NCBI GenBank assembly: GCA_947452785.1
Contig: CANGDZ010000006.1
Span: forward strand, 1 to 64,000
DNA length: 64,000 bases
Origin: Comamonadaceae bacterium
GTDB taxonomy: Bacteria; Pseudomonadota; Gammaproteobacteria; Burkholderiales; Burkholderiaceae_C
Direction of reading: 5' to 3'
Position 1 is the first letter of the stretch. The number at the start of each line of letters is the position of its first letter. The notes beneath the pieces were generated by a model. It made no database searches and had not been told where the DNA came from. It worked only from the letters and a program-made list of their open reading frames with translations. Below, piece by piece: positions 1 through 64,000 of this stretch. Both the position numbers and the translations under genes were made by a program.

Positions 1-12
1 GACAAACAGTTA

Positions 13-127
13 TGCTTGATGACCATAGCGAGTTGGTCCCACTCCTTCCCATCCCGAACAGGACAGTGAAACGACTCAGCGCCGATGATAGTGCGGATTC
101 CCGTGTGAAAGTAGGACATCGTCAGGC
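13..127 (+). rRNA. rrf: 5S ribosomal RNA
   Basis: A 115-base stretch matches the bacterial 5S rRNA pattern: the conserved TGGTCCCAC, CCCGAAC, AGTGAAAC, AGCGCCGATG and GTGTGAAAGTAGG blocks occur in order. The 5' TGCTTGATGA and 3' TCGTCAGGC ends pair to close helix I. It is the last gene of an rRNA operon whose 16S/23S genes lie before the window. Bases 1-12 are spacer. The ends are set by the helix I pairing and could be off by one or two bases. Confidence 0.95.
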
Positions 128-137
128 TTGTATATGA

Positions 138-172
138 AAAACGCCTCATCTGTTGATGGGGCGTTTTTTTTT
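138..172 (+). terminator. Intrinsic terminator of the rRNA operon
   Basis: A stem of AAAACGCCTCATC against GATGGGGCGTTTT, with a four-base loop, is followed by a run of T. It lies ten bases after the 5S end, as expected for rho-independent termination of the rRNA operon. Confidence 0.9.
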
Positions 173-203
173 GCTTCATCGACAAGTCGATTACAGCGTC
201 CGC

Positions 204-1145
204 TCAGATATCGCGCAATACACTGCCGTCGATTTCCAGGGCTTGGCTCTTGATGAGCTCGGCCAAGATCATATCGAGCCATTCGGCATAGGGTTGGCCA
301 AAAGCGTGTGTTTCTTGTAAAAGTCGCAGGTATTGGTTTTTTTCAGCCCAGGCCATAAACATGACCTTGTCTATTTGATGCCACTCCAACAGTTTGAATT
401 TGATCAATACCTTGGCGCCATAGCGAGCATGCTTTTCAGGGTTGCGGGTAAAGGCCGTTAATTTCTGCCGTGCAACTTCAAGTGCCTTTGCACAGTCTCT
501 AAACGGTGCGCCGTGACCGGGAATGACGAGCATGGGATTGAGAGATTCGATCAAGTCCAGTGTTTGTGCCACTTCATGAAAAGCCGCAACACCTTCCAGT
601 TCGGGAAAAACGACGCCAAATCCATGTTGCCATAACGCATCTGCAGAAATCAATGTCCGCTTCACGGGGTCGAACAAAATAACAGAGTGCGGGTCATGAC
701 CCGGCGCCGAATGGATTTGCCATGTCAAGCCCGCCAATCGGATCTCTGAGCCCGGTTGCAGAAGTCCTTGAAAGTGAAACCGAGGACATTCTTGGCCGGT
801 TGGCGCGTAGCTTAAAGCGGCATCATCCCATTGAGCCACGGCCGATGCATGACCCGGAGGAATCCAAGTTTGTAGATCGGCATAGGCATTTTGAAGGGCA
901 TGATTGCCACCGCAGTGGTCACTGTGTAAATGGGTATTCAGCAAGAGGTCCAGGGGCCTGCCGTTGAGGGCCCTTTGAAGCAGAGCCAGGGTTTGTGGCG
1001 CATGAGTCACATAGCCACTGTCAATCAGTACTGCAGATTCCTCATCCATTAAAAGAATGTTGTTGGCTGATAGCCAACCACGTTCAAAAACCTGCAGTCC
1101 TTGTGGCTGTGGCGTGAGTCTGTTGGTGCTGGAAATGGGACTCAC
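204..1145 (-). CDS. Metallo-beta-lactamase-fold hydrolase
   Basis: This 313-residue protein has the metallo-beta-lactamase metal-binding signature THLHSDHCGG (H72, H74, D76, H77), followed by APGHDPHS (H150), SADALW (D169) and PGHG (H211). All ligands for a two-metal hydrolase are therefore present. The C-terminal ~100 residues resemble the extra helical part of glyoxalase-II-like and LACTB2-like enzymes. The substrate is unknown; thioesters are plausible because the start overlaps the stop of the upstream acyl-CoA ligase gene by 4 bp (ATGA), so the two are translationally coupled. No signal peptide is visible, so it is probably cytoplasmic. Confidence 0.85.
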   Translation of the reverse strand: MSPISSTNRLTPQPQGLQVFERGWLSANNILLMDEESAVLIDSGYVTHAPQTLALLQRALNGRPLDLLLNTHLHSDHCGGNHALQNAYADLQTWIPPGHASAVAQWDDAALSYAPTGQECPRFHFQGLLQPGSEIRLAGLTWQIHSAPGHDPHSVILFDPVKRTLISADALWQHGFGVVFPELEGVAAFHEVAQTLDLIESLNPMLVIPGHGAPFRDCAKALEVARQKLTAFTRNPEKHARYGAKVLIKFKLLEWHQIDKVMFMAWAEKNQYLRLLQETHAFGQPYAEWLDMILAELIKSQALEIDGSVLRDI

Positions 1146-2824
1146 TTGTTTCGCAATTCGCGGCGCAGAATTTTGCCCACGTTGGTCTTAGGCAATTCAT
1201 CGCGGAACTCAATGTATTTTGGTCGTTTGTAGCCTGTCAAATTGGCATGGCAAAAACTGTTCAACGTGTCCTCCGTCAACAAGGGGTCGTTGCGCACCAC
1301 AAAAATCTTGATCGCCTCACCTTGCATGGCATCCGCAATGCCGACGGCCGCGCATTCCACAACCCCTGGGCAGGTGGAGATCACATTCTCCAACTCGTTC
1401 GGGAACACATTGAAGCCACTGACAATGATCATGTCCTTTTTGCGGTCCACAATTTTAAAACGCCCATTCGCTTGCATGATGCCGATATCGCCGGTGCGCA
1501 TGAAACCATCCGCGGTGAACGCTTTGGCCGTTTCTTCGGGTTGTTTGTAATAGCCCGTCATCACATTGGGGCCGCGAATGCAAATTTCACCGGCTTCACC
1601 TTGCGCTAAAGTAATCCCCTCGTCATCCTTGATGGCCAGTTCGATGCTTGGCAATGGAAAACCAATATCGCCGCTGAAAGTTTTTTGCGTCACGGGGTTG
1701 TTGCTGCCAATGGCGCAGGTTTCGCTCATGCCCCAGCCTTCAATCATGGAACTGCCCGTGGCTGTTTGCCAATTTTGTGCGGTGCCCTCCGAAGCCGCCA
1801 TGCCACCAGCCTGCGTTAAGCGCAAATTGGAGAAGTCAATGGTCTTGAACAGAGGGTGCATCATCAGCGCATTGAACAAGGTATTCACACCCGGCAGGAT
1901 GTGGAAGGGGCGCTTTTTCAATACTGCAATGAATTTGCCAAAATCGCGCGGATTGGGAATGAGTGTCATGTGTGAGCCTTGGCGGATCGCCAGCAAACAC
2001 AAGGTCAATGCAAAGATGTGATAAAGCGGCAAGGCGGCAATGCTGTTGACTTTACGTAAATCACCGACATCGCTGATGGCGGGAGTGAACCAAGCTTCCG
2101 CTTGCAGCATGGCGGCCACTATATTGCGGTGCGTCAAAACGGCACCCTTGGACAGGCCCGTCGTGCCGCCGGTGTATTGCAAAAATGCAATGTCATCCAA
2201 ATTCTGAGCAGTTGATTTGAGTGGGCGACGTTGTCCTTGAGCGAGGGCCGTTTTAAAGGCCGTGACAATGCGGTCGTTGGACAATGAAATCTCAAAAGGT
2301 GGTACCAATTTAGCCAAGTGCCGAACCGCAAACGTCATCCAACGCCCGTAGAAAGCGCCCAATAAATCCCCCAACGAGGTCATCACAACGTTTTGAATGG
2401 CCGTATGTTCGATCACTTCGGCCAAGGTATGCGCAAAATTTTCAAGGATCACAATCGTGGTCGCGCCTGAATCCGTGAGTTGATGCTCCAACTCGCGCGC
2501 GGTGTACAGAGGATTGACGTTCACGCAGGTGTAGCCCGCACGCAAGACCGCTGCCATCGTTACGGCAAACTGTGGCAAATTGGGCAACATGATGGCAATG
2601 CGAGAACCCGGCGCGAGGCCTTGGCTTTGAAACCAACTGCCCAAGGCGGCTGACAAGTTGTCCAATTCACCATAACTCATCCAGCGGTCCATGCACACAG
2701 AAAATGGACTTTCGCTATGGGTCTTGAAAGACTGCTCCATCAACTGAGTCAATGAGGTGTATTGCTCAGGGTGAATGTCGTGCGCGACGCCTTCAGGGTA
2801 GTGCTCAAGCCAAATTTTTTCCAT
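1142..2824 (-). CDS. fadD: Long-chain fatty acid--CoA ligase (AMP-forming)
   Basis: A 560-residue ANL-superfamily enzyme that activates fatty acids to acyl-CoA through an acyl-adenylate. The ATP/AMP signature YTGGTTGLSKG is at residues 217-227. GWGMSET and MRTGDIG follow, and the C-terminal NVGKILRREL carries the conserved catalytic lysine. Length and motifs fit the FadD group. The start MEKIWLEHYP was chosen because AAAGGAG lies just upstream (2831-2837); an in-frame start 14 codons earlier has no such support. It is the first gene of a two-gene operon with the metallo-hydrolase. The exact chain-length preference cannot be read from sequence. Confidence 0.88.
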   Translation of the reverse strand: MEKIWLEHYPEGVAHDIHPEQYTSLTQLMEQSFKTHSESPFSVCMDRWMSYGELDNLSAALGSWFQSQGLAPGSRIAIMLPNLPQFAVTMAAVLRAGYTCVNVNPLYTARELEHQLTDSGATTIVILENFAHTLAEVIEHTAIQNVVMTSLGDLLGAFYGRWMTFAVRHLAKLVPPFEISLSNDRIVTAFKTALAQGQRRPLKSTAQNLDDIAFLQYTGGTTGLSKGAVLTHRNIVAAMLQAEAWFTPAISDVGDLRKVNSIAALPLYHIFALTLCLLAIRQGSHMTLIPNPRDFGKFIAVLKKRPFHILPGVNTLFNALMMHPLFKTIDFSNLRLTQAGGMAASEGTAQNWQTATGSSMIEGWGMSETCAIGSNNPVTQKTFSGDIGFPLPSIELAIKDDEGITLAQGEAGEICIRGPNVMTGYYKQPEETAKAFTADGFMRTGDIGIMQANGRFKIVDRKKDMIIVSGFNVFPNELENVISTCPGVVECAAVGIADAMQGEAIKIFVVRNDPLLTEDTLNSFCHANLTGYKRPKYIEFRDELPKTNVGKILRRELRNK

Positions 2825-3009
2825 GAAAATCTCCTTTAACTTTGGATTGTGCGCGAGTGTCTGCACGAGGGTAATCGGGCAATCCCCGAGCCAATGGGGG
2901 AAAGGTCTCAGAGGCGACTGTTGAACAAAAGGCTTTCCTTGTGCTAAAGCAAAACTGCTTCAAAGAATAGTGAGAGAATAAGTACAAACCCTTACCTCTC
3001 ATTCAAGGC

Positions 3010-3747
3010 ATGAACCACCCTCAATCCGCTAAATATCAGCATTCGCGCAGTTGGTGGCGCGATGCTTTATTGCGTCTGACGGGGACCGCGCCTTTGCGCC
3101 GACGTCATTCATGGATTCCGATCCGCAAACTCTCGCCACGTCATCGGGTGAAAATTCTTCAGCATTTGGTTCGACTTGCCCCGCAAGACCGCTACCTGCG
3201 ATTTGGCTACCCGGCCAACGACGAGCAAATCGGCCGTTATGTGGACGGGCTCAATTTTGTTCGTGACGAAATTTACGGCGTGTTCAACCGACGCTTAGAG
3301 TTGGTCGCCATGGCCCACTTGGCTTTTTCCATTGACCCGCAATGGTCTACCTGCGCGGAGTTCGGCGTCTCGGTGTTGTCGCATAGTCGTGGCAAGGGCT
3401 TGGGTGCCAAATTGTTTGACCATGCTGTGGTCCATGCCCGTAACGAGGGGGTGCACATGCTGTTCATTCACGCATTGAGTGAAAATTCGGCCATGCTCAA
3501 TATCGCGCGCCATGCCGGCGCCCGAGTTGAGCGAGACGGTAGCGAAAGCGAGGCTTACCTGCACTTGCCAGCGGCCACGTTGGACAGTCGCATGAATCAA
3601 ATCGTGAATGCGCAAATGTCTGAAATGGACTACCAATTAAAGGCCAAAGCCCAGCAGTTTCGTGGCATCTTGCAGGTTTTGCAGGAGATCCGGCAAGGCG
3701 TCAGGCAGGCGCGGCATCATCACCCTCACGAGCCCGAGGATCTGTGA
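3010..3747 (+). CDS. GNAT-family N-acetyltransferase
   Basis: A 245-residue protein with a GNAT core. The acetyl-CoA pyrophosphate-loop motif appears as SRGKGLGAKLF near residue 131, followed by the typical HALSENSAMLNIARHAGA helix-strand segment. The N-terminus is basic and the C-terminus is a charged helical tail that may be accessory. Acceptor substrate is unknown. It is divergent from fadD across ~185 bp and lies just upstream of corC. Confidence 0.8.
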   Translation: MNHPQSAKYQHSRSWWRDALLRLTGTAPLRRRHSWIPIRKLSPRHRVKILQHLVRLAPQDRYLRFGYPANDEQIGRYVDGLNFVRDEIYGVFNRRLELVAMAHLAFSIDPQWSTCAEFGVSVLSHSRGKGLGAKLFDHAVVHARNEGVHMLFIHALSENSAMLNIARHAGARVERDGSESEAYLHLPAATLDSRMNQIVNAQMSEMDYQLKAKAQQFRGILQVLQEIRQGVRQARHHHPHEPEDL

Positions 3748-3829
3748 TTTTTCATCTTGCGTTCAACCGCAGATGGGATCCAGTATCCTACGGGGGTATT
3801 CACAACCGCATGTCCTGCAACCATTGACT

Positions 3830-4711
3830 GTGTCCGACCCGCACCTTGCGCGCCATTCCGAACGTATTGACAAACGCACGTTCCTGCAAAAACTCGCCGA
3901 ATTTATTCATCCCGGACCCGACTCGACGGACGAATTGATCGCCACACTCGCTGATGCCGAGCACCACCACATCATCAACAACGAAAGCCGGCTCATGCTC
4001 GAAGGCGTGATCCGCATGGCCGACATGACCGCTGGCGATGTCATGGTGGCCGCGCCTCGCATGGACTTGCTGTCGATTGATGCGCCTTTTGATGAGCTGC
4101 TGCACCAAGTGATCGAGACGGCACATTCCCGATTCCCCGTGCACGAGGGCGATCGAGAAAACATCATTGGTATTTTGATGGCCAAGGACTTGCTGAAATT
4201 GCAGCGCGCCCCGGAGTTGAATATTCGTGCCCTGTTACGTCCCGCGGTGTTTGTCCCTGAGAGCAAGGGACTGAACGACTTGTTGCGGCAGTTTCGCGAC
4301 AACCGTAACCATTTGGCTATCGTCATTGACGAGTTTGGCCGTACCGCCGGTTTGATCACCATCGAAGATGTGCTGGAGCAAATCGTGGGTGAAATCGAAG
4401 ACGAGTTCGACATCGTCGACGATGAGGGCGATATTTTTGGTCTGCCCGACAAGAGCTTTCGTGTCAGCGGCGATACGGCCGTTGAGCGGGTGGCCGAGGC
4501 TTTTGGCGTACGCTTGACGCCCGACAAAGAAGATGAAAGCAGTTACGACTTTGACACCATCGGCGGCCTGATCGCCCACGCGATGGGTCACGTGCCCAAG
4601 CGCGGTGAGCGCCATACCCTGGCCGGTTTAGATTTCGTGGTCCTGCACACCAAGGGCGGTGCCGTGCGCTGGTTCAAAGTCTCGCCCGTCACCCCGTTGC
4701 CCAAGCCCTGA
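3830..4711 (+). CDS. corC: CBS-domain/transporter-associated protein CorC (hemolysin C-like)
   Basis: This roughly 293-residue cytoplasmic protein has two CBS domains (TAGDVMVAAPRMDLLSID and the region through FGRTAGLITIEDVLEQIVG) and a C-terminal CorC/HlyC domain, without the membrane domain of longer CNNM proteins. CorC proteins act in Mg2+/Co2+ efflux or tolerance. The start is uncertain: GTG at 3830 gives VSDPHLARHSERIDKRTFLQ, matching the usual length of the family, whereas ATG at 3773 would add 19 residues. Its stop overlaps the lnt start by one base (TGATG), so the two are co-translated, an arrangement common in proteobacteria. Confidence 0.87.
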   Translation: MSDPHLARHSERIDKRTFLQKLAEFIHPGPDSTDELIATLADAEHHHIINNESRLMLEGVIRMADMTAGDVMVAAPRMDLLSIDAPFDELLHQVIETAHSRFPVHEGDRENIIGILMAKDLLKLQRAPELNIRALLRPAVFVPESKGLNDLLRQFRDNRNHLAIVIDEFGRTAGLITIEDVLEQIVGEIEDEFDIVDDEGDIFGLPDKSFRVSGDTAVERVAEAFGVRLTPDKEDESSYDFDTIGGLIAHAMGHVPKRGERHTLAGLDFVVLHTKGGAVRWFKVSPVTPLPKP

Positions 4712-6369
4712 TGTTCGAGTCCGTGCGCCAGAGTTTGACTTCGCGCAGGATTCAAGTTCTTGTGGCACTGCTGGCCGGTGCCGGACAAGCGGCATCCCTG
4801 GCCGACGCTACGGGACAAGCGCATGGCGCCCTTCAAATTCTGTGCATGGCCATTTTGTGCGCCCTGTTGCTGGTCGAGCACAGCCAGATGGATGGGCAAG
4901 TCACTGATCTCAAAAGGCTGTGGCTTCGGGGCTTTCGCGTGGGTTGGTGGTTTGCCTCGGGTTGGCTGTGCGCCACTTTCTGGTGGCTCTACATCTCTAT
5001 GCATATGTATGGCGGCATGCCCAGCTTTTTGGCCGCCGCCGCTGTGGCGGCCTTGGCCGGTGCGTTGGCGCTGTTCTACGCCGCAGCCTGTGGCGTGTGG
5101 CTGATGCTCATGCAGGGCGTGACCGGATCGGCCTTGTGGTGGCGTGGCAGTCTGTGTTTTGCCAGTGTCTGGACTTTGGCTGAACTCATGCGCGGCCAAT
5201 GGTTCACCGGTTTTCCATGGGGAGCGATCGGTTATGCGCATGTGGACAGTGGGCTGCAGGGCTACGCCGTGTGGGTCGGCGTCTATGGTGTCGGCGCCCT
5301 GGCTGCGGCAAGCGCCATGGCTTTGAGCGTGTGGCTGTTTCGGCCCTTGCCTTGGCGCAGCAGCCTCACTTTGGGCTTGATCGGTAGCGCGTTGCTCTGC
5401 GCGCCTTGGGCGTGGCAGCAGTTTCGCGGCGACTGGACTCAGAGCGCGGGGCTGGCCCAGGTGCGGTTGCTTCAAGGCAATATCGCGCAGGACGAGAAAT
5501 TCATCCCCGGCAAAGGCTTGCAAGAGGCCCTCATTTGGTATGGCGCGCGCTTGCAAGACAACCAGGCCCCCTTGGTGATTGCCCCCGAAACAGCCATTCC
5601 TTTGTTGCCGACCAGTTTGCCTCAGGGTTATTGGGCGCAGTTGACGCAGCGCTACGCTGAACATCCCGGCCAACTCGCCTTGGTGGGCATGCCCATGGGC
5701 AGTTACGAAGCCGGGTACAGCAATGCGGTGATCAGCCTGGGCGGGGCACTGGCGCCGGCGTACCGCTACGACAAACACCATCTGGTACCTTTTGGCGAAT
5801 TCATTCCGCCGCTGTTTCAATGGTTTATCGATCTCATGCACATTCCGCTGGGTGATTTTCGGCGTGGTGCTGTGCGTCAGCCTGCCCTGGCGTGGCAGAA
5901 CCAGCGTTTGGCGCCGAATATTTGTTACGAAGATTTATTTGGCGAAGAGTTGGCGGCCGCCTTGTTGCCTAGCGGGCCGAATAGCCCCGGCCTTGCGTCA
6001 GACGAAACCCCGACTGCCCTGGTCAATGTCAGCAACATCGCCTGGTTTGGCGACACCATCGCTATTGATCAGCATTTGAATATTTCACGCATGCGTGCCA
6101 TCGAGTTGCAGCGCCCCATGCTGCGCGCCACCAACACCGGTGCTACCGCCATCATCAACCACCAGGGACGGGTTCAGGCACAGTTGGCGCGTCACACCCG
6201 GGGCGAATTGACGGGGCAATTTGAAGGGCGCAGCGGCCTCACGCCCTATGCTTGGTGGGCCGGGCATTGGGGCTTGAAGCCTTTGTGGGCGCTGTGTCTG
6301 TGCGTGTGCGCTTGGGCGTGGCGCGCACAAGCCTCAAAACAGCGCGGCAAAGCCCCGGTTGCGCCGTAA
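4711..6369 (+). CDS. lnt: Apolipoprotein N-acyltransferase
   Basis: Lnt adds the third acyl chain to the N-terminal cysteine of lipoproteins in the inner membrane. The 552 residues comprise an N-terminal multi-span membrane part (about residues 15-225) and a nitrilase-like periplasmic domain. The catalytic triad is visible: Glu293 in APETAIP, Lys355 in DKHHLVPFGE and Cys405 in NICYEDLFG. A final membrane segment sits near residues 510-535. It follows corC with a one-base overlap and precedes glyQ by about 108 bp. Confidence 0.95.
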   Translation: MFESVRQSLTSRRIQVLVALLAGAGQAASLADATGQAHGALQILCMAILCALLLVEHSQMDGQVTDLKRLWLRGFRVGWWFASGWLCATFWWLYISMHMYGGMPSFLAAAAVAALAGALALFYAAACGVWLMLMQGVTGSALWWRGSLCFASVWTLAELMRGQWFTGFPWGAIGYAHVDSGLQGYAVWVGVYGVGALAAASAMALSVWLFRPLPWRSSLTLGLIGSALLCAPWAWQQFRGDWTQSAGLAQVRLLQGNIAQDEKFIPGKGLQEALIWYGARLQDNQAPLVIAPETAIPLLPTSLPQGYWAQLTQRYAEHPGQLALVGMPMGSYEAGYSNAVISLGGALAPAYRYDKHHLVPFGEFIPPLFQWFIDLMHIPLGDFRRGAVRQPALAWQNQRLAPNICYEDLFGEELAAALLPSGPNSPGLASDETPTALVNVSNIAWFGDTIAIDQHLNISRMRAIELQRPMLRATNTGATAIINHQGRVQAQLARHTRGELTGQFEGRSGLTPYAWWAGHWGLKPLWALCLCVCAWAWRAQASKQRGKAPVAP

Positions 6370-6477
6370 AATGGCAGGTTGTCGGCTGGATGCGGCGCAT
6401 GACTTGATTCAAGCCCACCCCGTCGCCCTTCTTTTACCTTCTGGCCACGCGCCTTTGAAAGTGCAAGGCCCCCGCTC

Positions 6478-7383
6478 ATGTTGACCTTTCAGCAAATCAT
6501 TCTCAAATTGCAGCAGTACTGGGACGCCCAGGGCTGCGCCTTGCTCCAGCCCTACGACATGGAAGTCGGTGCCGGCACCAGCCACACCGCCACGTTTTTG
6601 CGCGCCATTGGCCCCGAGCCGTGGAAAGCCGCCTATGTGCAGCCCAGCCGTCGCCCCAAAGACGGCCGCTATGGCGAGAACCCGAACCGTTTGCAGCACT
6701 ACTATCAATACCAGGTGGTTTTGAAGCCCGCACCCAGCAACATTTTGGAGCTGTACCTGGGCTCGCTCGAGGCGCTGGGTTTTGACTTGAAAAAGAACGA
6801 CATTCGCTTTGTCGAAGACGACTGGGAAAACCCCACGCTGGGCGCCTGGGGCCTGGGCTGGGAAGTCTGGCTCAACGGCATGGAGGTCACGCAGTTCACC
6901 TACTTTCAGCAAGTGGGCGGCATCGACTGCAAACCCATCACCGGTGAGATCACCTACGGCCTGGAGCGTCTGGCCATGTATTTGCAGGGCGTGGACAACG
7001 TCTACAACCTGAAGTGGACCGACACCCTGAGCTATGGCGACGTGTACCTGCAAAACGAGCAGGAACAGTCGGCCTATAACTTTGAGCATTCGGATGCCGA
7101 CTTCTTGTTCGTCGCCTTCAGCGCTCACGAAAAGCAGGCACAAAACCTGATTGTCAAGCAACTGGCTCTGCCCGCCTACGAGCAGGTGCTCAAGGCCGCG
7201 CACACTTTTAATTTACTGGACGCGCGTGGCGCGATCAGCGTGACGGAGCGCGCTGCCTACATCGGCCGCATCCGCAACCTGGCGCGCAGCGTGGCGCAGA
7301 GTTATTACGAAAGCCGCGAACGTCTGGACTTCCCGATGGCCCCGCGTGAATGGGTTGCCCAAATGCCCAAGAAAGCCGCGTGA
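6478..7383 (+). CDS. glyQ: Glycine--tRNA ligase alpha subunit
   Basis: The 301-residue alpha subunit of the bacterial alpha2beta2 glycyl-tRNA synthetase begins with [15 protein letters not shown]. It contains [13 protein letters not shown] and [11 protein letters not shown] near residues 20-42, [20 protein letters not shown], and the class II active-site region [12 protein letters not shown]. Length is standard. glyS follows at once, giving the usual glyQ-glyS pair. Confidence 0.97.
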
Positions 7384-7391
7384 GCAAGATC

Positions 7392-9524
7392 ATGACAACA
7401 CAAAACTTACTCGTTGAACTGTTTGTAGAAGAACTGCCACCCAAGGTGCTGAACAAGCTGGGTGAATCCTTTGCAGGCACCTTGATGGAACAACTGCGCG
7501 CCCAAGGCCTGGCAGGCGCCGAGTCGCAAGTCACCGCTTTCGCCTCGCCCCGCCGCCTGGCCGCCCATGTGACCGGCGTGCTGGCGCAAGCCGCCGACAA
7601 GGCCGTGCAGCAAAAGCTGATGCCTGTGGCCGTCGGCCTGGACGCCGCTGGCAACGCCAGTCCTGCCTTGCTCAAAAAGCTGCAAGCGCTGGGCGCTGAC
7701 GTCAGCGATCCCGCGGCAGCCGTGGCGGCTTTGAAGCGCGCGCCTGACGGCAAAGGTGAAGCCTTGTATTACGACAGCGTAGTCAAAGGTGCTTCGCTGC
7801 ACGTGGGCCTGCAAAAGGCGCTGGAAGAAGCGCTGGCCAAGCTGCCTATCCCGAAGGTCATGCAGTACCAACTGGAGACCGACTGTGAGCTGCCGGGTTG
7901 GTCGAGCGTGAATTTTGTGCGCCCCGCGCACAGCCTGATTGCCCTGTACGGCGCCGCCGTGGTGCCGATCAAAGCGCTGGGCCTGACGGCCGGCAACAGC
8001 ACGCAAGGCCACCGCTTTGAAGCCAAAGTCTCGCCACTGGTGCTGACGCATGCCGACCAGTACGATCAAGTCTTGAAAACTGACGGCGCTGTGATCGCCA
8101 GCTTTGCCGAGCGCCGCGCCGAGATCGTGCGCCAACTGCAAGCTGCCGCTGCCAAAGTTGGCGGCGGTGTGAGCCCGATCGAAGACGACGCCTTGCTGGA
8201 CGAAGTCACTGCCTTGGTCGAGCGCCCCAATGTGTTGATCTGCGAATTTGAAAAGCAGTTTCTCGACGTGCCGCAAGAGTGCCTGATTTTGACCATGAAG
8301 GCGAACCAAAAATACTTCCCGCTGCTGGACGCTGCAGGCAAGTTGACACACCAGTTTTTGGTGGTCAGCAACATCACGCCTGACGATGCATCGGCCGTGA
8401 TCGGTGGCAACGAGCGTGTGGTGCGCCCGCGCCTGGCAGACGCGAAATTCTTCTTTGACCAGGACCGCAAAAAGACGCTCGAATCGCGCGTCGAAGGCCT
8501 GTCCAAGGTCGTGTATCACAACAAGCTGGGCACGCAAGGCGAGCGAATGGCACGCGTTTGTGCCATTGCTCATGCCATTGGCCTGCAACTGGGCGGTGAC
8601 GCCTTGGCGCAGCAGGCCGAGTTGGCCGCACGTCTGGCCAAGACCGATTTGCTGACCGACATGGTGGGCGAATTCCCGGAGCTGCAAGGCATCATGGGTA
8701 CGTACTACGCCAAGAACGACGGCCTGAGCGACGCCGTGGCCAATGCCATTGGCGACCACTACCGGCCGCGTTTTGCGGGTGACGAGTTGCCCAGCAACGA
8801 CATCGGTGTGGTCGTGGCCTTGGCCGACAAGCTGGAAACGCTGGTCGGCATGTTTGGCATTGGCAATGTGCCCACGGGTGACAAAGACCCGTTTGCGCTG
8901 CGCCGCCATGCTTTGGGCGTGATCCGCATGCTGATCGAAAAGGACTTGGCCTTGGGGCTGCCCGATTTGTTGGCGCTGTGCATTCCCGTGTTTGGCGACA
9001 AGATCACCGACGCCTCCAGCGCGTTGAGCGAATTCATTTACGATCGCCTGTCCGGTAGCTTGCGCGAGCAAGGTTTCAGCGCCCAAGAGGTCGATGCCGT
9101 GATGGCGCTGCGCCCTGCACGCCTGGGCCAACTCGACCATTGCCTGTCCGCGGTGCGCGCTTTTGCCGCCCTGCCCGAAAGCCCGGCGCTGGCCTCCGCC
9201 AACAAGCGCATCAGTAACATTTTGAAAAAGGCCGGCGAAGTGGACGCGCATGTGAACCCTTTGCTGCTGCAAGAAGACGCCGAGAAAAACCTCTACGCCG
9301 CCATGCAAAAACTACTGCCCGAATCCGAAGCGCAGTTCCAAGCCGGTGACTACACCGCCAGCTTGCAAACCTTGGCCGCGCTGCACTCGCCCGTGGATGC
9401 CTTCTTTGACGACGTGATGGTGAATGCCGAAGAAATGGACTTGCGCCTGAACCGCCAGGGCCTGCTCAAGTCGCTGCATGAGGCCATGAACCGCGTGGCC
9501 GACTTGTCCCGTTTGGCCGCTTGA
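7392..9524 (+). CDS. glyS: Glycine--tRNA ligase beta subunit
   Basis: The beta subunit (about 710 residues) starts with the conserved NLLVELFVEELPPK. The HD-domain-like middle and C-terminal anticodon-binding region (FFDDVMVNAEEMDLRLNR) are intact. The start is taken as ATG 7392; an in-frame GTG at 7380, overlapping the glyQ stop and preceded by GAAAG, would add four residues and is a real alternative. Together with GlyQ it charges tRNA-Gly. Confidence 0.95.
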   Translation: MTTQNLLVELFVEELPPKVLNKLGESFAGTLMEQLRAQGLAGAESQVTAFASPRRLAAHVTGVLAQAADKAVQQKLMPVAVGLDAAGNASPALLKKLQALGADVSDPAAAVAALKRAPDGKGEALYYDSVVKGASLHVGLQKALEEALAKLPIPKVMQYQLETDCELPGWSSVNFVRPAHSLIALYGAAVVPIKALGLTAGNSTQGHRFEAKVSPLVLTHADQYDQVLKTDGAVIASFAERRAEIVRQLQAAAAKVGGGVSPIEDDALLDEVTALVERPNVLICEFEKQFLDVPQECLILTMKANQKYFPLLDAAGKLTHQFLVVSNITPDDASAVIGGNERVVRPRLADAKFFFDQDRKKTLESRVEGLSKVVYHNKLGTQGERMARVCAIAHAIGLQLGGDALAQQAELAARLAKTDLLTDMVGEFPELQGIMGTYYAKNDGLSDAVANAIGDHYRPRFAGDELPSNDIGVVVALADKLETLVGMFGIGNVPTGDKDPFALRRHALGVIRMLIEKDLALGLPDLLALCIPVFGDKITDASSALSEFIYDRLSGSLREQGFSAQEVDAVMALRPARLGQLDHCLSAVRAFAALPESPALASANKRISNILKKAGEVDAHVNPLLLQEDAEKNLYAAMQKLLPESEAQFQAGDYTASLQTLAALHSPVDAFFDDVMVNAEEMDLRLNRQGLLKSLHEAMNRVADLSRLAA

Positions 9525-9537
9525 GCCTGAACACGCC

Positions 9538-10113
9538 ATGAGCATCAAACTCGTCATTTTGGACCGCGACGGCACGATCAATGTGGACAGTGACGAGTTC
9601 ATCAAGTCACCCGACGAGTGGCACCCGATCGAGGGCGCACTCGAAGCCATTGGCCGCTTGAACCATGCGGGCTACCACGTGGTGGTGGCCACCAACCAAT
9701 CGGGCTTGGGCCGTGGTTTGATGGATGTGGCCTCGCTCAACGCGATCCATGCGCAGATGAACAAAGAGCTGGCCAAGGTCGGCGGGCGCATTGATGCTAT
9801 TTTTTATTGTCCGCATGCCCCCGACGAAGACTGCCTGTGCCGCAAACCCGCGCCGGGCCTGCTCGAACAAATTGGCGAGCGCTATGGCATTACCCTGGAC
9901 GGCGTGCCCTTTGTTGGCGACAGTTTGCGCGACATGCAAGCGGCGCAGGCCAGCGGTTGCCGTCCGCACCTGGTGCTGACCGGCAAAGCGATGGGCTTGC
10001 GAGGTCACACGCTGCCGGGCGATTACCCTGCGCACACCCGCATGCACCAAGATCTGGATGGATTTGTCACCGACTGGTTGACTGCAGCGGCCACCTCGTC
10101 TGCAGCCCTCTGA
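9538..10113 (+). CDS. gmhB: D-glycero-beta-D-manno-heptose-1,7-bisphosphate 7-phosphatase
   Basis: A 191-residue HAD-family phosphatase. The nucleophile motif DRDGTIN occurs near residue 9, followed by ATNQSGLGRG, a zinc-loop cysteine/histidine cluster (YCPHAPDEDCLCRKP) and the last HAD motif VGDSLRDMQAA. The zinc loop and length are diagnostic of GmhB, which makes the heptose precursor for lipopolysaccharide inner core. It is placed between glyS and plsC, typical of Burkholderiales. Confidence 0.93.
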   Translation: MSIKLVILDRDGTINVDSDEFIKSPDEWHPIEGALEAIGRLNHAGYHVVVATNQSGLGRGLMDVASLNAIHAQMNKELAKVGGRIDAIFYCPHAPDEDCLCRKPAPGLLEQIGERYGITLDGVPFVGDSLRDMQAAQASGCRPHLVLTGKAMGLRGHTLPGDYPAHTRMHQDLDGFVTDWLTAAATSSAAL

Positions 10114-10131
10114 GGCCTAGGAACTGAAACC

Positions 10132-10866
10132 ATGAACCTGATTCGATCCGTTCTTCATGTGCTGTGGTTGATCATCACGGTGATCCCTTGGGCGCTGTTT
10201 GTGGTGGTGTTTTCATACTTCGCCAGCAGCACCCGCATTTACTGGTGGTGTGCCGGTTGGCTGCGCATGGCGGTGCAAAGCGGCACTTTTATTTTGGGCA
10301 TTCAAAATCGCGTGACGGGCATGGAAAATTTGCCCCAAGGCGCCAAAGACCCTGCCGTCTTGCTGGTCAAACACCAGTCGACTTGGGAGACCTTTGTCAT
10401 GCCCGCCTTGATGCCGCACCCTTTGGCCTATGTATTTAAAAAGGAGTTGCTGCGCGTCCCCTTTTTTGGCTGGGCCATGGCACGCATGGACATGATCCAC
10501 ATCGACCGCGGACAGCGCTCGCAAGCTTTTGCCAAGGTGGTGACTCAGGGCAAACGCCTGATGGGCGAGGGCGTGTGGGTCATCATGTTTCCTGAAGGCA
10601 CCCGCATTCCACGCGGTCAGGTGGGACAGTACAAAACGGGCGGTACCCGCCTGGCGATTGAAGCCGGTGTGCCGGTGATTCCGATTGCGGTGACTTCGGC
10701 CAAATGCTGGCCAACCAAGGCCTTTATCAAAAAGCCGGGGGTGGTCGACATCTCGATTGGCAAACCGATTCCCAGTTTCGGGCGTGAGCCCGATGAGTTG
10801 ATGCAAGAAGTGCAAGCCTGGATCGAGGCCGAAATGCGCCGCCTCGACCCCGAGGCCTACGCCTGA
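10132..10866 (+). CDS. plsC: 1-acyl-sn-glycerol-3-phosphate acyltransferase
   Basis: A 244-residue membrane-bound acyltransferase that converts lysophosphatidic to phosphatidic acid. An N-terminal hydrophobic helix (about residues 5-30) precedes the acyltransferase boxes: KHQSTWET (box I, here with Glu in place of the usual Asp of HX4D), FPEGTRIPRG (box III), and GVPVIPIAVTS (box IV). The Glu variant is common in betaproteobacterial homologues as far as I know. Downstream of gmhB by 18 bp. Confidence 0.92.
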   Translation: MNLIRSVLHVLWLIITVIPWALFVVVFSYFASSTRIYWWCAGWLRMAVQSGTFILGIQNRVTGMENLPQGAKDPAVLLVKHQSTWETFVMPALMPHPLAYVFKKELLRVPFFGWAMARMDMIHIDRGQRSQAFAKVVTQGKRLMGEGVWVIMFPEGTRIPRGQVGQYKTGGTRLAIEAGVPVIPIAVTSAKCWPTKAFIKKPGVVDISIGKPIPSFGREPDELMQEVQAWIEAEMRRLDPEAYA

Positions 10867-10878
10867 AGGCGGGGCACC

Positions 10879-11775
10879 ATGCGTTCACCGTTTCAGTTCG
10901 TTCTGGACCTGTTCGACACTGAACCGCCCTTAGTCGTTGCACCGCCCCACCGGTCCACGCAGCGACCTGTGGCACCTCAGGCCGAACCGATGCCGGTGCC
11001 TGCCGCGCCTGCACAGTCTCTGACCGAAGCCTTGGGGTCTGTGCAGTTTGCGCACCCCCAGGCCAATCGCGCCGTGGTGTTTCAGGGCGTGCACATCGCT
11101 TATGCCTTTGCCCGTGCCAAGCGCAAAACCATTGGTTTCAGCATCGGGCCGGATGGCCTGGTGGTGCGTGCGCCCAAGTGGGTTTCGCTCAAAGAGGTGG
11201 ACGCGGCTTTGCACGAAAAAAGTGTCTGGATATTGCGCAAGCTGACCGAATCCCAAGAGCGGCATCAGCAAGATACGCACAGCCGGATCGCCTGGCAAGA
11301 TGGGACACTGTTCCCTTATTTGGGGCGGCAGGTCCTGCTGCGCATTGACCCAGCGCAAGGCAGTGCCCAGTTGGTTTCGGGAGATCCGGAGGTCTTGCGC
11401 ATTGGGGTTTCGGGCCAGGCCAGTGACGTGCAAATCAGGGACTGTGTGCAGGCTTGGTTGATGCGCCAGGCTCGCAGTTTATTTGAGGTGCGGCTGAATC
11501 ACTTTGCGCCCTTGGTGGGGGTGCAGTGGAAAAAACTCAGCCTGTCCAATGCCGGCACACGCTGGGGCAGCGCGCGGGTGGACGGGGCGATTCGGCTCAA
11601 TTGGAGACTGATTCATTTGAGTCTGGGTGAGATCGACTACGTGGTGGCCCATGAGTTGTCGCATTTGCGGGTCATGAACCACAGCGCCCAGTTTTGGGAC
11701 ACCGTGCGCTCGGTCATGCCCGATTACGCCGAGCGGCGCCAGCGCTTGAAAAAAGAGACCCTGGCCGACTGGTAA
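10879..11775 (+). CDS. YgjP/M48-type metal-dependent hydrolase (DUF45)
   Basis: The 298-residue protein has a C-terminal YgjP-like domain with the zinc signature HELSH at 258-262 and a third ligand H268 (VMNHSAQFW). The first ~70 residues are proline/alanine rich and probably disordered. Members are often called SprT-like or zinc metalloprotease-like, but the biological substrate is not settled. The gene ends back-to-back with the convergent metallo-hydrolase gene, with no bases between the two stops. Confidence 0.82.
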   Translation: MRSPFQFVLDLFDTEPPLVVAPPHRSTQRPVAPQAEPMPVPAAPAQSLTEALGSVQFAHPQANRAVVFQGVHIAYAFARAKRKTIGFSIGPDGLVVRAPKWVSLKEVDAALHEKSVWILRKLTESQERHQQDTHSRIAWQDGTLFPYLGRQVLLRIDPAQGSAQLVSGDPEVLRIGVSGQASDVQIRDCVQAWLMRQARSLFEVRLNHFAPLVGVQWKKLSLSNAGTRWGSARVDGAIRLNWRLIHLSLGEIDYVVAHELSHLRVMNHSAQFWDTVRSVMPDYAERRQRLKKETLADW

Positions 11776-12864
11776 TCAGATCGCGCGAAAGCGGTAGACC
11801 CCATCGGCGTCCACCACGCGCTTGACTTGCCCGTTGCGCCACAACACATGCAAATGCGCCACGGCCTCACCCATGGCGAAGGTGGTTTGATGAAAGTTCA
11901 GTTCACGCTTGAACAAAATCGGCAAGCTCTCGTGTGCGTTCAGGGGCCGCTCTTGGCAGCCGGCCAGCAGCTCGGCCAAGCGCTCTTGGTGGTGTGCTTG
12001 CAATTGCGCAATCCGAGTGTGCAAGCCCTTGAACGGGCGCCCGTGGGAAGGCAGCACCAACGTGTCGTCTGGCAAGTCGCCAAAAGCCTCCAGCGAGCTC
12101 AAAAACTGTTGCAAGGCATTACCTTCAGGCTCTTGGGCATAGACGCTCACGTTGGTGGAGATTTTGGGCAGCACCATGTCGCCGCTGATCAGCACGCCCG
12201 TCGCTTCGCAATACAGCGCCATGTGTTCTGGTGAATGACCGTATCCGGCAATGCAGCGCCAACTGTGGCCGCCCATGGTGAAGCGGCTCGCGCCCATCAA
12301 GCGGTGGTAGCTGGCCGGAACCTGCGGCACCATGCCGCTGTAATAACCCATGCGGGCCTTCACATCGCGCATGTCGCTGGGGTCGGACCAGCCGTGGCGT
12401 GCAAAAAACGCTTGCGTGAAATCCCCGCCAAAGTTGGACAGGCCATGGGTGGCCATTTGGGCGGCTTGGTATTCGGTGCTGCTCATCCACAAGGGCGCTT
12501 GCCACTGCTCGCACATCCAGTGGGCCGAGCCCATGTGATCGGGGTGCATATGGGTCACCAGCACACGCAAAATGGGCAGCCCTTGCAAGGCCGAGGCAAA
12601 CACCTGATGCCAAGCTTGATGCGTGTCTTCGTTGTGGATGCCGCAGTCCACCACCGTCCAGCCCGCGCGCGGGCCTTCGGGCCCCTCCATCTCATCACGC
12701 ACCAACCAGAGGTTGATGTGGTCCAGCGCAAACGGCAGTGCCATGCGCACCCACAACAGGCCGGGCGCCACTTCGAGCACGCTGCCCGTGGCCGGCAATT
12801 GCTCGGCCAAAGGGAAGCTCAGTGCGGATTCAAGCGTGGCCGAGTGAGGCGGGGCAGAGCTCAT
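11776..12864 (-). CDS. Metallo-beta-lactamase-fold hydrolase, divergent from liuR
   Basis: A 362-residue protein with THMHPDHMG (H105, H107, D109, H110), a GYGHSPEH histidine, ISGDMVLP and SHGRPF, giving a full two-metal site. A C-terminal helical domain follows, as in glyoxalase-like and MBL thioesterase-like enzymes. The start at 12864 has AAGGAC a few bases upstream; an in-frame codon 12 codons earlier lies nearer the operator. It shares a divergent promoter region, including a LiuR-type palindrome at 12911-12932, with the MerR gene. It is therefore probably part of the same acyl-CoA regulon, perhaps as a thioester hydrolase (inference). Confidence 0.85.
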   Translation of the reverse strand: MSSAPPHSATLESALSFPLAEQLPATGSVLEVAPGLLWVRMALPFALDHINLWLVRDEMEGPEGPRAGWTVVDCGIHNEDTHQAWHQVFASALQGLPILRVLVTHMHPDHMGSAHWMCEQWQAPLWMSSTEYQAAQMATHGLSNFGGDFTQAFFARHGWSDPSDMRDVKARMGYYSGMVPQVPASYHRLMGASRFTMGGHSWRCIAGYGHSPEHMALYCEATGVLISGDMVLPKISTNVSVYAQEPEGNALQQFLSSLEAFGDLPDDTLVLPSHGRPFKGLHTRIAQLQAHHQERLAELLAGCQERPLNAHESLPILFKRELNFHQTTFAMGEAVAHLHVLWRNGQVKRVVDADGVYRFRAI

Positions 12865-12910
12865 GGTGTCCTTGGAATTCGGTCGGTAATCGGTTAGCAT
12901 TCACACAGAG

Positions 12911-12932
12911 TTGACGTTAACGTAAACGTCAA
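12911..12932. promoter_or_regulatory. LiuR-type operator 1 in the divergent promoter
   Basis: A 22-bp near-palindrome made of TTGACGTTAAC followed by GTAAACGTCAA; only one symmetrical position mismatches. It lies between the divergent metallo-hydrolase and MerR genes. It matches the site at 13476-13497 in 21 of 22 bases. MerR-family LiuR binds such palindromes in proteobacteria, so autoregulation of liuR and control of the hydrolase are inferred. Confidence 0.8.
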
Positions 12933-13009
12933 TATTCATGCATTCTAGGCACACCGCGGTACACCCGACTGTCGCCGGCGTGCGATGTCCAGATTCACCC
13001 AATCCCTTT

Positions 13010-13414
13010 ATGGCCAACACCTATTCCATCAGTGACCTGTCCAAAGAGTTTGATCTGACCACCCGTGCGATCCGTTTTTACGAAGACATGGGTTTGTTGG
13101 AGCCCGCGCGCTCAGGCCCGGGTGGGCGCATTCGCGTGTATTCGGCACGCGATCGCACGCGGCTCAAACTCACTTTGCGCGCCAAACGGCTGGGCCTGTC
13201 CCTGACCGAGGCCAAGGACCTGATCGACATGTACGACAGCCCGCGCGATACCGGACCGCAACTGAAAAAATTCTTAGTGGTCTTGGCCGTACACCGTCAG
13301 CAACTGGAGTCGCAGTGGGCCGACCTGCAAGCCACCATCGACGAGGTCAAAACCCACGAGAAAGAAGCACGGGCCATGCTGGCCCGGGCCGATAAAGCGG
13401 TCGTCAAAAAATAA
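13010..13414 (+). CDS. liuR: MerR-family transcriptional regulator of leucine/acyl-CoA catabolism
   Basis: A 134-residue DNA-binding protein. The N-terminal MerR winged helix-turn-helix shows YSISDLSKEFDLTTRAIRFY followed by EDMGLLEPARSG. A long C-terminal dimerisation helix contains VHRQQLESQWADLQATID. No metal-binding cysteine cluster is present, which fits the LiuR branch rather than metal sensors. The start MANTYSISDL was chosen because the earlier in-frame ATG (12938) gives a leader without family resemblance. It sits beside isovaleryl-CoA dehydrogenase and is flanked on both sides by 22-bp palindromes that are its likely targets. Confidence 0.88.
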   Translation: MANTYSISDLSKEFDLTTRAIRFYEDMGLLEPARSGPGGRIRVYSARDRTRLKLTLRAKRLGLSLTEAKDLIDMYDSPRDTGPQLKKFLVVLAVHRQQLESQWADLQATIDEVKTHEKEARAMLARADKAVVKK

Positions 13415-13475
13415 ATGCGACCGCCCCACGCTGAGCGAACGGCTCATGGCGCATGAAATTGATGCATGAAATTGA

Positions 13476-13497
13476 TTGACGTTTACGTAAACGTCAA
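13476..13497. promoter_or_regulatory. LiuR-type operator 2 (perfect 22-bp palindrome)
   Basis: TTGACGTTTAC followed by its exact reverse complement GTAAACGTCAA, between liuR and the thioesterase/liuA genes. The match to the site at 12911-12932 and the adjacent MerR gene make it the probable operator for the thioesterase-liuA transcription unit. Confidence 0.85.
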
Positions 13498-13545
13498 TTA
13501 AAGTGACGGCTTCACGATGGCCGTCTTCAACCCAAAAATCAACCC

Positions 13546-13989
13546 ATGAGCGCTTTCGCTGTCCCTTCCGCTTTGTTTGAGCGCATTGACCAGAGCTTCC
13601 AGCGCCAAGGCATGATGCAGCACCTGCAAGCACGTCTGCTGCGCGTTGAGCCCGGTTGTGTGGCGCTGGCGCTGGCCTTCAGCGACAAAGTCACCCAGCA
13701 GCAAGGGGGCTTCCATGGCGGAGCCATGGGCGCGCTGGCCGACATAGCCGGCGGCTATGCCGCTTTGACCGTTCTGCCCGAGGGCATGGAGGTGGTGACG
13801 GTGGAGTACAAAATCAATTTTCTCAGCAGCTTCCAAGGCGGCGAGCTGCGCGCCACGGGCAAAGTGCTCAAGGCGGGCAAACGGATCGTCGTGACCAGCG
13901 CTGAAGTGGTGCATATCGATGCGCAGGGCAAAACCTCGCCGTGCGCGGTGATGCAGCAAACCCTGATGCCCGTGCCCCAAACGTATTAA
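13546..13989 (+). CDS. PaaI-family hotdog thioesterase
   Basis: A 147-residue single hotdog-fold protein. The segment QQGGFHGGAMGALADIAGG carries the HGG motif and active-site acid of PaaI/YdiI-like acyl-CoA thioesterases. VEYKINFLSSFQGGELRATG and a final beta strand complete the fold. It probably hydrolyses short or aromatic acyl-CoA esters, perhaps to recycle CoA from dead-end intermediates. It is the first gene after operator 2 and lies 30 bp upstream of liuA. Confidence 0.85.
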   Translation: MSAFAVPSALFERIDQSFQRQGMMQHLQARLLRVEPGCVALALAFSDKVTQQQGGFHGGAMGALADIAGGYAALTVLPEGMEVVTVEYKINFLSSFQGGELRATGKVLKAGKRIVVTSAEVVHIDAQGKTSPCAVMQQTLMPVPQTY

Positions 13990-14019
13990 ACCCAACGACC
14001 CGATTCAAGGAGACCCCCC

Positions 14020-15201
14020 ATGAACAATTTACCCGGCCTGAACTTTCAATTGGGTGAAGACATCGACGCCCTGCGTGATGCGGTGCGCGAATTCGCGCAA
14101 GCGGAGATCGCTCCGCGCGCGGCCAAAATCGATCGCAGCGACCAGTTTCCGATGGACCTGTGGCGCAAGATGGGTGACTTGGGCGTGCTGGGCATCACCG
14201 TGGGTGAGGAATACGGCGGCGCCAACATGGGCTACTTGGCGCATATGATCGCCATGGAAGAAATTTCCCGTGCCAGCGCTTCGGTCGGCCTGTCGTATGG
14301 CGCGCACTCCAACCTGTGTGTGAACCAGATCAAGCGCAACGGCACAACCGAGCAGCGCGCCAAATACCTGCCCAAGCTGATCAGCGGCGAGCATGTGGGC
14401 GCCTTGGCCATGAGTGAGCCCGGCGCGGGCTCCGACGTGCTGAGCATGAAGCTCAAGGCCGAAGACAAAGGCGGTTACTACCTGCTGAACGGCAACAAAA
14501 TGTGGATCACCAACGGGCCTGATGCCGATACCCTGGTGGTCTACGCTAAGAGCGAGCCCGAATTGGGTGCGCGCGGCGTCACGGCCTTCTTGATCGAAAA
14601 GGGCATGCCCGGTTTCAGTATCGCGCAAAAACTCGACAAGCTGGGCATGCGCGGTAGCCACACCGGCGAGTTGGTGTTCAACAACGTGGAAGTGCCCGTC
14701 GAGAACATCCTGGGCGGACTGAACAACGGCGCCAAGGTGCTGATGAGTGGCCTCGATTACGAACGCGCAGTGCTCACCGGTGGCCCGTTGGGCATCATGC
14801 AGTCGGTGATGGACAACGTCATTCCGTACATTCACGACCGCAAGCAGTTTGGTCAAAGCATCGGCGAGTTCCAACTCATCCAAGGCAAAGTGGCCGACAT
14901 GTACACCGTGCTGCAAGCCGGGCGCTCGTTTGCCTACACCGTGGCGAAGAACCTTGATTTGCTGGGCACCGAGCATGTGCGCCAAGTGCGCAAAGACTGC
15001 GCCTCGGTGATTTTGTGGACGGCCGAAAAAGCCACTTGGATGGCCGGAGAAGGCGTGCAGATTTTTGGTGGCAATGGCTACATCAACGAATACCCGCTGG
15101 GCCGCTTGTGGCGCGACGCCAAGTTGTACGAGATTGGCGCGGGCACCAGCGAGATTCGCCGCATGCTGATTGGGCGCGAATTGTTTTCCGAAACTTGCTG
15201 A
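14020..15201 (+). CDS. liuA: Isovaleryl-CoA dehydrogenase
   Basis: A 393-residue flavin acyl-CoA dehydrogenase that oxidises isovaleryl-CoA to 3-methylcrotonyl-CoA, passing electrons to ETF. The motif [15 protein letters not shown] places the catalytic glutamate (E248) where isovaleryl-CoA dehydrogenases have it, unlike most other family members, which use a later Glu. [13 protein letters not shown] and the C-terminal [12 protein letters not shown] are present. A strong GGAGACC site precedes the ATG. It is the first committed step of the leucine pathway encoded across this region. Confidence 0.93.
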
Positions 15202-15230
15202 GGTTTTAGCGCCACTGCGACAATGGCCCC

Positions 15231-15881
15231 ATGAGCAACTCACTTCAGCACCTTTTTGACAATAACCGGTCTTGGGCTGCACGCATGCAGCAAGAGAACC
15301 CGGCCTATTTCAGCCGTTTGGCCAACCAGCAAAATCCCAGGTACCTGTGGATCGGTTGTTCCGACAGCCGCGTGCCGGCCAACCAGATCACCGGACTGGA
15401 CCCGGGCGAAGTGTTTGTGCACCGCAACGTGGCCAATGTGGTGGTGCATTCGGACCTGAACGCCTTGTCGGTGATTCAGTACGCGGTCGACGCGCTCAAG
15501 GTCGAGCACATCATGGTGGTGGGCCATTACGGTTGTGGCGGCGTGCTGGCCGCGACGCGTGGCACCCGCGTGGGCCTAGCCGATAACTGGTTGCGCCATG
15601 TGCAAGACGTGCGCTTGCGCCACCGCCAACGCCTCAACCACTTGCCGCAAGCCGAGCTCGAATCGGTCATGTGCGAGATGAATGTGATTGAGCAAGTTGG
15701 CAACGTCGCCCTGTCCAACGTCATGCAAGACGCCTGGAGCCGAGGTCAAAAAGTCACCGTCCATGGCTGGATTTACGGCCTGGAAGACGGCCTGGTCAAA
15801 GACCTGGGCGTCAGCATGACCGGCGCACAAGAGGTGGTGAACGTGTTCCGCCGCGCCTTCAAACGCTATCCCCGAGGCTGA
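15231..15881 (+). CDS. can: Beta-class carbonic anhydrase
   Basis: A 216-residue enzyme interconverting CO2 and bicarbonate. Zinc ligands C43, H99 and C102 are seen in GCSDSRVPAN and VVGHYGCGGV, and the D45-R47 dyad is intact. Length is that of the E. coli Can type. It lies inside the liu cluster, 29 bp after liuA, which suggests it may supply bicarbonate for the biotin-dependent methylcrotonyl-CoA carboxylase encoded further on (inference). Confidence 0.95.
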   Translation: MSNSLQHLFDNNRSWAARMQQENPAYFSRLANQQNPRYLWIGCSDSRVPANQITGLDPGEVFVHRNVANVVVHSDLNALSVIQYAVDALKVEHIMVVGHYGCGGVLAATRGTRVGLADNWLRHVQDVRLRHRQRLNHLPQAELESVMCEMNVIEQVGNVALSNVMQDAWSRGQKVTVHGWIYGLEDGLVKDLGVSMTGAQEVVNVFRRAFKRYPRG

Positions 15882-15926
15882 CCCTTTGCGGGTCGGTTTT
15901 AACTTTCATTGAACAGGAGAAATTGA

Positions 15927-17120
15927 ATGTCCGACCCCATCGTTATCGTCAGTGCAGCCCGCACCCCCATGGGCAGTTTTCAAAGCGACTTCGCCAGCTT
16001 GGCCGCCCATGATCTGGGCGGCGCTGCCATCAAGGCGGCGGTTGAGCGTGCAGGCCTGAACTCACAATTCACCCCTGAGTTGGTCACCGAAGTGCTGTTT
16101 GGCAACTGCCTTATGGCCGGCCAAGGCCAGGCTCCGGCGCGTCAAGCGGCCTTCAAGGGTGGCTTGCCCAAGAGCGCTGGCGCGGTGACGTTGTCAAAAA
16201 TGTGCGGCTCAGGCATGCGCGCAGCCATGTTCGCGCATGACATGCTGATCGCTGGCTCGCACGACGTGCTGGTGGCTGGCGGCATGGAGAGCATGACCAA
16301 CGCGCCTTATTTGATGCTCAAAGGCCGCGGCGGTTACCGCATGGGCCACGACAAAATTTACGACCACATGATGCTCGACGGCCTGGAAGACGCCTACGAA
16401 GCTGGCCGCAGCATGGGCACCTTTGGTGAAGACTGCGCCGCCAAATACAGCTTTACCCGCGCCGAGCAAGACCACTTTGCCACTACCAGCGTGCAGCGCG
16501 CCAAGGCCGCTACCGAGTCGGGTGCTTTTGCTGCCGAGATCACGCCTGTGACCGTGAAGGACCGTAGCGGTGAGCGCGTGGTGTCCATCGACGAAGGCCC
16601 CGGCAAAGTCAAGCTCGACAAGATCACCAGTCTCAAGCCGGCTTTCAAAAAAGACGGCACCATCACCGCGGCCAGCAGCTCGTCGATCAACGACGGCGCT
16701 GCCGCCATGGTGCTGATGCGTGAGAGCACGGCCGCCAAACTCGGCTGCGTGCCGCTGGCCCGTATCGTCAGCCATGCGACCCACGCGCAAGAGCCTGAAT
16801 GGTTCGCCACCGCACCGGTCGGCGCCACGCAAAAAGCCCTAGCCAAAGCCGGGTGGAAAGTGGAAGACGTGGACCTGTGGGAAGTCAACGAAGCCTTTGC
16901 TGTGGTGCCCATGGCACTGATGAAAGAGCTGGGTGTGCCGCACGAGAAAGTCAACGTCAATGGCGGCGCTTGTGCCTTGGGACACCCCATTGGCGCCTCC
17001 GGTGCGCGCATCATGGTGACCTTGATTCATGCGCTCAAAGCGCGAGGCTTGAAAAAAGGCCTGGCCACGCTGTGCATCGGCGGCGGCGAAGCCACCGCTG
17101 TGGCGCTGGAATTGCTTTAA
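15927..17120 (+). CDS. Acetyl-CoA C-acyltransferase (thiolase)
   Basis: The 397-residue thiolase has all catalytic groups: C93 in SKMCGSGMRA, H353 in GHPIGASG and C383 in CIGGGEA. It matches the acetoacetyl-CoA thiolase (AtoB/PhbA) group by length and motif spacing, and would cleave acetoacetyl-CoA formed from the leucine pathway, or run the reverse condensation. AGGAG precedes the ATG. Confidence 0.92.
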   Translation: MSDPIVIVSAARTPMGSFQSDFASLAAHDLGGAAIKAAVERAGLNSQFTPELVTEVLFGNCLMAGQGQAPARQAAFKGGLPKSAGAVTLSKMCGSGMRAAMFAHDMLIAGSHDVLVAGGMESMTNAPYLMLKGRGGYRMGHDKIYDHMMLDGLEDAYEAGRSMGTFGEDCAAKYSFTRAEQDHFATTSVQRAKAATESGAFAAEITPVTVKDRSGERVVSIDEGPGKVKLDKITSLKPAFKKDGTITAASSSSINDGAAAMVLMRESTAAKLGCVPLARIVSHATHAQEPEWFATAPVGATQKALAKAGWKVEDVDLWEVNEAFAVVPMALMKELGVPHEKVNVNGGACALGHPIGASGARIMVTLIHALKARGLKKGLATLCIGGGEATAVALELL

Positions 17121-17123
17121 ATC

Positions 17124-17801
17124 ATGCCCACCGCTTTGCTGATCGGGGCCTCGCGAGGCATTGGCCTGGAGCTGGCGCGCCAGTACCTGGATGACGGCTG
17201 GCGCGTGATCGCTACCGCTAGGAGCGACGAAGGTCTGGCGCGGCTCAAAGCCTTGGGCGCAGAAACCTTGCGCCTGGATGTGGCTCAGCCCGCCAGTAAC
17301 AGCGGGTTGGCTTGGCAGCTGGACGGTGAAAAAATCGACTTGGCCATTTATGTGGCGGGTGCCATAGACCGCAACAGCGCCAGTACCCCACCCACCCGCG
17401 ACAGTTTTGATACGGTGATGCACACCAATGTGATGGGGGCGATGCAAGTCCTTCCCCAGATCGTACCTATGGTGCAAGAAACGCAAGGCGTGATCGCCTG
17501 CATCAGCTCAGTGATGGGCAGTCTGCAAGACACCTCCAGCGGCAATGCGGCGTTGTACCGCGTGAGCAAGGTGGCGCTGAACATGGTGGTGCGTTGCACG
17601 CAAGCCGAGCAGCCTCTCATCACGGTGTTGGCCATCCATCCCGGCTGGGTGCAGACCGAGATGGGCGGCGCGCAGGCACCCCTCACGCCCGCGCAAAGCG
17701 CCACCAGTCTGCGCCAGACGCTGAACACTGTTCTTGAATCTCGCGATCCTAAATTCAAGGGCGCATTTTTGAACCACGACGGCACGCCCCTGCCGTGGTG
17801 A
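17124..17801 (+). CDS. Short-chain dehydrogenase/reductase
   Basis: A 225-residue SDR with the N-terminal NAD(P) motif GASRGIG (residues 8-14), an LDVAQ acidic site, YVAGA in place of the usual NNAG, catalytic S128/S129 and Y145-x3-K149 (YRVSK). It resembles C-factor/CsgA-like SDRs. Substrate is unknown. It starts three bases after the thiolase stop, so it belongs to the same operon. Confidence 0.88.
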   Translation: MPTALLIGASRGIGLELARQYLDDGWRVIATARSDEGLARLKALGAETLRLDVAQPASNSGLAWQLDGEKIDLAIYVAGAIDRNSASTPPTRDSFDTVMHTNVMGAMQVLPQIVPMVQETQGVIACISSVMGSLQDTSSGNAALYRVSKVALNMVVRCTQAEQPLITVLAIHPGWVQTEMGGAQAPLTPAQSATSLRQTLNTVLESRDPKFKGAFLNHDGTPLPW

Positions 17802-17821
17802 ACTGATAACGAAAGAGAGCC

Positions 17822-18949
17822 ATGCTGCTGACCCCCGACCAGGAAATGATTCGCGAAGCCGTTCGTGACTTTGCGCAGCGAGAACTGTGGCCGCAAGCCG
17901 CAGCGTGGGACAAGCAACACCACTTTCCTAAAGACGTGCACAAAGGCCTGGCCGAGCTGGGTGCGTATGGCATTTGCGTTCCCGAAGAACTGGGCGGCGC
18001 GGGTCTCGACTACGTCACGCTGGCGCTTGTGCTGGAAGAAATTGCCGCCGGCGACGGCGGCACCAGCACCGTGATCAGCGTGACCAACTGCCCTGTGAAC
18101 GCCATCTTGATGATGTACGGCAACGCCGCGCAAAAAGAGCAGTGGCTGCGCCCTCTGGCCCAAGGCCAAATGCTCGGCGCGTTCTGCCTGACCGAGCCGC
18201 ATGTGGGCTCGGACGCCTCGGCCCTGCGGACCACGGCTGTGAAAGACGGCAACGACTACGTCATCAACGGCGTCAAGCAATTCATCACCAGCGGCCAAAA
18301 CGGCGACGTGGCCATCGTCATTGCTGTGACCGACAAGGGCGCCGGCAAGAAGGGCATGAGCGCTTTCTTGGTGCCCACCAGCGCCCCCGGCTACGTGGTG
18401 GCCAGGCTCGAAGACAAGCTGGGTCAACACAGCAGCGACACGGCGCAAATCAATTTTGACGACTGCCGCATCCCGGCCGAAAATCGGATTGGCCAGGAAG
18501 GTGAGGGCTACAAGATTGCCCTGTCGGCGCTGGAGGGCGGGCGCATTGGCATTGCCGCGCAAAGCCTGGGCATGGCGCGCAGCGCTTTCGAGGTGGCCGT
18601 CGACTACGCCAAGCAGCGCGAAAGCTTTGGCACGCCCATCTTCAATCACCAGGCCGTGGGTTTTCGCTTGGCCGATTGCGCCACGCAACTCGAAGCCGCA
18701 CGCCAACTGATCTGGCACGCCGCCAGCCTGCGCGATGCGGGTCGGCCTTGCTTGAAAGAAGCGGCCATGGCCAAGCTGTTTGCCAGCGAAATGGCTGAGA
18801 AGGTGTGTTCTGTTGCTATTCAAACATTGGGCGGTTACGGCTATGTGAGCGACTTTCCGGTCGAGCGCATCTACCGAGATGTGCGCGTGTGCCAGATCTA
18901 CGAAGGCACGAGCGACGTGCAGAAAATCATCATTCAGCGCGCGCTGTAA
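17822..18949 (+). CDS. Acyl-CoA dehydrogenase (second, short-chain type)
   Basis: A 375-residue flavin acyl-CoA dehydrogenase with FCLTEPHVGSDASALRT, INGVKQFITSG and the C-terminal QIYEGTSDVQKIIIQRAL. The stretch SALEGGRIGIAAQ places a glutamate near residue 238, and the GTSDVQ segment lacks the late catalytic Glu of medium-chain enzymes (EGTSE is EGTSD here). This combination suits branched or short-chain substrates, but the catalytic base should be checked by alignment. It probably works with the thioesterase, SDR and thiolase in parallel with LiuA. Confidence 0.88.
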   Translation: MLLTPDQEMIREAVRDFAQRELWPQAAAWDKQHHFPKDVHKGLAELGAYGICVPEELGGAGLDYVTLALVLEEIAAGDGGTSTVISVTNCPVNAILMMYGNAAQKEQWLRPLAQGQMLGAFCLTEPHVGSDASALRTTAVKDGNDYVINGVKQFITSGQNGDVAIVIAVTDKGAGKKGMSAFLVPTSAPGYVVARLEDKLGQHSSDTAQINFDDCRIPAENRIGQEGEGYKIALSALEGGRIGIAAQSLGMARSAFEVAVDYAKQRESFGTPIFNHQAVGFRLADCATQLEAARQLIWHAASLRDAGRPCLKEAAMAKLFASEMAEKVCSVAIQTLGGYGYVSDFPVERIYRDVRVCQIYEGTSDVQKIIIQRAL

Positions 18950-18952
18950 ACA

Positions 18953-19345
18953 GTGGCTGTAGCGCCTTGCCCTTGTGGACGCAAGACTGTCAGAGGCCAG
19001 CCCTTGGCTTTTGACGACTGTTGTGGCCCGTACCATACAGGCCAACCCGCCCCCGATGCAGAGCGCCTGATGCGTTCACGCTATAGCGCCTTTGTGCACG
19101 GCAATGTGCCTTACTTGCTGGCCACTTGGCACGCTAGCCAACGACCGGCCACTTTAGAGATCGACATGGCTGCGCAATGGCTGGGGCTGGAGATCAAGCA
19201 ACACCGCAGCACCGGTCCGGAGCGCGCCGAGGTGGAGTTTGTGGCCCGTTTTCGCGTGGCAGGTCGCGCCGTACGGCAGCATGAACGCAGCCGCTTTGTA
19301 CGCGAAGACGGACACTGGTTTTACGTCGACGGCGACGTGCTTTAA
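18953..19345 (+). CDS. YchJ-like SEC-C/NTF2-type protein
   Basis: A 130-residue protein with a GTG start three bases after the dehydrogenase stop. The N-terminal CPCG...DCCGPYHTG cysteine pattern is the YchJ/SEC-C zinc-binding type, followed by an NTF2-like domain (LMRSRYSAFVHGN, FVREDGHWFYVDGDV). YchJ proteins have no settled biochemical role; zinc binding is expected from the cysteines. Confidence 0.87.
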   Translation: MAVAPCPCGRKTVRGQPLAFDDCCGPYHTGQPAPDAERLMRSRYSAFVHGNVPYLLATWHASQRPATLEIDMAAQWLGLEIKQHRSTGPERAEVEFVARFRVAGRAVRQHERSRFVREDGHWFYVDGDVL

Positions 19346-19376
19346 GCGAACTCGATTCCACCCGTATCATTCCCGC

Positions 19377-20024
19377 ATGAACTTTGAAGCTATTTTGTTT
19401 GACTGCGACGGCGTGCTGGTCGACAGCGAGTCCCTCACCTGCGGCGTGTTGCGAGATATGTTTGAAGAGCAAGGCTGGCGCATGAGCCTGGCCGAGTGCA
19501 TGCAACGCTTTGTAGGCCATACGGTCAAAAGCCAGCGCGACACCATTGAAGCCAAAACCGGGCAGCCCCTCACCGACGCCTGGCTGCAAGAATTTTTTGA
19601 GCGACGCAATGTGCGATTGCAAGCCAGCATCACCGCCATCGAAGGCGTGCATGAGGCCGTGGCGCACTTGCATGCACACTGCCAAGGCCGCATCGCGGTG
19701 GCCTCTGGCGCGGATCGCTTCAAAGTTGAGATGATGCTCAAACAAGTGGGGTTGCATGGCTTCTTTGAAGGCCGGATTTTCAGCGGTCACGAAATGCCGC
19801 GCAGCAAACCGCACCCCGATGTGTATCTGGCCGCCGCAGCCCATTTGCAGATCGAACCGGCGCGTTGCTTGGTGATCGAAGACACCACGGTGGGCATCAC
19901 CGCCGGTGTGGCCGCCGGTGCCACTGTGTGGGCCTATGCAGCGCCACCTGCGGCGCATGAACCGCTGGTGCAAGCGGGCGCGCAGCGGGTGTTCACCGGC
20001 ATGCACGAGTTGCGCTTGGCCTGA
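19377..20024 (+). CDS. HAD-superfamily hydrolase (phosphoglycolate phosphatase/beta-PGM-like)
   Basis: A 215-residue protein beginning MNFEAILFDCDGVLVDSE with the HAD nucleophile motif, a helical cap, SGADRFK (motif II), PRSKPHPDVYLAAA (motif III) and VIEDTTVGITAG (motif IV). This is subclass I with an alpha cap, as in Gph and beta-phosphoglucomutases; the sugar phosphate acted on is not clear. The start was chosen at the HAD motif; a longer in-frame extension overlaps the upstream gene and lacks family similarity. Confidence 0.87.
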   Translation: MNFEAILFDCDGVLVDSESLTCGVLRDMFEEQGWRMSLAECMQRFVGHTVKSQRDTIEAKTGQPLTDAWLQEFFERRNVRLQASITAIEGVHEAVAHLHAHCQGRIAVASGADRFKVEMMLKQVGLHGFFEGRIFSGHEMPRSKPHPDVYLAAAAHLQIEPARCLVIEDTTVGITAGVAAGATVWAYAAPPAAHEPLVQAGAQRVFTGMHELRLA

Positions 20025-20042
20025 GGTTTGGCCTGAGTCGAC

Positions 20043-20102
20043 CGGAGAGCTTGATGTACATCAAGCTCTCCGCAAGGCGCTGGGCGCCTGCAAGCCCAGC
20101 GC
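20043..20102. repeat. Tandem extragenic hairpins (30-bp perfect palindrome plus 9-bp stem-loop)
   Basis: Bases 20043-20072 form a perfect 30-bp palindrome whose half is CGGAGAGCTTGATGT. Four bases later 20077-20085 (GCGCTGGGC) pairs exactly with 20094-20102 across an eight-base loop. They fill the gap between the HAD gene and the DUF294 gene. There is no T-run, so this is not an obvious intrinsic terminator. Confidence 0.75.
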
Positions 20103-20159
20103 AAGCCTAAAGCAAGGCCCAAGGCGTGCAATGGGGGATTGAAAGAAAGCCGCCTTACC

Positions 20160-21983
20160 ATGCCCAGTGCGTTTAATTTTTCGCTGTCCCCTTTTGATGC
20201 CTTGACGCCCGAGCAGCAAGGCCGCTTGCGCAGCAGCATCGACATCGCTTATTACCCCGAAGGCACCGTGGTGCTTGAAGCCGGTGCACCCACCCCCTGT
20301 CTTTGGGTCAATATCAAAGGCTTTGTCACGCAGATGGAGGGCGACGAGACCATCGCCATCCATGGCCCCGAGGATGTGTGGGACGGCCGCGCCTTGGTGG
20401 CGGGGCGCTCCAACCACCGCTTTGTCGCCAGTGAGGAGTTGATCGCCTACCAGTTGCCGCGTGAAACGGTGATGGCTTTGATTGCCGAGAACTCCACCTT
20501 TGGCGCCTTGTTGTTTTCCGACTTGGGTCAGAAACTGTTGGCCGCCGCCGGACGGTCCAGCGCGCACGAGTTGCGCTCGCTTTCCTTGTCACGGGTCGAC
20601 GAAGCCTTTTTGCGTCCGGCCCATGTGGTCGCTGCCGATCTGGATGTGTTGGCCACCGTGCGCCTGATGCGCGAAAAAGGCGTGGGCGCCGTGTTGGTTG
20701 AAGACCCGCAACAGACTCCCCCTGCTCTGGGCATCTTCACCCAAGCGGGCTTGCAACGCGCTGTGCTGGACGGCCGACCCCTGGCTCACATGCCCGTGCG
20801 CGAATGGTCGCGCTTCGAATTGATCCAAGTGCGACCTTCAGATCAAATGGGCGAAGTGCTGGCTCTGCTGACCCGGCACCGCATTCACCGCGTGGTGGTG
20901 GCCGAAGGCAAGCAGATTCTGGGTTTGCTGGAGGCCCTGGACGTCTTCAGTTTCTTGTCCAACCATTCTCATTTGATCGCGCTGCAGATCGATGCAGCGC
21001 CAGACATCGACGCCTTGGTGCGCGCCGCGCAGCATATTCCGCGCATGATCACCAGCTTGTACCGCAGCGGCACGCGGGTGGGTCTGGTGGCGCGCTTGGT
21101 GCAGGACTTGCAAGCGCGATTGTTCGACCGCACCTGGCAACTGATTGCCCCGGCGCAATTGGTGCAGAACAGCTGTTTGTTTGTGATGGGCAGCGAAGGA
21201 CGCGGAGAGCAGTTACTCAAAACCGACCAAGACAACGCGCTGGTTTGGCGCGCGGGTTACGAGCCCCCCGCCGATCTGGCCGACATTTGCGATCGGTTTT
21301 CTGCCGCGCTGGCGCAGTTTGGTTACCCGCCTTGCCCCGGCGGCATCATGGTCAGTCAAACGGCATGGCGCAAATCGGCGACCGACTTTGCAGACGAAAT
21401 TCGGCATTGGTTGCTGATGCCCGATGCCACGGCCTTGATGAACTTGGCAATTTTTTTAGATGCGCATGCAGTCTCTGGTGATGCGACATTGCTGGCGCAA
21501 TTGCAACAAGTCGCGCGCAACAGCGCCACCCACAGCGACGCCTTGCTGGCTCGCTTTGCGGTCGCGATCGACGCCTTTGGCAGCAGCCAAGGCTGGTGGA
21601 ACCGATTGCTGCACTTGGGCGAAGTCCCCACCGGGGTGAACTTGAAGAAAGAGGGTATTTTCCCGCTGGTGCATGGGGTGCGCAGTTTGGCATTTCAGGC
21701 CGGCTTGAGCGAGACCAATACCGTGGCCCGGCTCGACGCGCTCGCGGCCAAAGGGGTGATCAGCGCCACGCAGGCCGGTGACTGGGCCCAATGCTTGCAC
21801 TTTCTCATGGGCATTAAATTGCAGGCGGGCTTGTCGGAGATGGAGCGTGAGCAGCCTGTGTCGGGCATTGTCGATGTGAACCGTTTAACGACACTCGACC
21901 GCGATTTGCTGAAGGACGCCTTGGCCGTGGTGCGGCAGTTCAAAGCCTTTTTACGCCTGCATTTTCGACTGGACGTGCTGTGA
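20160..21983 (+). CDS. Cyclic-nucleotide-binding/CBS/DUF294 nucleotidyltransferase-like signalling protein
   Basis: A 607-residue cytoplasmic multidomain protein. In order: a cNMP-binding-like domain (about 10-130), two CBS domains (about 150-280, LATVRLMREKGVGAVLVED and LALLTRHRIHRVVV), a DUF294 putative nucleotidyltransferase domain whose MGSEGRGEQLLKTDQDNALVW carries the GS and DxD-type residues, and a DUF294 C-terminal helical domain. It overlaps the exonuclease gene by 4 bp. Such pairs are repeatedly found next to acetate permease genes and are thought to control acetate uptake. ATG 20160 was chosen over an in-frame TTG seven codons upstream. Confidence 0.85.
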   Translation: MPSAFNFSLSPFDALTPEQQGRLRSSIDIAYYPEGTVVLEAGAPTPCLWVNIKGFVTQMEGDETIAIHGPEDVWDGRALVAGRSNHRFVASEELIAYQLPRETVMALIAENSTFGALLFSDLGQKLLAAAGRSSAHELRSLSLSRVDEAFLRPAHVVAADLDVLATVRLMREKGVGAVLVEDPQQTPPALGIFTQAGLQRAVLDGRPLAHMPVREWSRFELIQVRPSDQMGEVLALLTRHRIHRVVVAEGKQILGLLEALDVFSFLSNHSHLIALQIDAAPDIDALVRAAQHIPRMITSLYRSGTRVGLVARLVQDLQARLFDRTWQLIAPAQLVQNSCLFVMGSEGRGEQLLKTDQDNALVWRAGYEPPADLADICDRFSAALAQFGYPPCPGGIMVSQTAWRKSATDFADEIRHWLLMPDATALMNLAIFLDAHAVSGDATLLAQLQQVARNSATHSDALLARFAVAIDAFGSSQGWWNRLLHLGEVPTGVNLKKEGIFPLVHGVRSLAFQAGLSETNTVARLDALAAKGVISATQAGDWAQCLHFLMGIKLQAGLSEMEREQPVSGIVDVNRLTTLDRDLLKDALAVVRQFKAFLRLHFRLDVL

Positions 21984-22630
21984 GTGCTGGACTGGTGAGC
22001 TCCTCATGGTTGGCCTTGCGCAAGCGCTGGCTGCTGTATCACCTCGGGTTGCCCGAGTTTGCTTTTGTGCTCGATCCACCACCGCCGGGGGAATGGGTCT
22101 CGCTGGACTGCGAAACCACAGGACTCAAGGTGGGCACCGACGAGATCGTTTCAATCGGCGCGGTGCGCATCGTTGGCGACCGCATCTTGGCCAGCGAAAA
22201 GTTTGAGGTCTTGGTGCGGCCCGAGGGCAAGGTCTCAGCGCAAAGCATTCGCATTCACCGCTTGCGCGAAAAAGACGTGGCCGACGGCCTGCCTGTGGAC
22301 GAGGCGGTCAAGCGCTTGCTGTACTTCATCGGCTCACGCCCCTTGGTGGGGTACTACCTGGAGTTTGATGTGGCGATGCTCGACCGTGTGGTGTTTCCGA
22401 TGCTCGGCTGGGGTTTGCCGCAAGCGCAGATTGAGGTCTCGGCGCTGTATCACAGCTACAAAATGCGCCAACTCAACGCGCTGCAGCGCCAGTCCCCAGA
22501 CATCGATTTGCGACTGGTGACCTTGATGAACGATTTGGGCCTGCCGCTGCGCGAGGCGCACGACCCGGTCAATGACGCGGTGATGGCCGGCTTGGCGTTC
22601 ATCAAACTGCGGCACCTTTTATCGGCGTGA
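21980..22630 (+). CDS. DEDDh 3'-5' exonuclease (DnaQ/PolC-epsilon-like)
   Basis: A 216-residue exonuclease-fold protein with a GTG start overlapping the previous stop (GTGA). ExoI is LDCETTGLKVGTDEIVSIGA, ExoII lies at VGYYLEFDVAMLDR, and ExoIII is EAHDPVNDAVMAG with the DEDDh histidine. Standing alone beside a DUF294 regulator it is more likely part of the acetate signalling module than a replicative proofreader. Actual nucleic acid substrate is unknown. Confidence 0.85.
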   Translation: MSAGLVSSSWLALRKRWLLYHLGLPEFAFVLDPPPPGEWVSLDCETTGLKVGTDEIVSIGAVRIVGDRILASEKFEVLVRPEGKVSAQSIRIHRLREKDVADGLPVDEAVKRLLYFIGSRPLVGYYLEFDVAMLDRVVFPMLGWGLPQAQIEVSALYHSYKMRQLNALQRQSPDIDLRLVTLMNDLGLPLREAHDPVNDAVMAGLAFIKLRHLLSA

Positions 22631-22672
22631 CGGCGCTTTGACAGCGCGTTGCGCCGGCGCTTGACGCACACG

Positions 22673-22704
22673 AAAAAAAACCGGGCAAATTTACCCGGTT
22701 TTTT
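22673..22704. terminator. Bidirectional intrinsic terminator
   Basis: AAAAACCGGGCAAATTTACCCGGTTTTTT-type structure: an A-run, stem CCGGG(C/T)AAA/TTTACCCGG and a T-run. It can terminate both the exonuclease operon (plus strand) and actP (minus strand), which converge here. Confidence 0.9.
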
Positions 22705-22718
22705 CATGGCAGATCAGC

Positions 22719-24446
22719 TCAGTGACCCGATGCGCCCGATGCGCCCAAACCGGTTTCTGAACGCACTTGCTGCGTTTCAAAAGCGGCGCGCTCTTTGTTG
22801 GCTTGCTCGCTGTTGTCCAGAACGGAGAACAGCCACACGCCGACGAAGCCCACGGTCATGGAGAACAGTGCAGGCGAGCTGTACTGGAACCATGCTGAAC
22901 CTTTAGGGTAGCCCAGGGTGGCTTCCCACACGGCAGGCGATACGATCGTCAGGCCGACGGAGGAAATCAGTCCCAAGAAACCGCCGGTCACCGCGCCGCG
23001 GGTGGTACAGCCTTTCCACAACATGGAGAGGAACAACACCGGGAAGTTGGCCGAGGCGGCAATCGCAAAAGCCAGGGACACCATGAAGGCGATGTTTTGC
23101 TTTTCAAACGCAATGCCCAAGGCCACGGCCACAATGCCCAGCGCCACGGTGGTGTAGCGCGAAACACGCAACTCAGCCGCGCTGTCAGCGTTGCCCTTCT
23201 TGAAGACGGTGGCGTACAGATCGTGCGAGACAGCCGATGCGCCTGACAAAGTCAAGCCAGCCACCACAGCCAAGATGGTCGCGAACGCCACGGCCGAGAT
23301 GAAGCCGAAGAACACATCGCCGCCGACCACTTTGGCCACTAGCACCGCCGCCATGTTGGCTGTGCCGGCACCGCCGTTGATGATGCCCTTGGCGGTGTCT
23401 GCCATTTCGGGGTTGGTCAGCACCAGGGTCATGGCACCGAAGCCAATGATGAATATCAGCACATAGAAGTAGCCGATCCAGGTGGTCGCCCAGAACACGG
23501 ATTTGCGCGCTTCTTTGGCGTTAGGCACGGTGAAGAAGCGCATCAAGATGTGCGGCAAACCAGCGGTACCGAACATCAAGGCCATACCGAATGAAATGGC
23601 AGAGATTGGGTCCTTGATGAAGCCCCCAGGGCCCATGATGGACAGGCCGGCGAGGGCCGCATCTTCAGGGCTCTTGCCGGCGTTGGCGGCAATGGCGGTC
23701 TTCACGGCCACACCTTTGGCAAACAAGGCTTCAGGGCTGAAGTTGAACTGCGCCAACACCATGAAGGCCATGAAGCTCACACCGCACAGCAGCATGACGG
23801 CTTTGATGATCTGCACCCAGGTGGTGGCAGTCATGCCGCCAAAAAGCACATAGACCATCATCAAGACGCCCACAATCACCACCGCAATCCAGTACTCCAG
23901 ACCGAACAGCAGTTTGATCAAGGAGCCTGCACCCACCATCTGAGCGATCAGATAAAAGGCCACCACCACCAGCGTGCCGGAAGCAGCAAAAGCGCGGATG
24001 GGGGTTTGCTTGAAGCGGTAACCGGCGACGTCAGCAAAAGTGAACTTGCCCAGGTTGCGCAGCTTTTCAGCCATCAAGAAGGTGATCACGGGCCAGCCGA
24101 CCAAAAAACCGATGGAGTAGATCAAGCCGTCATAGCCCGAGGCCATGACCGCAGCGGAAATGCCCAAAAAGGACGCAGCCGACATGTAGTCGCCCGCAAT
24201 CGCCAGGCCGTTTTGAAAGCCCGTGATGCCGCCGCCGGCGGTGTAAAAGTCAGCCGCCGATTTGGTTTTAGAAGCGGCCCATTTGGTGATCCACAAGGTG
24301 CCGGCGACGAAGATCGCGAACATGCCAATGGCGATCCAGTTGGTGGCTTGCTTGGCCGTCGTGCCCAGGTCTGCGCCCGCCGCGAAGGCCGCGCCGCAGG
24401 CGCCCAGCGCCAAGAGGGCGCTCAGAATTTGAAGGGTGCGTTTCAT
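22719..24446 (-). CDS. actP: Cation/acetate symporter
   Basis: A 575-residue sodium:solute symporter. An N-terminal signal-like segment ([21 protein letters not shown]) is followed by about 13 membrane helices. Typical ActP stretches include [29 protein letters not shown] and [18 protein letters not shown]. It imports acetate and related short carboxylates with a cation. It overlaps yjcH by 4 bp in the common yjcH-actP order and faces the DUF294/exonuclease pair. Confidence 0.95.
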
Positions 24447-24751
24447 CGTGTTGCGTCCTCAAGGATTTCTTTGGTCAATGTGTCGTATTCACTGTTGGCA
24501 CGGAACACATAGATGCCCGTGATCACGATGGTGAAAATAATCACGCCCATGCCCAGGGGAATACCCAAGGTGGTGACGCCTTCGCCCAGAGGTTGGGCCA
24601 AAAAGGCCTTGTTGAAGGCGATCAGTGCGATGTAGCCGTAGTACACGACCAGCATCAAGATGCTGAGAAACCAGCCAAAGCTGTTGCGCTTGCGACGCAG
24701 CAGCGCATATTTGGGATTGTTTTTGATCTTTTCGATCACGGGATCACTCAT
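24443..24751 (-). CDS. yjcH: DUF485 inner-membrane protein (YjcH)
   Basis: A 102-residue protein with two membrane helices (about residues 25-50 and 62-85) and the DUF485 pattern [16 protein letters not shown]. It is co-transcribed with, and overlaps, actP; it is regarded as an accessory of acetate uptake of unknown mechanism. AGGAGACATCC lies upstream of the ATG. Confidence 0.92.
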
Positions 24752-24851
24752 GGATGTCTCCTAATGGGAGTGGATAAAGGCTCAAGCGCTGGCTGTACAT
24801 GACCTAGAGGCCGCACAACGGCTTGTGAAAAAATTATCGTTTACCCTACTG

Positions 24852-24890
24852 ACCAAGGACTTACTTCAACAAGATGTTGAAATCCTTGGT
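24852..24890. repeat. Imperfect inverted repeat between yjcH and araC-type gene
   Basis: ACCAAGGA (24852-24859) pairs with TCCTTGGT (24883-24890) and, inside, TTCAACA pairs with TGTTGAA over a three-base loop, with an asymmetric bulge. It lies 38 bases after the AraC-type stop on the minus strand and about 100 bases upstream of yjcH. It could end AraC transcription or act as an operator; no T-run is seen. Confidence 0.5.
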
Positions 24891-24927
24891 TGTAAGTTTG
24901 GCGTTGGTTATGCGGCCAGCCCCGCGT

Positions 24928-25983
24928 TCAAGGCGCAATGTCGTGTGGACTTGCCCTGCGGCACTCTTCGGGTGTTTGCCCGGTCCAAGCCTTGAAGGCG
25001 CGTGAGAAACTTTTCTCACTTTGAAAACCAACCTGCGCTGCAATTTGTTTGATCGCTCGGTTGCTGCGCAGCAGCAGTTCTTGCGCTTGCGCTTGGCGCA
25101 CGCTGTCTTTGAGTTGCTGCAGGCTGGCACCTTCTTCTTTCAGTTGCCGGTGCAAGGTGCGCACCGACAGGTTCAAAAACCGGGCCAAGTCGTCCGCATT
25201 GCGGCCTTGCTCGGGGTGCTCGGCCAAAGTTTGGCGCACCTTCTCCACCAAGAGCCGATCACGCCGGTAAGGCCGCACGGTCAGCAGCAAAGCGCGTTGC
25301 AGCATGCGTTGCAGCGCCGCCTCGTCGCGGCGCACGGGCAGGCTTAAATATCCGGCATCGAATTGCAAGCTGTGGGTCGGTGCCGTAAATTGGGTGGGGC
25401 CGTCAAACAGCAGGCGGTAACTGGCGGCATGGGGCGGCGGCGCAAAACGCAAGGTGGTTTGTCGCAAAGGGATGCGCGAGTCGGTCAACCAACAGGCCAC
25501 GCCCAGCGCGTTGCGCAGCATGGAAACGACGCCAAACTCTTGCAGCGCGCCCAAGTCGCGGCGTTCTTGCAGTTCCAAATGCGCCACGCCGTCCGATGCG
25601 GTGAGCTGCAGATGAATATCGTCGGTGAGCAAGCCGTGGTGTCGGCACCAGCGCTGCAAGGCCAGGCCCAGGGTGGGTGCCGTGAGCGAGGCTCGCACCA
25701 ACATGCCGTAACTGCCCCAGGGCAGGCGGCGACTGAACCAGCCCAATGCCTCATCGTCCAAGGCCTGCATGGCGGCGGCCGACAGCCATTCCATTTGCAA
25801 GGCGGTGATGCGGGCGTCGGCGCGGCTCAGTAAGTTTGGCGCAATTTGTGCCTCAGCCAGTACTGGCTTCGGATCCATGCCCCGCTGCGTAAAGGCCAAA
25901 ACAATGGCTTGGACAAAGGCCATCGGTGTTTCTGCTCGGGCCGTGGGTGCCAAGGCGAGAGGAGGGTGAGGGAGCGAAGTCAT
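24928..25983 (-). CDS. AraC-family transcriptional regulator
   Basis: A 351-residue regulator of the OruR/ArgR-like AraC group. A long N-terminal ligand domain (AraC arabinose-binding-like, about 1-220) is followed by two helix-turn-helix motifs near the C-terminus: [20 protein letters not shown] and [20 protein letters not shown], then [10 protein letters not shown]. It is transcribed away from liuB with ~98 bp between the starts, so it may control liuB-liuE. The start is uncertain (ATG 25983, TTG 26010 or ATG 25923). Confidence 0.87.
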
Positions 25984-26081
25984 GCCAAATGATTGTGGCA
26001 CGATTTGCAACCCTACTGGCGCCCCAAGGCGGTGCTTCTGGCTTAAGCTGTGGGCTGTTTGCTGCTCTTGGACGAATTCCC

Positions 26082-27689
26082 ATGCCTGTTTTGCACACCC
26101 AACTCAACCCGCGCTCTGCCGACTTTCAGGCCCACGCGGCGGCCATGCGCGGACTGGTCGATGACCTGCGCGCTCACCTGGAACGCATTGCCCAAGGCGG
26201 TGGTGATGCACCTCGCGCCAAGCATCTGGCGCGGGGCAAGTTGCTGCCGCGTGACCGCGTGCAAATGCTGCTCGACCCCGGCACGCCTTTCTTAGAAGTG
26301 GCCCCTTTGGCGGCCCTGAATATGTACAACAACGACGCGCCCAGCTCGGGCGTGATCGTGGGCATTGGCCGCGTCAGCGGGGTGGACTGCATGATCGTCT
26401 GCAACGACGCCACGGTGAAGGGCGGCACCTACTACCCGATGACGGTGAAAAAGCATTTGCGCGCGCAAGAGATCGCGCAGCAAAACCGCTTGCCCTGCAT
26501 TTATTTGGTGGACTCGGGTGGAGCGAATCTGCCGAATCAGGACGAGGTCTTTCCCGATCGCGACCACTTTGGCCGCATCTTTTTCAACCAAGCCAATATG
26601 AGCGCGCTTGGCATTGCACAGATTGCGGTGGTCATGGGCAGTTGCACCGCGGGTGGCGCTTATGTGCCCGCCATGAGCGATGAAACCATCATCGTCAAAA
26701 ATCAGGGCACCATCTTTTTGGGCGGCCCGCCTTTGGTCAAAGCGGCCACGGGCGAGATCGTCACGGCCGAAGACCTGGGCGGCGGCGATGTGCACACCCG
26801 CCTGTCGGGCGTGGCCGATCATCTGGCGCAGAACGATGTACACGCCTTGTCACTGGCGCGCCAGGTGGTGAAGAATTTGAACGCGAAAAAGGCGCCGAAC
26901 ATCGCCACGCATGCACCCGTGGCGCCGCTGTTCGATGCGCAAGAGTTGTATGGCGTGATCCCGACCGACACACGTAAACCTTTTGATGTGCGCGAGATAA
27001 TTGCCCGCATCGTCGACGGCTCCGAGTTCGATGAGTTCAAATCACGCTTTGGCACCACGCTGGTCTGCGGCTTTGCGCGCATTGAAGGCATGCCGGTGGG
27101 CATCATCGCCAACAACGGCATTTTGTTTTCTGAGTCGGCCTTGAAAGGCGCGCACTTCATCGAGTTGTGCTGTCAACGCAAGATCCCGCTGGTTTTTTTG
27201 CAGAATATTACCGGCTTCATGGTCGGGCGCAAATACGAAAACGAAGGCATCGCCCGCAACGGCGCCAAGATGGTCACAGCCGTGGCCACGGCGGCGGTGC
27301 CCAAGTTCACCATCATCATCGGCGGCAGCTTTGGCGCAGGCAACTACGGCATGTGTGGCCGCGCCTTTAGCCCGCGTTTTTTGTGGATGTGGCCGAACGC
27401 CCGCATCTCCGTCATGGGCGGCGAGCAGGCGGCCAGCGTGCTGGCCACGGTCAAGCGCGACGGCATCGAAGGCAAGGGCGGCCAGTGGAGTATGGAAGAA
27501 GAAGAAGCCTTCAAAGCCCCGATCAAACAGCAGTACGAAGACCAAGGACACCCCTATTACGCCACCGCCCGCCTGTGGGATGACGGCGTGATCGATCCGG
27601 CGGATACGCGCCGCGTGCTGGCGCTGGGGCTGTCGTCTTCGCTCAACGCCCCGATTGCAGAAACTCAGTTTGGCTTGTTCCGCATGTGA
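26082..27689 (+). CDS. liuB: 3-methylcrotonyl-CoA carboxylase, carboxyltransferase (beta) subunit
   Basis: A 535-residue carboxyltransferase that moves the carboxyl group from carboxybiotin to 3-methylcrotonyl-CoA. Crotonase-fold oxyanion regions are visible as [11 protein letters not shown] and [16 protein letters not shown], along with the MCC-typical [16 protein letters not shown] and [21 protein letters not shown]. The start [12 protein letters not shown] gives the family length. Its last codons (GLFRM and stop) are part of a 19-bp sequence repeated after the next gene. Confidence 0.93.
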
Positions 27690-27692
27690 AGG
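27674..27692 (+). repeat. 19-bp direct repeat, copy 1 (end of liuB)
   Basis: CTTGTTCCGCATGTGAAGG spans the last five codons and stop of liuB. An identical copy occurs at 28850-28868, just upstream of liuC. The two copies bracket the inserted hydrolase gene. Confidence 0.95.
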
Positions 27693-27699
27693 GCCATAA

Positions 27700-28833
27700 A
27701 TGAAACTGATAGTTGCTCTGATATTGGCATTCTCTGCGCAATGGTTACCTTTCAATTCAATAAGTCAAGAGTTAAGCGCCGCATTGAATGAGGAGGTGCT
27801 TTCCATCCCCAAAAAGGGACGATTTTTCACAGTGAATCTTGAGGTCACAATTTTCAAGCCAGCTTTAGAGGGGGTCTTTCCCGTTGTCGTGATAAATCAT
27901 GGAAAAGCGCTTGGTGATCCCCGCTTTCAGTCGCGCTACCGCCCCACAAATGCTGCGAGATTTTTTTTGCAACGTGGCTATGCCGTTGTTGTTCCGATGC
28001 GGCAAGGGTTTTCAAAGTCTGAAGGCGGTTACATCGGTGGAGGGTGCAACGTTGAGAGTAATGGCATAGCTCAAGCAGAAGATGTCAAGGCGGTTATGGA
28101 TTTTGTGGTTCAGCAATCTTGGTCGGATAAAGAAAAAGTGTTGATTGCTGGTCAATCGCATGGTGGCTGGACGACCTTGGCATTTGGTTCGGAAAACTAT
28201 CCCGGCGTCCGTGGCCTGGTTAATTTTGCGGGAGGGCTCAAGCAGGAGAGCTGTACAGCTTGGGAGAGCGTCTTGGCTCGCGCCGCCGCTGAGTATGCCA
28301 AAACAACTAAGGCTCCATCAATTTGGTTTTACGGTGATAACGACAGTTATTTTTCACCATTCACCTTCAATGGCATGTTTGAGAAATATACGGCGGCGGG
28401 TGGCAATGCTCAATTGGTTGCTTTTGGCGTGTTTGAAAATGACGCTCACTCAATGTTCAGTAGCCGTAAAGGAGAGACCATTTGGCAACCTAAGATTGAC
28501 GCGTTCATGCGTCAGGTCGGATTGCCTGCGGATATCGTCTACCCAAAATTTGCAGGCATTCAACGAATGGCACCACCCGCCCCAACAGATTTTGCGGGTA
28601 TCAATGATGTTCTAGCCGTCCCTTTCCTTACTGAGAAAGGACGTGAGGGCTACAAAAACTTTTTGACAAAGCAATACCCCAGGGCATTCGCCATCGCCCC
28701 GAGTGGACGATGGGCATGGACGGAAATGGGTGATGACCCACTAAAGCGAGCCCTGGATACCTGTCATAAAAACAACAACCAAGTTTGTCGACTGTATGCA
28801 GTTGATGATCAAGTGGTTTGGGTAAAGGAGTAA
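27700..28833 (+). CDS. Secreted alpha/beta hydrolase inserted between liuB and liuC
   Basis: A 377-residue protein with an N-terminal signal peptide (hydrophobic residues 3-16) and a dienelactone-hydrolase/prolyl-oligopeptidase-like alpha/beta fold. The nucleophile elbow GQSHGGW has Ser153; an acid is likely in YGDNDSYF (about 213) and the histidine in ENDAHSMF (about 249). INHGKALGD early on fits the oxyanion region. The last ~100 residues are an unassigned domain. GC is clearly below the neighbours (27 and 25 G+C in the 60-base lines at 27961 and 28081, against 44 at 27421 in liuB), and liuB-liuC are normally adjacent. It is most likely a recent acquisition; substrate unknown. Confidence 0.85.
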   Translation: MKLIVALILAFSAQWLPFNSISQELSAALNEEVLSIPKKGRFFTVNLEVTIFKPALEGVFPVVVINHGKALGDPRFQSRYRPTNAARFFLQRGYAVVVPMRQGFSKSEGGYIGGGCNVESNGIAQAEDVKAVMDFVVQQSWSDKEKVLIAGQSHGGWTTLAFGSENYPGVRGLVNFAGGLKQESCTAWESVLARAAAEYAKTTKAPSIWFYGDNDSYFSPFTFNGMFEKYTAAGGNAQLVAFGVFENDAHSMFSSRKGETIWQPKIDAFMRQVGLPADIVYPKFAGIQRMAPPAPTDFAGINDVLAVPFLTEKGREGYKNFLTKQYPRAFAIAPSGRWAWTEMGDDPLKRALDTCHKNNNQVCRLYAVDDQVVWVKE

Positions 28834-28849
28834 ACGTGTCTAATTTTTT

Positions 28850-28868
28850 CTTGTTCCGCATGTGAAGG
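28850..28868 (+). repeat. 19-bp direct repeat, copy 2 (upstream of liuC)
   Basis: An exact copy of the liuB end (CTTGTTCCGCATGTGAAGG) continues into AGTAAACCCC before the liuC ATG and supplies its ribosome-binding site (GAAGGAG). Removing 27674-28849 would rebuild a normal liuB-liuC junction. Confidence 0.95.
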
Positions 28869-28878
28869 AGTAAACCCC

Positions 28879-29661
28879 ATGTACCAAACTCTTGAAATCC
28901 AAATCGAACACCACGTCGCAACGGTGTGGATGAATCGCCCTGATGTGCACAACGCATTTGATGAAACCTTGATCGCCGAATTGACGGCGGCCTGCAAGGC
29001 CCTCGACAAAGATCCGGCCGTACGCATCGTGGTGCTGGCCGGGCGCGGCAAAAGCTTTTCGGCCGGAGCGGACTTGAATTGGATGAAGCGTGCCGCGCAC
29101 AACAGCTTGCATGACAACTTGATGGATGCGCGCGCCTTAGCGGGCATGCTGCGCACTTTGTCAGAGATGCACAAGCCGACCATAGCGCGCGTGCAAGGCG
29201 CGGCCTTGGGAGGCGGCACCGGCTTGACTGCGGCATGCGATATCGCGATTGCCTCGACCCAAGCGGTGTTCGCCACATCCGAGGTCAAGTTTGGCATCAT
29301 CCCTTCGGCCATCAGCCCCTATGTGGTGCGGGCCATCGGTGCACGACAAAGTTATCGCTTTTTTCAAACCGCCGAGCGCATTGACGCGCAACGCGCATGC
29401 GCCCTGGGCTTGGTGCACGAAGTGGTGGCACCTGAGCAGCTCGACGTCAAGGTGCAAGAAATGGTGCAGGCCCTGCTGCAAGGCGGACCCTTGTCGCAGG
29501 CGGCTGCCAAGCAGTTGATCCGCGCGGTGGACGGTCACGCCATCAACGACGATGTGGTCGAAGACACGGCGCAGCGCATTGCGCATTTACGCGCTACGCC
29601 AGAGGCCAAAGAAGGCATCTCTGCTTTTCTCGATAAGCGTCAACCTTCGTGGTTGGCTTGA
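28879..29661 (+). CDS. liuC: Methylglutaconyl-CoA hydratase (enoyl-CoA hydratase family)
   Basis: A 260-residue crotonase-family protein hydrating 3-methylglutaconyl-CoA to HMG-CoA. The oxyanion-hole segments are VVLAGRGKSFSAGADLNWM and VQGAALGGGTGLTAACDIAIA; the helix around FGIIPSAISPYVVRAIG is typical of the LiuC group. Placement after liuB and before liuD supports this substrate over a general fatty acyl role. Confidence 0.92.
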   Translation: MYQTLEIQIEHHVATVWMNRPDVHNAFDETLIAELTAACKALDKDPAVRIVVLAGRGKSFSAGADLNWMKRAAHNSLHDNLMDARALAGMLRTLSEMHKPTIARVQGAALGGGTGLTAACDIAIASTQAVFATSEVKFGIIPSAISPYVVRAIGARQSYRFFQTAERIDAQRACALGLVHEVVAPEQLDVKVQEMVQALLQGGPLSQAAAKQLIRAVDGHAINDDVVEDTAQRIAHLRATPEAKEGISAFLDKRQPSWLA

Positions 29662-29675
29662 GCTTGGAGTTCCAC

Positions 29676-31715
29676 ATGTTTAAAAAAATTCTGATCGCCA
29701 ACCGTGGCGAAATCGCTTGCCGTGTGGCCGCTACGGCGCGCCGCATGGGCATCCAAACCGTCGCCGTTTATTCCGACGCTGACGCCGGCGCCAAGCATGT
29801 GCAAGCCTGTGACGAAGCCGTGCACGTAGGCGGCAGCGCGCCCAAAGACAGCTACCTGCGCTGGGAGCGCATTTTGCAAGCCGCCAAAGACACCGGCGCT
29901 GAGGCGGTGCACCCTGGCTACGGTTTTCTGAGTGAGAACGAAGACTTTGCCAAGGCCTGTGCTGCGGCCGGCCTGGTGTTCATTGGACCGCCCGCTTCCG
30001 CCATTTTGGCGATGGGCTTGAAGGCCGAATCCAAACGCTTGATGGAAACCGCCGGTGTGCCGCTGGTGCCCGGATACCACGGGGCCGACCAAGATCCCGC
30101 ATTGCTGCAGCGCGAGGCCGATGTCATAGGTTACCCGGCGCTGATCAAGGCCAGCGCGGGCGGTGGCGGCAAGGGCATGCGGGTGGTGGAAAAGTCCGAA
30201 GACTTTGCTGCGGCTTTGGCTTCATGCCAACGCGAAGCCATCAATAGCTTTGGCAGCGATGCGGTGCTGATTGAAAAGTATGTGCAGCGCCCACGCCACA
30301 TTGAGATTCAAGTGTTTGGTGACACGCACGGCAACTGCGTGTACCTGTTTGAGCGCGACTGCTCGGTGCAGCGTCGCCACCAAAAAGTGTTGGAAGAAGC
30401 CCCGGCCCCCGGCATGACCGAAGCCCTGCGTGCGCAAATGGGTGCAGCTGCCGTTGCGGCCGCCAAGGCGGTGAACTATGTGGGCGCGGGCACGGTGGAA
30501 TTCATTGTCGAGCAAACGGCGTATGACCAACCCGAGTCCATGAAGTTCTTTTTCATGGAAATGAACACGCGACTGCAGGTGGAGCATCCGGTGACCGAAG
30601 CCATCACCGGTCTCGATCTGGTGGAGTGGCAACTGCGTGTGGCCAGCGGCGAACCGTTGCCTTTGCAGCAAAGCGAAATCCGCATGACGGGTCACGCCAT
30701 CGAAGCGCGCATCTGCGCCGAAAACCCTGACAACAATTTCTTGCCCGCCACCGGCATGCTGCAGGTGTACCGTAAACCGCAAGCCAGTAGCTTCGAACGC
30801 GCGAACATGAGCGACACAGGCGTCGCGGTCCGCATCGACGACGGCGTGCGCGAGGGCGATACCATTAGCCCTTTTTACGACTCGATGGTGGCCAAGCTGA
30901 TCGTGCACGGCGACACGCGCGAGCAAGCGCTGGCGAGGCTCGACACCGCTTTGGCGCAAACCCACATCGTCGGCCTGAACACCAATGTGCAGTTCTTGCG
31001 CCATGTGGTGCGCTCTGCCTCGTTTGCCACGGCCAAGCTCGATACGGCCTTGATCCCGCGCGAGTCGGCGGTGCTGTTCAAACAAGACACCGTGGGTTTG
31101 CAAGCCGCGGCGGCTGCTGTGATTGCCGATGCACTGCAAGCTGAAGTCGCCGCGCAAGGCGCGGACCCGTTCAGTCGCCGTGATGGCTGGCAGTCTCACG
31201 GCATCACGCAACGCCGGTTTGAGTTGGAGTACGAAGGACAGCCGGTGCGCGCTGAGTTGCGTTACGAGCGTGCTGGCGTCCTCAGCCTGCAAGTGGGCGA
31301 AGCGGCTGCGGCGTCTTTGCAGTTCACCTCCTCAGAGACCTCGCCCAACCCGGGCGGCGGCCTGTGGGTGCAGTTCAACGGCGCGCGCATCCACAGTCAG
31401 GTGCACGCACAAGGCGAAGTACGCCATGTGTTTACGCCGCAGGGGGCGGTGCGCATCAGCTTGCTGGACCCACTGGCCCATGCCGGTGAAGCTGCACAAG
31501 AAGGCGGACGCTTGACCGCGCCCATGCCGGGCAAGGTGGTGTCGTTTGCCGTCAAGGCGGGCGACCGGGTTTTGGCCGGTCAAGCCCTGGCCGTGATGGA
31601 GGCCATGAAAATGGAGCACACCATCGCTGCGCCCCAAGACGGCACCGTGGCCGAGTTGCTGTACGCGCCAGGTGATCAAGTGGCTGAGGGTGCGGAGTTG
31701 CTCAAGCTGCTTTGA
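29676..31715 (+). CDS. liuD: 3-methylcrotonyl-CoA carboxylase, biotin carboxylase/carrier (alpha) subunit
   Basis: A 679-residue biotin enzyme. The N-terminal biotin carboxylase domain starts FKKILIANRGEIACRV and includes the ATP-grasp loop SAGGGGKGMR and MEMNTRLQVEHPVTE; a linker follows, and the C-terminal biotin carrier has AMKMEHT with the biotinylated lysine. It makes carboxybiotin for LiuB using ATP and bicarbonate. The start at 29676, after TTGGAG, gives the conserved N-terminus. Confidence 0.95.
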   Translation: MFKKILIANRGEIACRVAATARRMGIQTVAVYSDADAGAKHVQACDEAVHVGGSAPKDSYLRWERILQAAKDTGAEAVHPGYGFLSENEDFAKACAAAGLVFIGPPASAILAMGLKAESKRLMETAGVPLVPGYHGADQDPALLQREADVIGYPALIKASAGGGGKGMRVVEKSEDFAAALASCQREAINSFGSDAVLIEKYVQRPRHIEIQVFGDTHGNCVYLFERDCSVQRRHQKVLEEAPAPGMTEALRAQMGAAAVAAAKAVNYVGAGTVEFIVEQTAYDQPESMKFFFMEMNTRLQVEHPVTEAITGLDLVEWQLRVASGEPLPLQQSEIRMTGHAIEARICAENPDNNFLPATGMLQVYRKPQASSFERANMSDTGVAVRIDDGVREGDTISPFYDSMVAKLIVHGDTREQALARLDTALAQTHIVGLNTNVQFLRHVVRSASFATAKLDTALIPRESAVLFKQDTVGLQAAAAAVIADALQAEVAAQGADPFSRRDGWQSHGITQRRFELEYEGQPVRAELRYERAGVLSLQVGEAAAASLQFTSSETSPNPGGGLWVQFNGARIHSQVHAQGEVRHVFTPQGAVRISLLDPLAHAGEAAQEGGRLTAPMPGKVVSFAVKAGDRVLAGQALAVMEAMKMEHTIAAPQDGTVAELLYAPGDQVAEGAELLKLL

Positions 31716-31768
31716 CGCCAAAGACCCGTGCGACAGTGCGGGTGGTGACTTGCTGAGAAAATCTGTTC

Positions 31769-32689
31769 ATGAACATCACCCTCTTTTTCGCCAGCCTGTC
31801 GCCCGAGCCTTGGTTGCAAGGCTTGCAACAGGCCTTTCCTGAAGCTACCGTGTCGGCCTGGGTGCCTGGTGCGCCGCCAGCGGACCACGCCATCGTCTGG
31901 GCACCGCCCCAGCAATTCATTGACGAGCAGACCGGCCTGCAAACCCTGTTCAATATTGGTGCGGGTGTGGATGCGTTGCTGCAACTGCGTTTGCCGCCCA
32001 GTTTGAAAGTGGTGCGCCTGGACGACGCGGGCATGTCGGTGCAAATGGCCGAATACGTGTGCCATGCCGTGATTCGCCATTTTCGCGAATTCGATGGTTA
32101 CGACACCGACACGCAAGCGGGTAAATGGTCATTTCGCAAACCGCGCAGCCGTGCTGACTTTGCCGTGGGCGTGATGGGCCTGGGCGTGTTGGGCGAGCGT
32201 GTGGCCAAGGCCTTGCAAGTGTTTGAGTTTCCGGTCAACGGCTACAGCCGAAGCCCCAAAGAGGTCGCCGGTGTGCGCTGCTTCAGCGGCGCGCAGGCCT
32301 TGCCCGATTTTCTAGCCGCAACCCGCGTGCTGGTGAACCTGATGCCGCTCACGCCCGAGACCGAAAACATCTTGAACCAAGCCACGCTGTCGCAACTGCC
32401 CAAAGGGGGCTACGTCATCAATGTGGCGCGCGGCAAGCACTTGGTCGAGGACGACCTGATCGAGCTGATTGACAGCGGGCATTTGGCTGGCGCCACGCTG
32501 GACGTGTTCCGCACCGAGCCGCTGCCCGTCGACCATCCGTTTTGGCAACACCCGAAAATCACCGTGACCCCGCATACTTCCGCGCGCACCCTGCGCGAAG
32601 AAAGCATTGCGCAAATCGTCGGCAAAATCCGGGCCTTGGGCCGGGGCGAGCCGATCCAGGGTCTGGTGGATACTGTGCGTGGTTACTGA
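31769..32689 (+). CDS. ghrA: D-2-hydroxyacid dehydrogenase (glyoxylate/hydroxypyruvate reductase A type)
   Basis: A 306-residue NAD(P)-dependent dehydrogenase. The Rossmann motif GVMGLGVLGERVA is near residue 136; NVARGKHLVEDDLIELID and the catalytic histidine in VTPHTSA (about 270) follow, with a TLDVFRTEPLP stretch. It matches GhrA-type enzymes. It is not a leucine-pathway enzyme, although it sits between liuD and liuE, probably as a co-transcribed passenger. Confidence 0.85.
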   Translation: MNITLFFASLSPEPWLQGLQQAFPEATVSAWVPGAPPADHAIVWAPPQQFIDEQTGLQTLFNIGAGVDALLQLRLPPSLKVVRLDDAGMSVQMAEYVCHAVIRHFREFDGYDTDTQAGKWSFRKPRSRADFAVGVMGLGVLGERVAKALQVFEFPVNGYSRSPKEVAGVRCFSGAQALPDFLAATRVLVNLMPLTPETENILNQATLSQLPKGGYVINVARGKHLVEDDLIELIDSGHLAGATLDVFRTEPLPVDHPFWQHPKITVTPHTSARTLREESIAQIVGKIRALGRGEPIQGLVDTVRGY

Positions 32690-32723
32690 ACTTCACACCG
32701 CTTGAACTCAACACTGTTTACTT

Positions 32724-33632
32724 ATGAATCTGCCTTCCTTTGTCCAACTGATCGACGTCGGCCCGCGTGATGGTCTGCAAAACGAAAAGCAGCCAGTGCC
32801 TGCCGCTGTCAAGATCGAGTTGGTGCACCGCCTGCAGGCTGCGGGCCTGAAAGAAATTGAAGTCACCAGTTTCGTCAGCCCCAAGTGGGTGCCGCAAATG
32901 GCCGACAACGCGCAAGTTATGGCCGGCATTCAACGCCAGGCCGGTGTGCGCTACTCCGTGCTCACGCCGAATGTGCAAGGCTTTGAAGCGGCATTGAAAT
33001 CCAAGCCTGACGAGATCGTGGTGTTTGGAGCGGCCAGCGAAGCCTTTAGCCACAAGAACATCAACTGCTCGATCGCTGAGAGCATGGAGCGCTTTGCGCC
33101 GGTGGTGCAGGCCGCGCTGGCGGCAGGCATTGCGGTGCGCGGCGCCATGAGCTGCACCGTGGGCTGCCCTTACGAAGGCGATGTGGCGCCCGAGCGTGTG
33201 GGCTACTTGGCCGGGCTGATGAAGCAGATTGGCGTGCAGCGCGTGGACGTGGCCGACACAATTGGTGTGGGCACGCCGCTCAAAGTGCAGCGCGCGATTG
33301 AAGCCACGCTCGCGCATTTCGATGTGGCCCACATCTGCGGCCACTTTCACGACACCTACGGCCAGGCCCTGGCGAACACGCTGGCGGCGCTGCAGATGGG
33401 CGTCTGGAACTTCCAGTCTTCGGTGGCCGGGCTGGGCGGTTGCCCCTATGCCAAGGGCGCGACCGGCAATGTGGCCACCGAAGAGGTGGTGTACTTGCTG
33501 CACGGCTTGGGCATCGACACCGGCATCGACTTGGACCGTTTGGTGGATGCGGGCGCTTTCATCAGCGACTTTTTGCAGCGCAAGTCTAACTCGCGTGTGG
33601 CCACTGCGGTGCTGAACAAGCGCGCAGGCTGA
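32724..33632 (+). CDS. liuE: Hydroxymethylglutaryl-CoA lyase
   Basis: A 302-residue TIM-barrel lyase splitting HMG-CoA into acetyl-CoA and acetoacetate, the last leucine-specific step. Signature stretches: VGPRDGLQNEK (metal Asp and catalytic Arg), GAMSCTVGCPYEG, HFHDTYGQALAN (metal histidines), and GLGGCPYAKGATGN containing the catalytic cysteine loop. Standard length. Confidence 0.94.
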   Translation: MNLPSFVQLIDVGPRDGLQNEKQPVPAAVKIELVHRLQAAGLKEIEVTSFVSPKWVPQMADNAQVMAGIQRQAGVRYSVLTPNVQGFEAALKSKPDEIVVFGAASEAFSHKNINCSIAESMERFAPVVQAALAAGIAVRGAMSCTVGCPYEGDVAPERVGYLAGLMKQIGVQRVDVADTIGVGTPLKVQRAIEATLAHFDVAHICGHFHDTYGQALANTLAALQMGVWNFQSSVAGLGGCPYAKGATGNVATEEVVYLLHGLGIDTGIDLDRLVDAGAFISDFLQRKSNSRVATAVLNKRAG

Positions 33633-33643
33633 ACCCCATTTCC

Positions 33644-34153
33644 ATGTGCGGCGCTGAACTTCATTCTCTGCCCGATGGCGTGCAACGCGTGGCCGCCGTT
33701 CTGCAAGCGGCTGGCCATGCCCATGGCCCGCTCATGCTCGATGGCGCAGCGCGCACCGCCCAGGAAGCGGCTGACGGCTTGCAGGTCGCGCTGGGGCAAG
33801 TCGCCAAAAGCGTGATTTTCAAACGCAAGGAAGACGGTGTGGCCGTGCTGGTGGTGACCTCGGGTGATCGGCGGGTGGACGAGAAAAAGATCGCTGCATT
33901 GGTGGGCAAGGTCGGTCGCGCCGATGCCGATTTTGTGAAAAGCCAAACCGGCTTCAGTATCGGGGGCGTCTCGCCCGTTGCGCACTTGCATTCACCCGTG
34001 ACCTTGCTGGACCAAGACTTGTGGCGCTTTGAAATTTTGTGGGCGGCAGCGGGTCATCCGCATGCGGTCTTTTCACTCAGCCCCGATGATTTGCTGCGAT
34101 TGACCGCCGCGCCGCGCGCCGATGTGGTGCAAACTCCCGTGTTGAGGCCATGA
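33644..34153 (+). CDS. YbaK/EbsC-family aminoacyl-tRNA deacylase
   Basis: A 169-residue YbaK/ProX-domain protein with the conserved lysine region GQVAKSVIFKRKEDG and the loop TGFSIGGVSPVAHL. Family members hydrolyse mischarged tRNA (for example Cys- or Ala-tRNA-Pro); which tRNA this one edits is not clear. It overlaps the DUF1289 gene by 4 bp. Confidence 0.85.
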   Translation: MCGAELHSLPDGVQRVAAVLQAAGHAHGPLMLDGAARTAQEAADGLQVALGQVAKSVIFKRKEDGVAVLVVTSGDRRVDEKKIAALVGKVGRADADFVKSQTGFSIGGVSPVAHLHSPVTLLDQDLWRFEILWAAAGHPHAVFSLSPDDLLRLTAAPRADVVQTPVLRP

Positions 34154-34374
34154 GCCGCCTGCAACGTTTGGCGCAATTGGCGGATCGCGTGTTGTCGGAT
34201 CCGCAACCGCATGTGCCCTCGCCCTGTGTGTCCATTTGCAGCATGAACCCGGAGAACCAGTGGTGTGAAGGGTGCTTGCGCAGCTTGAGCGAAATTGGCG
34301 AGTGGTCGCGCGCCGACGATGCGCAAAAGAGGCAGGTTTGGCGGTTGATTGCTGAGCGCCTCAAAACCCATTAG
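34150..34374 (+). CDS. DUF1289 small cysteine-rich protein
   Basis: A 74-residue protein with the DUF1289 core SPCVSICSMNPENQWCEGC and RTLxEI-like LRSLSEIGEWS. Four cysteines suggest metal or redox binding; no function is established. It starts within the ybaK-like stop (ATGA). Confidence 0.87.
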   Translation: MSRLQRLAQLADRVLSDPQPHVPSPCVSICSMNPENQWCEGCLRSLSEIGEWSRADDAQKRQVWRLIAERLKTH

Positions 34375-34383
34375 GAGACGGAC

Positions 34384-35025
34384 ATGAAAGACATCACGTT
34401 TTATTTTGACTTCATCTCGCCCTATGCTTGGTTGGGTTTTCAAGCGCAGCCTGAAGCCCTGAAAGGCATCAGCCACCAAGTGCATTACAAGCCGGTCTTG
34501 TTCGGGGCTTTGCTCAAGCACCACGGCCAACTGGGACCTGCCGAAATCCCGGCCAAGCGCGACTGGACCTACCGCCAAGTGCAATGGTTGGCGCGCCAGC
34601 AGGGCACAGACCTGCAAATGCCCGCGGCCCACCCCTTCAATCCCTTGGCGTTGTTGCGTTTGGCCGTGGCCAGCCAAGCCGATGGCTTGCCCAACCGCTT
34701 TGTCACCGAGAAGATTTTTCAACACGTGTGGTGTACGGGCGCAGACGCTGCCGATGGTGAGCGTTTGGTGGCGTTGCACGCGCAGTTGGCGTTGGCGCAA
34801 GATCCTCAGTCGGCGCAGGTTAAGCAACAACTGCAAAGCTGGACGCAAGAGGCCATGGCTCTGGGTGTGTTTGGCGTGCCCAGTTGGGTGGTGGACGGCA
34901 AGGTGTTCTGGGGCCAAGACGCCTTGCCTATGCTGCGTGCCTACCTGCTAGGCGACGACTGGTTCAACGGCTCCGGCTGGCATGGGGTTAGCGACATTGA
35001 AGTGGGCATTCGCCGTCAGGGCTGA
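34384..35025 (+). CDS. DsbA-family/2-hydroxychromene-2-carboxylate isomerase-like protein
   Basis: A 213-residue thioredoxin-fold protein beginning ITFYFDFISPYAWLG, typical of HCCA isomerases and kappa-class GST relatives; the active-site position is a serine (SPYAW), not a CxxC pair. The C-terminal VFGVPSWVVDGKVFWGQDAL completes the fold. It probably uses glutathione; the aromatic substrate is unknown and no aromatic pathway genes are nearby. Confidence 0.85.
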   Translation: MKDITFYFDFISPYAWLGFQAQPEALKGISHQVHYKPVLFGALLKHHGQLGPAEIPAKRDWTYRQVQWLARQQGTDLQMPAAHPFNPLALLRLAVASQADGLPNRFVTEKIFQHVWCTGADAADGERLVALHAQLALAQDPQSAQVKQQLQSWTQEAMALGVFGVPSWVVDGKVFWGQDALPMLRAYLLGDDWFNGSGWHGVSDIEVGIRRQG

Positions 35026-35303
35026 GCGTCAGTCTCTCGCGGCTGGTCGTGGTCTTGTCGGTTCGAGGGCCCGTCCAGGCGGTTGGCCACCACGGCGTAA
35101 ATGACCGTAATGGCCAAAAAGACCAGGACACTGCCTTGTGCCGTCATCCAAAAGCTGAAGGGCCAATCACCCCATAAAAAGCTCAGCTCGCGTGCCCAAT
35201 ACACCACGCCAAATGAGGCTGCAGCCCACACCAGCAACAAAGCAGCGGTAAGCCATCGCAAGGGCCTGTAAGCGCTGGAGGTTTGGCTGGACTGGGTGAG
35301 CAT
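35016..35303 (-). CDS. DUF4212 small membrane subunit (orphan)
   Basis: A 95-residue protein with two membrane helices (about 16-36 and 47-70). The pattern FWMTAQGSVLVFLAITVIYA fits DUF4212, the small subunit that normally precedes a VC_2705-type sodium:solute symporter. No such symporter is adjacent here. The 3' end overlaps the convergent isomerase gene by 10 bp. Confidence 0.75.
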   Translation of the reverse strand: MLTQSSQTSSAYRPLRWLTAALLLVWAAASFGVVYWARELSFLWGDWPFSFWMTAQGSVLVFLAITVIYAVVANRLDGPSNRQDHDQPRETDAQP

Positions 35304-35535
35304 GGGATGAGCATAACCCTTGCCGCAGCGCTTTTACCCCCTTAAGGCGCGGGCAATGGGCACAGGGGTTTTCCCTTGAAGGGGTGTAAATTTCATGATG
35401 CAATAAATCAATCAAGGGTTTCAACTTAAAACGTCAGCCCCTGTTGGTTTCGTGTCAGAAGAAGGTCAGAGGGAACCTCAAAAATCGACGCAAGTCCTTA
35501 TTTCGAGGCCTCGTTTTTCATTAGGAGACTGCTTT

Positions 35536-37296
35536 ATGGCAACCACCGCACCCCGTCCGATGACGCCTGAAGAGAAGAAGGTGATTTTTGCCTCCTCTCT
35601 CGGCACCGTTTTTGAATGGTATGACTTTTACCTGTACGGTTCTTTGGCCGCCATTATTGCCAAGCAATTTTTCAGCGGTTTGGACGAAGGCTCGGCCTTC
35701 ATCTTTGCCTTGCTGGCTTTTGCGGCAGGTTTCATTGTGCGTCCTTTTGGTGCCATTTTCTTTGGCCGTTTGGGCGACATGATTGGCCGCAAATACACCT
35801 TCTTGGTGACCATCTTGATCATGGGCCTGTCGACCTTCATCGTCGGTATTTTGCCCAACTACGCCAGCATCGGTGCAGCCGCACCGGTCATCCTGATTGC
35901 ATTGCGTCTGTTGCAAGGCCTGGCTTTGGGTGGTGAGTACGGAGGCGCTGCCACCTATGTGGCTGAGCATGCACCTCAGGGCAAGCGTGGCGCTTATACG
36001 GCCTGGATTCAGACCACGGCGACCTTGGGCTTGTTCTTGTCCTTGATGGTGATTTTGGGCACCCGTTTGGCCATTGGCGAAGATGCTTTCGCTGATTGGG
36101 GCTGGCGCGTGCCGTTCATTGTGTCAATCGCATTGTTGGCCGTGTCGGTCTACATCCGTTTGAGCATGAACGAGTCGCCCGCTTTCGTGAAAATGAAAGC
36201 CGAAGGCAAGACCTCCAAAGCGCCTCTGACCGAAGCTTTTGGTCAGTGGAAAAACCTGAAAATCGTGATCTTGGCCCTGATCGGTTTGACCGCAGGTCAA
36301 GCGGTGGTCTGGTACACGGGTCAGTTCTATGCCCTGTTCTTCTTGACCCAATCATTAAAGGTGGACGGCGCGACGGCCAACATCATGATTGCAGTGTCCT
36401 TGATCATCGGCACACCGTTCTTCATCGTGTTTGGCGCTTGGTCTGACAAGATCGGTCGCAAGCCCATCATTTTGGCGGGTTGCTTGTTGGGTGTGCTCAC
36501 TTACTTCCCTGTCTTTCAGGCTTTGACCAAAGCGGCCAACCCTGATCTGTATGCCGCACAAGCCAATGCCAAAGTGGTGGTCGCCGCCGACCCGGCAGAA
36601 TGCTCATTTCAGTTCAACCCAACCGGCACCAAGAAGTTCTCAACCTCTTGCGATGTGGCGAAACAACGTTTGGCTGGCGCTTCGGTGAGCTACTCTAACG
36701 AAGTGGCCCCTGCCGGAACTCCTGCCACCATCAAGGTCGGCGAGACCATGGTGAACGTCAAGTACTCGGCTGAAGACATTGCTGCTGCCAAGACCAAGGC
36801 TGAAGAAAAGCTGGCCGCCTTGAATGCGGCTGAGCCTAAAGATGCCAAAGCCATTGAAGCCGCCACCAAGTCGGTCAAAGACCTTAGCGGCGAAAAAACA
36901 GCGGGCCCTGCCTTGTTGGGTGCCAACCTGGGCGCTGCTTTGAAGGCCGCTGGCTATCCTGTCAAGGCCGACATGGCCAAGTTTGACAAGACGATGGTCA
37001 TCATCATCCTGACCTACTTGGTGATTTTGGTCACCATGGTGTACGGCCCGATTGCGGCCATGTTGGTGGAAATGTTCCCCACCCGCATCCGCTACACCTC
37101 CATGTCCTTGCCTTATCACATTGGTAACGGCTGGTTCGGTGGCTTGCTGCCAACGACCGCCTTCGCCATCGTGGCGCAAACCGGTGACATGTACAACGGT
37201 CTGTGGTACCCCATCATCATTGCGGGTGCAACCGTGGTGATCGGTGGCTTGTTCATCAAAGAAACCAAAGACGTGGACATTTACGCAGCTGACTGA
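35536..37296 (+). CDS. MHS-type MFS transporter with a long extra loop
   Basis: A 586-residue member of the metabolite:H+ symporter (ProP/ShiA-like) family. The N-terminal TVFEWYDFYLYGSLA, the loop GRLGDMIGRKYTF and the mid-protein DKIGRKPIILAG are diagnostic. Members usually have about 430-450 residues; here residues ~345-490, between membrane helices, add a hydrophilic alanine/lysine-rich segment with a cysteine pair (CSFQF...TSC). RBS AGGAG lies upstream. Substrate could be a short carboxylate, proline/betaine or similar. Confidence 0.88.
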   Translation: MATTAPRPMTPEEKKVIFASSLGTVFEWYDFYLYGSLAAIIAKQFFSGLDEGSAFIFALLAFAAGFIVRPFGAIFFGRLGDMIGRKYTFLVTILIMGLSTFIVGILPNYASIGAAAPVILIALRLLQGLALGGEYGGAATYVAEHAPQGKRGAYTAWIQTTATLGLFLSLMVILGTRLAIGEDAFADWGWRVPFIVSIALLAVSVYIRLSMNESPAFVKMKAEGKTSKAPLTEAFGQWKNLKIVILALIGLTAGQAVVWYTGQFYALFFLTQSLKVDGATANIMIAVSLIIGTPFFIVFGAWSDKIGRKPIILAGCLLGVLTYFPVFQALTKAANPDLYAAQANAKVVVAADPAECSFQFNPTGTKKFSTSCDVAKQRLAGASVSYSNEVAPAGTPATIKVGETMVNVKYSAEDIAAAKTKAEEKLAALNAAEPKDAKAIEAATKSVKDLSGEKTAGPALLGANLGAALKAAGYPVKADMAKFDKTMVIIILTYLVILVTMVYGPIAAMLVEMFPTRIRYTSMSLPYHIGNGWFGGLLPTTAFAIVAQTGDMYNGLWYPIIIAGATVVIGGLFIKETKDVDIYAAD

Positions 37297-37338
37297 CCGC
37301 GGTTGTAAGCATCCCGAGGCGACTTGGGTGCTAAATTC

Positions 37339-37368
37339 AAGGCCTTTCCTCTGTGGAGGGCCTTTTTT
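37339..37368 (+). terminator. Intrinsic terminator after the MHS transporter
   Basis: AAGGCC ... GGCCTT stem with an inner CCTC/GAGG pairing and a TTTTTTATT tail, 43 bases after the stop codon. It sits just before the small ORF's ribosome-binding site. Confidence 0.82.
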
Positions 37369-37385
37369 ATTCTTGGAGATCAAAC

Positions 37386-37565
37386 ATGTGGAAGATTGCA
37401 GTCGCGTTCGCGATTTTTGCTGGCTTGGCTTTGTATGTCATCAGCAAAGGTGGCGACAACTTGGATATGGGGGGTGAAAAGCATGGCGCCGATGCCGTGC
37501 AGTCCGAACCTGCCAAAGAGGCCGCACCCGCTGCACCTGCCGCACCGGTCGCACCTGCCAAATAA
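37386..37565 (+). CDS. Small single-pass membrane protein
   Basis: A 59-residue protein: one membrane helix (about 3-20, WKIAVAFAIFAGLALYVI), a short charged part, then an Ala/Pro-rich tail (APAAPAAPVAPAK). TTGGAG lies upstream of the ATG, and terminators flank it on both sides, so it is an independent transcript or read-through product. No function recognised. Confidence 0.7.
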   Translation: MWKIAVAFAIFAGLALYVISKGGDNLDMGGEKHGADAVQSEPAKEAAPAAPAAPVAPAK

Positions 37566-37585
37566 GCGCTCATTGACTTGAGGCC

Positions 37586-37611
37586 AAAGCCGCACGCTGT
37601 GCGGCTTTTTT
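37586..37611 (+). terminator. Intrinsic terminator after the small membrane protein
   Basis: AAAGCCGCAC and GTGCGGCTTTTTT pair around a short CT-containing loop, followed by T residues, 21 bases after the stop. Confidence 0.9.
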
Positions 37612-37723
37612 CTGGGCCGCACGAGGGAGAAGCCATTCATATGGGTGTTCCGATTGACCTTGCCGCAATCCCGGTGCTGCGCAATGCCTAGAATGTTGGG
37701 GCCCACACTCTAAGCAGTACACC

Positions 37724-40700
37724 ATGACCCAAGGTCTCATCCGCATTCGCGGTGCTCGCCAGCACAACCTGAAAAACATCGATCTGGACATTCGCACCGG
37801 GGAGTTGACGGTGGTCACCGGGCCCAGCGGTTCGGGCAAATCGAGCCTAGTGTTTGATACGCTGTACGCCGAAGGCCAGCGCCGCTATGTGGAGACCTTC
37901 AGCGCCTATGCGCGGCAGTTTCTGGACCGCATGGACAAACCGGCGGTGGACAAGGTCGAGGGCGTGCCCCCGGCCATTGCCATTGATCAGACCAATCCGG
38001 TGCGCAGCTCGCGCTCCACCGTGGGCACCATGACCGAGCTGAACGACCACCTCAAGTTGTTGTTTGCGCGCCTGGGTCAGCTGTACGACCGGCAAACCGC
38101 ACAACCGGTGCAGCACGACACGCCCGAGAGCATTTACGCACAGATGCTGGCGCGCTCCCTGGCGGCGCAAGACCCGCGCGTGGTGGTCACCTTTCCGGTG
38201 GAGTTGCCGGCCAACACCAGTGCGGAGCAGGTCGAGCAATGGCTGTCGGCCAGCGGCTTCACCAAGGTGCAGGCCGAACGCGAGGTGGCCACAACCACCG
38301 GTCCGCGCAAAGTGCTTGACGTGGTTGCCGACCGCTTTCGACTGGGCACCGCTGACAAAGCCCGCGTGGTCGAGGCCATCGAAACCGCTTTGAAGCGCGG
38401 CAGCGGCCGCATCAACGTCTATAAGCTCGCGGCGGACGAAGGGGGTGAAGCCGAACTGTGGCGCTATTCTTCTGGCCTGCATTGCCCTGAGAGCGATCTG
38501 CGCTATCCCGAGCCGCTGCCCTCCATGTTCTCGTTCAACTCGGCGCTAGGGGCCTGCGAAACCTGCCGGGGTTTTGGCCGGGTGATTGGGGTCGACTATG
38601 GCCTGGTAATTCCCAACGACAAACTTACCTTGCGCGCCGGGGTGATTAAAACCATCCAGACCCCGGCTTGGAAAGAGACCCAAGACGACCTGATGCGCCA
38701 CGCCGAGACGGCTGGCATTCCACGCGACACGCCTTGGAGCAAACTCACGCCCGAGCAGCAGCACTGGGTGATTCAGGGCTCGCCCAACTGGACAGGCAAG
38801 TGGAACCAGCAGTGGTACGGCATCAAGCGCTTTTTTGAATACCTGGAAACCAAGTCCTACAAGATGCACATTCGCGTGCTCTTGTCCAAATACCGCAGCT
38901 ACACGCCGTGCGGCGCTTGTGGTGGCGCGCGCCTGAAGACCGATAGCTTGATCTGGCGCATGGGTAGCCTGGAAGACGCCAACGCGGTGTTGCCCGCCGC
39001 GCAGCGTTTCATGCCTCAAGGTGTGGGTTGGACGCGGGCGCAGCTCGAAGCCTTGCCGGGTTTGAGCCTGCACGATTTGATGCTGATGCCGCTGGACCGC
39101 CTGCGCCGCTTTTTTGACGGCATGTCGCGCACCGCCTTGGCCGCGCACGGCACTGACGGCGAGTCACAAGCGCTCAAACTGTTGCTGCAAGAGATCTGTA
39201 CCCGGCTGCAATATTTGTGCGATGTGGGCATTGGCTACCTGACTCTGGACCGGCAAAGCCGCACGTTGAGCGGCGGCGAAGTGCAACGCATCAACCTGAC
39301 CACGGCGCTAGGCACCTCGCTGGTCAACACCTTGTTTGTGCTGGACGAGCCCAGCATCGGCCTGCACCCGCGGGACATGAGCCGCATCACCGAAGCCATG
39401 CACCGCCTGCGCGACGCGGGCAATACGTTGGTGGTGGTCGAGCACGACCCGGCTGTAATGTTGGCGGCCGACCGCGTGATCGACATGGGCCCCGGCCCGG
39501 GCGAAAAAGGTGGACAGATTGTGTTTGACGGCACGACGGACGACCTGCGCCTGGCCGACACCATGACCGGCTCCTATTTGGGCGGACGCAAACAAGTGGG
39601 CATGGGCTTTAAGCGCATGGTCACCGACAGCACGCCGCGCATGATTTTGGAAGGTGTGCGTGAGCACAACCTGCAAAATATCGCAGTCGAATTCCCGCTG
39701 CAGCGCCTGGTTTGTGTGACCGGTGTCTCAGGCTCGGGCAAATCGAGTTTGATCCAAGACGTGCTAGCCCCGGCCTTGCTGCGCTACTTTGGCAAAGCCA
39801 CCGAAACCCCGGGTCTGCACGAACGCTTGCTCGGCGCCGATCATTTGAGCGACGTGGTGTTTGTGGACCAATCGCCGATCGGCAAAACAGCGCGCTCCAA
39901 CCCGGTCAGCTACGTCGGAGCTTGGGACGCATTGCGCGAGTTGTTTGCCACGGCCAGTCTGTCCAAGCAGCGCGGTTACACCGCCAGCAAGTTCAGCTTC
40001 AACAGCGGTGACGGACGCTGCCCGACCTGCGGCGGCTCTGGCTTTGAGCATGTGGAAATGCAGTTCTTGAGTGACGTGTATTTGCGCTGCCAAGACTGTG
40101 ATGGCAAACGCTACCGCCCCGAAATTTTAGAAGTCACCATCGAGCGCCAAGCGCTAGGTGCGCTGCATGCGCGCCACATGAACGTGGCCGATGTGCTGGA
40201 CCTGACGGTGAGCGAAGCGGCGCAGTTGTTTGCCCACGACCGCGACGTGATCCGCGCGCTGCAACCCATCGTCGATGTGGGCTTGGAGTACGTCAAGCTC
40301 GGCCAACCGGTGCCCACCTTGTCGGGGGGCGAGGCGCAGCGACTCAAGCTGGCCGGGTTCTTGGCCGGTGCGGCCAAGTCCGCGTCGTCCAGCCGCCAGC
40401 CGCTCAGCCGCAAGGGCGTCTTGTTTATGTTTGACGAGCCAACCACCGGCCTGCACTTTGACGACATTGCCAAGCTCATGCGCGCGCTGCGCAAATTGCT
40501 GGAAGGTGGCAACTCCTTGATCGTGATCGAGCACAACCTGGACGTGATCCGCGCCAGTGATTGGCTGATTGACTTAGGGCCTGAGGGTGGGGATGCCGGC
40601 GGCTTGATCGTGGCCGAAGGCACACCCGAAGAGGTGCGACTGCACCCGACCTCGCACACCGGCCAGGCCCTGCGCGAGTACGCCTTGGCCATGGGCGAGG

Positions 40701-43579
40701 TGCACGGCGCTGAAGACCGCTCCGCGTCCTACGCCTTCATGTCGGCGGTGGTCAAAACCGCCAAGACGGCGCGCCCCCTGGTTGATCAGAACATTCGCAT
40801 CGTCAACGCCAAAGAGCACAATTTGAAGAGCCTGAGCGTGGAGATTCCGCGCGGCAAGTTCAACGTCATCACCGGCGTAAGCGGCTCGGGCAAGTCGACC
40901 TTGGCGTTTGATATTTTGTTCAACGAAGGCCAGCGCCGCTATTTGGAAAGCCTGAACGCCTATGCGCGTTCCATCGTGCAACCTGCAGGTCGCCCCGAAG
41001 TGGACGCGGTGTACGGCATCCCGCCCACGGTGGCGATTGAGCAGCGCCTGTCACGCGGCGGGCGCAAATCCACAGTCGGCACCACCACCGAGGTGTGGCA
41101 TTTTTTGCGCTTGCTGTATGTGAAGTTGGGCACGCAGCATTGCGTGCACGATGGCGCGCCGGTGCAGCCGCAAACGCCAGACAGCATCATCGCGCAGCTC
41201 TTGAAAAATTTCAAAGGCCAGCACGTGGGCTTGCTGGCGCCGCTGGTGATGAACCGCAAAGGCGTTTACACCGAGCTGGCCGACTGGGCCCGACCCAAGG
41301 GCTATACGCATTTGCGCGTCGACGGGAACTTCTTGCCCACGCTGAACTTCCCGCGCATCGATCGCTTCAAAGAACACACCATCGAGCTCCCCTTGGCCAG
41401 CCTGGACGTGAGTGCGGCCAATGAAGCGGCATTGCGCGCCGCCTTGACGCAGGCGCTAGAGTACGGCAAGGGTGTAGTCCATGTGCTGAGCGATCTGGCC
41501 GGATTGCAAGAGGCCATGGCCGCGCGTGCGCCCACCGCCCACCTCGGGCGCTTGCAGGTCTTCTCCACACTGCGCGCCTGCCCGGTATGCGCCACCTCGT
41601 ATGCCGAACTGGACCCTCGCCTGTTCTCTTACAACAGCAAACACGGCTGGTGCCCCGACTGCGTGGGCACCGGGGTCAAGCTCACCAAAGACCAGCGCCA
41701 GGTGTATGACGACTCAGTGCGCGACGAAAAAGAAAAGGGCCGTGAGCAAACCTTTGCTGAGGCCGAGGTCGAAGACCTGGCCGAAGTGACTTGTCCGACC
41801 TGCGCCGGCACCCGCTTGAATGCCACGGCGCGCGCGGTGCGCTTTGGCGCCCATGCGCATTTGCCTTCAGATGCGCATGGGCATTCACATATGGGTGAAG
41901 AAGACGCCAGTTGGCCCATCACCGCGATTGCCAGCATGAGCGTGAGCGACATCCGCGTTTGGGTGCAGGGCATGGCTGTACTCGGTCGCATGAACACCCG
42001 CGAGAGCGGCATTGCGCGGGATTTGATTCCTGAAATTCAAAGTCGATTGGAATTTCTTGAAGAAGTCGGTTTGGGTTATTTGACGCTGGACCGGGGCGCG
42101 CCAACCTTGTCGGGCGGCGAGGCCCAGCGCATTCGCTTGGCCGCTCAGCTCGGCAGCAATTTGCAAGGCGTGTGCTACGTGCTGGATGAGCCGACCATTG
42201 GCCTGCATGCACGCGACAACCAGATCTTGCTCAACGCCTTGCACAAGCTGGGTGACAAGGGCAACACCCTGGTGGTTGTGGAGCACGACGAAGACACGAT
42301 CCGCCGCGCCGACCACATCATCGACATCGGCCCGAGTGCCGGTAAACGCGGCGGGCGCTTGGTGGCGCAAGGTTCGGTGGCCGACATCACGGGCGCTGAA
42401 GACTCCCTAACCGGGCGCTATTTGCTGCACGCCATGAAACACCCCTTGCAGGCTCGTCGCTTTGTGCTGCAGCACTTGGCTGGGCGTTCAACGGCGCAGG
42501 CCGATGCGCCTGCCGTGCAATGGCTGCACCTTAAAGGCGCGCACATGCACAACCTGCAAAACGTCTCAGTCGACGTGCCCTTAAAGCGCCTGGTGGCGGT
42601 GACCGGCGTGTCGGGCTCGGGCAAGTCCACCTTGGCGCGCGACGTGCTCTTGGCCAACGTCCACGCTTTGGTGGCAATGCGTGCCACCAAAGCCGGGCGA
42701 GATGCGCTGGAGGCCGGGCAGCGTCCGGCCTTGGTCGGCTGTGCCGGCCTGGAGGGTTTTGAGGCGGTGGACCGGGTGCTGGAAGTGGACCAAACGCCGA
42801 TCGGCAAAACCCCGCGCTCGTGCCCCGCCACTTATATTGGTTTTTGGGACACGATCCGCAAGTTATTTGCCGAAACCCTGGAGGCCAAAGCGCGTGGCTA
42901 CCTGGCTGGGCGTTTCAGCTTCAATACCGGCGAGGGCCGATGCCACAGCTGCGAAGGGCAGGGCGTTCGCACCATCGAGATGAGCTTTTTGCCGGACGTG
43001 AAAGTGCCTTGCGAAGCCTGTCACGGTGCCCGCTTCAACCCCGAGACGCTGGCCGTGACTTGGCGCGGCAAAAGCATTGGCGATGTGCTGCAAATGGAAG
43101 TGGACGAAGCGGTGGACTTTTTTGCCACCATGCCCTCGATTGCCCACCCTTTGCAGTTGCTGAAAGACGTGGGCCTGGGTTACCTGACCCTGGGCCAACC
43201 CTCTCCCACGCTGAGCGGCGGCGAGGCGCAGCGCATCAAGCTGGTGACCGAGCTGACCAAGGTGCGCGACGAAGTTGGACGCCGAGGCAACAAAGTGCCG
43301 CACACCTTGTATGTGCTGGACGAGCCCACCGTGGGCCTGCACATGGCTGACGTGGACAAGCTGATTCATGTGCTGCATCGCTTGGTGAACGCCGGGCACA
43401 GCGTGATGGTGATCGAACACGATCTGGACGTGATTGCCGAAGCCGACTGGGTGATTGATTTAGGGCCAGACGGCGGCAAGGCCGGCGGCACGGTGGTGGC
43501 CTGCGCTACCCCTGAAGACGTGGTGCTTTTGGGTACGCACACCGGTCAAGCCTTGGCGCACGTGCTGGCGCGTACTTGA
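37724..43579 (+). CDS. uvrA: Tandem-fused UvrA excinuclease-like protein (four ATPase domains)
   Basis: A 1951-residue protein, twice the usual ~940-residue UvrA. Four Walker A sites (about residues 33, 666, 1051 and 1628) and four LSGGE signatures (about 515, 866, 1462 and 1830) show two complete UvrA units in one chain, joined near residue 1010-1030. UvrA zinc modules are present in both halves: [14 protein letters not shown]...CQDCDG and [14 protein letters not shown]...CEACHG, plus CGACGGARL and [10 protein letters not shown]. UvrA dimers bind damaged DNA and load UvrB; this chain could act as a built-in dimer. Long UvrA variants exist in Burkholderiales. No LexA-type box was seen upstream. 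Confidence 0.9.
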
Positions 43580-43938
43580 TTTACTCATTGAGCGATAACG
43601 CGTGCAAAGTCAATTGACAATTAATTGTAAAAATCAGTATAAAAGTCGATTCGAATCGGCATTTATTTTAGAATGAAGGTTTACGGACTAATGCGCAATA
43701 TCCTTCAAAAGATAAAAGTAGGAGTTGTAAGGTGAGAAGCTCCACAATGGGCATTGCTTTGAGCGGACATGATTATTTTTGATCCATTTCATGGGTCGTT
43801 CCCAAAAAATTGTAAAAAGTGAATTGAATGATAGTTGTCATCAAGGTGAGTGATTCGAGTTGGGGCCATTGGCCTGGATCTCGGGCGCAGCATCGCCGAC
43901 CATTAATCCGTCAGCCTGACGGTCACGCTGTGCGCTGA
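43580..43938 (+). other. AT-rich leader of the polysaccharide operon
   Basis: A 359-base gene-free stretch, AT-rich compared with its surroundings, containing a strong promoter (43614-43643), a 12-bp palindrome CGATTCGAATCG (43647-43658), a possible 16-codon leader ORF (GTG 43732 to TGA 43780-43782, with AGGAG at 43720), and a 15-bp hairpin CCGTCAG/CTGACGG (43908-43922) ending 16 bases before the first gene. No ops/JUMPstart element is visible. The long leader suggests post-initiation control (inference). Confidence 0.6.
43614..43643 (+). promoter_or_regulatory. Sigma-70-type promoter
   Basis: A perfect -35 TTGACA (43614-43619), 18-base spacer and TATAAA -10 (43638-43643). It reads toward the polysaccharide export operon, about 295 bases upstream of its first ATG. 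Confidence 0.75.
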
Positions 43939-44733
43939 ATGCATCTCATGCTTCGTTCACTCTGGCACTACCGCAGCTTCATTTTGGGGAGTGTTCAGCG
44001 CGAGTTTCAATCCAAATATCGCAATTCCCTCTTGGGGGCTGCCTGGACTGTCATCAACCCTTTAGCCATGATTTTGGTTTATACGGTGATCTTTTCACAG
44101 GTCATGAAAGCTAGATTGCCAGGGACGGACTCGTCATTGGCCTACAGCATCTACCTTTGCGCCGGTGTGCTCACTTGGGGGCTTTTTGTTGAGATCGTTG
44201 GACGGGGGCAAAACATCTTTATTGAAAACGCCAACATTCTCAAGAAAATCAATTTTCCGCGCCTGACATTGCCCGTGATTATGGTGCTCAATGCATGCGT
44301 CAACTTCGCTATTATTTTTACTTTGTTTTTGCTTTTCCTGCTTTTTTCTGGGCATTGGCCGGGATGGACGTTACTGAACATGCTCCCTTTGTTGGGTATT
44401 CAACTGTTGCTTTCAGTGGGGCTTGGCATGGTGCTGGGGGTGGCGAATGTGTTTTTTCGTGATGTCGGGCAGTTCTTTGGTATTTTTTTGCAGTTCTGGT
44501 TTTGGCTGACTCCCATCGTTTACCCCTCAAACATCCTGCCTGAGCAGGTCAGATCGCTGATGAATTTGAACCCGATGTTTCCGCTCATCCTTGCATACCA
44601 GAACGTTCTTGCTGGGCAGGGTGTCGTGGATTGGTCAGCATTGATGGTGCCATTGGTCACGGGCTTGGTGCTTTGCGCTTGGGGGTGGCGGATGTTCCGC
44701 AGCCATGCTGGCGAAATGGTGGATGAACTTTAA
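43939..44733 (+). CDS. wzm: Polysaccharide ABC exporter, permease (Wzm type)
   Basis: A 264-residue ABC-2 permease with about six membrane helices. FKSKYRNSLLGAAWTVINPL-type N-terminal region (here FQSKYRNSLLGAAW) and FWFWLTPIVYP are typical of O-antigen/capsule exporters. With Wzt it moves undecaprenyl-linked polysaccharide across the inner membrane. ATG 43939 or 43948 could start it. Its stop overlaps the wzt start by one base. Confidence 0.93.
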   Translation: MHLMLRSLWHYRSFILGSVQREFQSKYRNSLLGAAWTVINPLAMILVYTVIFSQVMKARLPGTDSSLAYSIYLCAGVLTWGLFVEIVGRGQNIFIENANILKKINFPRLTLPVIMVLNACVNFAIIFTLFLLFLLFSGHWPGWTLLNMLPLLGIQLLLSVGLGMVLGVANVFFRDVGQFFGIFLQFWFWLTPIVYPSNILPEQVRSLMNLNPMFPLILAYQNVLAGQGVVDWSALMVPLVTGLVLCAWGWRMFRSHAGEMVDEL

Positions 44734-45953
44734 TGGGACGGATCATCGTCTCTTCTTTAGGCAAGGCCTACAAGCAGTATCCCGGGCGTTGGTCGCGTTT
44801 GGTCGAATGGGTGTTTGGGGGCCTCAGGGTCCGGCATAGTCTCAAGTGGGTACTGAAAGACATCAGTTTTTCCGTGGAGCCTGGAGAAGCTGTCGGCATC
44901 ATTGGCATCAATGGTGCAGGTAAGAGCACCCTGCTTAAACTGATCACAGGGACAACCCAACCTAGTTGCGGTGCCGTGCAGATCACGGGTCGAGTCGCTG
45001 CGTTGCTTGAGCTGGGTATGGGATTCCATCCTGATTTCACGGGTCGCCAGAATGTGATCATGGCAGGGCAGTTGCTGGGCATCAGCACCTCGGAGCTGGA
45101 CCGATTGCTGCCTGAGATCGAGGCATTTGCCGAAATTGGTGACTACATCGATCAGCCTGTTCGCGTCTACAGCAGTGGAATGCAGATGCGACTGGCATTC
45201 AGTGTGGCTACGGCCATCAGGCCTGATGTGCTCATTGTTGACGAGGCGCTGTCTGTGGGCGATGCTTATTTCCAGCACAAGAGCTTTGACCGGATTCGTG
45301 CATATCGCCTGTTAGGTACGACCTTGCTGATCGTCAGTCACGATAAAACTGCGATCCAAAGCATTTGTGACCGCGCCATTTTGCTCAATGCGGGGCAGAT
45401 CGCCATGCAGGGCACGCCCGAAGCGGTCATGGACTATTACAACGCTATGCTCGCTCAGCGCGACAGCTCGGTGGTCCGACAATCAACACTAGAAGATGGC
45501 AAAGTCCAAACCATCTCAGGGTCTGGTGAGGCCAGCATCGTTGCTGTCACCTTATGCGACGCCGATGCCCAAGTCATTGATGTTGTGAAGGTTGCCGAAA
45601 AACTGACCTTGACAGTTCAGACGCACGTTCACCAGGCCTTGTCGGGCCTCGTGTTGGGATTCATGATCAAGGATCGATTGGGACAGCCCGTGTTCGGCAC
45701 CAACACCCACCACCTCGATCAGGTTATTGCCTCCGCGAGCGCAGGTAGCAATCCTACATTTGTCATTGACTTTGTTGCAAACCTCGGACCTGGCTCCTAT
45801 TCCATTGCCGTGGCATTGCATTCACACGATACGCATATTCACAAAAATTATGAATGGCGCGATCTGGCCGTCGTTTTTAATGTCATCAACACAGACAAGC
45901 CCACTTTTGTTGGTTCTAACTGGTTTCCAGTCACCTTGAAAATTCAGTCATGA
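44733..45953 (+). CDS. wzt: Polysaccharide ABC exporter, ATPase with C-terminal carbohydrate-binding domain (Wzt type)
   Basis: A 406-residue protein. Residues 1-240 are an ABC ATPase: Walker A GINGAGKSTLLK, signature YSSGMQMRLAFSVA, Walker B VLIVDEALSVGD. Residues ~265-406 are a Wzt_C-like beta-sandwich (VTLCDADAQVIDVVKV through HKNYEWRDLAVVFNV). In E. coli O9a this domain binds the chemically capped chain end before export. Its presence here, next to a methyltransferase, implies export of a terminated, capped chain. Confidence 0.93.
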   Translation: MGRIIVSSLGKAYKQYPGRWSRLVEWVFGGLRVRHSLKWVLKDISFSVEPGEAVGIIGINGAGKSTLLKLITGTTQPSCGAVQITGRVAALLELGMGFHPDFTGRQNVIMAGQLLGISTSELDRLLPEIEAFAEIGDYIDQPVRVYSSGMQMRLAFSVATAIRPDVLIVDEALSVGDAYFQHKSFDRIRAYRLLGTTLLIVSHDKTAIQSICDRAILLNAGQIAMQGTPEAVMDYYNAMLAQRDSSVVRQSTLEDGKVQTISGSGEASIVAVTLCDADAQVIDVVKVAEKLTLTVQTHVHQALSGLVLGFMIKDRLGQPVFGTNTHHLDQVIASASAGSNPTFVIDFVANLGPGSYSIAVALHSHDTHIHKNYEWRDLAVVFNVINTDKPTFVGSNWFPVTLKIQS

Positions 45954-47077
45954 AAGATCGTTTCTATCTCACTTTTGAAGAAAGTTTTCGGGGGACTCGG
46001 GAATTGATCATGGAACGACTTCGGGTGTACGACGACTTTCTCTTGCCTTTGCAAAACACGCATCGCGGGAGTGCCGTCGTGGACCTCGGTTGCGGGCGCG
46101 GCGAGTGGATCGAAAAAATGCTGGCCATGGGGTTCGCTGCACACGGCGTTGACCTTGACAAAGGGATGCTGCAAAGCTGCCAAGAAAAAAAATTCGACGT
46201 TCACCAAGGTGAGGCGCTGGCTTATCTGTGTAATTTGCCCGACAACAGCCAAGCAATTGTTTCGGCATTCCATTTGGTTGAACATATTCCGTTCGATCAA
46301 CTCCAGCAGTTGATGGGTCAAGCGATGAGGGTTTTGATGCCAGCGGGCTTGCTCATCATGGAAACCCCAAACCCTGAAAACTTGGTCGTTGCCACGCGCA
46401 ACTTCTACCTGGATCCAACGCATCAACGACCGCTGCCTCCGGAATTACTGACGTTTTTGCCTCGACTTGCTGGTTATGAACGGACCAAACTGGTGCGACT
46501 GCAGGAGGCGTCGGATTTGCGCAATAAGGCCGCACCCACGCTGGCCGATGTGATCGGCGGTGCCAGTCCAGACTATGCCGTCATTGCGCAAAAAAGCGGC
46601 CCCACAGCCGATGTCTTGGCGTTGACACCTGCGTTCGCCAAAGAATATGGACTGTCCTTACAAACACTGATAGAGCGATACGACCACACATCACAAACTC
46701 AGTTCAAGTCGATGCAGACGCAGGTTCTAACGCTCGCCACGCAATTGGCTCAAACGACCCAACTGGCCGAACAAGCCGCTGCAAGAGCGCAGTGGGCCAT
46801 TGCAGCGGTTCACAATGCACAGGCGCAAACTTTATCTGGGCGCCTGACCGCGCCATGGCGCTGGCTCAAGCTGCAAAGCCAAAGAGTGGCGGAGCAGGGA
46901 GTCACAAGTCGCATCAAGGCCTTGATTAAAAAGGTGTTGCGAGTGGCTGGGGTGTTGGGTTTTATGCAAAAAATAGCGGGATCAACGAGCGTCGTGAAGG
47001 CTCCCGTATTGACGCCTCGCGCTAAGGAAATTCGTGCTGATCTGAAAAAAGGTTTGGCCGAATCGGGAGATGCATGA
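45950..47077 (+). CDS. Chain-end methyltransferase with coiled coil (WbdD-like)
   Basis: A 375-residue protein overlapping wzt by 4 bp. Residues ~25-200 are a class I SAM methyltransferase (VVDLGCGRGEW; AFHLVEHIP; METPNPEN). Residues ~225-290 are Gln/Ala-rich and predicted coiled coil (QTQVLTLATQLAQTTQLAEQ); the C-terminus is basic. WbdD of E. coli O8/O9a caps the polymer end and sets chain length by its coiled coil; the kinase domain of the longer O9a enzyme is absent here, so simple O-methylation is the likely cap (inference). Confidence 0.82.
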   Translation: MKDRFYLTFEESFRGTRELIMERLRVYDDFLLPLQNTHRGSAVVDLGCGRGEWIEKMLAMGFAAHGVDLDKGMLQSCQEKKFDVHQGEALAYLCNLPDNSQAIVSAFHLVEHIPFDQLQQLMGQAMRVLMPAGLLIMETPNPENLVVATRNFYLDPTHQRPLPPELLTFLPRLAGYERTKLVRLQEASDLRNKAAPTLADVIGGASPDYAVIAQKSGPTADVLALTPAFAKEYGLSLQTLIERYDHTSQTQFKSMQTQVLTLATQLAQTTQLAEQAAARAQWAIAAVHNAQAQTLSGRLTAPWRWLKLQSQRVAEQGVTSRIKALIKKVLRVAGVLGFMQKIAGSTSVVKAPVLTPRAKEIRADLKKGLAESGDA

Positions 47078-50000
47078 TGCGTATCGTGATTGATATGCAG
47101 GGCGCCCAGACAGCAAGTCGCTTCAGAGGCATCGGCCGTTACACCATGGCGATAGCTCAAGCCATTGCGCGCAACCGCGGCACTCACGAGGTGATTCTTG
47201 TGCTCAATGGCTTGTTTGACCAGAGCATTGAACCCCTGCGCCGTGCATTTACTGATTTACTCCCGGCGCAAAACATTCTGGTATGGCAGGCGCCCGGACC
47301 CGTCAATGTCAGTGATCCAGCGAACTTGTGGCGAGAAGAAGTGGCAGAGCAGCTCAGAGAGGCTTTTCTGGCCAGCTTGCAGCCAGATGTGGTGTACCTG
47401 AGCAGCCTGTTTGAGGGTTTTGTCGACGACGCCATCACCAGTGTTCACCGGTTTGATTCGCAAGCGCTGGTTTGCACAACGGTTTATGACTTCATCCCCT
47501 TGCTCAATCCTGAGCAATATCTTGCGCCCAACCCCATCTATGCCCGCTATTACGAGAAAAAAATAAGTGAAATGAAGAAGGCAGATTTGTTTCTTGCCAT
47601 TTCTCAATCATCCCGACGCGAAGCGATCGAGTACCTCGGAATTAAGCCTGAGAGCGTGGTCAGTATCGCGGCCGCGTGCGACGAGAGCTTTGCCTCCATC
47701 AGCGTGGAAGAAACCACGCGCCAGGCCTTGCTCGGAAAATGGGGCATTACGCGCCCCTTCATCCTTTATACCGGAGGGGCTGATCATCGAAAGAATCTGT
47801 CCCGATTGATCCAGTCCTTTACCGCGTTGCCGCACGAAATTCGCACCACACATCAACTGGTGTTTGCGGGCAAACTGTCCAGTGTCGAAATTGCACATCT
47901 GGAAAATACGGCGGCCACCCATGGCTTGCCGTTGGCAGATCTGCGTTTGACGGGCTTTGTGACCGACGATGAGTTGGTCGCGGCCTATAACCTTTGCCGC
48001 TTGTTCATCTTCCCCTCTTGGCATGAAGGCTTTGGCTTACCCCCTTTAGAGGCCATGTCCTGCGGCGCAGCCGTGATCACCTCCAATACCAGTAGTCTGC
48101 CGGAGGTCATGGGCATGGAGGCCGCCTTGTTTGATCCGTTCAGTGTCGAAGCCATCACGGCAAAGATGCAGCAGGCTCTGACCGATGAAGTTTTTCGCGG
48201 CCAACTGGTTGCAAACGGTCGCCGACAAGCCCGAAAATTTTCTTGGGATGCTTCTGCCCGTATCGCGATCAAGACGTTCGAGCGCAGCCATCGCCAGCGA
48301 CAAGAAACTGCACTCGCTATGCGACCCTGGAGAGAAGTCGGGACAGCGCATTACACCCGGCTACTCCAAGCGCTGACTTCAATGCTGCTGGCGCACAGGG
48401 TTTCAGATGACGGCAATCTTTCAATTTTGGCGTCCTGCATGGCACACAACGAAGAGATTGCGCAATCTCTTAGCCGTAGCGGTTTGCTGCCCACTACTTT
48501 GCTTTGGCGCATAGAAGGGCCTTTTGACAGCAGTTACAGCCTGGCACTGGTCAACCGCGAATTTGCCCGAGGTCTTGAGAAAATAGGGCACCAAGTGGCG
48601 TTGCACTCCTCCGAAGGCCCGGGGGATTTCCAGGCCAACGGCCAATTCTTGTTGGCCAACCCGGACTTGGCGGTGATGCATCAGCGCGTTGCGGGCATGC
48701 CATCTTCGAAGGCAGACATCGTTAGCCGATTCATGTACCCCCCGCGAGTCGAGGACATGGACAGCCGTTTCAATGCCTTGCATTGCTATGGCTGGGAGGA
48801 AAGCCAGTTCCCTGCACCTTGGGTCGACGCTTTTAATTTGCATTTGCAAGGCATCACCGTGATGTCTTCCCATGTCGCCAAACTGTTGATCGACAGCGGC
48901 GTCCATGTGCCTATCGCAGTCACGGGGCTGGGCGTAGACCATTGGGAGCGAATTGCCCCTGATGCTGACTTTCGGCTTCAAGCCAAATCATTTCGATTCC
49001 TGCACGTCTCATCCTGCTTTCCGCGCAAAGGCGTCAAAGCCATGCTGCGTGCCTATGCCCAGGCTTTTCGGGCGCACGATGATGTGACGCTGATCATCAA
49101 AACCTTTGAAAATCCCCATAACGAAATACATCAATGGCTGAAAGAGGTCCAAGAGGGTGATGCAAATTTCCCGGACGTTCAAATTTTGGAAGCTGACTAC
49201 AGCGACTCCCAGCTCAAGGCGTTGTATCAGCAATGCCACACATTGGTAGCACCCAGCAAAGCTGAAGGTTTTGGATTGCCCTTGGCTGAGGCAATGCTGG
49301 AGGGTATGGCCGTCATCACCACAGGCTGGAGTGGGCAAATTGATTTCTGCACGAGTGATACAGCATGGCTGGTGGACTATGCGTTCGTTCGCGCCCAAAG
49401 TCACTTCCAATTGGCTGACTCCGTCTGGGCTGAGCCTGACACGCATCACCTTGCTCGGACACTGCGTGAAGTACATGACGCCCCTGAAAGTCAGCGGCGC
49501 CAACGTGCCCAAGCCGGGCGAAACCTGCTGCTGTCCCATTTCACTTGGGCTCAAGTGGCAGAGCGGTCCGTGCAAGCGATTCGCAGCTGGGCGGTACAAG
49601 GCGCGAGAGTGCCCCCCCGAATCGGATGGATCACCAGCTGGAACACCCGCTGTGGTATTGCCAGTTATTCTGAGCATTTATTGCGCGAGATGTCGCCAGA
49701 CATCCAGATCTTGGCCAGCCACGCAAACCCACTTACCCGGGACGACGATGATCGAGTGATCCGCTGCTGGCAACAAGGGGATATAGACACCTTGGGCGAA
49801 TTGTCCCTTGCTGTCGAGACCGCCGGAGTTGACACGCTGGTTGTTCAGTTCAATTACGGCTTCTTCGATTTGCCCAAGCTGGCGTCATTCTTGGATGCGC
49901 AAGTGTCTGCCGGACGCACCGTGGTGGTTGAGATGCACTCCACCACTGATCCTGCGCAAGTGAGTTACAAAAAGCTTGCCGATCTTGTGCCTGCACTGGC

Positions 50001-50730
50001 GCGCTGCAGTCGAGTGCTCGCACACAGTCTCGCTGACATGAATCGCCTCAAAAACCAGGGGTTGGTGGACAATGTCAGTCTGTTTCCACATGGAATTCTG
50101 GACTATCAAACCCAGGCGCCTCCCATCAGGCCCGACGGTCAGTTTGTGGTGGCGTCTTACGGTTACTTTTTGCCTCATAAAGGCCTGCTGGAACTGATTG
50201 ACGCGGTCCTTCTTTTGCGGGCTCAGGGCGTATCCATCCTGCTGAAAATGGTTAATTCAGAATATCCCGCACCTCAATCGGCAGACGTCATTGAACAGGC
50301 GAAAACAAAAATTAGTGCAGCCCAAGCTCAAGACACCATTGAGTTGATCACGGAATATCTGGATGACGACGAAAGCCTGAGGCTACTCAGCGCTGCAAAC
50401 CTCATTGTCTTTCCGTATCAAGAAACAGGAGAATCCGCCAGTGGGGCCGTTCGATATGGCCTTGCCAGCGGTCGTCCCGTGGTCGTGACACCACTGAGTA
50501 TCTTTGACGATGTACGAGAAGCTGTTTATGAGCTGCCTGGAACCGCGCCTGAACATATTGCACAAGGAATTCGAGCACTGATAAAAAGGATCGAACATAC
50601 CCAGTCCGAAATGTCGGAAAAGTCCAAAGCGGTCGCCCAGTGGTGTTTCGAACATCGCCATTCTAGTTTGGCTAAGCGGATGACGAACATGCTGACGGCC
50701 TTGCATGGACAATACAGGGTTTGCGGTTGA
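47074..50730 (+). CDS. Three-domain GT4 glycosyltransferase (WbdA-like polymerase)
   Basis: A 1218-residue cytoplasmic protein with three GT-B/GT4 units. Unit 1 (about 1-410) has [28 protein letters not shown] and [14 protein letters not shown]. Unit 2 (about 445-840) has [14 protein letters not shown] and [14 protein letters not shown]. Unit 3 (about 850-1218) has [16 protein letters not shown] and [19 protein letters not shown]; here the second Glu of the usual E-x7-E motif is a Tyr. It overlaps the methyltransferase by 4 bp. Multi-domain WbdA-type enzymes build repeating homopolymers with several linkages, so this is the likely chain polymerase. Confidence 0.88.
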
Positions 50731-50773
50731 CATCCGCCCTGACGCAGTCATTCCTATACCTATTTGCATTTTC

Positions 50774-51808
50774 ATGAAAACAGCCATCATCACAGGGATC
50801 ACAGGGCAGGACGGCGCTTACTTGAGCCAACTGTTGCTCGGGAAAGGCTACCGCGTCTATGGCACCTACCGCCAATCCAACGAGGTCAATTTTTGGCGTC
50901 TCCAAGAACTGGGCATTCAAAAGCATCCGCATCTGCACCTGGTTGAATACGACCTGACCGACCCAGAAGCCAGCATTGCCTTGTTGCAAAAAGTCCAGCC
51001 TGACGAGATTTACAACCTTGCAGCTCAGAGCTTTGTGGGGGGTAGTTTTGCGCAACCCAGCGTGACAGCACAGGTCACAGGGCTTGGCGCTCTCAACCTA
51101 CTGGAAGCGATTCGGGTCGTGAACGGAAAAATCCGCTTTTACCAAGCCAGCACTTCCGAAATGTTCGGTATTGCACAAGCTGTTCCTCAAGTGGAGGAGA
51201 CGTCTTTTCACCCGCGCAGCCCCTATGGTGTGGCGAAGCTTTATGCGCATTGGATGACCGTTAGCTACCGTGAAAATTATCATATTTTTGGAAGCAGCGG
51301 CATCTTGTTTAACCACGAAAGTCCGTTGCGTGGTCGAGAGTTTGTGACCCGAAAAATCACGGACAGTGTTGCGAAAATTCAACTCGGCCAATTGGACTGT
51401 GTTGAATTGGGCAATCTGAATGCCACGCGTGATTGGGGATTCGCCAAGGAATACGTTGAAGGCATGTGGCGCATGCTGCAAGCCGATGAGCCCGACACCT
51501 TTGTGCTGGCGACCCATCGTACCGAAACTGTACGGGATTTTGTGCGCATGGCGTTCAAGGGTGCCGGCATCACGGTGGACTTCAATGGTTCAGCTGAGAA
51601 CGAAACGGCCATAGATACAGCCACGGGGAAAACCGTCATGCGCGTCAACCCCAAGTTCTACCGCCCGGCCGAAGTGGAGTTGCTGGTTGGTAACCCCGCT
51701 AAAGCCAAAGCCAAACTGGGCTGGGAGCCAACAACAACCCTTGAGCAAATCTGTCAGATGATGGTTGAGGCCGATTTGCGACGCAATCAATCTGGGTTTT
51801 CCAATTAA
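50774..51808 (+). CDS. gmd: GDP-mannose 4,6-dehydratase
   Basis: A 344-residue SDR-type nucleotide-sugar enzyme that turns GDP-mannose into GDP-4-keto-6-deoxymannose. Diagnostic stretches: [14 protein letters not shown] (NADP-binding), [20 protein letters not shown] with the catalytic Thr/Ser and Glu, [10 protein letters not shown] (YxxxK), and FNHESPLRG. The start at 50774 removes a non-homologous 23-residue leader. No reductase gene (rmd, or fcl for fucose) is adjacent, so the final sugar may be D-rhamnose, or another 6-deoxyhexose made by an enzyme elsewhere. Confidence 0.95.
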
Positions 51809-51824
51809 TCCCCAGGTGATTTGA

Positions 51825-52964
51825 ATGCTAAAAATCGGATTTAACGCCGTCCCTTTGCTTTCCCCGCTGACCGGGATTGGGCAATACGCCAAGCACCTGC
51901 TTGAGTGTTTAGAAGACATGCCCGACATCGATGTGCAAAAATTTTATGCAACGGGCTGGAGTCAGGGGATACGTCAAAACGCGACGCCTCTGATGAGCAA
52001 AGGCATTAAGTCGATCGTATCTAAGTTGATTCCCAACTCCTATGACCTGTCTAGGCGGTTGCAACAACGCTACTTCACCTTAGGCGTGAAGTCCTTCAAA
52101 CCGGCTCTTTATCACGAACCCAATTTCTTGGCGTATCAATTTGAGGGGCCCACAGTCATCTCTGTCCACGACCTTTCTTGGATTCGATACCCTGAGCTGC
52201 ACCCTGTCCAGCGCGTTCGCGCAATGAACAAATACTTTGAACCCGGCCTGAGGCGAGCAAGCCGCGTCCTGACAGATTCTGTGTTTGTGAAACAAGAGCT
52301 CACCGAAGTTTTTGGCGTAAACCCTGAAATCATCCATCCTGTGTACCTCGGCGTGGACTCGTTATTTTGTCCTTGTGATGAAGTTCAAACGCGCAGCACC
52401 TTGACCGAGCTAGGGTTGCAGCACGGTCAATACCTTCTGGCGGTAGGAACGCTTGAGCCCCGAAAAAACCTCGAGCTAGCTTTGCGTGCGTTCATGGCGC
52501 TGCCTGCTGCATGCCGAAAACAACACCCACTGGTGTTGGTGGGCATGAAAGGCTGGCATACGAGCGCGTTGGAGCAGCAGTTGGCCCCACTCGTCAGTGC
52601 GGGTGAAGTTCGCCAGCTGGGCTACTTGTCACGGGAAGATCTGGCCAAAGTCATTGCCGGCGCCAATGTTCTGGTCTATCCTTCGGTCTACGAAGGGTTC
52701 GGCCTGCCCCCCTTGGAGGCCATGGCCTGCGGTGTCCCTGTGATTGCTTCCAACAGCTCATCCATTCCTGAGGTGGTTGGCGGCACGGGCATACTGATCG
52801 ATCCACAAGACCAAGAGCAACTCACGCAAGCCATGCTGACCATGACCCAGGCGCCTGAAATCCGTCACAGGATGGCTGGTCAAGCACTTGAGCGCAGTCG
52901 AATCTTCAGTTGGGGCCAGTGCGCCAGTGAAACCGTCAACGTTTACCGGGCCGCCATCACATGA
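51825..52964 (+). CDS. GT4 glycosyltransferase
   Basis: A 379-residue GT-B enzyme. [17 protein letters not shown] near the N-terminus, [20 protein letters not shown] in the linker, and [15 protein letters not shown] with the intact E-x7-E motif in the donor domain. It resembles mannosyltransferases of the WbdB/WbdC/WbpX group, which add adaptor or repeat sugars from GDP-mannose or GDP-rhamnose; the acceptor is not determinable. It overlaps the next gene by 4 bp. Confidence 0.88.
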
Positions 52965-54115
52965 AAGTTGCAATCGTTCATGATTGGCTGGTCACTTACG
53001 GCGGCTCTGAGCGGGTGCTTGCGCAAATGCTGGCGTGTTTTCCGCAGGCGGACGTGTTCACGCTGGTGGATTTCCTGAGCGAAACAGATCGTGGTTTTCT
53101 GCAAGGCAAAACCAGTACCACCAGCTTCATTCAACGCCTGCCGGGTGCGCGTAAGCACTATCGCAATTACCTGCCTCTCATGCCACTGGCGATTGAGCAG
53201 TTTGACCTTTCGGGTTACGACCTGGTCATCAGTAGTTCGCATGCCGTGGCCAAAGGCGTGCTCGTCAGCCCCGACCAGTTGCATGTGTGCATGTGCTACA
53301 CCCCTATACGCTACGCATGGGACATGCAATACCAGTACCTGCAAGAAGCCGGTTTACAACGCGGCCTTAAAAGCTGGTTGGTCAAATGGTTGCTCCACAA
53401 GTTGCGGGTGTGGGACGCGCGAACTGCCAATGGCGTTGACCAATTCATCGCCATCTCGCACTATATAGGTCGGCGCATCACAAAAGCTTACCGACGCGAC
53501 TCGGTCGTCATTTACCCCCCAGTTGACCTATCTAGCTTTGAGCTCCAGCCCGTCAAATCAGACTATTACTTCACGGCCTCTCGCCAAGTTCCCTACAAAA
53601 AAATTCCGCTGATCATTGAAGCCTTCAACCGCATGCCCGACAAACGATTGGTGGTCATGGGCGATGGACCGGATTTTGAAAAATGCAGGGCCTTGGCCGG
53701 AGCCAACGTCCAACTGCTGGGGCATCAACCCACCCAAGTGCTCAAAGAGCATTTGCAACAGGCCAAAGCATTTGTATTTGCAGCCGAAGAAGACTTTGGC
53801 ATTGCGCCGCTAGAGGCCCAAGCTTGTGGCACCCCAGTCATTGCCTTTGGCAAAGGCGGCGCACTCGAAACCCTTCGCGGATTGCAGCACATGGAGCCCA
53901 CGGGCGTTTTTTTTGAAGAACAAACACCCGAGGCCATCATGGCGGCGGTGAAGGCTTTTGAACTTCATCAAGCCCAAATCAAGCCCGAAATTTGCCGTCT
54001 CAATGCCGAGCGTTTTTCGCAAGAACGATTCCGGCAGGAGTTCAAAAATTTGGTAGATCTCAAGTATTCCCAATTTGTCCAGCTGAAAAATCATGGCCCC
54101 CATTCAGCTGCCTGA
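52961..54115 (+). CDS. GT4 glycosyltransferase (WbaZ-like)
   Basis: A 384-residue GT-B enzyme starting [20 protein letters not shown], with YTPIRYAWDMQYQYL and FVFAAEEDFGIAPLEAQACG. These are hallmarks of the WbaZ/WbdB mannosyltransferase group. It probably adds an early mannose or rhamnose to the lipid-linked primer. Translationally coupled to the gene before it and overlapping the WbaP start by 23 bases. Confidence 0.88.
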   Translation: MKVAIVHDWLVTYGGSERVLAQMLACFPQADVFTLVDFLSETDRGFLQGKTSTTSFIQRLPGARKHYRNYLPLMPLAIEQFDLSGYDLVISSSHAVAKGVLVSPDQLHVCMCYTPIRYAWDMQYQYLQEAGLQRGLKSWLVKWLLHKLRVWDARTANGVDQFIAISHYIGRRITKAYRRDSVVIYPPVDLSSFELQPVKSDYYFTASRQVPYKKIPLIIEAFNRMPDKRLVVMGDGPDFEKCRALAGANVQLLGHQPTQVLKEHLQQAKAFVFAAEEDFGIAPLEAQACGTPVIAFGKGGALETLRGLQHMEPTGVFFEEQTPEAIMAAVKAFELHQAQIKPEICRLNAERFSQERFRQEFKNLVDLKYSQFVQLKNHGPHSAA

Positions 54116-55565
54116 TCCACTGAGGACACCTCGTGCCCATTGGATAAGGCTGTCCAAGTTCGCCCTGTTGCTCAGCGATGCAGCCGCGTTGGGCTTGAGC
54201 GGCTTATTGGCATCACTCTTGGCACCTGGGGTCGATGCTGAGTTAAAAAATTGGCTTCAAACTCAAGACATCATGAGGTTCTATGTCTGGGTGGGGGTGT
54301 GTTTTGTGGGTTTGTTGATGTTTCTGGCGCGGTTCAGACACTACAGCGACCGAAAGCCCTTCTGGACTGAGTTGCAAGAAGTGCTCAGAGTGGTGTTCCT
54401 GATGGCCTTACTCGATTTGGCACTGGTCGCCTTTGCAAAATGGAATGCTTCACGCCTTTGGTGGGCCTTCACGTGGGCTTTGGCCGCTGTGATGTTGCCG
54501 TTGCTGCGCTATGCCGTGCGAAAGACATTAGCCCGGTTCGGGTTGTGGTTGAGACCGACGGTGCTAGTAGGCTCTGGGCCTAATGCGCATGAAGCCTTGG
54601 CCGCTTTGCACAGTGAGCCTGAAATGGGGTTCAACGTGGTGGGGTTTGTTGACGTTGTCACGAGCAACTTGGGAGCAAGAGCCGATCAAAGTCTTGATTC
54701 TGTGAACTTGCCCGTTTTGTCGATGGATCAATTCAGAAGTTGGGCCCAAGTGCCCGGGGTACAGGTGGTGATTGCTTTGGAGCACGCCCAAAATGCCGCA
54801 CGCGAGAAGTGGCTGCGACGTTTGACACGTTGGGGCGTCGAGGACATCAGCGTCATTCCCGCCATGAGAGGCGTGCCGCTTTACGGCACAGATATTTCTT
54901 ACTTTTTTTCGCATGAAGTGGCGATGCTGAAATTGCGCAACAACTTGCGCTACTGGCCGGCTCGTGTACTCAAGCGTGTGTTTGACCTGGGGGCCTCGTT
55001 GGTCTTGTTGGCCCTGGGTTGGCCGTTGTTTTTGTATTTGGCATGGCGCATACGTCTTGATGGCGGCCCAGCCATTTATGCGCACAAGCGCGTGGGCCAG
55101 GGCGGTAAGTTGTTTGACTGTTATAAATTCAGATCCATGGCCGTTGACGCTGAAGAGCAACTGCGCGAATTACTGGCATCAGACCCTGCTTTGCGAGGGG
55201 AGTGGGAAAAAGAATATAAGCTCAAAGATGATCCGCGGGTCAGCGCAGTTGGCCATTTTTTACGCCGAACCAGCCTGGACGAACTGCCCCAATTGTTCAA
55301 TGTCATGAAGGGGCAAATGAGTTTGGTCGGCCCTCGTCCAGTGGTCACATCTGAGTTGGCTCGATACGGCGATGATGTCGATTACTTTTTGATGGTGCGC
55401 CCAGGCATGACTGGACTTTGGCAAGTCAGTGGACGTAACGATGTAGGCTATGACGTGCGCGTGTACCTGGACACTTGGTATGTGAAAAACTGGTCCATGT
55501 GGTACGACATTGCCATTTTGTTTAAGACCGTTCGGGTGGTGCTGGGTCGGCATGGGGCGTATTGA
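54093..55565 (+). CDS. wbaP: Undecaprenyl-phosphate sugar phosphotransferase (WbaP/WcaJ type)
   Basis: A 490-residue polyprenyl-glycosylphosphotransferase. Four membrane helices near the N-terminus (about 15-145) precede a Rossmann-like CoA-binding domain (VLVGSGPNAHEALAAL) and a C-terminal catalytic domain with a re-entrant helix (LKRVFDLGASLVLLALGW), HKRVGQGGKLFDCYKFRSM, RRTSLDELPQL and GPRPVVTSEL. It starts chain synthesis by moving Gal-1-P or Glc-1-P to undecaprenyl phosphate. Start ATG 54093 overlaps the upstream gene and lacks a clear ribosome-binding site, so a start a few codons later is possible. Confidence 0.92.
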   Translation: MAPIQLPDPLRTPRAHWIRLSKFALLLSDAAALGLSGLLASLLAPGVDAELKNWLQTQDIMRFYVWVGVCFVGLLMFLARFRHYSDRKPFWTELQEVLRVVFLMALLDLALVAFAKWNASRLWWAFTWALAAVMLPLLRYAVRKTLARFGLWLRPTVLVGSGPNAHEALAALHSEPEMGFNVVGFVDVVTSNLGARADQSLDSVNLPVLSMDQFRSWAQVPGVQVVIALEHAQNAAREKWLRRLTRWGVEDISVIPAMRGVPLYGTDISYFFSHEVAMLKLRNNLRYWPARVLKRVFDLGASLVLLALGWPLFLYLAWRIRLDGGPAIYAHKRVGQGGKLFDCYKFRSMAVDAEEQLRELLASDPALRGEWEKEYKLKDDPRVSAVGHFLRRTSLDELPQLFNVMKGQMSLVGPRPVVTSELARYGDDVDYFLMVRPGMTGLWQVSGRNDVGYDVRVYLDTWYVKNWSMWYDIAILFKTVRVVLGRHGAY

Positions 55566-55596
55566 CTCAAGGCGCATCAGCGCACCTTTTTTGTGA

Positions 55597-56277
55597 TCAA
55601 TCCAACCCGGCCCATTGCCGCATCGACGCCATTTGGGTGACCATCAGTTTACCCTTGGTTTTTTTGACGATGTGCTCCTTCGTCAGCAAGCTCATTGTTC
55701 TCGACACCGTCTCGCGCGTTGTGTTCACCATCGACGCCAATTCTTTTTGCTTAGGCATGTCAAACCCCAACACATCGCTGGATGCTTGGCGGCTGTGCAA
55801 CTCCACTAGCATGGCGCAAATGCGTTGCGTGGCCGAGGGCATGGCCAGCACGCTTTGGTGCTGAGTCAAGCGTCGAACCATGCCCGTCAAATGTCGAAAC
55901 ATTGCAGTCGAAGACTCCGGCGTTTCGGTGAAGCACTGCATCAAAACACCCTTCGGAATGATGGCCACATCGGCTGTTGTGAGCGCCATGATGTCGGCCG
56001 ATCGGGGCTCACCATCAATGACTCCCAGCTCGCCAAAGACCACCGGGCCCTTGAGCAGATTCAGGCCAATCTCTTGGCCGTCTCGGCTCACTTCGTAAAC
56101 CTGAAGTTGACCACGTATCAAAATAAACAGACCGTTGGAGGGGTCTCCTTTGTTGCACAAGGTGTCTTCATTCAGCAGCGTTTTATAGATACAGCTTTTG
56201 GAGAGGACGCTGAAAGAAGCATCGCTCAAATCCCGGAACAAAGGAAGTAGCCGCACTTGCAAAGGCAAGGTTTTCAT
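55597..56277 (-). CDS. CRP/FNR-family transcriptional regulator
   Basis: A 226-residue regulator. Residues ~15-130 form a cyclic-nucleotide-binding barrel (GLFILIRGQLQVYEVSRDG; GPVVFGELGVIDGEPRSADIMA, the phosphate-binding cassette-like stretch with GEL and RSA). The C-terminal helix-turn-helix is PKQKELASMVNTTRETVSR. Arg-Glu...Arg of the recognition helix match the residues of E. coli CRP (R180, E181, R185) that read TGTGA half-sites. No FNR-type N-terminal cysteines. The start overlaps the cyclase stop by 4 bp, so it is co-expressed with its likely cAMP source. Confidence 0.9.
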   Translation of the reverse strand: MKTLPLQVRLLPLFRDLSDASFSVLSKSCIYKTLLNEDTLCNKGDPSNGLFILIRGQLQVYEVSRDGQEIGLNLLKGPVVFGELGVIDGEPRSADIMALTTADVAIIPKGVLMQCFTETPESSTAMFRHLTGMVRRLTQHQSVLAMPSATQRICAMLVELHSRQASSDVLGFDMPKQKELASMVNTTRETVSRTMSLLTKEHIVKKTKGKLMVTQMASMRQWAGLD

Positions 56278-58172
56278 GAGTTGTCTCTGGTGTAAACCTG
56301 TAAAGCTGAACGCAAGCCTTTGACTTCGACCATTGCCAGGGGTGTCAGGGCCAGGGAGGCCAATGCGGCGGTGTTCGGTCCGATGACCAGATCGCATTTC
56401 AACTCGCGTCCCAGCTCCTGTAGCCGAGACGCTGTGTTGATGCACGTGCCCACGGCCGTGAACACACTGCGCGCAGAGTTCCCCATGTCACCCACCAAGG
56501 CCCGACCCGACTCCAAGCCCATGCGCATGCCGATGGGCTCCAGGCCCTTGTTGGCACGCTGCGCATTCCAGTTTGCCAAGGCCTGCTGCAACGAAGTTGC
56601 ACATTCCAGCGCCAGATCTGCGTGGTTGCGCTGAGGTAAGGGGGCGCCCCAGAAGGCAATCAAACCATCGCCGCTGTAGCGGTCCAACGTGCCCTCGTGC
56701 TGCAAAACCGGTTGCGTGATCAGTGCCAAGAAATCTCTCGTCAAGTCTGCCACTTCGTTCAGCGACATCTCGGAGGTCAATCGCGTGTAATCGCGCATAT
56801 CGACCACGATCACCGTAATGTCTTGCAACTGGGGTTGCAAACTGCGAGTCAAACCGATGGCGTATAACTGCTTGAGCACGGGACCTGCAACGTATTGCGA
56901 CAAAGTGCTCAACGCCCGTAATTTGATGTCACGCAAAAGTTTGAACTCCAATGCCGTGATCGAAAGCAAAGACACCAACACCACGGCAGGCACAAACAGG
57001 GCCCATGGAAACACGCCCTGTGTATAGGCCAAGACTGCGAGAGCCGGCCATCCCAGTGCCGAACTCAAAGCCACGGCCCAAGCCGCCGCTTTGTGACGAC
57101 GCCACAAAAGCCAAATCACAAAAACCCAAAGTCCCGACACCCACAGCACAGCGAATTGGTACTGATCGTCCGGGCGAGGAACGCCACGATCGAGCAATTG
57201 TGCCAAGGCCTCCGCATGCACCAGTACACCCGGCGTCAAAGCTTGCATGGGTGTCGTCACATAGTCACTTAAGCCCACTGCCGAAGAGCCCACCAACACA
57301 TACTTACCTTTGACGCGCGCCGCGTCGACCGTACCCGCCAGCACATCAGCCGCCTCAACCGCATCAAAAGCCTTCACGCCATAGGTGAATGGCAAGCGCC
57401 AGGTGCTTGGTGAGGCGTGGCTCACCTCAGCGGCGGCCGCAGTGCGAGCAGCTACCCCACCGGGCTGGCCACAATCGAGCATGGCCGCAGCCAGGGTGTT
57501 CAAAACCCCGCCAGGTCCTTGTACCAAAGGCGAGAGTCGGCGCACCACGCCATCGGCGTCCAACAACACCCCCACGTGCCCGACGCAGCGTGCATGAGCC
57601 AGGCCCGCATGGTTGGCCACAAAACCAAAGCTGGGCTGCACTCCCCATTGATGAGTCAGCAACTGAGGTGGCGCGGTCTGCTGTGCGGGAACGCCCACGC
57701 GGATCGGTGTGCTGCGTTGCTGCATGTCCAAGACATGCGAAAGCACCAGCGGGCCATGCTCCGCCAGAGAAGCCAGTCGCGCATCGCCGACCGGGTCCCC
57801 TGCTTCAGGGAACACCATGTCCAGGCCCACTACTTTGGCCCCCAAAGGGCCAACCAGCTCTTCAACCAGATCGGCCATTTGCCGACGGTCCAAAGGCCAC
57901 CCCCCCAGCGCTTGAATGGAAGCATCGCTAAAATCAACCAAAAGCACCTGCGAGGGCGTCGTTCCAGAAACAGCAAAACGACTGTTCAACACATCTCTGA
58001 ATTGCTCCTCCAACAAGTGCCATGAGGGCCAAAACCACAGCCATGTGCTCAGGCCCAGAAAAACCGACGCATACAGCCAAGCGCGCAACCGACGGACTGC
58101 CATGCTTTCTGCAGGTTGAAATTCATCGGAGTGTGAACGGGCTGTCCCGTTGATCTTGTTCATGACCGCCAT
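56274..58172 (-). CDS. CHASE2-domain class III adenylate/guanylate cyclase
   Basis: A ~632-residue membrane protein: N-terminal helix, periplasmic CHASE2 sensor (about 60-330), three membrane helices (about 335-410), then a class III cyclase domain. Metal aspartates sit in VVVDMRDYTRL and RYSGDGLIAFWGAP, and the transition-state Asn/Arg in TCINTASRLQ. The adenine-specifying Lys and Asp of mammalian cyclases are Arg and Thr here (LDRYSGDG, VGTCIN), so substrate choice needs testing; Thr is tolerated in some bacterial adenylate cyclases. Start 58172 was chosen for its GGGG ribosome-binding site. It is encoded upstream of, and overlapping, the CRP gene. Confidence 0.9.
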   Translation of the reverse strand: MAVMNKINGTARSHSDEFQPAESMAVRRLRAWLYASVFLGLSTWLWFWPSWHLLEEQFRDVLNSRFAVSGTTPSQVLLVDFSDASIQALGGWPLDRRQMADLVEELVGPLGAKVVGLDMVFPEAGDPVGDARLASLAEHGPLVLSHVLDMQQRSTPIRVGVPAQQTAPPQLLTHQWGVQPSFGFVANHAGLAHARCVGHVGVLLDADGVVRRLSPLVQGPGGVLNTLAAAMLDCGQPGGVAARTAAAAEVSHASPSTWRLPFTYGVKAFDAVEAADVLAGTVDAARVKGKYVLVGSSAVGLSDYVTTPMQALTPGVLVHAEALAQLLDRGVPRPDDQYQFAVLWVSGLWVFVIWLLWRRHKAAAWAVALSSALGWPALAVLAYTQGVFPWALFVPAVVLVSLLSITALEFKLLRDIKLRALSTLSQYVAGPVLKQLYAIGLTRSLQPQLQDITVIVVDMRDYTRLTSEMSLNEVADLTRDFLALITQPVLQHEGTLDRYSGDGLIAFWGAPLPQRNHADLALECATSLQQALANWNAQRANKGLEPIGMRMGLESGRALVGDMGNSARSVFTAVGTCINTASRLQELGRELKCDLVIGPNTAALASLALTPLAMVEVKGLRSALQVYTRDNS

Positions 58173-58219
58173 TTTGCCCCTAACGCCAACCCATTGATCA
58201 GGCACTGTCAACATTCCCC

Positions 58220-59221
58220 ATGGGCATACTTCGTTTCATTCTGGCCATATTGGTCCTCTTGAGCCACACCGGTGTGAGCCTGCTGGGCTTGAACCCTGGC
58301 GTCATGGCTGTGATCGTGTTTTATGCTATTTCGGGCTACGTCATGGCAGCGTTGATCAAGCGGCATTACGCTGCACCCAACCGGGCTTGGTCTTTTTATG
58401 CCGACCGAATTTTGCGCATCTATCCGCAATATGCGTTTTATGCCGCTGCAGCGGCGGTGTGGTTTTCGACCATCGGCCACTCCACCCTATTTTTGAGCGA
58501 TCAACCCGGCGTGGAGGACTGGCTCAACAACATCCTCATCGTGCCGCTCAATTATTTCATGTTCAATAGCGCCGACCACTTCACGCTGGTCCCGCCTGCT
58601 TGGTCGTTAGGGGCAGAGCTCGTCTTTTACATAATGGCACCATGGCTGTGGTTGCGCTGGCGTTGGGCCCTGTTGCTGGGGGGCGTTAGCCTGTGTATTC
58701 AGGCTTTGGCCTGGCATGGGGTACTCAACAGCGACTGGTGGGGCTACCGCTTGATACCGGGCGTGTTGTGGGTCTTTGTGCTGGGCATGGCTTTGCAACG
58801 CTATCAAACCTCATACCCTCAGGTCACCGCGCGCGTTGTGCTGTGCTTGCCGTTGTTCAGCGTCGCCATTGCAACGTACCTGGCGCTTCAAGGCTATTTG
58901 GCCCAGCCTTACCACCGCGAGGTGCTTTTCAGTCTGGGTCTGGGTCTGCCAATTGTTTATCTGCTCAGCGTGCACCCGTTTAAATCGCAGTGGTGGCAAA
59001 ACCTAGACGGGCATTTGGGCAACGCATCGTTTGGCATATTTTTGAACCACTTTTTGTTGATCTGGTGCCTCGGACTAGAACAGCCTCAGGGGCTTGGCCA
59101 CTGGGCGCGTTTGTTGTTTTTTAGTATCGCTTTGAGCTTATTGACCCAACGTTGGCTGGAGCAACCCGTGCAGAAGTACCGTAAACATTGGCGCCAAACC
59201 ATGCAATCGCCTAAAATCTAG
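58220..59221 (+). CDS. Acyltransferase 3 family membrane protein (OafA-like)
   Basis: A 333-residue integral membrane protein with about ten helices. The Acyltransferase_3 marks are a first-helix histidine (LVLLSHTGVS), FYAISGYVMAALIKRHY, FYADRILRIYPQY with the conserved Arg, and LVPPAWSLGAELVFY. Such enzymes O-acetylate surface sugars, which fits the nearby polysaccharide locus. It is shorter than E. coli OafA relatives and has no SGNH domain. The start is divergent from the cyclase across ~47 bp. Confidence 0.87.
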   Translation: MGILRFILAILVLLSHTGVSLLGLNPGVMAVIVFYAISGYVMAALIKRHYAAPNRAWSFYADRILRIYPQYAFYAAAAAVWFSTIGHSTLFLSDQPGVEDWLNNILIVPLNYFMFNSADHFTLVPPAWSLGAELVFYIMAPWLWLRWRWALLLGGVSLCIQALAWHGVLNSDWWGYRLIPGVLWVFVLGMALQRYQTSYPQVTARVVLCLPLFSVAIATYLALQGYLAQPYHREVLFSLGLGLPIVYLLSVHPFKSQWWQNLDGHLGNASFGIFLNHFLLIWCLGLEQPQGLGHWARLLFFSIALSLLTQRWLEQPVQKYRKHWRQTMQSPKI

Positions 59222-59223
59222 CC

Positions 59224-60561
59224 ATGATCCACTCTTTCATCATGCGCTGCCTGACCTTGTGGCTGCTCATGTCAGCGACTTACCTACACGCTGGCGAGCC
59301 CTCTGTTGCCCCCATCTTGGCGGGGCATGTGGCCTTTGTAAACGGCCAAGTTAACGTGGTTCGCGGCAGCCAACCCGCGCACACCGTTCAGACGGGTGAC
59401 CCCGTCTATGTGGGCGAACGCATTCAGACATTGACCGACAGCCACCTGCACCTGCGCATGGTGGACAACGCCTTTGTGGCCCTGCGCCCCATGAGTCAGC
59501 TCGTCATCAGCACCTACGACTACGACAAAGACCAGCCCCAAGCCAGTCGCATCCGCATCGACCTGCAGCAAGGCACCAGCCGTGCCGTATCGGGCAAAGG
59601 CGGCCAAGCGGCCAAGCACCAATACCGTTTCAACACCCCCTTGGCGGCCATTGGCTTGCGCGGCACCGACTACACCGTGGTCGCTGACACGGACAAAACC
59701 CGCGTCAGCGTCACCCAAGGCAGCGTGATCGTCAGTCCACTGAGCGCCGGGTGCTTGAGCAGCCAGTTGGGACCTTGCATGACCCCCTTGGCCCGTGAAT
59801 TGACTGCCAATATGGCCAACACCTTCATTGAAGTGACCGCCAACCAGCCGGCCCGCTTGATGAATGGCACGATTGCACAAACCAACACACCCGCTGCCAA
59901 GACCGACGCTGCAACGGCCCCTGCCGATGACCCCGTCAAACGCGCCGCGCTGCAACAGTCCATAGACCGAGCAGAACTGGCCGCTAAAGCTGCTACTGCG
60001 GAGACAGCCAAAATCATCGCCTCGCCCGACGTGGGCGTCATCCCGTTGCAACACCCCCAGATCGCCCAGTGGGGGCGCTGGTCTGCGCTGATCGACCAAC
60101 TGCCCGCAGGTAGCGGCAGCATCAACAGCGTGTTCCCGCAAATGGCCAACTTCCAGATCGTGGGTTCCAACAGCTCGATCGCGCTGGCTTACCCCGGCAA
60201 CACCCCCATCAGCATGCCAGACCAAGGCCGTGTGCAGTTCTCCTTGGTTGCGGCAGAGGCCTACGTTAAAGACGGCGCCCAATTCAGCCGTGCAGGCGTC
60301 AAATCTGGCCAACTCGAAATGGACTTTGGCTTAAGCACCTTCACCACGCAGCTGGCCGTGGCCACCAGCCCCACGCACGTGGACACGGTGCAAGCCCAAG
60401 GCAAGGTCGACGCCTATGGCCGCATGCAGTCCAGCGCAGCGTTGAGCAACGCCAACGTCAACGGCATCGTCCTGAACAAAGGGCTTGAGGCCACCTACCT
60501 ATTTGACAAAACCCTATCCACAGGCAGCAACCTGTCGGGGGTCGCACAATGGGGCCGCTAA
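59224..60561 (+). CDS. FecR-domain secreted protein
   Basis: A 445-residue protein with a signal peptide (CLTLWLLMSATYLHAGEP). A FecR domain spans about residues 38-175 (AFVNGQVNVVRG; GDPVYVGERIQT; TPLAAIGLRGTDYTVV; VTQGSVIVSPL), followed by an Ala/Thr-rich linker and a C-terminal domain that is probably beta-rich (about 300-445). Not the membrane sigma-regulator form of FecR; this secreted form is seen with surface/adhesin gene clusters. It starts two bases after the acyltransferase stop, so it is in the same operon. Confidence 0.82.
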   Translation: MIHSFIMRCLTLWLLMSATYLHAGEPSVAPILAGHVAFVNGQVNVVRGSQPAHTVQTGDPVYVGERIQTLTDSHLHLRMVDNAFVALRPMSQLVISTYDYDKDQPQASRIRIDLQQGTSRAVSGKGGQAAKHQYRFNTPLAAIGLRGTDYTVVADTDKTRVSVTQGSVIVSPLSAGCLSSQLGPCMTPLARELTANMANTFIEVTANQPARLMNGTIAQTNTPAAKTDAATAPADDPVKRAALQQSIDRAELAAKAATAETAKIIASPDVGVIPLQHPQIAQWGRWSALIDQLPAGSGSINSVFPQMANFQIVGSNSSIALAYPGNTPISMPDQGRVQFSLVAAEAYVKDGAQFSRAGVKSGQLEMDFGLSTFTTQLAVATSPTHVDTVQAQGKVDAYGRMQSSAALSNANVNGIVLNKGLEATYLFDKTLSTGSNLSGVAQWGR

Positions 60562-60583
60562 GTTAGGCTTGTGAGCCTGACCC

Positions 60584-61960
60584 TTGCTTGTTCTCGTGCT
60601 TTCATCGCCTCTGAGTTTTCACACCCTTTCGCTCAAGCCCGCCCGCCAGAGTCCCTGGCATGCGGCTTGGTGCATGGCTGGTCTCCTCGTCTGCGCACAA
60701 GCCACAGCGCAGCCCGCCACGGCGACCGACGTGCCCTCACCACCGCAACTTGGCCTGCAGCCTGACCCACTACAGCCAGCCTTGTACATCCAAGCGCTTC
60801 GCGCTCTGGCACAAAACCAGCCCGCTGAGGCGCAAGAGCTTTTGCAATCCGTGGTCAACCAGTACCCTGACCTGGCCGGCGCTTGGCTGGACTTGGCGTT
60901 ACTGGCTCTACAGCAAAGCCATTACCCGGAGGCAGATGAATACCTGATCGCGCTAGAGCAAAAGTTTGCCCCTCTGCCGCCCGAGATCGCGCAAGCGGTC
61001 GCCCGCATGCGAGAGCGCGTCAACGCCCAGCTGCAGCCCGGCGCAAACCCCGGCAGCGCAACCCATCCAAAAAGCCAAACGGCGCTGGTCATGGGGTCCG
61101 GGTACGAAAACAACGCCAACTCCGGCTTGCGCATGAGCACCATCACGCTCACCACGCCCGACGGCGATGCCATCTTGACCGTAGACCCCGCCAGCCAACC
61201 CAAAAGTTCAGCCTATGTCAGGGCAGGGCTGGTGCACCAAGTCACCCAGTCCTGGCTAGGTGGTGAACTGAACTGGCAAGTACAAGGGCAGACTCGGCAG
61301 TACAGCAGCCTATCGCAGTACAGCAACATGGAGCTGCAGCCCCAAGTCACGGCCACCCACCCGCAATTGCTGGGCCAAATAACAGCAGGTTGGCAAGCCA
61401 TCTGGCTCAATAACCGTGGCGCTTACCAGACCCCCATCCTGCGCTGGCAGCTGGACCGCACGCTGGCTCAATGCAACTGGCGCAACCAGATCCAAGCCGA
61501 AGAGCGCCAATACCAGCAAGCCGGCCAGCTTGACAGCCATTGGCTGGCCTACCGCTCCACCTGGCAATGCCAAAGCGGGGCCACGCGCCGCCAGGTCTAC
61601 GTTCAACTGGCTCAAGAAAATGCAACCCACGCCAACCGGCCCGGTGGCAACACCCATCATCAAAGCCTGGGCGTTCAGCAAGAATGGTTAAACGCCCTGG
61701 GCCATGAAGGCCATATCGTGCAAGCCAAGGCCGATTGGCTGCACGCCCAAGACAGCGGCGCTTACAATTCGTTACTGGATCACGGCAACCCCAGGCACTT
61801 GAATCGGGTCGATGCACAGCTCAGCTGGTCAGCCCCGGTGGTGATGCAACCTGGTTGGCGTTGGTCTGTCAGCGCACAGACGAATGCACAGACAAGTAAT
61901 GTTGCCTTCTTTAATCAGCGCAATTTTTCTTTAGAAACAAGCCTTTGGCGTGCTTGGTGA
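60584..61960 (+). CDS. TPR plus beta-barrel outer-membrane protein
   Basis: About 458 residues. A hydrophobic signal-like stretch (AAWCMAGLLVCAQATAQ, about 26-42) is followed by two or three TPR-like helical repeats (about 64-150: ALRALAQNQPAEAQELLQSVV, WLDLALLALQQSHYPEADEY). The rest alternates polar/hydrophobic residues like a C-terminal beta barrel and ends in an aromatic Trp. It resembles DUF560/Slam-like outer-membrane proteins only in architecture. The start is uncertain: no clear ribosome-binding site; GTG 60596 and ATG 60675 are alternatives. Confidence 0.65.
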   Translation: MLVLVLSSPLSFHTLSLKPARQSPWHAAWCMAGLLVCAQATAQPATATDVPSPPQLGLQPDPLQPALYIQALRALAQNQPAEAQELLQSVVNQYPDLAGAWLDLALLALQQSHYPEADEYLIALEQKFAPLPPEIAQAVARMRERVNAQLQPGANPGSATHPKSQTALVMGSGYENNANSGLRMSTITLTTPDGDAILTVDPASQPKSSAYVRAGLVHQVTQSWLGGELNWQVQGQTRQYSSLSQYSNMELQPQVTATHPQLLGQITAGWQAIWLNNRGAYQTPILRWQLDRTLAQCNWRNQIQAEERQYQQAGQLDSHWLAYRSTWQCQSGATRRQVYVQLAQENATHANRPGGNTHHQSLGVQQEWLNALGHEGHIVQAKADWLHAQDSGAYNSLLDHGNPRHLNRVDAQLSWSAPVVMQPGWRWSVSAQTNAQTSNVAFFNQRNFSLETSLWRAW

Positions 61961-62001
61961 ATGTTGTTTTTTAGCATACACACCCTGAAATTAATCGCCT
62001 A

Positions 62002-62021
62002 AATGTGATGTGCATCACATT
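62002..62021. promoter_or_regulatory. CRP-type operator (TGTGA-N6-TCACA)
   Basis: AATGTGAT and ATCACATT form 8-bp perfect arms around GTGC. This equals the E. coli CRP consensus at every specified base. It lies upstream of the DUF4214 protein gene; a CRP protein with the matching recognition helix is encoded about 5.7 kb away. Confidence 0.85.
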
Positions 62022-62037
62022 ATTGGGGGTGTCGCTG

Positions 62038-62045
62038 TATAGAAT
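62038..62045 (+). promoter_or_regulatory. -10 region of the CRP-dependent promoter
   Basis: TATAGAAT includes the -10 candidates TATAGA and TAGAAT. Transcription would begin near 62052, putting the CRP site centre (62011.5) about 40 bases upstream, as in class II CRP promoters. No good -35 is present; the CRP site occupies its place. Confidence 0.6.
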
Positions 62046-62117
62046 ACGTGGGTACTGGGGAGATCTCAGTATCTCATCCCTGTAGATTTTATTTGTTCAA
62101 TCCTGAAGGAGCTTTAA

Positions 62118-64000
62118 ATGGCAATCACCACAACAATGCGCACACAAGTCGCGCAACTGTATGTTTCTCTGTTCGGTCGTGCTCCTGAAGCCGACGGCTT
62201 GGGCTACTGGGTTTCCCAGTTGGACTCTGGCAAAACCGTGGCACAAGTTGCACAAAGCATGTACGACGTGACTGCTGCACGTGTTATGTACCCTTCTTTC
62301 TTGACTAACCAAGAAATCGTTGCAAAGTTTTACACTAACGTACTGGGTCGCGCTGCTGATGCAGACGGCTTGGCTTATTGGACGGCCCAACTGACTTCCA
62401 AGACCAAAGGTCAAGTGATCTCTGATCTGATCACTGCCGTGACTGCCTATGCTGGCACCGATGCCGCTGCACTTACTTCGCAAAATCTGTTCAACAACAA
62501 AGTCACCGTGGGCTTGTACTACGCTGTGACAACCAACGGCAACAACGCAGCTAACACTGTTTTGGCTACCGTGACTGACACTGCAGCTTCTGTGACTGCC
62601 GCTCAAGCCGCTATCGATAACGTCGCTGCCGTTGGTCAAACCAGTTCACTCACTACTGGTTTGGACAATCTGACTGGCACCGCCAACAACGACACCTTCA
62701 CTGCTCTGATCGGCACGGGTGCTACTTTGAACGTATTTGATGCCGTTAACGCTGGTGCCGGTGCTGACACATTGAACATCGTTGACATGTCTGGTGCGCA
62801 AAAGTTGCCAGCCGGCTTGGCTATCTCTGGTGTCGAAACTGTGAACTTGCAATCTGCTGGTGCTGCAGGTGCTACCGGTGCAGGTAATGCATTCGATACG
62901 TCCACCGGTTTTACTGGTTTAACCAGCGTCAACGTCACCGCTTCTGCCGGCGCTGACTTTGTGACTGCTGGCGCAGGTCAAGCCGTTAGCGTTGTGGATA
63001 CTGCTGGCACCGTGACCTTGATCGGTGGCTCTACTCAAACCGTTTCTACTGCTGGTGGTTATGCACTGAGCAAAGCTACTGGCGCCGTGGTGGTGACAGA
63101 TACAGCCCAAGCTGCTGTGGCCTCCACCATTGATGATGGTACCAACATCACTTTGACATCGACTGCGACGACCGTTGCAACATCAGGTGCAATCACCATT
63201 GGTAACACGACAAAGCCCACCGGGGCGGTCACTGTGACAGACAACTTGGTGAACGCCAAAGCTGCAGCGACCAACATGGCGGGCGGTACTGTGACCATCA
63301 ATGGCGGAACTACCGTTTCGGTTACACAAAATGCAACCCAAGCAGTGATGACCACTGCTTCAACCAACTCCACGTTGACTGAAGCGGCCGTCGCTGTGAC
63401 CGGCGCAGCTGCAACAACAGCAGTCACCGTGTCTAATGCAGCCGCCGTGACTGCTGTAAACACAGTTTTGGCTGTGACCGGTGTTACCGAAGCAGATACC
63501 GAAACTTTCGTGGCATTGACTGCTGGTCAAACTTTGACTGTTGGTGGTTTGACATTCACCTCTACTGGCGCCACTACGGCGGCTCAAGCTGCTGCAGCTT
63601 TTGCGAACCTGACAGCTGGTGCAAATCAAGGTAACTCTACTAAGGGTATCTACACCGGTACATTGGCAACTTGGAACACAGGTCCTGTGACAGGAACTGC
63701 AGCTGTTGCATTTACAGACGCTACAGGTAATAGAGTTCAAGCTGCCCCTTCATTTGTAGGTTCAACTGGTACAGCACCCACTGCCGTTAACGTGGCAACT
63801 GGTGTTGCTGCTGTAACTGCAACTGGCAAAGGTGGCGTCACTGCCAACACGATCACAATTACTGACGTGAACAACGGTAGCACCACTGCCGCCGGCACAA
63901 TCACTACAGTGACGGCCAGCAACTACACCACTCTGAGCATCAACGACAATGCATTGACCACATTGAGCGCGACCGGTGGTTCTGGAAACATCATCATCGG
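62118..64000 (+). CDS. Large DUF4214/beta-rich surface protein (partial, runs off window)
   Basis: An open frame of at least 627 codons without stop, preceded by AAGGAG (62106-62111). The N-terminal ~110 residues have DUF4214-type repeats: VAQLYVSLFGRAPEADGLGYW and FYTNVLGRAADADGLAYW. After residue ~170 the chain is dominated by Thr, Ala, Val, Gly, Asn with short beta-like periods (AGAGADTLNIVDMSG; GVETVNLQSAG), as in S-layer, adhesin and RTX-like secreted proteins. No Sec signal peptide and no cysteine in the visible part, which fits type I secretion, whose signal would be at the missing C-terminus. Codon use is more T-ending and less GC-rich than in the core genes. Confidence 0.85.
   Translation, partial: MAITTTMRTQVAQLYVSLFGRAPEADGLGYWVSQLDSGKTVAQVAQSMYDVTAARVMYPSFLTNQEIVAKFYTNVLGRAADADGLAYWTAQLTSKTKGQVISDLITAVTAYAGTDAAALTSQNLFNNKVTVGLYYAVTTNGNNAANTVLATVTDTAASVTAAQAAIDNVAAVGQTSSLTTGLDNLTGTANNDTFTALIGTGATLNVFDAVNAGAGADTLNIVDMSGAQKLPAGLAISGVETVNLQSAGAAGATGAGNAFDTSTGFTGLTSVNVTASAGADFVTAGAGQAVSVVDTAGTVTLIGGSTQTVSTAGGYALSKATGAVVVTDTAQAAVASTIDDGTNITLTSTATTVATSGAITIGNTTKPTGAVTVTDNLVNAKAAATNMAGGTVTINGGTTVSVTQNATQAVMTTASTNSTLTEAAVAVTGAAATTAVTVSNAAAVTAVNTVLAVTGVTEADTETFVALTAGQTLTVGGLTFTSTGATTAAQAAAAFANLTAGANQGNSTKGIYTGTLATWNTGPVTGTAAVAFTDATGNRVQAAPSFVGSTGTAPTAVNVATGVAAVTATGKGGVTANTITITDVNNGSTTAAGTITTVTASNYTTLSINDNALTTLSATGGSGNIII

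Follow-up and report, generated by a model that had tools for sequence, protein, structure and literature searches.

A hydrolase gene bracketed by a 19-bp repeat of the liuB tail suggests gene capture at a variable operon junction in a Comamonadaceae bacterium

How does a gene enter an operon without breaking it, and what do its edges tell of its arrival? These questions are raised by a liu operon in a 64,000-nucleotide stretch of DNA from a Comamonadaceae bacterium (contig CANGDZ010000006.1; the whole stretch is hereafter called the window), the source assembly of which is a draft of 120 contigs with 4.08% contamination. The gene order, all on the + strand, is liuB, a hydrolase gene (hereafter HYD), liuC, liuD, a D-2-hydroxyacid dehydrogenase-like gene and liuE, where the identities of the liu genes and of the dehydrogenase-like gene are presumed from operon context and recall. 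The GC content of HYD is 48% (47% at third positions), compared with 61% (76%) for liuB and 59-60% (70%) for liuC. HYD is also the single long gene-like ORF (27700-28833, 377 aa) between two copies of CTTGTTCCGCATGTGAAGG, an exact direct repeat of 19 bp with a spacing of 1,176 bp. The preliminary description of this DNA had reported one low-GC, secreted-type hydrolase gene bracketed by such a repeat, and it was right in this respect, the copies lying at 27674-27692 and 28850-28868. The features of the junction are as follows.

26082-27689, + strand: liuB, carboxyltransferase subunit, ending in ...TQFGLFRM (Carboxyl_trans, E 6.4e-157)
27674-27692, + strand: left repeat copy, the native liuB end (stop TGA at 27687-27689 plus 3 nt)
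27693-28849, + strand: inserted unique DNA, 1,157 bp (1,176 bp when one repeat copy is counted), not found at the junctions of G110 and G108
27700-28833, + strand: HYD, secreted-type alpha/beta hydrolase with a C-terminal domain, 377 aa
28573-28830, + strand: HYD C-terminal domain, 86 aa, two invariant Cys, weakly DUF4189-like
28825-28830, + strand: AAGGAG, putative ribosome-binding site within the last HYD codons (from sequence and pattern counts)
28836-28849, + strand: GTGTCTAATTTTTT, probably the truncated start of the gene that came next in the donor (liuC2)
28836-28865, + strand: 9-codon ORF VSNFFLFRM, spanning the joint
28850-28868, + strand: right repeat copy, a liuB tail fragment running into the native liuC leader
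28879-29661, + strand: liuC (type 1), enoyl-CoA hydratase family (ECH_1 match)

The repeat has no third site in the window, even when up to 3 mismatches are allowed. In shuffled versions of the window (n = 100), the 19-mer found a mean of 0.03 matches, and two matches in 0 of 100. The right copy runs on into the liuC leader AAGGAGTAAACCCC and then the ATG at 28879, and this leader is identical to that in a congener, G110. The window's liuC (92% DNA identity to another congener, G094), its liuC-liuD junction and its liuD are all G094-like, and liuC is therefore native. Since the left tail is native and the right copy continues into a liuC leader that is native as well, the window has two copies of the liuB tail of the target itself. 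Among 70 other congeneric liuB tails, the ending TQFGLFRM is common only to G108, G110 and G109. The final 60 bp of liuB have an identity of 0.87 to G108 and of 0.70-0.80 to nine others, and the crossover is not placeable because these 60 bp match no relative closely. When 67 liuB-liuC gaps of at least 100 nt, including the window and other families, were searched for a repeated liuB tail, the window alone had one (19 nt), and the next longest exact match was 11 nt.

The genus set consists of 90 genomes, one per species, with the window's own included. The window's type of liuC (type 1, or liuC1) is found in 15 of the 90 (E 1e-110), and the closest three by this gene are G094, G108 and G110 (92-94% protein identity), none of which has a HYD match at E 1e-8. 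In G110 and G108, liuB directly adjoins liuC with the leader AAGGAGTRAACCCC (one base different in G108), and the 19-mer is found as a single exact copy in G108 and with one base different in G110. In G094, a DinB-family gene occupies the junction instead. Removal of 1,176 bp from the window yields a junction very like the real junctions of G110 and G108. It had been claimed that excision would restore a normal junction, that the insertion left the operon intact and that relatives with adjacent liuB and liuC would support it, and all of this agrees with what these genomes contain. Over liuB, liuD, the dehydrogenase-like gene and liuE, G094 is the nearest to the window at the DNA level. In a FastTree tree of four operon proteins from the 40 genomes carrying all four (G108 was left out, its contig being too short), the window, G094 and G110 form a clade with support 1.0, and the window and G094 are paired with support 0.80. 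The remaining congeners that combine liuC1 with an empty junction (G013, G060, G071 and G079) have no full HYD, and G071 has a match to the C-terminal domain only, away from the junction. With HYD missing from the nearest clade, a gain in the window's lineage is the best fit, and a single gain is the simplest history; on that history the age of the gain can only be bounded, as after the split from G094. The claim of a recent insertion thus stands as a gain in the lineage and not as a date, and low GC is by itself no sign of recency.

The right joint comes directly after GTGTCTAATTTTTT. Downstream of HYD, the stop codon is followed by 2 nt and a GTG, the same layout as between HYD and the other type of liuC (liuC2) in G008, a congener in which HYD also lies behind liuB. 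The strict form of this pattern, with the ribosome-binding site before and the GTG after the stop, occurs at 1 of the 1,598 stop triplets on the + strand, and a looser form at 4 of 1,598 on the + strand and 0 of 1,722 on the - strand. The frame VSNFFLFRM starts 2 nt past the HYD stop with a ribosome-binding site of its own and terminates on that of liuC, and a possible role for it is a translational relay that could hand ribosomes to liuC.

We favor as probable, though well short of certain, the explanation that the liuB-liuC junction captured a piece of the liu operon of a related bacterium, which was anchored in the liuB tail and had an illegitimate joint at its other end. The donor piece would have comprised a liuB end, HYD and about 14 bases from the start of the following gene, which would be a liuC of the other type. 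The conserved liuB tail would have been the anchor, and the far end would have been joined without long homology just upstream of the same tail; in geometry, the ends of the fragment may have been joined into a circle, with a single crossover at the liuB tail bringing it in. The same outcome would be expected from a variant of homology-facilitated illegitimate recombination. Either way the 19-bp anchor would be present twice and liuC would keep its own ribosome-binding site, so that the 19-mer would be a duplicated anchor and not the target duplication of a transposon. Homology at one end, as befits a homology-anchored capture, is found in the liuB tail of both copies and in G008, where liuB stands directly before HYD. 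We infer the donor, the order of the joints and DNA uptake as the route. A comEC-family match and two dprA-family matches are present in the window's genome, and the same families also match in most of 14 control genomes, Escherichia coli included; their presence is no proof of uptake, because most control genomes match too.

A comparable product is described in an E. coli conjugation study (PMC3240628, section 12), where a duplicated homologous segment was detected by PCR in 56 of 60 clones, 14 sequenced duplications measured 109-950 bp and the duplications were attributed to recircularised molecules that had entered by a single crossover. From homology-facilitated illegitimate recombination in the strict sense, that study expects a deletion rather than a duplication, and it was seen in 4 of 60 (PMC3240628, section 12). 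Because of that expectation, the single-crossover form fits better here. The captures described there and the window are alike in having one homologous anchor and a duplicated homologous segment, and probably also one non-homologous joint, whereas the window's anchor is 19 bp in a natural scar, compared with the 109-950 bp given there (PMC3240628). Against capture, a 19-bp anchor is a short substrate for RecA-type crossing over, and the relic of the donor is only 14 nt. An illegitimate joint is likely, in line with the illegitimate recombination proposed in the preliminary description.

Other histories could lead to the same sequence. HYD and the repeat might be older than the clade and have been lost by precise deletion between the 19-mers in G108 and G110 and by DinB replacement in G094. 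HYD is common at the same place across the order, a deletion between the 19-mers would yield junctions of the G108/G110 type, and the distance between the HYD genes of the window and G008 is as expected from HYD's usual rate under common descent; however, this history takes two or three losses against one gain, the empty liuC1 congeners G013, G060, G071 and G079 are without a full HYD, and an earlier insertion is still needed to make the repeat, and we regard it as rather unlikely. It is improbable that HYD was instead the resident, in the order liuB-HYD-liuC2, and that an incoming fragment with a liuB tail and liuC1 replaced liuC2 and brought the second 19-mer. Such a replacement would leave an identical final sequence, and the GTG after HYD resembles the start of a lost liuC2, but the window's liuC1, liuC-liuD junction and liuD match its own clade (G094), and liuC1 is in G094, G108 and G110 alike.

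The usual target duplications of insertion sequences are shorter than 19 bp. A clean direct repeat flanking one gene is what a mobile cassette or a transposon with a 19-bp target duplication would leave, but the repeat exceeds that usual length, no inverted repeats were found at the ends of the insert, HYD fills the insert with no space for a transposase, the insert matches its own genome once and not in multiple copies, and no other slot tested repeats its liuB tail. These findings make such an element very improbable; the small mobile cassette suggested before is not upheld, in contrast to the reported lack of terminal inverted repeats. Hardly any weight is left to an assembly or binning artefact that fused the operons of two strains: the genome is a draft with some contamination, but both flanks come from the same lineage, and HYD is intact and placed as in known operons.

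Is HYD a stranger to the operon? A HYD match at E 1e-8 is found in 33 of the 90 genus genomes, some to the C-terminal domain alone. In G008, HYD (66% identical) lies between liuB and a liuC of the other type; in G011, G076 and G103 (48-50%) it comes directly after liuC and ahead of liuD, and a more distant cousin (33-38%) follows liuC in 22 congeners mapped. At the family level, 47 of 399 genomes, including the window's, have a match at E 1e-40. In one scan of named genomes, 44 of 67 HYD loci have a same-strand liuB, liuC or liuD nearby, and in 30 of the 67, including Ralstonia, Cupriavidus, Variovorax and Polaromonas and one that is G008, HYD lies between liuB and liuC; the remaining loci include short contigs and also genomes such as Massilia with no visible liu gene nearby. 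By homology and by its conserved place beside liuB or liuC, HYD belongs to a hydrolase family resident in liu operons. Judged by gene order, HYD is evidently not foreign to the liu operon and is a common liu neighbor in Burkholderiales, so these loci and G008 do not support the earlier view that the hydrolase is unrelated to leucine breakdown. The liuB-HYD-liuC operons of Ralstonia, Cupriavidus, Variovorax and G008 share with the window the family, place and strand of the gene, but they have HYD followed by liuC2, whereas the window has HYD followed by liuC type 1. Unlike the window, G008 and the other slots tested have no such repeat, the Ralstonia, Cupriavidus and Variovorax loci lying outside that test.

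The GC content of the family is about 50-52% in G011, G076 and G103, and G008 has 55%, while the operons around these genes have about 60-64%. Low GC was rejected as proof of a recent foreign origin, since the family is low in GC in these four congeners. The sister of the window's HYD is that of G008 (SH-aLRT 99, quick tree), and pN/pS is about 0.26 for HYD, indicating purifying selection. Between the window and G008, pS/pN is 0.79/0.21 for HYD versus 0.48/0.045 for liuB, and in the control pair G011-G103 it is 0.67/0.10 versus 0.42/0.022. The large window-G008 distance was dropped as evidence of transfer because HYD outruns its neighbors in G011-G103 too. Between G076 and G103 (L198, L208), the synonymous-site difference is 0.18 for HYD and 0.40 for the adjacent liuC2, an apparent sign of recent exchange of HYD alone. 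The HYD cousin is closer than liuB in 2 of 5 congener pairs tested and further apart in 3 of 5. Slot hydrolase genes evidently do move between congeners. Searches of the genus, family and named-genome sets found no near-identical HYD donor, the best being 66%, and no clear donor tract was found in liuB.

The N-terminus of HYD is hydrophobic and, judged from sequence, typical of an export signal. The predicted structure has an alpha/beta hydrolase fold (mean pLDDT 91), with a putative dienelactone hydrolase as the best Foldseek match (E 1.8e-12); solved relatives found by sequence are two weak lipase matches (E 0.001). Ser153, Asp215 and His250 are invariant across 29 of 29 aligned sequences, and would form the catalytic triad. 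HYD scores 44.1 bits against Peptidase_S15 (PF02129), above the Pfam cut-off of 23; CocE/NonD (TIGR00976) was discarded, at 35.4 bits below the NCBIfam cut-off of 66.3. HYD shares the fold and the Ser-Asp-His residues with Peptidase_S15, Hydrolase_4 and dienelactone-hydrolase-like enzymes, but adds a C-terminal domain for which no solved relative was found. This domain is predicted confidently (pLDDT 94), and a search by fold gave no solved relative below E 4. DUF4189 was rejected as its family: there was no significant Pfam match, 4 of 23 members matched at E up to 0.5 (best 0.025) and the window's domain had none. The domain also recurs near liuC in an M48 peptidase with a PDZ domain (two copies) and in 308-aa and 284-aa proteins without Pfam matches; loci beyond the window are L076:7998-8543, L082:8583-8795 and L091:10547-10828. 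HYD is most likely an exported serine esterase or acyl hydrolase, predicted to be expressed with leucine/isovalerate breakdown. That it feeds branched acids into the leucine pathway is our best guess, and a doubtful one. Through gene order across Burkholderiales, a family of exported hydrolases that had not been characterised is linked to leucine breakdown, so that its function can be tested. No account of a hydrolase in a liu operon, or of a toxin-antitoxin pair inside one, was found in the open-licence literature.

The junction itself is variable. Among 67 of the 89 other congeners, those with a liuB end and liuC on one contig, the slot is filled in 55, and liuB and liuC lie within 60 nt of each other in 12. 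The fillings are vapBC in 37 (with or without DinB or other genes), DinB alone in 4, HYD in 1 and another insert of about 1.2-1.3 kb in 13; of the latter, 6 were mapped, and all hold an acyl-CoA dehydrogenase homologue (one Pfam-checked). Among the vapBC slots, one includes a portion of the distant HYD cousin, and the C-terminal domain is found in two. Pfam checks covered VapB, VapC and DinB in one genome and the M48 peptidase in G026. Separation of liuB and liuC in most species had been named in advance as an argument against a recent insertion; it is found in these 55 of 67 congeners and so applies in part, and a gain in the window's lineage still fits best. The same junction is thus filled in many ways across the genus with the operon unbroken, and the event in the window looks like a known kind of process, a further change of gene at a variable junction, of which the scar would record one capture step, the way in which operons gain genes.

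The position of liuC in the operon is taken by one of two types, about 50% alike, depending on the congener, which suggests whole-gene replacement of liuC within the operon. A second liuC-like hydratase (49%) is encoded on another contig of the window's genome, at G000:C73:11441-12211 (L116), beside an acyl-CoA dehydrogenase. It is quite possible, though we put it forward tentatively, that the junction is a long-lived exchange slot in which modules (HYD, vapBC, DinB, acyl-CoA dehydrogenase and the M48 peptidase with the HYD C-terminal domain) and even the two liuC types are swapped between species through recombination that uses the conserved end of liuB as its anchor, and that the window keeps one such swap with its scar, the start of a donor gene and a nine-codon frame that may couple liuC translationally.

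The liuB end has its own peculiarity in the 37 vapBC congeners, in which the last liuB codons are mostly AAATTTGGACTTTTCCGCATG, running into TGTGTATGAT...TCATACACA (L087:7564-7592). This sequence suggests a putative vapBC promoter, with its -35 element inside liuB, and an operator; if real, the promoter would explain why synonymous liuB codons are frozen in these congeners. Promoter-like sites at the vapBC-side liuB end number 1, versus 0.4 in shuffles.
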